A stretch of DNA of 30,737 nt. Origin: a virus. Position numbers and translations under genes: made by a program. The notes below the pieces were generated by a model. The model did not search any database. It worked only from the letters and a program-made list of their open reading frames with translations, and was not told the origin of the DNA. The stretch lies in the IMG/VR virus record IMGVR_UViG_3300017613_002046, positions 1 to 30,737 of that record. One strand, 5' to 3'. Below, in pieces: positions 1 through 30,737 of the stretch; positions within the stretch are counted from its first letter, which is position 1; each line of letters starts with the position of its first letter.

Positions 1-148
1 CGCCCTATTCTTTATCTTCTAGACCAATATGCTTTAATACTACAATCTTCCATAATACCATCTATCTTATATTGTAATAATTTTTATTATATGAGTGTTT
101 TTGCTACTGTAAATGTAGGTAGTAGGTACAACATAAGCCGAGTTTGTA

Positions 149-171
149 AAATGCCGATTGCAAGGGCATTT
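149..171. repeat. Hairpin in left non-coding region
   Basis: Seven-base arms AAATGCC (149-155) and GGCATTT (165-171) are separated by nine bases. The hairpin lies in the gene-free stretch 1-447, where no ORF with a credible ribosome binding site was seen. Its role is unknown; it could be part of a recombination or regulatory site. Confidence 0.4.
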
Positions 172-181
172 ACGAGAGACT

Positions 182-232
182 TGTGACAGTTTTACTATGC
201 ATTTAACTGTTTATAGTCACATGTTGGTCACA
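182..232. repeat. Nested inverted and direct repeats (TGTGAC/GTCACA)
   Basis: TGTGAC (182-187) pairs with GTCACA (216-221). Inside it AGTT (188-191) pairs with AACT (205-208). GTCACA occurs again at 227-232 as a direct repeat. Clustered short repeats about 100 bases from a tRNA 3' end are the kind of arrangement seen at integrase arm-binding sites, but this is inference only. Confidence 0.35.
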
Positions 233-317
233 CTTTTTATGTTGTTATTCTTGAAATATTTTTTGTATTCTATCAAAAATACTATTAAACACCCTGCTCT
301 TTTCTACTCCTAAGATA

Positions 318-342
318 GGTTCAAATCCCCTCTCTGGTACCA
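318..342 (+). repeat. tRNA 3'-end fragment, candidate attachment-site half
   Basis: The bases fit the 3' end of a tRNA exactly in geometry: T-loop TTCAAAT (320-326), T-stem 3' strand CCCCT (327-331), acceptor 3' strand CTCTGGT (332-338), discriminator A (339) and CCA (340-342). The matching 5' half is absent: only GG of the 5' T-stem strand is present, and no ACCAGAG acceptor strand lies upstream in the window. A hairpin AAACCCCT/AGGGATTT (352-373) follows, as often seen after tRNA genes. Such fragments mark the attachment core of elements integrated in tRNA genes. In this orientation an integrated element would lie to the left; alternatively this is attP of a circular phage. Confidence 0.55.
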
Positions 343-394
343 TGACACAGAAAACCCCTTTAAGTAGGGATTTCAAGAGACTTAAAAATCAAAC

Positions 395-445
395 TATCAG
401 TGATATTTATAGCTTTTTACTGACAATTTTACTGATAGTATCAGT
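395..445. repeat. Two related palindromes
   Basis: TATCAGTGATA (395-405) and ACTGATAGTATCAGT (431-445) are both perfect odd-length palindromes sharing the half-site TATCAGT. The second lies just downstream of the stop of the minus-strand gene at 448 and could act as a weak terminator stem, but it has no U-tract. A dimeric DNA-binding protein is an alternative. Confidence 0.35.
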
Positions 446-447
446 AG

Positions 448-1020
448 CTATTTTTTCCAATTAATTGGTGCAACTCCTCTGCATATTATATCCCTTGTAT
501 CATTCAGTCTAATTTTTTCTGATTGAAGAAAACTTTGAAAATTTATATCTAAAGTACCATTCTTTTTTGCATAAAAACATATCTGACTTAAAGCACTAAA
601 AGATTTTTGTTTTTTTTCTTTAATTTCAATACATTTTAATTTATCAAATGTTTTTTCATCCTCTGAACATGCATAATATTCACTGTCATAATCAACACCA
701 CTATATTTTTTATATTCATCCATAAGTATATTAAATCTATAATTATTATTGCATATATTTTCTTTACCACTAAGTTTAACCTTTCTCTGGTCTAATTTTA
801 ATGATAAAGATTTGAGGTCAACCTCTCTCTGGTTTAATTTTAAAGATAAAGATTTAAGTTCAGCTTCTTTATCTTTAAAATTTTTTTCTACTTTATTTAA
901 ATTGTCTTTTTTCTTTTCATATTTAGTATCTATATAATAATAAAAACCTATTACACTTGATATTGCAAAGGCAAGTATTGAACCTATTGTCACTAGTATT
1001 TCTTTTTTTGTAACTTCCAT
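448..1020 (-). CDS. Membrane-anchored coiled-coil protein, unknown function
   Basis: 190 residues. An N-terminal membrane segment (about residues 8-28) is followed by a charged coiled coil (about 31-85) and a C-terminal domain with several cysteines. The coiled coil contains a tandem 14-residue repeat (LKSLSLKLNQREVD at 55-68, then LKSLSLKLDQRKVK), mirrored by a 42-bp DNA duplication near 780-865. AAAAGGA stands 13 bases before the ATG, rather far. The stop is followed by the palindrome at 431-445. I do not recognise the family. It stands alone, divergent from the pilin-like pair at 1165, and could be a host gene or cargo. Confidence 0.6.
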   Translation of the reverse strand: MEVTKKEILVTIGSILAFAISSVIGFYYYIDTKYEKKKDNLNKVEKNFKDKEAELKSLSLKLNQREVDLKSLSLKLDQRKVKLSGKENICNNNYRFNILMDEYKKYSGVDYDSEYYACSEDEKTFDKLKCIEIKEKKQKSFSALSQICFYAKKNGTLDINFQSFLQSEKIRLNDTRDIICRGVAPINWKK

Positions 1021-1148
1021 AAATTCATATGTCCTTTTTTGTTAAAGTATGTCAAAATGGTATCAGACAACAAATAATAATATCATTAAAATAGGTTTCA
1101 TTTTTAAAAACTAAACAGATTCTATTTTCAATCTATAAAATTTGATTA

Positions 1149-1157
1149 TGATATAAT
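1149..1157 (+). promoter_or_regulatory. Extended -10 promoter for a leaderless transcript
   Basis: TGATATAAT (1149-1157) is an extended -10 element (TGn followed by TATAAT at 1152-1157). The ATG at 1165 lies seven bases after it, so transcription would start at or next to the start codon. No ribosome binding site precedes the ATG, which agrees with a leaderless mRNA. Confidence 0.55.
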
Positions 1158-1164
1158 CCTCTCC

Positions 1165-1380
1165 ATGAAACAAATATTAGAACAACAACTACCATTTAGC
1201 GACTTTGTAATACTCTATTTTGTAGATATGTTTGGAGTGGCGTGGATAGATTTTTATGATGTACTGCTTAAAGTCATTGTAGGTTTAGCTATAGGTGGTT
1301 GGATAGTTGCAATCTATACATATACTAAATGTAATCAAGCTATTGTAGATGCAGTTGAAGAGGAACAAAATAAAAAATGA
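1165..1380 (+). CDS. Small membrane protein upstream of pilin-like gene
   Basis: 71 residues with one strong membrane segment around residues 33-53, containing VIVGLAIGGWIVAIY, and a charged C-terminus ending EEEQNKK. It overlaps the next gene by four bases (ATGA at 1377-1380), so the two are translationally coupled. It is driven by the extended -10 promoter at 1149 with a start at or near the first base of the mRNA. The family is not recognised. Coupling to a pilin-like protein suggests a role at the envelope, which is inference. Confidence 0.6.
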   Translation: MKQILEQQLPFSDFVILYFVDMFGVAWIDFYDVLLKVIVGLAIGGWIVAIYTYTKCNQAIVDAVEEEQNKK

Positions 1381-1931
1381 TATTTAAAAGAGCTTTTACT
1401 TTATTAGAGTTAGTATTTGTAATTATTGTTATAGCTATTATAACTGCTATTGCTATACCTGATTCAAGAGATTCAAAACTAGATGAGGGAGCAGTACAAT
1501 TAATTTCGCACATAAAGTATACACAGCACTTAGCTATGGTTGATGATAAATATGATGCTACTAATAATACTTGGTTCAGAAATCGTTGGCAAATTACATT
1601 TAATGGAGACCAATATACTATCGAAAGTGATATGGGTGGAACAATTGCTAGAAACCCATTAGACCAGACACCTATGCAACAAATAGACTTAAATGATGTT
1701 TATGGTGCTACAGTAACTTTTGGTGCTAATTGTCCAAGTGCTGGTAATGTAGGTATTATTAGTTTTGATCATTTAGGTAGACCTTTGACTGGAAATATAG
1801 CTGTAGATGTTACACCTTATCCAGTAGGACGTTTAATTACTAATACATGTAATATTAGTTTAACAAGTGGTGCTAATGATGTAAATATTACTATTGCTCC
1901 TGAAACAGGGTATGCTCAAATTAGTAGATGA
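1377..1931 (+). CDS. Type IV pilin / type II pseudopilin-like protein
   Basis: 184 residues. The N-terminus carries a textbook prepilin signal: a short basic leader (MIFKR) then AFTLLELVFVIIVIAIITAI, with Glu at position 5 of the mature protein and a hydrophobic helix. Known pilins of this class are cleaved before the Phe or Ala by prepilin peptidase and assemble through this helix. The remainder looks like a globular beta domain with two cysteines (CPSAG and TCNIS) that could form a disulfide. It overlaps the upstream membrane-protein gene by four bases. Most likely a host gene flanking the prophage, although a phage-borne copy cannot be excluded. Confidence 0.8.
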   Translation: MIFKRAFTLLELVFVIIVIAIITAIAIPDSRDSKLDEGAVQLISHIKYTQHLAMVDDKYDATNNTWFRNRWQITFNGDQYTIESDMGGTIARNPLDQTPMQQIDLNDVYGATVTFGANCPSAGNVGIISFDHLGRPLTGNIAVDVTPYPVGRLITNTCNISLTSGANDVNITIAPETGYAQISR

Positions 1932-2008
1932 ATATAGTTAGTAATTATTAATAAATTAGTGTATTATACTGTGTTACTTATACCGATAAAAAAAACAAAG
2001 GTATAAAT

Positions 2009-2098
2009 ATGAAAAAAATTGCTAGATTTTTTAAGAAATTAGAAAAGTTTTCAAAGTATCAGGCTCTAGCGTTTGACTCTTTGATAAATATAAAATAG
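2009..2098 (+). CDS. Candidate 29-residue amphipathic cationic peptide
   Basis: The ORF begins MKKIARFFKKLEKFSKYQAL and is 29 residues long. AAAGG (1997-2001) lies seven bases before the ATG, and a -10-like TATACT lies upstream near 1965. The N-terminal half has alternating basic and bulky hydrophobic residues, so it would form an amphipathic helix. That fits a membrane-active peptide or a small type I toxin, but also a chance ORF. It sits between the pilin-like gene and the end of the phage late operon. Confidence 0.35.
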   Translation: MKKIARFFKKLEKFSKYQALAFDSLINIK

Positions 2099-2182
2099 TG
2101 TTTTCATAATTTAAATCCTTTTCTTTAAATATTCGTTAGTAGAGAACTACTCATTGGTATAGGTAACACTTTAAATTACTAG

Positions 2183-2692
2183 CTATGTCTCAGCTTCTGC
2201 CATTCGTATAGACAACCTCTCAGCTCTATCAATGCTATCAACACCATCTAACATATCAAGTCTGTGTAGTTCTCTCCACCATTTGCTGTCTAGCATCTCA
2301 ACACTAGCTTTTTTAAATTCATGTAATTCTAAAAACTTCCAGGTCTTATAAAATTTCATCAATCTTGGTACTCCAAGCATATAAGCCATTTCTACTATTA
2401 CATTCTGAACTTCCAATGGCATATGATTAAAAAATGGTTTATTGATTTTTATCTCTTCAATCATAGCTGTCATTCTCATATGTAAAAATACGTTAGCCTC
2501 TTTTTCAACAATAGGAAATTTTGTACCATAGCCAAAAGTAAGTTTTAAATATGGAAGCTTTTTTTCAAGTTTTTCTAAAAATTCTGGATCTTCTTTTTCT
2601 AATTTTCTTCTAACTATTGGGTCCACATGAGGATATAGAGAAAGCCCCTCACCTCTTTTAGTACTCTCTAATACAATTGTTTTATCATTCAT
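2183..2692 (-). CDS. T4-type lysozyme-like endolysin (GH24-like)
   Basis: 169 residues, the last gene of the leftward phage operon, so a role in cell-wall degradation at lysis is expected. EGLSLYPHVD (E15 to D24) has the same spacing as Glu11 and Asp20 of T4 lysozyme, and LTFGYGT (T52) matches the YTIGIGH stretch holding Thr26. The C-terminal half (VEMAYMLGV, then LDSKWWREL, then RAERLSIRMA) matches the helical lobe of that family. A charged insertion of about 22 residues separates D24 from T52, where T4 lysozyme has only five residues. There is no signal peptide, so it would need a holin or another route to the wall. P2 keeps its lysis genes elsewhere, between head and tail. Confidence 0.7.
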   Translation of the reverse strand: MNDKTIVLESTKRGEGLSLYPHVDPIVRRKLEKEDPEFLEKLEKKLPYLKLTFGYGTKFPIVEKEANVFLHMRMTAMIEEIKINKPFFNHMPLEVQNVIVEMAYMLGVPRLMKFYKTWKFLELHEFKKASVEMLDSKWWRELHRLDMLDGVDSIDRAERLSIRMAEAET

Positions 2693-2702
2693 CTACAATC
2701 CT

Positions 2703-3632
2703 TTAATTTTCAATCTCAACACTCATGTTCCATCCACTATCGAAACTATGATTTACAGACTTTATAGAGTATTCACCATCATCCTCACCTACTCCACTAA
2801 GCTTCAAAGTACCACCTGCATATATTTCCTTTCCATACATAGATATACTTCCAGTTTTTGTGCCACGATTAGCTTTTTGCAGTTTTGCTTCTGCTTTTAG
2901 TTTTGCTTCCGCTGGAGTTTTAAACTGGCCACTTAGTTTTAGTATTGGTGTACCATCTCCAACTATGATGTTTTTAACCTTATTTTCTTTAGTATCTTGC
3001 CAACTAGCTTCACAAGCACCATATATCAATTTATCAGCATGTTTTATATTGTAAGATTCACACTCACTTACATTTATATCAAAGATTGGAAGCTCACTTG
3101 ACACTTTATTTTCTTTAATCCTCTGCATAAAAACAAGAGTTTGATTTTTTATAGAAAAGATTCCATTGTAATCAGCAGCTAATCTCTTCATCATATGTAA
3201 GTCACTCTCATCTGTTTGAGATAGATGAGGCATAAGTAAATCATCAAAATCACTTTTTAATTTTAAACTATGTCTATCAGCCACCATCTGAGCTATATCT
3301 TTTAGTGAAAGTTGTTCATAACTAGTATCTCTCTTTTGTTTTAAAGCTTGAGAGAAGTCAGCACCAGTAGCTGTAATAGTAAGACCGTAACTATCACGCT
3401 CTGTACTTTGCACTAAGAACAAACCACAAAAGAAAAGGGACTTCTCTTTATAACCAAGCCATAGTTTTAACTGATCCTTGTAATCTGGTCTTTTAAAATC
3501 ACCAGCTACTTTTATAGTTATTTCATCAGATTGGTTTCCATCCTCATCTGAAAAAGAGATTGAAACTAAATCTTTTTGAATTAGATCAGTTACATTTTTA
3601 CCATTAGCTTCTATCTTAAATATAGGTGTCAT
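2703..3632 (-). CDS. D: Tail protein / late control protein D (gpD)
   Basis: About 309 residues, the usual size of P2 gpD, a gp27/VgrG-type baseplate hub protein that binds the spike. The ATG at 3632 is preferred over the upstream TTG at 3638: it overlaps the gpX stop as TAATG, with AAGG about nine bases upstream. Sequence features are typical of the family: an N-terminal beta domain (IFKIEANGKNVTDLIQKDL), the central LKDIAQMVADRHSLKL and QTDESDLHMMKRLAADYNGI segments, and a C-terminal AEAKLKAEAKLQKANRGT stretch. Order U-X-D is common in P2/Mu-type tail modules. Confidence 0.88.
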   Translation of the reverse strand: MTPIFKIEANGKNVTDLIQKDLVSISFSDEDGNQSDEITIKVAGDFKRPDYKDQLKLWLGYKEKSLFFCGLFLVQSTERDSYGLTITATGADFSQALKQKRDTSYEQLSLKDIAQMVADRHSLKLKSDFDDLLMPHLSQTDESDLHMMKRLAADYNGIFSIKNQTLVFMQRIKENKVSSELPIFDINVSECESYNIKHADKLIYGACEASWQDTKENKVKNIIVGDGTPILKLSGQFKTPAEAKLKAEAKLQKANRGTKTGSISMYGKEIYAGGTLKLSGVGEDDGEYSIKSVNHSFDSGWNMSVEIEN

Positions 3633-3838
3633 TACCAAAGAGCCTTAGACTGAAATTCAGTAGCTTTAGTTTCAATCTCAGGTAACGATATAACATCACC
3701 TGCAGACAAAACAGCATCTTTTAAAAGGTGCTCATTTTCTTCCATAACAGTATCTATAATCTCGGCATCATTACTTCCATAAGCTTTAAAAACTATAGTG
3801 TCTAAACGATCACCTTCTACTACTCTATACTGCTTCAT
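3632..3838 (-). CDS. X: Tail protein X (gpX, LysM-like)
   Basis: 68 residues, the expected size for P2 gpX. The sequence (YRVVEGDRLDTIVFKAYGS, ending with a GDVISLPEIE strand) is the typical LysM-like fold of this family. Known gpX proteins sit at the tail tube-baseplate hub interface. It overlaps gpU by four bases (ATGA at 3835-3838) and gpD by one base, so the three are translationally coupled. Confidence 0.88.
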   Translation of the reverse strand: MKQYRVVEGDRLDTIVFKAYGSNDAEIIDTVMEENEHLLKDAVLSAGDVISLPEIETKATEFQSKALW

Positions 3839-4200
3839 TTAAAATACCTTTGCATTGATATTGAATATTCCTGATATCTATGTTTGCCATCTTTTATAAA
3901 TCCACTCTTAGTACGATTTATCTTTTTAATAACAACCTCGTAACTTTCACCAGTACCAAATGTGATACGCATAGGTTCTTGCTTCTTAGCTTCATCTTCA
4001 AACTCTTTTAATGCATCAACACTTTTAATTATTAACTTACCGCTAAATTTAACAGTCTCTTCCCATAAGCCATCGCGCTGTGTATATTGATGATTGCCTT
4101 GCCTTTTTTGAGTACTCCAGTTAAAGCTAAGTTCATGTTGTATATTTGCTATATCTACTTCATTTAAATCAAATGTAAAATCTTTTATTTTTGCGAGCAT
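3835..4200 (-). CDS. U: Phage tail protein U (P2 gpU family)
   Basis: 121 residues. The pattern FNWSTQKRQGNHQYTQRDG and the C-terminal RYQEYSISMQRYF are characteristic of the P2 gpU family, tail-tip proteins needed for tail completion. It lies immediately downstream of the tape measure gene and overlaps gpX by four bases. Confidence 0.85.
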   Translation of the reverse strand: MLAKIKDFTFDLNEVDIANIQHELSFNWSTQKRQGNHQYTQRDGLWEETVKFSGKLIIKSVDALKEFEDEAKKQEPMRITFGTGESYEVVIKKINRTKSGFIKDGKHRYQEYSISMQRYFK

Positions 4201-6627
4201 CTATATGTCCTCATCTGAAAAGCTACGATTTCTACGACTGTCTTCTACTTTTCTAAGAGCTACACGTACAGCATTATCTATTTGTGTTTGAATTGACTCT
4301 GTATCCATAACCCCGTCCATAGAACTAACTACAATATCCCCAAAACTAATTTTTATATCTATAGGAGAATCACTTGATATCTTTTGAGAGTTTGATTTAT
4401 TTTCTATATTTGTATTGTTATGTACTGCATTTGTTATAGATTTATTGTCTACATCGTGAGTTTGAGTCTTAGGTGCAAATATTTGAACTGGTTGAATAGC
4501 TGCTACTTTTTCAACTACTGTATTATTAACAGTTTCACCTATTGGTTGAATTTGCGCTTGTGGTGTCAATACTGGATTAGGTTGTATAGCTGCCACTTTT
4601 TCAATAACTGTATTATTTACAGTTTTATCTACTGATTGTGTCTGATCTTGTGGTGTCAATATTGGATTAGGTTGAGCAGTTACAAGTTGTGCGGCCATAG
4701 CAGTACCTGCGATTGCTGTTTTAAAAGTGCTTGGTGACTTGTTTTCATCTGCTGAATCATCACCAAACTTAAACATGTTACTAGCTACTTTTAATCCATC
4801 ACCAATATTAGCACCAATACCACCTACAGTCTCACCTATACTACTTCCAATATTTGATACCTTGTCAACAACAGTACCAACTATATTAACTACCCATGCA
4901 AATTTACTTTCAATCCATGAAAAAAAGCTCACGAAAGGTCTTTTAATAAAATCTACAACACCATTAAATGATGATTTAATAGTACCCCACGCATTACTAA
5001 ATATATTTGAAACACCATCCCATAGAGCACTAAAAAATAATGTAATAGGTTTCCAGTTATTGAGCAACATCCCAACAGGTGTCCAGCCAAAATATGTTTT
5101 TATTATAGATATTGATGAATCAAAAACACTGACAACACCATCCCATAAACCAGTAAAAAATGAACTTATTGGTCCCCAAGCTTTATATATTCCATAACCA
5201 ACTGCAACTATCCCAGCTACTGCTAAACCAAGTGGATTCATTAAAAATGTACTTGTAACCGAAGCCATTGTAGTACCTAATAATCCAACAGCACCACTAA
5301 CCATACCAAACCCTACAGTTAAAGCAGGTAATGCCATACCAATAGCACTCATAGGTATTATAATTGCACCAGCTACAGTTAATAATGCACCTACCCCAGC
5401 AACTGTATAGGCAATAACTGTAGTTGCTGTTTTATTTTCTTCTGTAAAAGTTTGAATAGAATCAATTACATTACCAATAACACTAGTCATCTTAGTAACG
5501 ACTGGTGCAAATGCAACTCCAATAGTACTAGATACATTACCAATTTTTTGTTTTAGTAAATCAAACTCTTTGCCTTTGTTCATAGCAAGTGCCATCTCTC
5601 TAGTTTTTTTAGTACCCTCACCTAATGAGATATTCATCGTATTGATATTGCTAGTTAAAGTATCAGTTTCGTTATACATAAGCTTAACAAGAGCTACTGC
5701 TTCATCAGTTCCAAAAGCTTTTTTAAGTTCATCTGATTCTAATGCATCTATAGTCTCACCATATTTATCTTTTATAGTCTCTATAATTTTTGGCATTGAT
5801 AACATCTGATTATTTGCATCTGTAAACTGTAAATCTAACTTATCACCAGCACCCTGAGCAGAAGTTAAAAACGATCTATATTTAGTAGCAGCTTCGCTAC
5901 CACTCATAGTAGCTTGTAATTGACCAAGGATTGATAATTGTTCCGCAAAACTTATCCCTGCAGATGTAGCTTCTGCTCCAAGGCTAGATATAGCAGCACT
6001 CATATTTGCACCATCAGTTTTAAAAGCTTGAACAGATGAAGACATACCAGCACTAAAGTACTCACCAAATTTTATGTCTTTTTCTTCATCACTTAGTCTA
6101 TTCCAACCTTGTATAGTTGACACACCAAATTTATCAAACTGCTCACGATAGATTCCATAACCGGATGCAAATAATGAAGTCATCTCACTAGTACTTGATT
6201 TAGTAGCTGCGCCAGTCATAGCTGCTATTTTAGTAAATGAACCAACTGTGACATCACTTAAAGATGATATACCTGATTTTATATCATACGAAGCAGACAC
6301 AAAATCATTAGCAGTAGTTCCAGCAAATTGACTAGAAAATTCCTTAGCAGATTTAGTAATAGCATCTATACCCTTAGCACCAATACCAAGTGAAGCTATC
6401 TCACCCTGAGCCTTTTCCAAGTCTTTATATGCGCCTATCGTCTGTATAACTGGTGATAACATAGCCCTACCACTAGCATATGATGCAGTACCAATTACTG
6501 CCATTTGTCCACTTACTGCTTGAATTTTAGAAGCTAGTCTAGAAGCTGACTGACCAGCCTTCCCCATTACAGGAGAGAGCATATCTTTAGCACTTAACAT
6601 TACACCCAACGTAAACATATTATCCAT
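4201..6627 (-). CDS. T: Tail tape measure protein (gpT-like)
   Basis: 808 residues, the longest tail gene and placed between gpE/E' and gpU as in P2. The N-terminus has the TP901-type tape-measure pattern (SAKDMLSPVMGKAGQ, then ASYDIKSGISSL and AAISSLGAEATSAGI). The middle, about residues 400-480, contains several hydrophobic membrane-spanning-like helices rich in Gly/Ala, then Trp-containing WDGVVSVF and WDGVSNIF repeats. Near the C-terminus two 30-residue repeats contain VNNTVIEKVAAIQPNPVLTP and VNNTVVEKVAAIQP. It fills the tail tube, sets tail length and probably takes part in DNA passage through the inner membrane. A good RBS (GGAG) precedes the ATG. Confidence 0.9.
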   Translation of the reverse strand: MDNMFTLGVMLSAKDMLSPVMGKAGQSASRLASKIQAVSGQMAVIGTASYASGRAMLSPVIQTIGAYKDLEKAQGEIASLGIGAKGIDAITKSAKEFSSQFAGTTANDFVSASYDIKSGISSLSDVTVGSFTKIAAMTGAATKSSTSEMTSLFASGYGIYREQFDKFGVSTIQGWNRLSDEEKDIKFGEYFSAGMSSSVQAFKTDGANMSAAISSLGAEATSAGISFAEQLSILGQLQATMSGSEAATKYRSFLTSAQGAGDKLDLQFTDANNQMLSMPKIIETIKDKYGETIDALESDELKKAFGTDEAVALVKLMYNETDTLTSNINTMNISLGEGTKKTREMALAMNKGKEFDLLKQKIGNVSSTIGVAFAPVVTKMTSVIGNVIDSIQTFTEENKTATTVIAYTVAGVGALLTVAGAIIIPMSAIGMALPALTVGFGMVSGAVGLLGTTMASVTSTFLMNPLGLAVAGIVAVGYGIYKAWGPISSFFTGLWDGVVSVFDSSISIIKTYFGWTPVGMLLNNWKPITLFFSALWDGVSNIFSNAWGTIKSSFNGVVDFIKRPFVSFFSWIESKFAWVVNIVGTVVDKVSNIGSSIGETVGGIGANIGDGLKVASNMFKFGDDSADENKSPSTFKTAIAGTAMAAQLVTAQPNPILTPQDQTQSVDKTVNNTVIEKVAAIQPNPVLTPQAQIQPIGETVNNTVVEKVAAIQPVQIFAPKTQTHDVDNKSITNAVHNNTNIENKSNSQKISSDSPIDIKISFGDIVVSSMDGVMDTESIQTQIDNAVRVALRKVEDSRRNRSFSDEDI
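4480..4680 (-). repeat. 90-bp tandem repeat in tape measure gene
   Basis: TGGTGTCAATACTGGATTAG at 4561 recurs with one change at 4651, a period of exactly 90 bp (30 codons). The flanking AGCTGC(T/C)ACTTTTTCAA blocks repeat with a similar period. The repeat encodes Gln/Pro/Thr-rich segments near the tape-measure C-terminus. Recombination between the copies would change protein length in frame. Confidence 0.7.
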
Positions 6628-6643
6628 ATACTCTCCTTTGTGC

Positions 6644-6649
6644 TATAAT
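6644..6649 (+). promoter_or_regulatory. Extended -10 of moron promoter
   Basis: TGCTATAAT (6641-6649) is an extended -10 element. The ATG at 6656 begins seven bases downstream of it, so the transcript would start at about the A of the ATG. This is the only convincing plus-strand promoter seen inside the late operon. Confidence 0.55.
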
Positions 6650-6655
6650 ATTGAT

Positions 6656-6868
6656 ATGAATAGATTAAATTATCAACTCAAATCAGCATTACAATTTTTT
6701 GTCAGTATTGTTGGCACTACTATTATCGCTTCTATCTTTGGTATCCTTGGTGGATTAATATACAAAGACATTGGAATAGCTTTATTTGTTATCATCTACA
6801 TAATTGGTATAGCTGGAAGCATCAAACTATATTTGACGCCTCAACCAACTTCTGAGCTTTTTTTATAA
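6656..6868 (+). CDS. Small membrane protein, antisense moron
   Basis: 70 residues from the ATG at 6656, starting MNRLNYQLKS, with two membrane helices (about residues 15-36 and 41-62). It is on the strand opposite to every surrounding tail gene, lies between tape measure and gpE, and has its own extended -10 promoter, so it fits the definition of a moron. Its 3' end (6822-6868) overlaps the E' coding region in antisense. Morons of this type are often expressed in the lysogen and alter the envelope or exclude other phages. No family is recognised, so the function is unknown. Confidence 0.6.
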   Translation: MNRLNYQLKSALQFFVSIVGTTIIASIFGILGGLIYKDIGIALFVIIYIIGIAGSIKLYLTPQPTSELFL

Positions 6869-7180
6869 ACATTTCCCAAACCGACAAGTCCATACTCAAC
6901 TGTTCTTCATAACCAAAATGTAGCCAATGCCCAAGCATGGCCACATTTTCAATTATATATTCGATTTGGTAGGTTGAAAACCCATATAAGCTTCTTGCAA
7001 TTCTTGATACTTAGCCCAAGGCAGTTCACTTATTTCATCCACTGTAAGTTCAGTAAGATTCCCAATTAAAGCTACCTCTCTATCCATGTCATTATCAAAA
7101 TGCTTAACTGCAAGCATATCCCGAACTTTCGGCTCACGCATTTCTACTGTTTTTCCATCACCTAAATCAATCTTTTTCAT
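6822..7180 (-). CDS. gpE+E' tail assembly chaperone, -1 frameshift product
   Basis: The -1 frame of gpE is open through the gpE stop and continues to a TGA at 6822-6824. The slippery heptamer G-GGT-TTT (6983 down to 6977) is in the correct phase for tandem -1 slippage at gpE codons Gly67-Phe68. The extended product would be 119 residues: the first 68 of gpE, then 51 more ending with SVWEMFIKKAQKLVEASNIV. The extension has the pattern of P2 E' (Trp- and Glu-rich short helical protein). P2 and lambda are known to make such fusion chaperones, which coat the tape measure protein. The frameshift is inferred from sequence; efficiency is unknown. Confidence 0.72.
6953..7180 (-). CDS. E: Tail assembly chaperone gpE
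   Basis: 75 residues. KTVEMREPKVRDMLAVKHFD followed by a Leu-rich helix and LTVDEISELPWAKYQELQEA is typical of the Mu/P2 gpE tail assembly chaperone family (a ligand-like N-terminal strand, then helices). It lies between tube protein FII and the tape measure, as expected. An alternative product continues past the stop by a -1 frameshift into E'. gpE acts transiently in the cytoplasm during tail assembly and is not in the virion. Confidence 0.8.
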   Translation of the reverse strand: MKKIDLGDGKTVEMREPKVRDMLAVKHFDNDMDREVALIGNLTELTVDEISELPWAKYQELQEAYMGFQPTKSNI

Positions 7181-7181
7181 A

Positions 7182-7343
7182 CTATTTTTTCTCCTCTACA
7201 ATTTTATATTTACCAGGTGCTTCTTTTTCAATAAGTTCACCCTCTTTTTTGTTTAATGATTTCTCATCACCTTTACGAAGAATAAGGATGTCTTTTTTTG
7301 AACCATCCTTAATGCATATATAATGCGTAGCTTTAATGTTCAT
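7182..7343 (-). CDS. Small protein between FII and gpE
   Basis: 53 residues, beginning MNIKATHYICIKDGSKKDIL and ending KYKIVEEKK. Its ATG overlaps the FII stop as ATGA (7340-7343) and it ends two bases before the gpE start, so it fills the gap with no spare sequence and is almost certainly translated. GAGGAG within its 3' end serves as the gpE ribosome binding site. A short beta-rich, lysine-rich protein; the family is not recognised. Small genes at this position in other myoviruses are of unknown function. Confidence 0.75.
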   Translation of the reverse strand: MNIKATHYICIKDGSKKDILILRKGDEKSLNKKEGELIEKEAPGKYKIVEEKK

Positions 7344-7825
7344 GATATGTTCGCCTTTGTTTTTTCATAGATATCTACACCACCTATCTTTGCGATGTAG
7401 TTTGGAAGATCAATATCATAAATCTCTTCACCACCTAGATCTAAGTGATATGTATTTACATACATCTTAATCTTAGTCTTCATAGCATCACCACTTTTCC
7501 AAGCATCAGCACTTACATCAAGAGGACCACCAATTGTAACTATTGCCCCTTTAGTAACACCATCTTCTTGGTATGAACCTTTTGCTTTTAGCTTTGCATT
7601 TTGAAGTTTTCCAGCCTCTTTAAATATAACCATATTAGTAATATTCACCTCTGCTTCAAACTCCATAGGTTCAAGTATGCCAGTATCAACGTGTAATCCG
7701 TTTTGAACCTCTTTTTTAGTATTAGCAGATGGAGGTGTTAAACTCTCAATCGTTCCAAATAATCCATATCCATCTACAAAAAGATTAACCTCTTTGATAC
7801 GTGATGGTAATTTACGTGTAGCCAT
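7340..7825 (-). CDS. FII: Major tail tube protein FII
   Basis: 161 residues, close to P2 FII (about 170). N-terminal LPSRIKEVNLFVDGYGLFGT and the later GGPLDVSADAWKSGDAMKTK and INTYHLDLGGEEIYDIDLPN-like segments match the contractile tail tube family. It follows the sheath gene with a good RBS (GGAG) and overlaps the next small gene by four bases. It polymerises to the inner tube through which DNA passes. Confidence 0.88.
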   Translation of the reverse strand: MATRKLPSRIKEVNLFVDGYGLFGTIESLTPPSANTKKEVQNGLHVDTGILEPMEFEAEVNITNMVIFKEAGKLQNAKLKAKGSYQEDGVTKGAIVTIGGPLDVSADAWKSGDAMKTKIKMYVNTYHLDLGGEEIYDIDLPNYIAKIGGVDIYEKTKANIS

Positions 7826-7836
7826 TTCTTATCTCC

Positions 7837-8970
7837 TTATGATAAACGTTCATATACAACGCTTGCATAAGCGTCAACGCGGTCGAATGTCACTTTAATA
7901 AGTGAAGGACTTGGAGTTTCTTGTGCTTCTATAGTGAAGTAAAACTCTCCATTTGTAATAGCTGTAGCTGTAGTACGTGCCTTATCAAGATACACACTAA
8001 ACCCAAGCATCACATCTTGACCAACCAGGTTAGCCATAAACGCTCTTAAACTATCAAGTGCAGCATCAAGTGCCGCTAAGTCACGGTCAACTGCCCAAAA
8101 GATTCCATCAATTACTGCAAAAGATGCAAGGTCAAAGATTCTTACACGTCTAGCATCTTGCCAAACTGGGTCAATATCACATGTTTCATAATTCCAAGTA
8201 CGAATACCTGAGTAATTAATAAAAGACGTAATCTCTTTATTATTAAGAGCATCTGTTTCATCTTGAAAACCTGCCATAAATTCACGAGGTGTTTTTACAG
8301 CACTCACAGGAATAACACGATTAGAAATTGAGTAGCTATAGCCAATATCTTTAGACCCATCGATAGAAGAACGAAGAAATGCTAAAACAATAGACGCACA
8401 ATACTCATCTGTGCCATTTAAAACAGTATTCCAATCCATAAGGTTTGTAAATACTGGAGTAATACGACGAGAACCAAGAGCATCACGCTTAAGAATTGCA
8501 TCTGAATTATCAGTAGCATCAAGAGATACAAATGAACGAGCTTTTAACTTATCGTTAGTAGCAACTAAAGCATTCTGAATATCTACATCGCTATCCCAAT
8601 CACCAACACCTAATATATCAGGACGAAAACCAAATACAGATGGAGCAGTAGAAATTGCATTTACTGCATTAATAACATTACTTTTCTCAACTGCAGCATC
8701 TAAATCTACATGAGCAACTGATATAATAAGTGGAACCACTAAACCATACTTGTCTTCACCGAATTTTAAATACTTAAGAATATTTCCACCAGTAGCTGCA
8801 GCTATTTCACTATCAGCTAAAGCTGCTTTAATACTATCGAAGTATTTAGTACCAGCACTTACACCAACATCAGCAGTTAATACAAGAGCAATTGGTATAG
8901 TACTCTCAACTACAATCGGTCTTGCACCTGTACTTACAACCTCTGTTACGACACCTCTATTTAAACTCAT
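7837..8970 (-). CDS. FI: Tail sheath protein FI
   Basis: 377 residues, close to P2 FI (396). The N-terminal GVVTEVVSTGARPIVVESTI (strand used in the sheath mesh) and internal RPDILGVGDWDSDVDIQNAL and RRITPVFTNLMDW segments are typical of the sheath family, as is the C-terminal EAQETPSPSLIKVTFDRVDA. Presence of sheath and tube genes shows the phage has a contractile tail. It is followed directly by tube FII, as in P2. Confidence 0.9.
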   Translation of the reverse strand: MSLNRGVVTEVVSTGARPIVVESTIPIALVLTADVGVSAGTKYFDSIKAALADSEIAAATGGNILKYLKFGEDKYGLVVPLIISVAHVDLDAAVEKSNVINAVNAISTAPSVFGFRPDILGVGDWDSDVDIQNALVATNDKLKARSFVSLDATDNSDAILKRDALGSRRITPVFTNLMDWNTVLNGTDEYCASIVLAFLRSSIDGSKDIGYSYSISNRVIPVSAVKTPREFMAGFQDETDALNNKEITSFINYSGIRTWNYETCDIDPVWQDARRVRIFDLASFAVIDGIFWAVDRDLAALDAALDSLRAFMANLVGQDVMLGFSVYLDKARTTATAITNGEFYFTIEAQETPSPSLIKVTFDRVDAYASVVYERLS

Positions 8971-9314
8971 TTGATCTCCTTTGTTTTATGATCAGTAATA
9001 ACATTTGTATATAATGAAAATTCCATTGTGTCTTTTGAATCTCCATCGGCAATTGGCTTTTTTGCAAGCTGACCTCTTATCTCTGTTCTAGCATCATCAT
9101 AAGAAACAGCTACAACATCTATACTTTGCAAAGTACTTTTAGTAGCCTCACTCATCGGAATAAGTGGAACAACTTTTTTACCAAGCTTATAAACAACTTT
9201 TCCAACTTTGTAGCTTTTATCTACAACACCATCATTTTTTAAAACTTCGGCTGCTTTGGTTCCACAACTAACAAACATAAATGCTACTAAAAGCATAAAC
9301 ATAACTTTTTTCAT
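8967..9314 (-). CDS. Small lipoprotein in tail/lysis region
   Basis: 115 residues with a lipoprotein signal: two lysines, a hydrophobic stretch, then FVSCG with Cys17 as the acylation site. The mature part is basic and hydrophilic, with KVGKVVYKLGKKVVPLIP. Its stop overlaps the sheath start by four bases. Position next to a phospholipase-like gene suggests lysis or envelope modification; an outer-membrane spanin component or a superinfection-exclusion lipoprotein are both possible. No partner i-spanin was identified. Confidence 0.6.
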   Translation of the reverse strand: MKKVMFMLLVAFMFVSCGTKAAEVLKNDGVVDKSYKVGKVVYKLGKKVVPLIPMSEATKSTLQSIDVVAVSYDDARTEIRGQLAKKPIADGDSKDTMEFSLYTNVITDHKTKEIK

Positions 9315-9337
9315 CCGTTTAACCCTCCTGTTTTGAT

Positions 9338-9568
9338 TTAAACCTTCTGATACCTAACTAAGCAAGCAGTGGCTGCGACACCAGTTATTGCATAACGACC
9401 AACAATGTTTTTTTCTTTTAAACATTTAATAAATACTTTAGTTGAACAGTTATCATCATGTTTTTTACAACAATCACCAATATAAACTTTTCTCATCATA
9501 GGTATATAAAACCTGCCTAAATACCATTGATACCAATATTCAGGGAACTTTGTGCAATAATCTTTCAT
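9338..9568 (-). CDS. Phospholipase A2-like small protein
   Basis: 76 residues, aromatic-rich N-terminus then YIGDCCKKHDDNC (residues 29-41). This resembles the phospholipase A2 active-site helix, in which a CCxxHD motif supplies the catalytic His-Asp pair (here H37-D38 after C33-C34). The following cysteine is spaced one residue further than in the classic pattern, and no calcium loop is evident, so catalysis is uncertain. Further cysteines (C5, C49 and one near the end) could form disulfides. It lies between the fibre chaperone and a lipoprotein gene; a role in envelope disruption at entry or lysis is plausible. Confidence 0.5.
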   Translation of the reverse strand: MKDYCTKFPEYWYQWYLGRFYIPMMRKVYIGDCCKKHDDNCSTKVFIKCLKEKNIVGRYAITGVAATACLVRYQKV

Positions 9569-9569
9569 T

Positions 9570-10052
9570 TTAAATTACCACCGTTTCAATCTTAAAAACT
9601 ATTTCGTCAATAGCTTCCTTAGTACCGCAAGCATTTATCTTGTCTTCTTGATTTTGTTGATAGCCAACCATTGCATCGATTTCTAAAACATTTTCTCCAA
9701 CTTTTGCAAGGAATGCTTCTCTATCTATTCCACGCTTAGAGGCGATTGTGTCATTTTTAGGAGTTAACAAGGACTTATCTTGATTCCATAAAGTCCACTC
9801 AGCTTCTTGAGATGGATGACGTGATTTTTCTAATGGTGAGTATTTAGCTCTTTTTGTTTCAACTATAGCCTCAACAAATGTATGAAGTTCTTTAATTTTT
9901 AGAGTTTTTGATTCATTTAAAAGCTCTGTATTTAATCTAAGAACAGTTGACTCAGCAACGGTAGTATCACCATTAAATATTGCCTTATATCTCATATCTG
10001 AATTACTTACCTCGAATTGTTTTCCATTAAGAATGGTATATATATACATCAT
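9570..10052 (-). CDS. Probable tail fibre assembly protein (chaperone)
   Basis: 160 residues. It overlaps the Kelch tail protein gene by one base and ends one base before the phospholipase-like gene. The N-terminal part resembles a small beta domain (YTILNGKQFEV and MRYKAIFNGD), and the C-terminal part is helical (REAFLAKVGENVLEIDAMVG). Genes directly behind fibre genes in P2-like phages encode fibre assembly proteins, which is the main reason for this call; sequence similarity alone is not decisive. Confidence 0.45.
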   Translation of the reverse strand: MMYIYTILNGKQFEVSNSDMRYKAIFNGDTTVAESTVLRLNTELLNESKTLKIKELHTFVEAIVETKRAKYSPLEKSRHPSQEAEWTLWNQDKSLLTPKNDTIASKRGIDREAFLAKVGENVLEIDAMVGYQQNQEDKINACGTKEAIDEIVFKIETVVI

Positions 10053-11152
10053 TAGTTAATCCTCGCTATTAATAATTTTGCATTTTTGATTTCTATTGCT
10101 TTTTCAATGTCGTATGACCGCATACTATTTAATGCTACACCAATACTATTTAAGCCCCCAAAATATAATATTTTATTATTTCCATTCTCTATATATGGAA
10201 CGCCAAACGAATGATTAATTGCTTCAGTAACTTGTGGCAAAGTTTCCCATGTATTCGTAGAAATAACATAGGCATAAACACCAAGACTACAAGAGCCATT
10301 TGCTAGATTACCACCAATAGTAATAACCACATCTTCCGAACCAAGCTTTGAGATTACACTGATTCCACCGTATAAAGCTTCCAATGGTTCTGCTTTTCTA
10401 GTCCAAACATCTGTATCTAAATTGTATTCCCAAAATCCGCTAACACCTGAGCGACTATGAACGAAACCTAAATTATTTACACCATTGTTATAAAATACGA
10501 ATTGGAAGGCTTGAAAACTATTACTAGTTAATGGTACAGAAGCTTTTTGAGTCCAAACATCTGTATCTAAGTTATACTCGAATGTTTCTTTGCTGTCTGT
10601 AGTCGTCCCACCGCCATGAATAATCATTATATTATTTACGCCGTTATGATAATACAAAGCTCCATGATAAAATCTTGCAGTCGCTAATGATATTTTTTGA
10701 GTCCAAACATCTGTATCTAAGTTGTATTCCCAAGTATCAGATATTACTGTGCCAGAGCTATTTCTTCCACCACATAAAACCATTAAATTATTTACACCAT
10801 TGTTATAATAAACAACCGAAGCACCCATGCTAATAACTGGACTTGAGGTCTTTTGAGTCCATGTTTTTGTCTTTATATTATAAAACCATAAATCAGTTTT
10901 ATATGAAGTTGTCCTACCACCACATAAAACAAAAATATCATCTATGCCGTTATTAAAAATAATGGGTGTATTGTTTTGTCTAGCCTCCGGAAAAGCATCA
11001 ACTGGCAAAATGGGATTTTGTCCTATATAAGCCGTTTTAATATTTTCGACCTCGCTTTGAGAAGTCTCAAGAAATTTTGTACTATCATAAACACCATCTA
11101 TGGATAATAAATATCCACCAGCATCGCCACCTAATAATGTTTTTAAATCCAT
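10052..11152 (-). CDS. Kelch-repeat beta-propeller tail protein (receptor binding)
   Basis: 366 residues from the ATG at 11152, chosen because GGAGG lies eight bases upstream and the start overlaps the preceding stop as TAATG. An N-terminal helical attachment segment (about residues 1-60) precedes five or six Kelch-type blades of about 50 residues, each with a Gly-Gly strand (VLCGG, MIIHGG, ITIGG, LYFGG), a conserved Trp/Tyr and motifs such as WEYNLDTDVWTQK. Kelch repeats form beta-propellers used in protein or glycan binding. Location between fibre and fibre chaperone suggests host receptor recognition. It is unusual: most P2-type fibres are trimeric fibrous proteins. Confidence 0.78.
   Translation of the reverse strand: MDLKTLLGGDAGGYLLSIDGVYDSTKFLETSQSEVENIKTAYIGQNPILPVDAFPEARQNNTPIIFNNGIDDIFVLCGGRTTSYKTDLWFYNIKTKTWTQKTSSPVISMGASVVYYNNGVNNLMVLCGGRNSSGTVISDTWEYNLDTDVWTQKISLATARFYHGALYYHNGVNNIMIIHGGGTTTDSKETFEYNLDTDVWTQKASVPLTSNSFQAFQFVFYNNGVNNLGFVHSRSGVSGFWEYNLDTDVWTRKAEPLEALYGGISVISKLGSEDVVITIGGNLANGSCSLGVYAYVISTNTWETLPQVTEAINHSFGVPYIENGNNKILYFGGLNSIGVALNSMRSYDIEKAIEIKNAKLLIARIN
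10401..10720 (-). repeat. Identical 20-bp repeats at 150-bp period in Kelch gene
   Basis: GTCCAAACATCTGTATCTAA occurs identically at 10401, 10551 and 10701, exactly 150 bp (50 codons) apart. A second block (ATTATTTACACCATTGTTATAA) occurs near 10472 and 10787 with a diverged copy near 10631. DNA identity is higher than structural need would require, suggesting recent blade duplication or gene conversion. Confidence 0.85.
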
Positions 11153-11922
11153 TAACTTATCCTCCAAGTTGTATTTTCAAGATCATATGTAAACCTTAGT
11201 GTTAATGAGTTTTCGTTTACAGTTAAAGTCGTGAATACCTGATCTTTAAAAGTCATTATTTCACCATCACCAAGAATATTAAAATTGTTTGTTGATGCAT
11301 GGTTACCAGTATTTATCTCACATACCATATTTGCTAAAGGTACTGGCAAAAGTAAGTTTGGACCACCATCTACACTATTTGCCCTAATATGTTCATTTAA
11401 ATTTAATTTGTAACCGTCATCTGCAAAAAATTTATCTTTATAGATTAGTTTTTGTTCAGCATATCCCTCAACATGCTCACGTGTTGCCAATATAATTGCT
11501 GGATCTATCATGAGTTCTACAGCATCTGTATTTGATACTTCTATTACTATTCGAAGTAACATGTCTTTAGCAGCTCCACTCTCAAATACAGGTTTATAAG
11601 AATCAGGATAATTACCAATTGCGATAAGATCGCCTGATGTATCAAACAATCCAACTTCACGAACAGTAAACCCACCAACATCAGAAGCGATATAAGTCTC
11701 GGCTACAATCCAGTTGCTTTGATTTGTATCTACACGAAGATCACTAATGTTTCCATCCCATACCTGGTTGACAAGTGCAGTCATGTCCTCTGTTGGAGTT
11801 ACTGCGACTCCGTCACCATCACCAACGGCAATTTTTGATAAGTTTAGAGTTGTACTAAGTGCTGTTGCATTAGCTAGTTTAGCTTTCCCGACCTCTGTTA
11901 AAAGTGTGTAATATGTTGACAT
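11152..11922 (-). CDS. H: Tail fibre protein, gpH-like N-terminal domain
   Basis: 256 residues. The N-terminus (YYTLLTEVGKAKLANATAL, then LSKIAVGDGDG, then SDVGGFTVREVGLFD and LIAIGNYPDSYKP) matches the P2 gpH/DUF3751 fibre domain that attaches to the baseplate. It follows gpI directly, as in P2. The C-terminal 80 residues look like a small beta-rich tip. It is much shorter than P2 gpH (about 670 residues), so the receptor-binding part has apparently been taken over by the separate Kelch protein encoded next. Confidence 0.82.
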   Translation of the reverse strand: MSTYYTLLTEVGKAKLANATALSTTLNLSKIAVGDGDGVAVTPTEDMTALVNQVWDGNISDLRVDTNQSNWIVAETYIASDVGGFTVREVGLFDTSGDLIAIGNYPDSYKPVFESGAAKDMLLRIVIEVSNTDAVELMIDPAIILATREHVEGYAEQKLIYKDKFFADDGYKLNLNEHIRANSVDGGPNLLLPVPLANMVCEINTGNHASTNNFNILGDGEIMTFKDQVFTTLTVNENSLTLRFTYDLENTTWRIS

Positions 11923-12531
11923 TTATGCTCCTTTAGGGTAAATATAAAGTGTTTCTACACTCTGCATCATGGATGCTTTATTGTTAATTACATGGTTAAA
12001 TTCAATCTCTGTTAATTGATATGGATAAAGTGTTGCAACTTCTCCAACTTGTGTAACTGCAGCTGTTCTTATTTTTGAAGAAGTAGTTAAATTAACTCTT
12101 ACTACCTCTAATACACTACGCACATTCTTTTTCTTTAAAGCTGTTTTTTCAAGACGTACAATCATCTCTTCATCTACACCATAATCAGTTACATCTATAT
12201 CAACTTTAAAGTGATACTCTTGCCCACCATAGTCTTGCCATTCTGTAACTTTGGCCTCAGAAGAAATCGCCTCTATGTTTTCAACAACAGCTGCAACTGT
12301 GCCTGCGTATTGAGTAGCATTAATAGCTGCACGAATCATTTTTCTAGCTGTCTGTGTATCAAATCCTGAAATATCCACATCTGTTTCATATGCTAAAAAT
12401 ACAAGTACTGACTTATGGCAAAACTCAGGTGATACATTTACTAGCATTGGGTCAAAAACTTCTCGGTCTTCGCGTGCCATTTGCTCATAACATTTCCAAT
12501 ATTCATCCATATAAGCTGGCAATAAAGTCAT
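11923..12531 (-). CDS. I: Tail protein I (gpI, baseplate wedge)
   Basis: 202 residues. FDPMLVNVSPEFCHKSVLVF, then AINATQYAGTVAAVVENIEA and EWQDYGGQEYHFKVDIDVT are hallmarks of the P2 gpI family, a baseplate wedge protein. It starts at the last base of the gpJ stop and is followed directly by the fibre gene. Order W-J-I-H is the same as in P2. Confidence 0.88.
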   Translation of the reverse strand: MTLLPAYMDEYWKCYEQMAREDREVFDPMLVNVSPEFCHKSVLVFLAYETDVDISGFDTQTARKMIRAAINATQYAGTVAAVVENIEAISSEAKVTEWQDYGGQEYHFKVDIDVTDYGVDEEMIVRLEKTALKKKNVRSVLEVVRVNLTTSSKIRTAAVTQVGEVATLYPYQLTEIEFNHVINNKASMMQSVETLYIYPKGA

Positions 12532-13634
12532 TATGCAACCCCACTTATATTTAGTGTTAAATCAGTAATTTTTATCACTTCATTTTCAGCGATATTTATA
12601 GAATCTGTTGGTGTTGTAAAAGTTGCATCTTTAACCTGGTCACTCTCAACAAATCCGTAAAGTTTTGCCATTGATAAACTTTTTGAAAACACCATTGTAT
12701 TTTCAGCAAATCTCTTTTTAATAAGCTCTCTTACCTCTACTTCATATGTCATGTCATATAAAACTATGTCCACAGTTATTACTTTTTCTATAATAGTTGC
12801 AGATGTGATTTGTAAGTTATCTGTTAAAGGGCGAATTTCTTTTTTATTTAATGCAGCTTCAACACGTTCAACCATAACTGCATCAGCTTCACCTTCATTA
12901 GATAAAAGGTATATTTTTACAACACCTGCAGTATCATGAATTATTTTCACATCTTCAATACGAGCATCTGCACTTTTTGTATAAAACTCATATGTCATAT
13001 CACTACCAGCAGTTGATTTTCTCTCACGAGATAACCAAATTCTCTCACGATAACGCTCATCATCTTCGGCATCTGCACCAGCATGAAAGTTTTCATCTTG
13101 TTTAGCTGTCATTAAGTAAGGTAGTGGTGTTAAAATATTTTCAGTTTTTAACTCACTTGATTCTACGTAGTCTTGTAATACAACAGTGCCTACACCACTA
13201 AGTTCACCAGAAACTATAGTTATATTTTCAAACAATAATGCTATATTTCCTTTATTATCACCAAACTGTAAATCTTTAGAAAGTGTAATATCTTCAGATA
13301 ATGCAGTAGATAGTGAAAATGTAAAAGATGCATATGGTCTTGCACCTTCTAATCTTTGAACTCCATAACGAGTAATACCAAGATGATCTAAATCGTATTT
13401 TTTTGCAAAAACAAGTAACTGACCTTTAACTGCATTATTAATACGAGTAGCACGTAACATATCTTCATATGCATCAGCTTCAATCATAGTCATTAAGTCA
13501 TCACTCTCACTTGGTATATATTCTAAACCCTTTGCTTTCATAAGTGATATAACTCTTTGTAGTTTACGCTGCTTTATACTTTCAAAATCAAATACTTCAA
13601 TAACCTCAGGAGCTGGCAGATTAAGGATTAACAT
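12531..13634 (-). CDS. J: Baseplate assembly protein J
   Basis: 367 residues, a little longer than P2 gpJ (302). Motifs RATRINNAVKGQLLVFAKKY, DDERYRERIWLSRERKSTAG and the late EVIKITDLTLNISGVA end are typical of the gpJ/gp47 baseplate wedge family. It overlaps gpW by 14 bases, so the two are probably coupled. Structural role: baseplate wedge around the hub. Confidence 0.9.
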   Translation of the reverse strand: MLILNLPAPEVIEVFDFESIKQRKLQRVISLMKAKGLEYIPSESDDLMTMIEADAYEDMLRATRINNAVKGQLLVFAKKYDLDHLGITRYGVQRLEGARPYASFTFSLSTALSEDITLSKDLQFGDNKGNIALLFENITIVSGELSGVGTVVLQDYVESSELKTENILTPLPYLMTAKQDENFHAGADAEDDERYRERIWLSRERKSTAGSDMTYEFYTKSADARIEDVKIIHDTAGVVKIYLLSNEGEADAVMVERVEAALNKKEIRPLTDNLQITSATIIEKVITVDIVLYDMTYEVEVRELIKKRFAENTMVFSKSLSMAKLYGFVESDQVKDATFTTPTDSINIAENEVIKITDLTLNISGVA

Positions 13635-13932
13635 TTTCTACCTCCGCAAAGTCTAAATTTATTGTTTTTTCAGTTCCATCTTCTTCGTATTTAATAGTAA
13701 TATTAACTATATCACCAGTAGAGATAAGTACTTTTTTAATATCCGCACGTGGTTCACTTATCTCTATTGCTTCATATGTGTAACGTGTAGCATCAAGTAT
13801 CCACTCATCATCAACACTTTTATCAATCAACTCAAAAAGACGAGAACCATAATCAGGTAAATTTACACGCGTTATAAGCGGTGTAGTTAAAATACGCGCA
13901 ATAGATTGTGCTGTAGTTATTTGCTGTATCAT
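13621..13932 (-). CDS. W: Baseplate wedge protein W (gp25-like)
   Basis: 103 residues, the family's usual size. SIARILTTPLITRVNLPDYG followed by SRLFELIDKSVDD and a C-terminal GDIVNITIKYEEDGTEKTIN strand pair is the P2 gpW/T4 gp25 pattern, in which a conserved Arg/Glu core and PxYG motif nucleate the sheath. It overlaps gpV by four bases. Confidence 0.9.
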   Translation of the reverse strand: MIQQITTAQSIARILTTPLITRVNLPDYGSRLFELIDKSVDDEWILDATRYTYEAIEISEPRADIKKVLISTGDIVNITIKYEEDGTEKTINLDFAEVENVNP

Positions 13933-14462
13933 GCTCGACCTGACCCATCTGTAGTAGTAAAGTTAGATAAATCACCCTTACTATCTGAAATAGTTGCATC
14001 AGTAGAGATTGCACCAGTTACATGTAGTGGACCATTGATAGTTGTTTGAGATGCTGTTATATTTGCACTATTACAAATTATATTTATGGTACCTACTGCG
14101 TTAACTTCCATAACACTGGAGTCTGCATCATATGAAATAACCGTACCATCCATATACATTGTCACTTCTTTTTTGTCACTATATCCAGCAGGTTCTTTTT
14201 GACTTTTGTTGTATATAGATCCTAAAATAACTCCACCATCGCCATTGCCAAATGGCTGAAATACCATTACTTGCTCACCCTCTTTTACTGGTCTTGCGTG
14301 AGTTTTAAAACTATTTGATGTTTGCATGAATGGTAAAAAATCAGTAACACGATTTAAAATTTTTACACGTGCTAGAGATAAACCTTCTTTGCTTTTTGAT
14401 TCACTAACGGTACCAATTGCAACAAGATTGTTAATGCGACGATTTAATTCAGCATATGACAT
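13929..14462 (-). CDS. V: Baseplate spike protein V
   Basis: 177 residues. An N-terminal OB-like domain (GTVSESKSKEGLSLARVKIL, then FMQTSNSFKTHARPVKEGEQ, then VFQPFGNGDGGVILGSIYN) is followed by a beta-helical C-terminus (INIICNSANITASQTTINGP). This is the P2 gpV/Mu gp45 membrane-piercing spike. The terminal part lacks an obvious HxH iron-binding tip, so the apex may use another structure. Overlaps gpW by four bases. Confidence 0.88.
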   Translation of the reverse strand: MSYAELNRRINNLVAIGTVSESKSKEGLSLARVKILNRVTDFLPFMQTSNSFKTHARPVKEGEQVMVFQPFGNGDGGVILGSIYNKSQKEPAGYSDKKEVTMYMDGTVISYDADSSVMEVNAVGTINIICNSANITASQTTINGPLHVTGAISTDATISDSKGDLSNFTTTDGSGRA

Positions 14463-14668
14463 TATTTACTCATCTCTTCTAAATATTCACGTGCAGCATC
14501 GGGATGAAGATGTTTCATAGAAACTACAGTTAATGCTCTAGTCATCTTTTTTAATTCGTTTAGTTCTATTTCATGATTTTTATTTGATTGGAACATAGCA
14601 GTCCCTAATCTCCAAAATGGAATTATAAAAAACACAATTAAGAAATTGGCTAATGGTAAATACTGCAT
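14462..14668 (-). CDS. Small one-TM protein, possible holin or lysis factor
   Basis: 68 residues from the ATG at 14668, preferred over the ATG at 14680 because GGAGG stands five bases upstream. One hydrophobic segment (residues 5-22, LANFLIVFFIIPFW) is followed by a charged helical tail (HEIELNELKKMTRALT). It overlaps gpV by one base and follows the gpU-like tail terminator. Single-TM small proteins at the head-tail boundary in P2-like phages are often holins or lysis regulators; there is no direct proof here. Confidence 0.55.
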   Translation of the reverse strand: MQYLPLANFLIVFFIIPFWRLGTAMFQSNKNHEIELNELKKMTRALTVVSMKHLHPDAAREYLEEMSK

Positions 14669-14680
14669 TACATCCTCCAT

Positions 14681-15109
14681 CTATATCTCCCAATTAAAAC
14701 TGTCATATATAACAGTAAATTTCATACGTGAACCACCATAGATATGATTTTGATGTTCTGCGAGAATTTCGTCACCATTATAAAAACGATACTCTGGCAG
14801 GTCATCAGTTTCATTTCCAACCGCTGTTAATACATCACTCATTACAGTTCTAAGAGTAGCCATAGTCGTGTCTTTATCACTAACCATTACATCTATCTCT
14901 ATTTCAAGTTTATTCTTGCTTGAACCACTTGTACTACTATCAACACTACTTCCAGTATCTCTTAATACTATTGCAGGCATATCTTGCTTTTCTAGCTTAG
15001 ACATAGACCACTCATCAACTTTTTTAATATCATTTTCATAACCATTAGACTTATTAATATCTTCTAATCTTTTAATAAATAAATTTACTATTTGTTGACG
15101 TCTGCTCAC
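14681..15109 (-). CDS. Minor tail protein, tail terminator-like
   Basis: 142 residues. The N-terminal helix RRQQIVNLFIKRLEDIN, then MPAIVLRDTGSSV, LEIEIDVMVSDKDTTMATLR, and the C-terminal IYGGSRMKFTVIYDSFNWEI fit the tail terminator/gpU-like fold seen in head-tail joining clusters. It overlaps the preceding FII-like gene by four bases. It probably caps the tail tube and sheath before joining to the head. Confidence 0.55.
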   Translation of the reverse strand: MSRRQQIVNLFIKRLEDINKSNGYENDIKKVDEWSMSKLEKQDMPAIVLRDTGSSVDSSTSGSSKNKLEIEIDVMVSDKDTTMATLRTVMSDVLTAVGNETDDLPEYRFYNGDEILAEHQNHIYGGSRMKFTVIYDSFNWEI

Positions 15110-15429
15110 GATCTATCCTTACTTAAATAAATTACTCTAATACCATCTATAGCTGGGTCCATATCTAAAATAAAATATACTTCACCATCTACTGTCACCT
15201 GGTCTTCTCGTTTAACATCTGTAACATCTTTACCCTTGCAAGTAATAGATGGAACAGACGAAGATACATCACTATCAAAACCAGTATCAAAGACTACATC
15301 TTCTTTTAAATCAAATTTGACTAAAATTTTTTTTGAATCACCATCATCTAAAACAGCGATTACATCAAATTCATATTCATTAAAAAAGACTAGATCTAAG
15401 TCTTTGTCTAACTGGTCTTTAAAGCTCAT
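15106..15429 (-). CDS. Head-tail joining protein (lambda gpFII-like)
   Basis: 107 residues, beta-rich, with VPSITCKGKDVTDVKREDQV and a C-terminal DGEVYFILDMDPAIDGIRVI pattern typical of the lambda gpFII/ATP-binding sugar transporter-like head-tail attachment family. It lies between the DUF2190 protein and the tail terminator, which is the expected position for a stopper protein. It overlaps both neighbours by one to four bases. Confidence 0.5.
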   Translation of the reverse strand: MSFKDQLDKDLDLVFFNEYEFDVIAVLDDGDSKKILVKFDLKEDVVFDTGFDSDVSSSVPSITCKGKDVTDVKREDQVTVDGEVYFILDMDPAIDGIRVIYLSKDRS

Positions 15430-15767
15430 TATGCAGCGTTTAGTTTTACTAAAATAGTACCTGCTACTGCTGCTTTAGAACTCACAGCACGACCAGCACG
15501 GGCATTTCCAGTAGCTGATTTTGTTATCTCACGAGCTGCTGCGTTAAAGAATACTTCATCACCAATATCTATTGCTGTAGATGCTACTGCATTTATTTCA
15601 TATACACATTCAGTATCTACTGCAATAACTTCACCAGTTAAACCTGATGAACATGCAACGCTAATCATCTCTGTACCGAATGGCACAACATCACCTACAA
15701 CTACATCTGCAGTTAGTGCGTAATCAATCTTTTGTCCTTTTTGAACTAAAATCGCTTCCTTACTCAT
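15429..15767 (-). CDS. DUF2190 capsid decoration-like protein
   Basis: 112 residues. ILVQKGQKIDYALTADVVVG, then TGEVIAVDTECVYEINA, and VGDEVFFNAAAREITKSATG-like segments with the late ARAGRAVSSKAAVAGTILVK stretch are typical of the DUF2190 family, found directly after capsid genes and thought to be capsid-stabilising. It has a GGAG RBS. One base overlaps the next gene. Confidence 0.75.
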   Translation of the reverse strand: MSKEAILVQKGQKIDYALTADVVVGDVVPFGTEMISVACSSGLTGEVIAVDTECVYEINAVASTAIDIGDEVFFNAAAREITKSATGNARAGRAVSSKAAVAGTILVKLNAA

Positions 15768-15789
15768 AATTTCTCCTTTTTAGCTGGGC

Positions 15790-17151
15790 TTATGCGCCAG
15801 CATTTTTATAAAGACCACGATAGTCTTCTGCATATACACCAAAATCAAATACACATTCAAATGTAACACCACTTAAAGTACGAGATTTTTCACTCACAAG
15901 TGGTCTACGATTAGTACCTTGTAGGTATAAAACTTTAATTGTGCGACGTTGTGCAGCTAGATACCATGGGTTTGCATCTAGCTCACTCTCTACAACTACG
16001 TCAAGAGTGTTTCTATGCACATTTGTTACACCACTATTATTTGCTGATGGGTCACTTTCACTATTTAATATTTGTAAAGCTTCTACCTCTTTTTCAGGTG
16101 AAACAATAAGAAACTTTGGTGTAATATTTAGCTTAATATCACCATCTTTTTGACGACGCATTTTAGTTCTACCTGCTGATAACGATGTAGTATTAATAGC
16201 TGCACCAGTAGAATCTAAATTTTTATGATTAGCTGTTTCAAAAATAGCCTTACCATCAGACATTTTATAATTAGTAAAATCACCTTTACTTTGTAGTAAA
16301 TCATATACAATACTATTTGCAGTACGACGAGCCATTGCACCGAACTCTTCAAAAAACTTTTGAAATGCGCCTAAGTCATCATTAATTAGCATTTGGCGAG
16401 TTACACTAAATTCTGCACCATAACTTTCTAACTTAAATGTTTCACCATTCTCACCAAACTCAATATTTTTAAGCTCACCTTTTTCAGCTAGTTTTTGTAA
16501 CTTACCACCAGTTTGCATATGTGCAGCTACACCTTGCTTAAAGTCAGTAACATCTACAGCCTGTGTCCATACATCAAATGTAGCATTAGCTTCTTCAAAT
16601 GCTATATCAAGCATTTTATTTGCTACGTTTCCAAGTAAAATAGGAAAGTCGTCACTACCCATAGCTCTTTTAATTAAAGCCTCTTTATCAAATCCATCGT
16701 AACCTGTAATTGCGCGTGCAATTTCAAGCATTGAAGCACCAGTAAATTTATGTGCATCCGCATGTGGATTTTCAACATTTCCACCAAAACGTATAATTAA
16801 GCTATCGCCTACTGCGCGTTTAATAGAATCTAATCCAGCATCATCTTCACCTCTTTGAAATGAAACATCAGCTTGGTTTTTAGTCTTTACAGCAAGTAAA
16901 GCACGTGCAAAATCATCAGGTGATTTCGTTTTATCACTTAAAAAACGTTCTACACCATCTTCATCTATTAAACCTTTATGTTGTGCAGCTAAGTCATTAA
17001 TACTTGCAGAGCGTTTAAGCTCTTTATTTTCATCAGAAACACGTAGAATTTCTGCATTAACTTCGTCTACTTTACGACTTATTGCAGAACTATCTGCACC
17101 ATCAGCTTTTAACTTATCAAGCTCTCTTCTTAATTCATCTAATTTATCCAT
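15790..17151 (-). CDS. Nested scaffold-capsid product by internal initiation
   Basis: Within the protease-capsid fusion, AAGGAG stands seven bases before an in-frame ATG at 17151 (codon 186), the exact point where the protease domain ends and the coiled coil begins. Translation from here would give 453 residues: scaffold plus capsid without protease. The layout parallels lambda C/Nu3, where a nested start makes the scaffold from inside the protease gene. It would solve the stoichiometry problem of a one-to-one protease-capsid fusion. Confidence 0.6.
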   Translation of the reverse strand: MDKLDELRRELDKLKADGADSSAISRKVDEVNAEILRVSDENKELKRSASINDLAAQHKGLIDEDGVERFLSDKTKSPDDFARALLAVKTKNQADVSFQRGEDDAGLDSIKRAVGDSLIIRFGGNVENPHADAHKFTGASMLEIARAITGYDGFDKEALIKRAMGSDDFPILLGNVANKMLDIAFEEANATFDVWTQAVDVTDFKQGVAAHMQTGGKLQKLAEKGELKNIEFGENGETFKLESYGAEFSVTRQMLINDDLGAFQKFFEEFGAMARRTANSIVYDLLQSKGDFTNYKMSDGKAIFETANHKNLDSTGAAINTTSLSAGRTKMRRQKDGDIKLNITPKFLIVSPEKEVEALQILNSESDPSANNSGVTNVHRNTLDVVVESELDANPWYLAAQRRTIKVLYLQGTNRRPLVSEKSRTLSGVTFECVFDFGVYAEDYRGLYKNAGA

Positions 17152-17706
17152 GATATCTCCTTCATCATTTTCACTTCTACCAATCCCTGCACTAGGGTCA
17201 GCACCAATATCCACAAGGGACGCCTCTTGAAATTCCCAACGAGTAACCTCTACAAGTGGTACATCACCTTCACGTTCTGTAATCCGAACTTCTTGTTTTT
17301 TACCACCTACTGAGATTTCGCTAAGAGTTCCATCTTCAACCATTTTCCAAAACATATCCCCATCAGGATTTGCTTTAGAAAAATATGCAGTAGCTCTTAA
17401 CTCTTTGTTTTCCAAACGTACAAGGTCTAATCGCCCAAGTGGTAACTCACCATACTTACCGCTTCCATGCATCCATCTAAGTTTTGCATTTACTGCGCGA
17501 GTTAGATCTACATTTTCATCACCATGCAGTAATACTTCATCATATTTCTCACCACTCCAATAATCTGTTCTACGAAGTGGTGTCTCTGTAGATATCAAGA
17601 TATCCACACTTCTAGCTTCTGTATTGATTGAATCACTATCTATTAAAGCACGAGAAAATTCTGTATTTTCAAGTAACTTATTTTTATTAAGCTGCTTTTT
17701 TGGCAT
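15790..17706 (-). CDS. Prohead protease-scaffold-major capsid fusion
   Basis: 638 residues combining three functions. Residues about 30-175 are an HK97-type prohead protease, with candidate catalytic His80 (RWMHGSG) and Ser132 (TLSEISVGG). Residues about 186-235 form a coiled-coil scaffold-like segment (MDKLDELRRELDKLKADG). Residues about 290-638 are an HK97-fold capsid (FKLESYGAEFSVTRQMLIND, and LPW-like LLGNVANKMLDIAFEEANAT). The fusion is known in some Mu/P2-like phages. A strong internal Shine-Dalgarno before Met186 suggests a second, shorter product. It overlaps portal by 20 bases. Confidence 0.85.
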   Translation of the reverse strand: MPKKQLNKNKLLENTEFSRALIDSDSINTEARSVDILISTETPLRRTDYWSGEKYDEVLLHGDENVDLTRAVNAKLRWMHGSGKYGELPLGRLDLVRLENKELRATAYFSKANPDGDMFWKMVEDGTLSEISVGGKKQEVRITEREGDVPLVEVTRWEFQEASLVDIGADPSAGIGRSENDEGDIMDKLDELRRELDKLKADGADSSAISRKVDEVNAEILRVSDENKELKRSASINDLAAQHKGLIDEDGVERFLSDKTKSPDDFARALLAVKTKNQADVSFQRGEDDAGLDSIKRAVGDSLIIRFGGNVENPHADAHKFTGASMLEIARAITGYDGFDKEALIKRAMGSDDFPILLGNVANKMLDIAFEEANATFDVWTQAVDVTDFKQGVAAHMQTGGKLQKLAEKGELKNIEFGENGETFKLESYGAEFSVTRQMLINDDLGAFQKFFEEFGAMARRTANSIVYDLLQSKGDFTNYKMSDGKAIFETANHKNLDSTGAAINTTSLSAGRTKMRRQKDGDIKLNITPKFLIVSPEKEVEALQILNSESDPSANNSGVTNVHRNTLDVVVESELDANPWYLAAQRRTIKVLYLQGTNRRPLVSEKSRTLSGVTFECVFDFGVYAEDYRGLYKNAGA

Positions 17707-19066
17707 CTGCCTCCTCCTGTGTTAAAATTCCTGCTGATTTGAGCATATCTTGCTCTTTTTTTCTTTGAGTTAGAATCTCTTCTAAATCTTTCCCTCTAGC
17801 AGCTGCGAACTCTTCAAGAGTTGAACCACCAAGTGCATATTCTTCTTTAAAAGCTTTTATGTCTTTAAGAGGGTCTACCCATTCACGAGCAGGTGCAATC
17901 CAACGAGGTTGACAAAATTTAGATTTATTTGCAAAATATTTAGATGCTGATAAACCTTTGATATTTCCAGCCAATACATTTGCTTCTAACCAACTCTCAA
18001 AAAATGGATTTAATACATATGTAGTAAAGTGCCATTGTTCATTTGAAAAAGTTTTATGATCTTGAATTAATGATGCTCTTGCTGATGAGAAATTAGTCTG
18101 TGTATAATCTCTAAATGCTAATTCATAACTAATTTTGCGACCCGTTGCAATCATACGTACACATGAACGTACAAACTCACCATATTCTGTGCCACTTATA
18201 GTTGGGTCAAATTGGTGTATCTGCTCACCCTTATTTAAATAATGAACCATTACACCGTTAATGTCATGTATCTCATTACCTTGTGGGTCTTGATTTAAAC
18301 TGTTCATTCGACCAGCAACATTTCCGGACTCTATGGCGTATGCTATGTTTGAACGAGCACGAAGGGCTTGAATAGTTGAACTTTGATATGCAGCAAAATT
18401 TCTCAAATCTACAATGATTTGTTTATATTCACTTACACCTCTGTATTGAGTAGCACGATTATTTATTTTGTAGTAGTGAATAATATCTTTAGCATTAACT
18501 TTTGTATTAGACATTAAACCATTTCTTAAAATGTATTTTGATGGAGCACCATTATTATCAAGCTCAATTCCATCTACAAAATTATTTCCAGTAGCTTTAT
18601 ATGTAACATCAAATCTATCTGCTTCTATTAGTTGTATTTTTAACGGATGCTGCTTATCTGATGTCATCTTTTTATGGATTATTATCTCACCATCCATCAT
18701 TCTTTGACCAGGTATTGTTGAATGCATCTCATAAAAATGTTGACGCTTTGTAATATCACAATTTAATGGTTTTACAAACTCTGCAAAGTGTTTTTCTATT
18801 GCTTTATCTATAGATGCAATGCCTGTTTTGGATTGAAACTTCATCCCGTTTGCAAAAGAATTTACTTTAATAGAGTGATCTATACCTGAAACTATTCCAT
18901 TATTTTCATGCAACCATCTAGCACGAGCACGCATAACATCTCGGTCAGGTGATGCAGCTACTTCAAAAGATTCATTTGCATTTCTAAAATCTTGATTAGG
19001 TCCACGGAGTTTACCGCCCTCATAAAAACCTCTTTGTATATCTGCAAAATCTGTAAAAATTTTCAT
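17687..19066 (-). CDS. Portal protein (lambda GpB family)
   Basis: 459 residues. ARARWLHENNGIVSGIDHSI, QRMMDGEIIIHKKM, LIEADRFD, IIHYYKINNRATQYRGVSEY and SYELAFRDYTQTNFSSARAS are hallmark segments of the lambda-type portal family. Portal dodecamers form the packaging and ejection channel at one capsid vertex. It overlaps the preceding membrane protein gene by four bases and the downstream protease-capsid gene by 20 bases. It is slightly shorter than lambda GpB (533). Confidence 0.92.
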   Translation of the reverse strand: MKIFTDFADIQRGFYEGGKLRGPNQDFRNANESFEVAASPDRDVMRARARWLHENNGIVSGIDHSIKVNSFANGMKFQSKTGIASIDKAIEKHFAEFVKPLNCDITKRQHFYEMHSTIPGQRMMDGEIIIHKKMTSDKQHPLKIQLIEADRFDVTYKATGNNFVDGIELDNNGAPSKYILRNGLMSNTKVNAKDIIHYYKINNRATQYRGVSEYKQIIVDLRNFAAYQSSTIQALRARSNIAYAIESGNVAGRMNSLNQDPQGNEIHDINGVMVHYLNKGEQIHQFDPTISGTEYGEFVRSCVRMIATGRKISYELAFRDYTQTNFSSARASLIQDHKTFSNEQWHFTTYVLNPFFESWLEANVLAGNIKGLSASKYFANKSKFCQPRWIAPAREWVDPLKDIKAFKEEYALGGSTLEEFAAARGKDLEEILTQRKKEQDMLKSAGILTQEEADAKKAA

Positions 19067-19269
19067 GTTCTACTTGCTTTCATAGCTGCTAAGTATTGAG
19101 TGAAAATTAAAAATATAATTACAAGTGTGCCTATAATCACTCTAGTAATAATTGACCAATCAATAACACTAAATGACAAATGCACAAAAGAGCCAAATAA
19201 ATATAACATTATCAATAAAAATGCTATTTCTAATACATAATATTTTTTAAGAAAATTGAATAGGCGCAC
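19063..19269 (-). CDS. Small two-TM membrane protein
   Basis: 68 residues with two hydrophobic segments (about 12-30 and 38-61) and basic ends. The start is GTG at 19269 with AGGAG five bases upstream; it overlaps the gpW-like gene by 23 bases and the portal gene by four. Two-TM proteins of this size in phage operons may be holins, but its position between head-joining protein and portal is unusual for one. Family not recognised. Confidence 0.5.
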   Translation of the reverse strand: MRLFNFLKKYYVLEIAFLLIMLYLFGSFVHLSFSVIDWSIITRVIIGTLVIIFLIFTQYLAAMKASRT

Positions 19270-19477
19270 TCATTCTCCTTGGATTTATATTTTGTCCTGG
19301 TACATAGTTGCGACCAAGAGTTTCTATTTTATGTTCTAAATGGTCTTCACGCTTATATAATGTAGAAAGGTCAGCACGTGTCATTTCACGTCCATTCATC
19401 TTGTAACTTTGTGAACCTTCAACAGCTTCTATAGCTGCTTGAACATCATCTAGTTTTTGACCAAGAGTTTTTGCCAT
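19247..19477 (-). CDS. gpW-like/DUF6148-like head-tail joining protein
   Basis: 76 residues. LGQKLDDVQAAIEAVEGSQS, YKMNGREMTRADLSTLYKRE then a second helix is the pattern of small gpW-type proteins that sit just upstream of lambda-type portal genes (helix, beta hairpin with the 'xxxR-MTRADL' turn, helix). Lambda gpW joins at the portal after packaging. It is the first gene after the repeat-rich gap at 19478-19710 and has the RBS AAAGGAAGG. Confidence 0.6.
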   Translation of the reverse strand: MAKTLGQKLDDVQAAIEAVEGSQSYKMNGREMTRADLSTLYKREDHLEHKIETLGRNYVPGQNINPRRMSAPIQFS

Positions 19478-19492
19478 GACCTTCCTTTAAAA

Positions 19493-19520
19493 GTTATGGT
19501 AGAAGTTTCGCAAAATTCAA
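19493..19520 (-). promoter_or_regulatory. Candidate promoter for head/tail genes
   Basis: On the minus strand TTGAAT (19520-19515) and CATAAC (19498-19493) are 16 bases apart, matching -35 and -10 boxes in four of six positions each. It lies between a terminator-like hairpin and the gpW-like start, so it could fire the structural genes separately from the early part of the operon. Confidence 0.3.
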
Positions 19521-19525
19521 AAAAT

Positions 19526-19569
19526 AAGTTTAGTCCAGTTTTTTTAGACCTAAACTTTTTTTATTTTTT
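19526..19569. terminator. Bidirectional terminator-like hairpin
   Basis: AAGTTTAG (19526-19533) pairs with CTAAACTT (19550-19557). A T-run (19556-19569, TTTTTATTTTTTC) follows on the plus strand and a TTATTTTTTG run follows on the minus strand. Intrinsic termination on the minus strand would separate packaging from structural genes unless an antiterminator acts. Confidence 0.4.
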
Positions 19570-19582
19570 CTGCTAGTAGTAT

Positions 19583-19673
19583 AAAAGTTCGTAATTATTG
19601 AGGTTAAAAGTTCGTAGTTTTAAACTTTTTAGTGATTTAGCTAGAAAAACTAGCTAAAAAGTTCGTAATTATT
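19583..19673. repeat. Three AAAAGTTCGTA repeats with 9-bp inverted repeat
   Basis: AAAAGTTCGTAATTATT occurs at 19583-19599 and 19657-19673, and a diverged copy AAAAGTTCGTAGTTTT at 19606-19621. A perfect inverted repeat TTTAGCTAG/CTAGCTAAA (19636-19658) lies before the last copy. The gap 19478-19710 holds no ORF. Such clustered direct repeats suggest a protein-binding site: late regulator, packaging site or secondary origin. Confidence 0.6.
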
Positions 19674-19710
19674 TTGTAAATTTGTATGAATTTCTTTAAA
19701 TTTTGGAAGA

Positions 19711-19917
19711 TTATGAAGCTTTTTTTATATCAGGGTACATGTCAGATAGTTCTTCTAGTGTTAAATCATATAAGTTTTCTTTCATTATTTTCTCTATTGC
19801 TGGACCAATACCAATAGAATACTTTTGCATAACATGATCAATAACTCTTTCTGTACGTCTCTCAACTGATGGTCTGTTTTTAATATTTTCTCTACCATCC
19901 CAAAAACTTTTTGACAT
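19711..19917 (-). CDS. Small protein downstream of terminase
   Basis: 68 residues, helical and charged: MSKSFWDGRENIKNRPSVER, then DHVMQKYSIGIGPAIEKIMK and a C-terminal DLTLEELSDMYPDI. It has a good RBS (AAAGGA) and lies 14 bases after the TerL stop. The family is not recognised. The C-terminal LTLEELSD-type helix is common in small phage regulators but no function can be given. Confidence 0.6.
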   Translation of the reverse strand: MSKSFWDGRENIKNRPSVERRTERVIDHVMQKYSIGIGPAIEKIMKENLYDLTLEELSDMYPDIKKAS

Positions 19918-19931
19918 ATATATTCCTTTAT

Positions 19932-21818
19932 TTAATAATTATCTAAATCACTATCTTGTTGATAGCTACTGCGTTTTCTGTTTCTAGATTTAGAAGTAGA
20001 TTTTTGAATAGATTCTCTTTGTAAAAACCTAACCCCTAGTAATTCACTCAAAAAAGTAGCATATACTGCATCATCCCAGTAATGATTGTCAGCTTTTGTT
20101 GTAACCTTTCTCCACTCCCACTTCTCTACACCTGTATTCTTATTTACATCACAATGTTTATATTCTGATGTCATCTGCTTAGCATAACCCTCATCCGCTT
20201 CACAATGAACAGAAAATAAATTATCAGCAGCTTCTTCACCCTCTCTAGCTTTTAAGATTGAGCGGTTAATTTGAGCATGGAGCATATCTTTAAAATAAAA
20301 AGTATCAATAACATATAGTTTTAGACCAGTTTTAATAGTTTCACCATTGATATCACGTTCTACGTTTGATACACGCCATGGTGTATCCGGTTTACCTGAT
20401 GCCCCTTTGATTGGAATACATATATCAGAGTTCATTGCACAAAATTCATATACTTCATCTTTTTTATAACCTGAATCAACTGCACACATATGAACCATGT
20501 ATACAGTATCATCCACACCTTTGTATTGTGTGTATAGGATGTCTTCAAGCTCACTCCATGTCTCAGATCTACCATATCTTACGTTATGCTTCCCTGCCCC
20601 ATATCTAAGTGCATATATTTTATACCAAAAATGATCTAGCTGAACATCAACAGTCATTACAAGTGCTGCAGTATCAATAGGCACAATGCCAGGTTCTATT
20701 GAATTTTTAAGTAATAAAAAATCATCCCTTGAATTACTGTCATATTTTTCTTCATATGCTTCGGCTAGTCTTGTATTAATAAACCTTTTCATTAAAGAAT
20801 TATCACCGTTTTCTTCTGCTTTTTTAGCTTTAATCCATTCTCTAATAATAGAAATCCATGCTAACCATCCCAATGGGCTATAAAAGCTATTTAACTTATA
20901 TCCTTTGTGGTGATGTGATGGGTTACCTGCTATCCATTTAGCACCAGTACTTTCATTCATCATCTCTGTTTTTTTAAATTCATCTATCAAGCCACTACAT
21001 TCAGGACATTTATATTTTATACTTTCACTAAGAAGTTTATAATTTTCGTTATCCCATTCAAAAATAAAATTTTGATTATCTTCATTAAACTCAAAAGTAA
21101 TAAGTTCACTACAGCGAGGACATGGCATATGATATTTACGTTGGTCAGAATCTTCATATTCTCTATCTATCACACCATTTTTATTTTTTGGTGTAGAATT
21201 TATATATATTTTTCTATTAGGAAAAGCATCTGCACGATTACGACCTAAATCAACAGGGCTTCCTTCACCCTCAACATCTTCGGGAAACCTTTCTACATCA
21301 TCAAGCACGACCATTCTAGCTGAGAATGAAGCAAAACTAGCAGCTGAGTTAGACCAACCTAATGAGAACATACCACCATCAAATTCTTTTTCATAAGTTC
21401 CACCTGCATCATCTTTTGTTTTTGCATCTTTTACTTTATTCATTATTGATGATATAGATTTAATAGATGGTGTTAATTTGGCTTTTGAATGTTTAGATGA
21501 TAGTTTCTCAGTAGGCATAATCATTTGTATTGGACAAGGATACAAATCCATATAACACAGTATCGCATTATTAGCTAGTTCTGTAAAACCAAGCTGAGTA
21601 CCCTTGATAACCTTAACTTCTTGTGTAGGAGTTTGCGGACTAAGTTCATCCATAATCTCTCTTAAATATGGTGTTCTTGATGTTCTCCACTTACCAGGTT
21701 CAGCACTACTCTTGCTCGGAAGTACTCTTTTTGTATCAGCCCACTCTGAGACTGTCATTAATGGGTCAGGTTTTATTCCAAATTTAAAAGCTTCAATATA
21801 TGGAGGTAGACTACTCAT
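19932..21818 (-). CDS. terL: Terminase large subunit (lambda GpA family)
   Basis: 628 residues, the size of lambda gpA (641). N-terminal ATPase: Walker A-like KGTQLGFTE (residues 72-80, deviant as usual in GpA) and Walker B RMVVLDDVERF (168-178). A zinc-knuckle-like region has CPRC and CPEC motifs. The nuclease part includes MTVDVQLDHFWYKIYALRYG, MCAVDSGYKKDEVYEFC and the final WDDAVYATFLSELLGVRFL. It pumps DNA through the portal and cuts concatemers; GpA-type enzymes usually cut at cos sites. It overlaps TerS by eight bases. Confidence 0.93.
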   Translation of the reverse strand: MSSLPPYIEAFKFGIKPDPLMTVSEWADTKRVLPSKSSAEPGKWRTSRTPYLREIMDELSPQTPTQEVKVIKGTQLGFTELANNAILCYMDLYPCPIQMIMPTEKLSSKHSKAKLTPSIKSISSIMNKVKDAKTKDDAGGTYEKEFDGGMFSLGWSNSAASFASFSARMVVLDDVERFPEDVEGEGSPVDLGRNRADAFPNRKIYINSTPKNKNGVIDREYEDSDQRKYHMPCPRCSELITFEFNEDNQNFIFEWDNENYKLLSESIKYKCPECSGLIDEFKKTEMMNESTGAKWIAGNPSHHHKGYKLNSFYSPLGWLAWISIIREWIKAKKAEENGDNSLMKRFINTRLAEAYEEKYDSNSRDDFLLLKNSIEPGIVPIDTAALVMTVDVQLDHFWYKIYALRYGAGKHNVRYGRSETWSELEDILYTQYKGVDDTVYMVHMCAVDSGYKKDEVYEFCAMNSDICIPIKGASGKPDTPWRVSNVERDINGETIKTGLKLYVIDTFYFKDMLHAQINRSILKAREGEEAADNLFSVHCEADEGYAKQMTSEYKHCDVNKNTGVEKWEWRKVTTKADNHYWDDAVYATFLSELLGVRFLQRESIQKSTSKSRNRKRSSYQQDSDLDNY

Positions 21819-22482
21819 TGCTTAAAACCTCTAATGCAGCATTAAACTCTTGAGTTAATTTACTTTGTATTGAAAACTGATCATTATCAGCAGCAAGAAT
21901 TGGAGATATTCTAGCAGGTATAGCTAAAACAATATCTCTTACTGCTCTAGCCATTTCAAAAGCTTGTTTATTTACTTCATCAACACTAATTAGTTCTTTA
22001 TTTAGGTTTTTAAAGTCTAACTCTGCTTTACGACCTAACCAATATTCTTTTTCTGTTTTAGCAGTTGCTTGTGTTAAATTTTCAGGCATATTACTGTTAA
22101 CCTTTTCACTACCTCCTGCACCTGCTGTTATCGCTTCTTGTCTAGCATCTTCCAATTCTTTAAGTATTTTGGCATCATCTGCTTTCTCTTTATTTGTCAT
22201 ATCAGCTTGTGATGGATAAGTTCCTGTAACATCCAATAAACTAGATGATTCAACTCTTTTTATATCATTAGCATCTCGTTGAGCATCACGAGTTGGGTCC
22301 TTAGAATCTTCAATTGCTTTTTTAACTTCATCATATTTAAAGAAGTTTTTAGGACTACCTTGCTTAGTATGTTTTGGAATTTTACCATCCTTAACCATCT
22401 GTGAAAAATATGATTTTGAATAACTAGTACCATTAGCCTTTAATCTTTTCAAACACACAGAAGCTGTAATTAAATCAACCAA
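21811..22482 (-). CDS. terS: Terminase small subunit (Nu1-like)
   Basis: 223 residues from the TTG at 22482, chosen because GGAGG is five bases upstream. An N-terminal winged-helix part (LITASVCLKRLKANGTSYSK, then DGKIPKHTKQG) resembles lambda Nu1, which binds the cos-adjacent DNA. An acidic/Ala-rich middle is followed by a helical C-terminus (KEYWLGRKAELDFKNLNKEL) like other Nu1-type subunits that contact GpA. It lies directly upstream of TerL, overlapping it by eight bases. Confidence 0.75.
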   Translation of the reverse strand: MVDLITASVCLKRLKANGTSYSKSYFSQMVKDGKIPKHTKQGSPKNFFKYDEVKKAIEDSKDPTRDAQRDANDIKRVESSSLLDVTGTYPSQADMTNKEKADDAKILKELEDARQEAITAGAGGSEKVNSNMPENLTQATAKTEKEYWLGRKAELDFKNLNKELISVDEVNKQAFEMARAVRDIVLAIPARISPILAADNDQFSIQSKLTQEFNAALEVLSNE

Positions 22483-22494
22483 AAGAACCTCCAA

Positions 22495-22671
22495 AAATAT
22501 TATTTATTTTTACTACACAAAACATTCTATAAACCCCTATATTAAGAAGTTTACAGAACATTTTATTTAAAAAAGTTAAGCAAGTTTGAAACCCTAAAAC
22601 TAAGCGAAGCTTGCGAGTGATATACCCCGTAGTAGTGAAAGTCTCTAGAAGGACCCATAATATATTCACAC
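22495..22671 (-). other. Structured non-coding gap before terminase genes
   Basis: 177 bases between gpZ and TerS with codon use unlike the neighbours. An ORF (22475-22675) begins at the gpZ stop as ATGA but its composition is poor and it is not called. On the minus strand UUCUGUAAAC and GUUUAUAGAA (about 22526-22560) pair fully with one G-U wobble. A GCAAGCTTCGC motif and a CACTACTACGGGG block near 22610-22640 follow; the latter resembles the gpZ gene end (AACTACTACGTGGGG). Candidate packaging (cos) site or regulatory RNA. Confidence 0.4.
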
Positions 22672-23259
22672 TCATTTCATCTTCCCCACGTAGTAGTTGA
22701 AGTTATCTTTGAAAAGTCTTGCTGTATTATCATTCACATAGTCTTGCATTATTGGTACACCTTCTTTTTCAAACATCTTAGCTGGACCAACTGTATTTAA
22801 TCTTCTTATCTTATCTCTACCAGTACGACTCTTAAGACCTGGAACTCTTTCAAAGATTCCTATGTTTCCACTCTTGCCAATCATTGTAAACGCATGGTTT
22901 AACTTATGAGCACTTCCACCTCTGATAATTTTAACCTTAACTGGTCTTCTACCTTTACGTCTTTTAGTTTTAAGACTACTGCTGATACTGCTTTTATTAA
23001 TGAAGTTAAATAAAGATACATCTCTAGATCTAACACTTAGTCTAGCTTCCAATGCTGTAAAGTTTGAACGTCTAACATTTATGTACCTCTTAAGCTGTTT
23101 AGATTTTATGTTGTAACGTTCTCTAACTTTTCTCTGACCAGCATTAGATCCTTGAACCATTAAATTATTAATAGTCCTATTGATAACCTTCTTACTCAAT
23201 TTAGAATCTAACGCTAACAGTACTTTGTCTAATCCACTAAGCCTTGCAGAAACTATCAT
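22672..23259 (-). CDS. Minor tail protein Z-like (gpZ family)
   Basis: 195 residues, strongly basic. MIVSARLSGLDKVLLALDSK, GSNAGQRKVRERYNIKSKQL, a central HAFTMIGKSGNIGIFERVPG and final TVGPAKMFEKEGVPIMQDYV are the lambda/Mu gpZ pattern (prophage minor tail protein Z), needed in lambda for correct positioning of DNA in the tail. Unusually, it lies upstream of the terminase genes, next to replication genes, away from the tail cluster. It overlaps the initiator gene by one base. Confidence 0.75.
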   Translation of the reverse strand: MIVSARLSGLDKVLLALDSKLSKKVINRTINNLMVQGSNAGQRKVRERYNIKSKQLKRYINVRRSNFTALEARLSVRSRDVSLFNFINKSSISSSLKTKRRKGRRPVKVKIIRGGSAHKLNHAFTMIGKSGNIGIFERVPGLKSRTGRDKIRRLNTVGPAKMFEKEGVPIMQDYVNDNTARLFKDNFNYYVGKMK

Positions 23260-24077
23260 TATGCTATCTTCTGTGCTGGATTTATAAATTCAAGTTTTCG
23301 TTCTTTATACAGTTCTACTAATCTTGAAGCTGATAACTGTCCAACAAAACCATTATCACCATGAAACATTGTTGTTTTGTCATCATAGTTACCACTTAAC
23401 CATTCATTATTAATATATATCTTCAACATTTTAGGCATGTACGATAAATATATTTCATTTTTCAAAAAGTTTGTGAGGTTATATCTCTTACCTTCTGTAT
23501 CAGGGTCATGTAAATATTGAACTGCTGCTAATTTTAAAAGACTCACATCAACAGTTATATTTTTAAACACATTAAACGCGTCTTCTTTTTTGCCTTTATA
23601 TTTAGTATTGACTCCATATATAAAAAACAAATCATTAAACTCTGGACTTTCCCAAAAAGCATTTGCGGTATTATTGTTATTATTTAGATTAAGAGCTTTG
23701 TTCGGGTGGTCATGTTCAGAGTGTTCGGATACTACTGATAAACTCCCTATATTTTGGGATAGATTAGTGTTCGGAGTGTTCGACTCTGAGTGTTCAGAGT
23801 GTTCGGATTGTTTTTTGACAGAGCTATAGTGTTGTTTATTTCTAAAGAACCAAGCATCATGATATAGATCTATTTGTTTTTTAAAATCATCAATCCAAGA
23901 GTGAGCGGTACCAGTTCCAACATCCCAACTCTTAGCATAAAACCTTACTGCATTATGCTCACCTTTTTCAATATCATAATGATATTCCCAAAAAGCTCTC
24001 GCTTTAGAACGTTGCCCTTTATTTCTTAACTCATCTGCATACCTAGTAGGAAAAGAAGCGTAAGCTATATTCATCAT
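23259..24077 (-). CDS. Replication initiator-like protein (lambda O-like)
   Basis: 272 residues. The N-terminal domain (RSKARAFWEYHYDIEKGEHN, then VRFYAKSWDVGTGTAHSWID) looks like a winged-helix DNA-binding domain as in replication initiators. A low-complexity linker follows (SEHSEHSE, then NNNNN), then a helical C-terminal domain (AFWESPEFNDLFFIYGVNTK). It overlaps a DnaB-like helicase gene by four bases, the classic initiator-helicase pairing. The linker DNA holds iteron-like repeats, so it probably binds its own gene as an origin, as lambda O does. Inferred from layout; family not certain. Confidence 0.6.
   Translation of the reverse strand: MMNIAYASFPTRYADELRNKGQRSKARAFWEYHYDIEKGEHNAVRFYAKSWDVGTGTAHSWIDDFKKQIDLYHDAWFFRNKQHYSSVKKQSEHSEHSESNTPNTNLSQNIGSLSVVSEHSEHDHPNKALNLNNNNNTANAFWESPEFNDLFFIYGVNTKYKGKKEDAFNVFKNITVDVSLLKLAAVQYLHDPDTEGKRYNLTNFLKNEIYLSYMPKMLKIYINNEWLSGNYDDKTTMFHGDNGFVGQLSASRLVELYKERKLEFINPAQKIA
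23698..23808. repeat. Iteron cluster, candidate replication origin
   Basis: GAGTGTTC occurs exactly at 23719, 23774, 23788 and 23797, with diverged copies near 23698, 23714 and 23766; a 17-bp block GTTCAGAGTGTTCGGAT is repeated at 23714 and 23792. The units are read in two frames: SEHSEH in one stretch and SNTPNTN in another, after a 5-base offset. Conservation of DNA but not of reading frame points to DNA-level function. An A/T-rich inverted repeat TCCC/GGGA (about 23744-23759) lies between the halves. Confidence 0.65.
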
Positions 24078-25309
24078 ATTACAGTCACTTCTATTTTGTC
24101 ATTATCACCATTACCATATGTTGGTAGAACCGTATACGATGTTTCAACAGCTCTAATATCTGTAAATGTCAGAGTCTCTTTATTAAACCAAAGAGGTACT
24201 TTTTTGCGAAGTAATACATCTTGACGAGCTTTCTCTATACTTAAAGTTACATCACTATCTTCACCTTCAAGAAGTAGTATTTTCATATCAGCTGCATAAT
24301 CACTAAGACTAGATCCATAACTTTTCATACGACCATTCTTTATATTCTCATCAGATATCTGAGTAATAAGAAATATAACCATATCTAAGTCATTAGATGC
24401 CCTTGCTAGTTGTTTGTCTATATCAGACTTCCTATCTACATCATTGTTACCTTTAAAGTGATTATTTGACAACTCCATCTTAGAATCAATAAGGGCAAAC
24501 CGTATACCACTCTTATTTTTTATTCTTCTCATCATCCTAACTACATCACTAACATCAGTTCCCATCATAGTAGAATCTATTATTTGATAGCTTCCAGGTC
24601 TAAATTTATTGTTTTTAAACTGTTTAGCTATCTTCCATTCTCTCATCTCAAAACTAAAAAACAATACATTATGTTTTTCACAGATATTTTTAAGTACCTG
24701 CTTAGTGAAAGTTGTTTTACCTATACCACTTTCACCACCAACATGAACAAGTTGAGAACTCTCAATCCCACCGCATAAAGCTTCATCTACTGTTCTGATA
24801 CCAAGTTGTATAAGTGGAGGCTCTACCATATTATTATAGTTTTGGATAGATATATTCATATCTATTGGTAGTGTAGTTGAAGTATTTTCTTCTAGTAGCA
24901 TTATTTGTTTCTCTACTTGAGCGATTGTATCGCTACTTGAAACACCCTCTTCTACTACACATCTTTTAATAGTAGTAGTTATGGTTAGAAGTTTTCTGAG
25001 TTTTGATAGTTCTTTAACCTCTTTCACATAAGCATTTGTATTTGCGATAGGATTAGTATTCATTATTTCAAGCATAATCTGTTCATCAAAAGACTTTAAA
25101 AGTAAAAGTTCTTTTTTTATGAATTCTTCATCTATTGGCATATTTTTTTGAGTAAGTATGTTCATAGCTGTAAACACATTTATATGAGCTGGTAGATAAA
25201 AATCATCACTCTTTAGTAAACCACCAAGTTCTTCAAATTGCTGTGGTTCGAAAAGAATACTACTTAGTAGTGACCTCTCAAATGCCATATTATATAAGCT
25301 ATCTTGCAT
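24074..25309 (-). CDS. DnaB-like replicative helicase
   Basis: 411 residues. An N-terminal DnaB-type domain (AFERSLLSSILFEPQQFEEL, then DDFYLPAHINVFTAMNIL) is followed by a RecA-like ATPase: Walker A GGESGIGKTT (191-200), the DnaB-like SFEM (219-222), Walker B-like FALIDSK (271-277) and LITQISD (314-320, sensor-like). It is shorter than host DnaB (about 470) and lacks some C-terminal segments, as phage-borne copies do. It unwinds DNA at the fork and is likely recruited by the adjacent initiator-like protein. It overlaps that gene by four bases. Confidence 0.85.
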   Translation of the reverse strand: MQDSLYNMAFERSLLSSILFEPQQFEELGGLLKSDDFYLPAHINVFTAMNILTQKNMPIDEEFIKKELLLLKSFDEQIMLEIMNTNPIANTNAYVKEVKELSKLRKLLTITTTIKRCVVEEGVSSSDTIAQVEKQIMLLEENTSTTLPIDMNISIQNYNNMVEPPLIQLGIRTVDEALCGGIESSQLVHVGGESGIGKTTFTKQVLKNICEKHNVLFFSFEMREWKIAKQFKNNKFRPGSYQIIDSTMMGTDVSDVVRMMRRIKNKSGIRFALIDSKMELSNNHFKGNNDVDRKSDIDKQLARASNDLDMVIFLITQISDENIKNGRMKSYGSSLSDYAADMKILLLEGEDSDVTLSIEKARQDVLLRKKVPLWFNKETLTFTDIRAVETSYTVLPTYGNGDNDKIEVTVI

Positions 25310-25587
25310 TAGTAATCTCTTGTACCAGGTTTAGTCTCATGAGGACAATTACAATTAGTATAAAAATATCTCGTATGAGTTCCGCCTCTTTTATTAAGCT
25401 CGTCTATAACCATAATAGGGCTTTTCACTTCTGCAGCTACATACTTCTTTTTTAAGTCTGCAATTCTTTGAGTCAAGTGAGGTATTTTCATTTGATATGC
25501 TTCATCATAAGTCACACTACCACCTTCACTAAAAAGCTTATGTAGCGTATACGGTGTTGAGCCTTTTTTAAATGTTATCTTTGCCAT
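25309..25587 (-). CDS. Small early protein with helical N-terminus
   Basis: 92 residues. KGSTPYTLHKLFSEGGSVTY, then YQMKIPHLTQRIADLKKKYV looks like a small winged-helix or HTH (two short helices then a strand pair around VKSPIMVIDELNKRGGTHTR), ending with cysteine-containing FYTNCNCPHE. It overlaps the helicase start by one base and has a GGAG RBS. Its position before the helicase suggests a DNA-binding accessory role in early gene control or replication. Family not recognised. Confidence 0.5.
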   Translation of the reverse strand: MAKITFKKGSTPYTLHKLFSEGGSVTYDEAYQMKIPHLTQRIADLKKKYVAAEVKSPIMVIDELNKRGGTHTRYFYTNCNCPHETKPGTRDY

Positions 25588-25604
25588 TGATACTCCTTAT
25601 TCTT

Positions 25605-25829
25605 TTAGAATTCACTCTGGTGATATGGGCATTGTAAAAAGGCTTTATCGTTGTTCTGATTGTAGTTTTGAAGAGAGTGCAACTCACACCCCATAGCTGC
25701 ATAAACTAAAAGAGCGACTAACACAAAATTATATATGCTGGATATTCTTTCAGTTTTCGAGCCAAATATAAACGTTATTAAGGTCATTATTAAATGACAT
25801 ATAGCAAATAAAATAAATACAAATCCCAT
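25605..25829 (-). CDS. Small two-TM membrane protein, early operon
   Basis: 74 residues with two membrane helices (residues 3-22 and 32-50) and a polar C-terminus containing Cys (CELHSLQN and CPYHQSEF). It lies one base after the CII-like gene. A membrane protein at this early position could be a superinfection-exclusion factor or membrane modulator. No family recognised. Confidence 0.55.
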   Translation of the reverse strand: MGFVFILFAICHLIMTLITFIFGSKTERISSIYNFVLVALLVYAAMGCELHSLQNYNQNNDKAFLQCPYHQSEF

Positions 25830-25830
25830 A

Positions 25831-26340
25831 TCACACCGCCTTTTTCAACAATATAGCCTTATGAGCATTAAGTCTTAATCTTAGCTCGGCATGACGTTGA
25901 TCAGCATCATCTAACTCTTTTAAAGATATATTCGTTTCATCTAAGTCAAAATCCCCATCAGCCGTACCAGTTTTAATAGATAAAAATAACTCATTATCTT
26001 CTATCATCACTTCATCACAAAGGCTACTTAAGTCTTTTAATGTAGCGCCTACTTTCAATTTACGGACAAATACCCCATCTAACTTATGCGCTATTTTTTT
26101 GATAATCCTATCATCACCAGTAAGCTTTGTTATATCTATAATCTTATCAATACTAAGAGGCTTAGAATGTTGATTTGGGTCTAAAATAGGTCTTAAATAT
26201 CCAGCTGTAGTACCTAGTTGTTGCGCAACATAATCAATCTTTTTACCAGTCTTATCCATATAGAATTTAACAACTATTTGTGCTTCTCTATAGATTTCTT
26301 CTGTTGGTATTTCAATATCTTTAAAAATCTCATTTAACAT
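25831..26340 (-). CDS. CII-like phage regulatory protein (CP76-type)
   Basis: 169 residues from the ATG at 26340, preferred because AAAAGGA lies six bases upstream (an ATG at 26373 starts within the previous gene). KIDYVAQQLGTTAGYLRPIL, DPNQHSKPLSIDKIIDITKL and TGDDRIIKKIAHKLDGV match the phage regulatory protein CII/CP76 domain, which has an unusual HTH with a PxxxxxxLxxxExxxIxxxTGD core. Such proteins act in the lysis-lysogeny decision or early control. It overlaps the small upstream gene by 11 bases. Confidence 0.7.
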   Translation of the reverse strand: MLNEIFKDIEIPTEEIYREAQIVVKFYMDKTGKKIDYVAQQLGTTAGYLRPILDPNQHSKPLSIDKIIDITKLTGDDRIIKKIAHKLDGVFVRKLKVGATLKDLSSLCDEVMIEDNELFLSIKTGTADGDFDLDETNISLKELDDADQRHAELRLRLNAHKAILLKKAV

Positions 26341-26593
26341 TTTCATTCCTTTTCTTAGATGTAATTTTTTCAACCTTTACACTTGAGGCATTATTGTCAT
26401 TCTTGATATCATTCTCGTATGAATTACAAAATGATTTAATATTTTCCCATGCAATACATGGGATGCTATGTATTTTTTCTAATTGAATTGCTTTTAACAA
26501 TTTTGGTCTAGTTCTAAGTTTAAACATCTCATCAACTGTTGTTGATTTGTAACCAAATTTTAAAAGAATTTCTTTGATTTGTATTTTTGTCAT
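26330..26593 (-). CDS. Small early protein at repressor-divergent promoter (Cro-position)
   Basis: 87 residues: QIKEILLKFGYKSTTVDEMF, then RTRPKLLKAIQLEKIHSIPC, and a basic tail (KVEKITSKKRNENVK). It is the first gene of the long leftward operon, divergent from the CI-like repressor, which is the position of Cro in lambda-like phages. The start lies seven to eight bases past operator 1, with no clear Shine-Dalgarno, so start choice is not secure. The HTH is weak, so a Cro-like function is inferred from place, not from sequence. Confidence 0.55.
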   Translation of the reverse strand: MTKIQIKEILLKFGYKSTTVDEMFKLRTRPKLLKAIQLEKIHSIPCIAWENIKSFCNSYENDIKNDNNASSVKVEKITSKKRNENVK

Positions 26594-26598
26594 GCAAA

Positions 26599-26618
26599 AT
26601 GGTAGCTAAACTACCTTT
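26599..26618 (-). promoter_or_regulatory. Operator 1 (minus orientation)
   Basis: On the minus strand AAAGGTAGTTTAGCTACCAT, a 20-bp site with GGTAG/CTACC arms. It lies between the divergent regulator gene and the first gene of the leftward operon, ending six bases before that ATG. It pairs with operator 2 at 38 bp centre to centre, in opposite orientation. Confidence 0.8.
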
Positions 26619-26635
26619 AAATACAACTTAATAAA

Positions 26636-26655
26636 AAAGGTAGTTTGGCTACCAT
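26636..26655 (+). promoter_or_regulatory. Operator 2 (plus orientation)
   Basis: AAAGGTAGTTTGGCTACCAT on the plus strand differs from operator 1 by one base in 20. It ends just upstream of the -10 TATAAT at 26658-26663, so a bound repressor would cover the promoter spacer of the plus-strand regulator gene and could autoregulate it. Confidence 0.8.
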
Positions 26656-26657
26656 AG

Positions 26658-26690
26658 TATAATGGTATAATTATTACCATAAGGGTATAA
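26658..26690 (+). promoter_or_regulatory. Promoter and imperfect palindrome upstream of the regulator
   Basis: TATAAT at 26658-26663 (and again at 26666-26671) is a good -10. TGGTATAATTATTACCA (26663-26679) is an imperfect palindrome overlapping the second box and may be a further binding site. AAGGG (26681-26685) is the RBS for the ATG at 26692. No good -35 was seen, so activation or an extended element may be needed. Confidence 0.5.
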
Positions 26691-26691
26691 G

Positions 26692-27060
26692 ATGTTCGAT
26701 TATAAAAAATTTTCTTCATTATTAAAAAAATCTACTTTTAATGATAAAAAACTTACTTCTGATTCTTTACATCAAGAGTTAGATAACAGAGGCTTTGAAA
26801 TTGGTGTAGAAACCATTAAAAGCTATAGAAAAGGAAATATTAAAAATCCTCCAATTGATATATTGAATGAGATTGCTAATATTGCGAACTGTTCAATTCA
26901 AGATTTTTTCTCAGATGCAGATAAAAAGCGTGAGCAAATTACTCGTGAAGAAATATCTAAAGACCCTAAAAAATATATAAATTATATATTATCCTCTCTA
27001 AAAGATATTGACTACTCAGACGAAAACATTGACTTACTAAAAGATGCTTTAGCTAAATAA
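26692..27060 (+). CDS. HTH regulator 1 (CI-position repressor)
   Basis: 122 residues. An N-terminal helical XRE-type HTH domain (SLHQELDNRGFEIGVETIKS, recognition helix about 30-45) is followed by ILNEIANIANCSIQDFF, the usual fifth helix of this fold. The C-terminus carries LKDIDYSDENIDLLKDALAK, a motif shared with the next gene. There is no peptidase domain, so RecA-driven self-cleavage as in lambda CI is not expected; induction must work otherwise. It is divergent from the leftward operon and flanked by operators 1 and 2. Confidence 0.75.
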   Translation: MFDYKKFSSLLKKSTFNDKKLTSDSLHQELDNRGFEIGVETIKSYRKGNIKNPPIDILNEIANIANCSIQDFFSDADKKREQITREEISKDPKKYINYILSSLKDIDYSDENIDLLKDALAK

Positions 27061-27093
27061 ACTACTTTAAAGAGTGTTAGCCTATGCCATAAT

Positions 27094-27108
27094 ATTCCTA
27101 AAAGGAAT
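27094..27108 (+). promoter_or_regulatory. Inverted repeat covering the ribosome binding site
   Basis: ATTCCT-AAA-AGGAAT (27094-27108) is a perfect 15-bp inverted repeat in which AGGA is the Shine-Dalgarno for the second regulator. Folding in RNA would hide it; in DNA it may be a binding site. Either would link translation or transcription of the second regulator to a signal. Confidence 0.5.
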
Positions 27109-27112
27109 GTTC

Positions 27113-27421
27113 TTGAGTATAGAAGTAGCAGCTAGAATACGAAAGCTTTTAGATGATAAAAAAATAGCACATAAGGAAATAGAAACACTTTTAAATGATA
27201 GTCAGTCTAATATTTCCAGATGGTTAAGTATAAATGAAAAAGTAAACAATGTTATGCCGAACTCAAACTTGGTAAAAATAGCTAAATATTTAAACACTAC
27301 TACAGATTATCTTTTAGGTGCAGTTGAAAGTGATGTATCAATAGAAGACCTTTTAAGTAAGCTACAAAGCTTGGAATACTCAGATGATAATATTAACTTG
27401 CTAAAAGATGCTCTGTCTTAG
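27113..27421 (+). CDS. HTH regulator 2 (XRE/CI-like)
   Basis: About 102 residues. The TTG at 27113 is favoured, six bases after AGGA; the ATG at 27107 has no room for an RBS and the GTG at 27074 lacks one. A clear XRE-type HTH is present (EVAARIRKLLDDKKIAHKEI, then SQSNISRWLS and NSNLVKIAKYLNTTTDYLLG). The C-terminus ends LEYSDDNINLLKDALS, almost the same as the motif ending regulator 1, so the two are paralogues or share a partner-binding tail. It lies 52 bases after regulator 1. Its end overlaps the convergent gene 27393-27638. Confidence 0.75.
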   Translation: MSIEVAARIRKLLDDKKIAHKEIETLLNDSQSNISRWLSINEKVNNVMPNSNLVKIAKYLNTTTDYLLGAVESDVSIEDLLSKLQSLEYSDDNINLLKDALS

Positions 27422-27638
27422 ATATAACTTTTATATTAGACTTTGTAGCACTTAATATCTCTACATAATCAACTAAATCACTAAACTGTTTATTTTCTCT
27501 TACAACCTTTAAAACCTTTTCATTTCCATTTACTGCTTCATTTATAGCATCTATAACTACAGAGAATGTATCTTTTTTTATTATCTCTATTTCTTCATCT
27601 AGTATCTTTAAATGATACGTATAATAACGATTTGTCAC
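27393..27638 (-). CDS. Small unknown protein, convergent with regulator 2
   Basis: 81 residues from a GTG at 27638 with AAGGA seven bases upstream. Alternating helix and strand prediction (YYTYHLKILDEEIEIIKKDT, then AINEAVNGNEKVLKVVREN) but no recognised family. The last 29 bases overlap the end of regulator 2 on the other strand, so the two mRNAs are complementary there. A candidate promoter with a palindrome lies at 27731-27753. Confidence 0.55.
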   Translation of the reverse strand: MTNRYYTYHLKILDEEIEIIKKDTFSVVIDAINEAVNGNEKVLKVVRENKQFSDLVDYVEILSATKSNIKVISKTEHLLAS

Positions 27639-27725
27639 CGAATTGTCCTTAATATAAACTTATAAAATAAAACTAATCTTATGGAACAATCTTAACAGAA
27701 TATTTAAGAAAGTACAATTTATATA

Positions 27726-27754
27726 CATATTATGACAATATCTAAAATTGTCAA
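27726..27754 (-). promoter_or_regulatory. Candidate promoter with palindrome
   Basis: On the minus strand TTGACA is followed 16 bases later by TAATAT, a fair -35/-10 pair. An inverted repeat TGACAAT (27733-27739) / ATTGTCA (27747-27753) overlaps it. The rest of the gap 27639-27880 is A/T-rich with poly-T runs and a AAGTTT/AAACTT inverted repeat; no ORF was seen there. Confidence 0.4.
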
Positions 27755-27880
27755 AATTTTAAAAATTAAAAAAAGTTTGATTTTTCTTTTTTAAACTTCG
27801 TATTTATAGGGTGCATTAATAGATTTTTCAAACTTTTTTTACAAAGTTACAAATCTACACACTTAGGAAGTTATTATTTA

Positions 27881-28321
27881 ATGTTGCTAAACAGAGAAAA
27901 ATTAAAATATATTTCAACACTAATTCCTATAAAAACCACTAAACTACTAGAGATGTGCCATGGTGAAGGAAGTGATAAAGAACTACTTTTTGCTTATGTT
28001 CTCTACTCTATACCTACAAATTTCTATAAAGAATTATCATGTGATTTCACAAACAAAGTGTGTGATACTATGAGTTGTTTATCTGATGATGATTTAAATG
28101 GACTTTTTAGTAAGACATTAATAAATAGATATAAAAGAGATGATAGGTTCGACTTTTTATTCAAAGTTCTTAAAAATATACCTATTTGCTTTATAGATGG
28201 ATGCAAGATACAACTAACTACATATAAACAACAAGATAGTTTATTTGTATCAAGCATAAATGAAGAAACTTGTGAGGCTTGTGTCCTTAGTAGCGACTGT
28301 AGTATTGCTAAAGATAGTTAA
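27881..28321 (+). CDS. Cysteine-rich unknown protein
   Basis: 146 residues with nine cysteines, including CEACVLSSDC at the C-terminus and CFIDGC in the middle, possibly metal-binding. No HTH or membrane helix is evident. AGGAAG precedes the ATG by 12 bases, longer than ideal. It is a plus-strand gene between the regulators and the leftward accessory operon. No family recognised; as a single gene in the lysogenic-conversion position it may be cargo. Confidence 0.5.
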   Translation: MLLNREKLKYISTLIPIKTTKLLEMCHGEGSDKELLFAYVLYSIPTNFYKELSCDFTNKVCDTMSCLSDDDLNGLFSKTLINRYKRDDRFDFLFKVLKNIPICFIDGCKIQLTTYKQQDSLFVSSINEETCEACVLSSDCSIAKDS

Positions 28322-28400
28322 TAATTATAATCTTGAAAGAGAGATTTATTTTAAGCTGAAGCTGTTTTAGAAAGATTGAAAGTATAGATTTTTAAGTAAA

Positions 28401-28427
28401 AAATTAACTACCAACCTTCGTTGGTAG
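28401..28427 (-). terminator. Rho-independent terminator of leftward accessory operon
   Basis: CTACCAAC-CTTC-GTTGGTAG (28408-28427) is a perfect 8-bp stem with a four-base loop. On the minus strand it is followed by TTAATTTTTTA (28407-28397), a U-rich tract. It lies 87 bases after the stop of the two-TM gene. The remainder of the gap 28322-28513 holds nothing else recognisable. Confidence 0.7.
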
Positions 28428-28513
28428 TAGAATGTGCATAATCAAGAAAGTTATGCAACTAAAATGTGTTTTATATATTAATCGTTATTTTCCCATGACA
28501 TATGAAAATCTCC

Positions 28514-29602
28514 CTATCTTTGACTAAAAAACACCACTCCCTCTTGAGGAAGCAATAAGTCATTTTTTAGTTTTATTTCTACTTCATTAGGTGTTGATGA
28601 TTCAATACTTATTTTATCATCATTTCTCTTATGAAAAGCTGACCTTAACATACCCGTTAACTTAGTTGCTGATTCATCACGAACCCTTATACTAAAGTTC
28701 ATAATCGGTCTATGAAATAGATGTCCATAGATTACATCGTCAATCGGTGTTAAAACTTTATACTTTTTAGCTACTTGTATGGAATTATAAAACTTCTTTG
28801 TAAATGGTTTGTAAACTTCTTCACCTCCCGGTTCATGTATATACTTTTCTTGAAACTGAAACATTACCGTTTGAGTATTGGATATAGTGTTTTGTGGTGT
28901 TTCTATATCTTTTATTAGTGTAATCATGTCATCTATCATGGTCTTTGTGTATTTAGTATGCTTGCCATCAATTGTTATTTCAAGTTCGTTAAGAACTAGT
29001 GCAGGAGATGAGCATGATTCAACAGATTTATCTATAAATTTTCTTGTAAATATTTCTTGTTCTAAACTTTTTTTATCTGAATTATTTAATAATTTATATT
29101 TTACGCTAACAGAAAACTCAATAAAAAGAGCCTCATCAATTTTCACTTGTTTCATTACAACATTTTCATCATAATCTTCAAAAATTGAATTTGCATAATC
29201 ATCGGCTAACTTCCCTCTTCCTAAAGGAAGAATTTTACTATTAATAAGATATAAAACTTTGTCTTTAAAGTCCTTGTTTTTATTTACATTTAAAAGTTTT
29301 CTTTGAATATTACCCATCATTGCTATCAAATCATCATCGTTAAAACTATCGATGTACTTATCTTCAAGAAAAAGTGTTTTTACAAACTGATTTGTTGTCT
29401 CTCGTTGATACTTTTCTTTCATTGTAACATCATATAATCCAGCGATAAGAAGAAGACCACCTAGAGCATTGACTAAATTCATTAATGTTAAGACTAAAAA
29501 ATGAGGTGTTGCCCCAGCGAGTCCGGAGATAATTGCATATAATATAAATGCAAATAAACTATATAGTATAAATTGATTTTTGATAAAATCCGATGCTTTC
29601 AA
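28514..29602 (-). CDS. Two-TM protein with large cytoplasmic domain
   Basis: 362 residues from a TTG at 29602 with AAAGGA about seven bases upstream. Two membrane helices (about 8-30 and 35-58) are followed by a soluble domain of about 300 residues: a helical part (60-160), then beta-rich segments (EALFIEFSVSVKYKLL; PIMNFSIRVRDES; the final NDLLLPQEGVVFF). This two-TM plus beta-rich architecture resembles membrane effectors such as Cap15/S-2TMbeta and SLATT-type proteins, but no diagnostic motif was seen. It is the last gene of a leftward operon probably controlled by operators 3 and 4. Function unknown; possibly phage exclusion or membrane takeover. Confidence 0.55.
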   Translation of the reverse strand: MKASDFIKNQFILYSLFAFILYAIISGLAGATPHFLVLTLMNLVNALGGLLLIAGLYDVTMKEKYQRETTNQFVKTLFLEDKYIDSFNDDDLIAMMGNIQRKLLNVNKNKDFKDKVLYLINSKILPLGRGKLADDYANSIFEDYDENVVMKQVKIDEALFIEFSVSVKYKLLNNSDKKSLEQEIFTRKFIDKSVESCSSPALVLNELEITIDGKHTKYTKTMIDDMITLIKDIETPQNTISNTQTVMFQFQEKYIHEPGGEEVYKPFTKKFYNSIQVAKKYKVLTPIDDVIYGHLFHRPIMNFSIRVRDESATKLTGMLRSAFHKRNDDKISIESSTPNEVEIKLKNDLLLPQEGVVFFSQR

Positions 29603-29648
29603 ATTTTCATCCTTTATTCTTGATTTTTAAACATTTTCTGTTCCAACT

Positions 29649-29945
29649 TTAATAGTCTATAAAATTAGTACACCCAGATGCAATTGCATCATCTATGATA
29701 TATCTTATCACAACTGGTTCACTTTTGTCCTTTAGTAATAAACTTGTGTTGCTCCAACCTAAACTTGGTTTTTTTCTAGCTTTAGACTTTGCACTACCAT
29801 TAGCAGCATAATACTTTCCGTCAATATTTATAACAACATACTTTTGTCTACCTTACTTCCAACAATGAGCTACTCCACTAAAAAATGGTTTAATCAAATA
29901 TATATAGATTAAATATGTGGCTCCTAAAACTGCAAGTGTTTCCAT
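29649..29945 (-). pseudogene. 98-codon ORF interrupted by an in-frame TAA
   Basis: A good RBS (AGGAAA) precedes the ATG at 29945. It reads 30 residues (METLAVLGATYLIYIYLIKP, ending SGVAHCWK), meets TAA at 29853-29855, and the same frame continues for 67 codons (GRQKYVVINIDGKYYAANGS, ending CTNFIDY) to a TAA at 29649. No ATG, GTG or TTG lies near the second part's start, so it cannot be a separate gene in the usual way. Either the TAA is a recent nonsense mutation, an assembly error, or is read through. Part 1 looks membrane-associated. The family is not recognised. Confidence 0.55.
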
Positions 29946-29977
29946 AATGTTTCCTAGTGTTAAAATTAATTAGAAAT

Positions 29978-29983
29978 ATTATA
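29978..29983 (-). promoter_or_regulatory. -10 of leftward accessory operon promoter
   Basis: GCTATAATAT on the minus strand has TATAAT at 29983-29978. The -35 would lie inside operator 3, so repressor binding would block it. The ATG of the interrupted ORF follows 33 bases downstream, leaving room for a normal leader with the RBS AGGAAA. Confidence 0.55.
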
Positions 29984-29993
29984 GCATACACTT

Positions 29994-30013
29994 ATGGTAG
30001 CATAACTACCTTT
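29994..30013 (-). promoter_or_regulatory. Operator 3 (minus orientation)
   Basis: On the minus strand AAAGGTAGTTATGCTACCAT. It overlaps the -35 position of the leftward promoter at 29978. It matches operators 1 and 2 at about 17 of 20 positions, 3.4 kb away, and forms an inverted pair with operator 4 at 40 bp centre to centre. Confidence 0.8.
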
Positions 30014-30019
30014 TTTAAG

Positions 30020-30047
30020 TTTACTTTAAATAAAAGGTAGTTATACT
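30020..30047 (+). promoter_or_regulatory. Rightward promoter with -10 inside operator 4
   Basis: TTTACT (30020-30025) and TATACT (30042-30047) are 16 bases apart, four and five of six matches to consensus. The -10 lies wholly inside operator 4. Transcription would start near 30054, giving a leader of about 200 bases before the first small ORF. Confidence 0.5.
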
Positions 30048-30052
30048 ACCAT
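30033..30052 (+). promoter_or_regulatory. Operator 4 (plus orientation)
   Basis: AAAGGTAGTTATACTACCAT on the plus strand, one base different from operator 3. It covers the -10 of the rightward promoter. A perfect 18-bp palindrome AAACTAAATATTTAGTTT follows immediately (30057-30074) and may be a further regulatory site. Confidence 0.8.
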
Positions 30053-30137
30053 TTCTAAACTAAATATTTAGTTTGATGTTTTTTGACTTATCAATTTAGG
30101 ACGCTGGACAACCTATAGACTACTTTTAACCTACCAA

Positions 30138-30240
30138 AGCATAGAGGCGGTGCTGCGGTTTTAAAATTTGATGCAGTAAGTAGTTCCTTATTTTTCGCGT
30201 GAACCCACTCTCCTATGCTGCTTATTGCATCAAGTTTTAA
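30138..30240 (+). ncRNA. Leader RNA with predicted H-type pseudoknot
   Basis: A 20-base helix pairs 30161-30180 (TTAAAATTTGATGCAGTAAG) with 30221-30240. Both deviations from Watson-Crick pairing are U-G/G-U wobbles in the plus-strand RNA but would be A-C mismatches in the minus-strand RNA, pointing to a plus-sense RNA. AGCATAG (30138-30144) can also pair with CTATGCT (30213-30219) inside the loop, giving an ABA'B' topology. It lies between the rightward promoter and the first ORF of the small-ORF operon, so regulation of that operon is the likeliest role. No known class recognised. Confidence 0.5.
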
Positions 30241-30253
30241 CTAAAGGATATAT

Positions 30254-30307
30254 ATGAATGAACTTATGATTGTATGGGGTTACTCACTTACAAAGGGTTT
30301 ACTATGA
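30254..30307 (+). CDS. 17-residue leader peptide candidate
   Basis: AAAGGA six bases before the ATG at 30254 gives MNELMIVWGYSLTKGLL and a stop that overlaps the next ATG (ATGA at 30304-30307). It could be a leader peptide coupling translation to the following gene. Confidence 0.35.
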   Translation: MNELMIVWGYSLTKGLL

Positions 30308-30474
30308 TAGATAAAGACAGATACATATCCTCACTCAGAGGACAGCTAGACGATAAGCCATTTGAACATATCTCAGCAGATATGATATGGCTACAAACAA
30401 TGCTTACATATATTCGGAAGCTTGGTGGTAATGGTTTTATATATAGAGGTGTTAAGCAAGGTTTAGCATCATGA
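30304..30474 (+). CDS. Small early protein 1 of rightward operon
   Basis: 56 residues beginning MIDKDRYISSLRGQLDDKPF, with AAAGGG six bases before the ATG at 30304. An ATG 30 bases upstream is in frame but has no RBS. The C-terminal part (MLTYIRKLGGNGFIYRGVKQ) is basic. It overlaps the next ORF by four bases (ATGA). Family not recognised. Confidence 0.6.
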   Translation: MIDKDRYISSLRGQLDDKPFEHISADMIWLQTMLTYIRKLGGNGFIYRGVKQGLAS

Positions 30475-30617
30475 AAGAGATAAGAAAACTTTTTATAAGT
30501 GAGCATTTTACAGAGATTGGTTTTATTTATGGGATGAGATATATTGATAAAAAAACTGGCCGCCTTGTTGGTAAGAAAACTATTGATACTTTTATTGAAA
30601 CTGGTGTTTTCATATGA
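30471..30617 (+). CDS. Small early protein 2 of rightward operon
   Basis: 48 residues, beginning MKEIRKLFISEHFTEIGFIY and containing GRLVGKKTIDTFIETG. It overlaps both neighbours by four bases (ATGA each side), typical of a phage early operon. A basic beta-rich protein of unknown family. Confidence 0.6.
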   Translation: MKEIRKLFISEHFTEIGFIYGMRYIDKKTGRLVGKKTIDTFIETGVFI

Positions 30618-30730
30618 CAGCATTTTTTAAACAAAAGGCAGTAAGCCAAGTCGATGAGATTTTAATCGAAGGCAAGAAGTATAGTGAAGTTGAGATTAAA
30701 CAGATGATAAAAGATACACAAGGAAAATAA
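30614..30730 (+). CDS. Small early protein 3 of rightward operon
   Basis: 38 residues, starting MTAFFKQKAVSQVDEILIEG and ending KQMIKDTQGK. Its ATG overlaps the preceding stop as ATGA and its stop overlaps the next ATG as TAATG (30728-30732), so translation is coupled along the whole chain. Family unknown. Confidence 0.6.
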   Translation: MTAFFKQKAVSQVDEILIEGKKYSEVEIKQMIKDTQGK

Positions 30731-30737
30731 TGGGAAA
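30730..30737 (+). CDS. Start of a further gene, cut by window end
   Basis: The ATG at 30730 overlaps the previous stop by one base and only two more codons (Gly, Lys) lie inside the window. The chain of coupled small ORFs therefore continues to the right; an integrase or other early gene may lie there but cannot be seen. Confidence 0.5.

What the first reader, a model, noticed from the sequence alone, without database searches (positions are those of the whole stretch)
23698..23808. Iterons inside the initiator gene, read in two frames
GAGTGTTC units repeat at 9-bp steps and are preserved across a 5-base offset, so the same DNA unit encodes Ser-Glu-His repeats in one stretch and Ser-Asn-Thr-Pro-Asn-Thr in the next. 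Selection on protein would not keep this, selection on DNA would. The gene sits next to a DnaB-like helicase, as lambda O (with iterons inside O) sits near its helicase-loading partner. This points to an origin in the linker region of the initiator gene.
Basis: partly seen in the sequence, partly recalled or inferred. Interest (0 to 1): 0.62.

Follow-up and report, generated by a model that had tools for sequence, protein, structure and literature searches.

The report
Phage origin hidden in initiator gene
Short DNA repeats in the middle of a phage replication gene, kept in much the same layout in about 50 related phages and prophages even though their letters and the protein they encode change, are most likely the docking sites where the gene's own protein starts copying the phage genome.

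Summary
On the minus strand seven GAACA-type units lie in the linker codons of a 272-aa gene (23259-24077), at offsets 0, 9, 23, 32 and 78, 87, 101, in two reading frames. Synonymous recoding does not reproduce them (GAACACT 5 times; at most 3 in 20,000 recodings). I tabulated 51 family members, Campylobacterota phages and prophages where the host is known. All carry unit arrays in the same linker (one irregular). The unit changes (CGAACA, CGAGCA, CGAACG, TGAACA, GGGACA, CGGACA, GCAACA, GGGGCA), spacing stays near one helical turn (best period 11.0 bp) and frames vary freely: DNA, not protein, is conserved. Among 205 protein columns, the two best predictors of unit base 1 are residues 56 and 60, in the predicted recognition helix; Arg60 goes with G1 in 8 of 8 members, and none of the other 43 has G1. 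A DnaB-like helicase gene lies directly upstream. Best explanation: a lambda/P22-style origin inside the initiator gene, bound by that initiator. Binding is strongly inferred; origin activity rests on analogy and is untested. The protein is not a detectable lambda O homologue. New variant of a known kind; the added value is a natural series of initiator-origin specificity switches.

The parts
23259..24077 (-). Initiator-like gene, 272 aa: N-terminal HTH domain (aa ~10-92), disordered linker (aa 93-137), C-terminal domain (aa 138-272)
   Evidence: ORF; AlphaFold2 on 35 relatives: N-domain pLDDT 90-98, linker below 50, C-domain about 80-91; relatives match PHROG replication initiation / DnaD-like loader families weakly
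23892..23948 (-). Codons of the HTH (aa 44-62), including candidate specificity residues 55, 56, 59 and 60
   Evidence: Model helices 44-50 and 55-96; columns 56 and 60 rank first and second of 205 for unit base 1
23768..23805 (-). Iteron cluster 1: units (xGAACx) at 23800-23805, 23791-23796, 23777-23782, 23768-23773; spacing 9, 14, 9
   Evidence: Sequence; recoding test
23728..23767 (-). Spacer between clusters; the unit-to-unit distance of 46 bp across it is shared by many relatives. Holds TCCCAAAATATAGGGA, whose dyad is not supported as a separate element
23699..23727 (-). Iteron cluster 2: units at 23722-23727, 23713-23718, 23699-23704; spacing 9, 14
   Evidence: Sequence
23667..23697 (-). 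A+T-rich stretch next to cluster 2 (AGCTCTTAATCTAAATAATAACAATAATACC), candidate unwinding element
   Evidence: 45 nt after the last unit are 71% A+T against 68% for the gene; family mean 72% against 65%, higher in 45 of 50. A weak signal
24074..25309 (-). DnaB-like replicative helicase, 411 aa, overlapping the initiator start by 4 bp
   Evidence: Pfam DnaB N domain E 1.6e-19, DnaB_C 2.4e-11; PHROG 19 E 1.3e-34; a homologue lies upstream of nearly every full-length family member whose locus was checked

Best explanation
The segment 23699-23805 is an array of initiator-binding sites (iterons), most likely the core of the phage's replication origin, placed in the codons of the disordered linker of the very initiator that binds it. 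The N-terminal HTH would read about one unit per helical turn, so several monomers line up on one face of the DNA in two clusters. The complex would strain the neighbouring A+T-rich stretch, and the C-terminal domain would bring in the phage's own DnaB-like helicase. Shown: the repeats, their conservation as DNA rather than protein, their phased layout, their covariation with the HTH, and the helicase neighbour. Inferred: binding itself, strand opening, helicase loading and origin firing.
For: Repeats beyond synonymous expectation in the window and, with a statistic that preselects no k-mer, in 50 of 50 genes. Same linker position, two clusters, frames free to vary. Units phased at 11.0 bp, mean resultant 0.88 against a null maximum of 0.48. 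Frozen synonymous sites within units, P = 0.00026. Of 205 protein columns, residues 56 and 60 of the predicted recognition helix rank first and second for unit base 1; Arg60 with G1 in 8 of 8 members, G1 in 0 of 43 others, 5 of 5 independent pairs on supported branches. Natural pair L032/L053: 96-98% identical C-domain, Arg60/GGGACA against Asp60/CGGACA. Helicase gene directly upstream. Published precedents: lambda O (PMC7466680), P22 and phage L gene 18 next to helicase gene 12 (PMC8022706), SPP1 gene 38 (PMC6316719).
Against: No binding or replication data. The protein has no sequence or clear structural match to a studied initiator. A+T enrichment beside the array is weak. GC skew shows no switch here. 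Independent pairs are few (sign test 0.0625), the helix link was first noticed by eye, and unit base 4 is not explained by the helix. L003, L016 and L026 have partly decayed arrays and L032 an irregular one.
Confidence: 0.83

Rival explanations
1. The units bind the initiator but serve as a control element (autoregulation, copy control or handcuffing) and not as the place where replication starts.
For: The evidence for binding does not distinguish the two. Plasmid iterons are known to act in control as well (general knowledge). A+T enrichment is weak.
Against: Mid-gene position is unusual for an operator. In studied phages such in-gene iterons are origins. No other copy of the GAACACT unit exists in the window that could be the origin instead.
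Confidence: 0.1
2. The units are a packaging (pac/cos) or other terminase-binding site, since terminase genes follow directly.
For: The gpZ/terS/terL genes lie immediately downstream in the window. SPP1-type pac sites and lambda cosB contain repeats (general knowledge).
Against: L004 has the identical 9-14-9 | 9-14 layout and a similar unit, but a non-homologous terminase about 3 kb away; several other relatives lack homologous packaging genes nearby. Units covary with the initiator's HTH.
Confidence: 0.02
3. The repeats bind another protein, for example host DnaA or a phage regulator, and the initiator link is coincidental.
For: No binding experiment exists. Lambdoid origins also use host factors (PMC7466680).
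Against: Unit base 1 is best predicted by two residues of the gene's own recognition helix out of 205 columns. A host factor would not explain different units in sister phages such as L032/L053 or L002/L003.
Confidence: 0.03
4. The repeats are a protein-level repeat in a low-complexity linker, with no function as DNA.
For: The linker is predicted disordered and rich in polar residues, where short tandem repeats arise easily.
Against: Units cross reading frames within single genes and between relatives; synonymous sites are frozen; the recoding null fails in 50 of 50 genes; spacing is phased at 11.0 bp.
Confidence: 0.02

Closest known systems
Phage lambda origin inside gene O (and Stx lambdoid phages)
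   Same: Direct repeats in mid-gene codons of the initiator, bound by it, flanked by an A+T-rich tract; 4 or 6 iterons (PMC7466680; annotated in J02459).
   Different: Lambda iterons are 18 bp, 20-24 bp apart, each an inverted repeat; here the units are about 6-9 bp, direct, one turn apart, in two clusters. Lambda O belongs to Pfam PF04492; this family does not match it. Lambda uses a loader (P) for the host helicase; here the phage has its own DnaB-like helicase.
P22 and phage L genes 18 and 12
   Same: Initiator gene with in-gene repeats next to a DnaB-type helicase gene; phage L has six 11-bp repeats (TGTCCAACGGA), and the three related initiators each go with different iterons (PMC8022706). 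The closest in layout and gene content.
   Different: Gene order is initiator then helicase in P22 and the reverse here. P22 gp18 belongs to O-like PHROGs, which the family members scanned here do not match.
SPP1 oriL inside gene 38 (replisome organizer)
   Same: Direct repeats plus A+T-rich unwinding element within the initiator gene; phage-encoded DnaB-type helicase (PMC6316719).
   Different: SPP1 has a second origin (oriR) and a separate helicase loader gp39; neither was seen in this window.
PLE satellite RepA and origin modules
   [quoted passage not shown] cognate pairing shown by experiment (PMC8263062).
   [quoted passage not shown] repeats and protein do not share codons.

Membership tests
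Phage origin located inside its initiator gene (functional kind) | Direct repeats within the coding sequence, conserved as DNA | tested here: met
Phage origin located inside its initiator gene (functional kind) | The encoded protein binds the repeats | tested here: inconclusive
   Only indirect: covariation of unit bases with recognition-helix residues
Phage origin located inside its initiator gene (functional kind) | A+T-rich unwinding element next to the repeats | tested here: inconclusive
   Family mean 72% against 65% for the gene, 45 of 50 higher; weak in the window, 71% against 68%
Phage origin located inside its initiator gene (functional kind) | Replicative helicase or loader gene adjacent | tested here: met
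   DnaB-like gene directly upstream in the window and in nearly all loci long enough to show it
Phage origin located inside its initiator gene (functional kind) | Replication starts at the repeats | not testable with these tools
   Needs marker-frequency mapping or a plasmid replication assay
Lambda O protein family (Pfam PF04492 Phage_rep_O; O-like PHROGs) | Profile match of the initiator | tested here: not met
   No match for the window or 24 relatives, while lambda O itself scores E 5.7e-36; hhalign of the family alignment against lambda O gives probability 0.1%
Lambda O protein family (Pfam PF04492 Phage_rep_O; O-like PHROGs) | Four or more ~18-bp iterons with internal symmetry | tested here: not met
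   Units are short direct repeats 9-14 bp apart against lambda 18 bp at 20-24 bp
PHROG 270, replication initiation protein | Profile match of the initiator | tested here: inconclusive
   Window protein does not match; several relatives match at E 3e-7 to 2e-4, partly over the low-complexity linker; P22 gp18 also matches. A distant tie at most
Phage pac/cos site | Tied to a particular terminase | tested here: not met
   Array kept in L004 with an unrelated terminase

The most novel reading that the evidence does not exclude
This phage family is a natural record of an initiator and its origin changing specificity together, many times, inside one gene, with a readable code between recognition-helix residues (60 and 56 for unit base 1, 59 for base 3, 55 for base 6) and the unit. 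The switches may be driven by incompatibility between co-resident prophages or by interference aimed at origins.
Probability: 0.45. Interest if true: 0.7.

Novelty: new variant of a known kind. Interest (0 to 1): 0.52.

Why it matters
Origins inside initiator genes are textbook, but there the DNA code and the protein code constrain each other and only a few examples have been compared. Here about 50 natural versions, with at least 13 changes of unit base 1 on the family tree, show which layout stays and which letters move. That makes initiator-origin co-evolution directly testable, down to one predicted residue-base pair (Arg60 with G1, from the L032/L053 pair). It also gives candidate origins for temperate phages of Sulfurimonas and other Campylobacterota, including the isolated prophage SNW-1, whose paper does not mention an origin.

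Tried and rejected
Central dyad TCCCAAAATATAGGGA between the clusters as a further element: not supported (2 of 45 genes at P < 0.05 against recoding). GC skew as an origin marker: no switch at the array; skew is negative nearly throughout, so it says nothing. PDB fold search: no match below E 0.5, only weak HTH similarities. BFVD fold search: hits at E 3e-4 to 1e-2 include a replisome organizer and a DUF1376 protein, but overall TM is low because of the flexible linker. N-domain folded without an alignment: poor model, not used. Pfam and NCBIfam on the initiator: nothing relevant. pac/cos reading: rejected as the main reading because L004 keeps the array with an unrelated terminase. A helix code for unit base 4 (GAGC against GAAC): not found, residue 55 ranks 29th. 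One family search failed on a wrong strand.

Full report
What is in the window. The window is an entire IMG/VR virus record of 30,737 bases. On the minus strand, in order of transcription, lie a CII-like regulator, small ORFs, a DnaB-like helicase (24074-25309), the 272-aa gene in question (23259-24077), a gpZ/neck-like gene, and terminase and portal genes. The helicase gene and the 272-aa gene overlap by 4 bp.

The observation. The linker codons of the 272-aa gene hold seven GAACA-type units at offsets 0, 9, 23, 32 and 78, 87, 101, the frame shifting at the 14-bp (9 + 5) steps. All five exact GAACACT copies of the window are here. With the protein held fixed and codons drawn from the phage's own usage, 20,000 recodings gave at most 3 GAACACT (observed 5) and at most 6 GAACA (observed 7), and only one reached the observed number of identical 6-mer pairs.

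Relatives. The protein alone finds two relatives. Alignments of the family reach 40 or more loci in viral contigs, three in the genome collection (Nitratiruptor, Sulfurimonas and an unnamed Campylobacterota MAG), 18 of 397 genomes of that phylum, some of them fragments, and the isolated prophage SNW-1 of Sulfurimonas indica. The viral and genome scans that used alignments relied on conserved N-domain or C-domain peptides, not on the repeats, so the presence of repeats was not selected for. After removing duplicates and fragments, 51 members were tabulated.

The array as DNA. In 50 of the 51, regularly spaced units were found by script in the same linker; core motifs were chosen per gene after inspection. 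The last (L032) has irregular units and its consensus was set by hand. Layout classes are 0,9,23,32 | 78,87,101; 0,11,20 | 66,77; 0,11,22 | 76-77,87,98 (or | 87,98); and 0,11,33 | 89,111,122. Units differ: CGAACA, CGAGCA, CGAACG, TGAACA/G, GGAACG, AGAACG, GGGACA, CGGACA, GGGGCA, GCAACA, GAGACG. Reading frames vary within and between genes. In L021 the same 0, 9, 23, 32 layout encodes GTIGTIKLERLEHH. A statistic that preselects no k-mer rejects the recoding null in 50 of 50 genes. In five closely related members (L010, L011, L012, L014, L015) third bases inside units are conserved in 11 of 12 identical-residue codons, against 75 of 200 elsewhere (P = 0.00026). Pooled positions fit a period of 11.0 bp with mean resultant 0.88, against a null maximum of 0.48 for random positions, so the units lie on one face of the helix.

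The protein. AlphaFold2 on a 35-sequence alignment gives a confident helical N-domain with an HTH (helices 44-50 and 55 onward), a linker below pLDDT 50 at aa 93-137, and a C-domain at about 80-91. The array sits almost exactly in the disordered linker, where protein constraint should be least. The window protein itself has no relevant Pfam, PHROG or NCBIfam match. Relatives with another type of C-domain weakly match PHROG 270 (replication initiation) and PHROG 1701 (DnaD-like loader). Lambda O matches PF04492 strongly and the family does not.

Who binds. I noticed the helix-unit link while reading the table, so I then screened all 205 variable protein columns outside the linker against the unit bases. 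For base 1 the two top columns are residues 56 and 60, both in the recognition helix. For base 6 residue 55 is third; for base 3 residue 59 is third; for base 4 no helix residue stands out. Arg60 occurs with G1 in 8 of 8 members, and none of the 43 others has G1. Five of five independent pairs on supported branches agree, which is all this tree allows (sign test 0.0625). The screen weights near-identical sequences down but is not phylogeny-corrected, and the tree is a quick one. Two natural pairs stand out. L032 and L053 are 96-98% identical through the C-domain but differ at residue 60 (Arg, Asp) and in unit base 1 (G, C). L002 and L003 are sisters, yet L002 carries the helix motif, unit (CGAGCA) and layout of the distant L010-L015 group, while aa 63-88 in between stay like L003. 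This is what one expects if helix and units must match, whether by recombination or by parallel change.

Interpretation. The initiator most likely binds its own linker codons, and the site is most likely the origin. Position, A+T-rich neighbour (weak), helicase neighbour and precedents (lambda O, P22 and L gene 18, SPP1 gene 38) point the same way. A pure control role for the sites cannot be excluded from sequence. The packaging reading is weak because L004 keeps the array with an unrelated terminase. A protein-only reading is contradicted by the frame changes and the frozen synonymous sites.

Novelty. The principle is known; phage L even has 11-bp repeats in gene 18, and modular initiator/origin pairs are shown for PLE satellites. 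What appears new is this initiator family, the two-cluster one-turn layout, and a series of specificity switches large enough to read a candidate code from. Literature was searched only in the open-access library held, so priority cannot be asserted.

Noticed in passing
L028:818-1129, L032:5009-5221, L044:1033-1287, L045:5932-6234: A short ORF encoding only the N-terminal HTH domain of this family sits directly upstream of the full initiator gene in four relatives; a possible decoy, regulator or remnant of duplication.
   Followed up: no
L022, L023, L025, L042, L043, L046, L054, L057, L102 against the window: The N-domain and the array persist while the C-terminal domain is of a clearly different type (FEILWNxYDKKSSNK...), suggesting that the part thought to contact the helicase is exchanged independently of origin recognition.
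   Followed up: partly
window 26692-27060 and 27074-27421, + strand: Two tandem Cro/CI-like HTH genes whose C-terminal tails are nearly alike (YSDENIDLLKDALAK and YSDDNINLLKDALS), as if the pair arose by duplication or shares a tail-binding partner.
   Followed up: no
L066 (ORF 1420-2175): A distant relative (E 4e-6) has GAAACACnnnAAT-type repeats at 12-bp steps in its linker, encoding ETLNETLNETL; possibly the same kind of array in a more distant initiator.
   Followed up: no
window 4490-4675 and 771-862: Tandem repeats of period 90 (2.1 copies) and 42 (2.2 copies) outside the replication region.
   Followed up: no
L002 against L003 and L014: Mosaic initiator: aa 44-62 and the linker resemble L014 (95% and about 60% aa identity) while aa 63-88 and the C-domain resemble sister L003 (75-88%).
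   Followed up: yes
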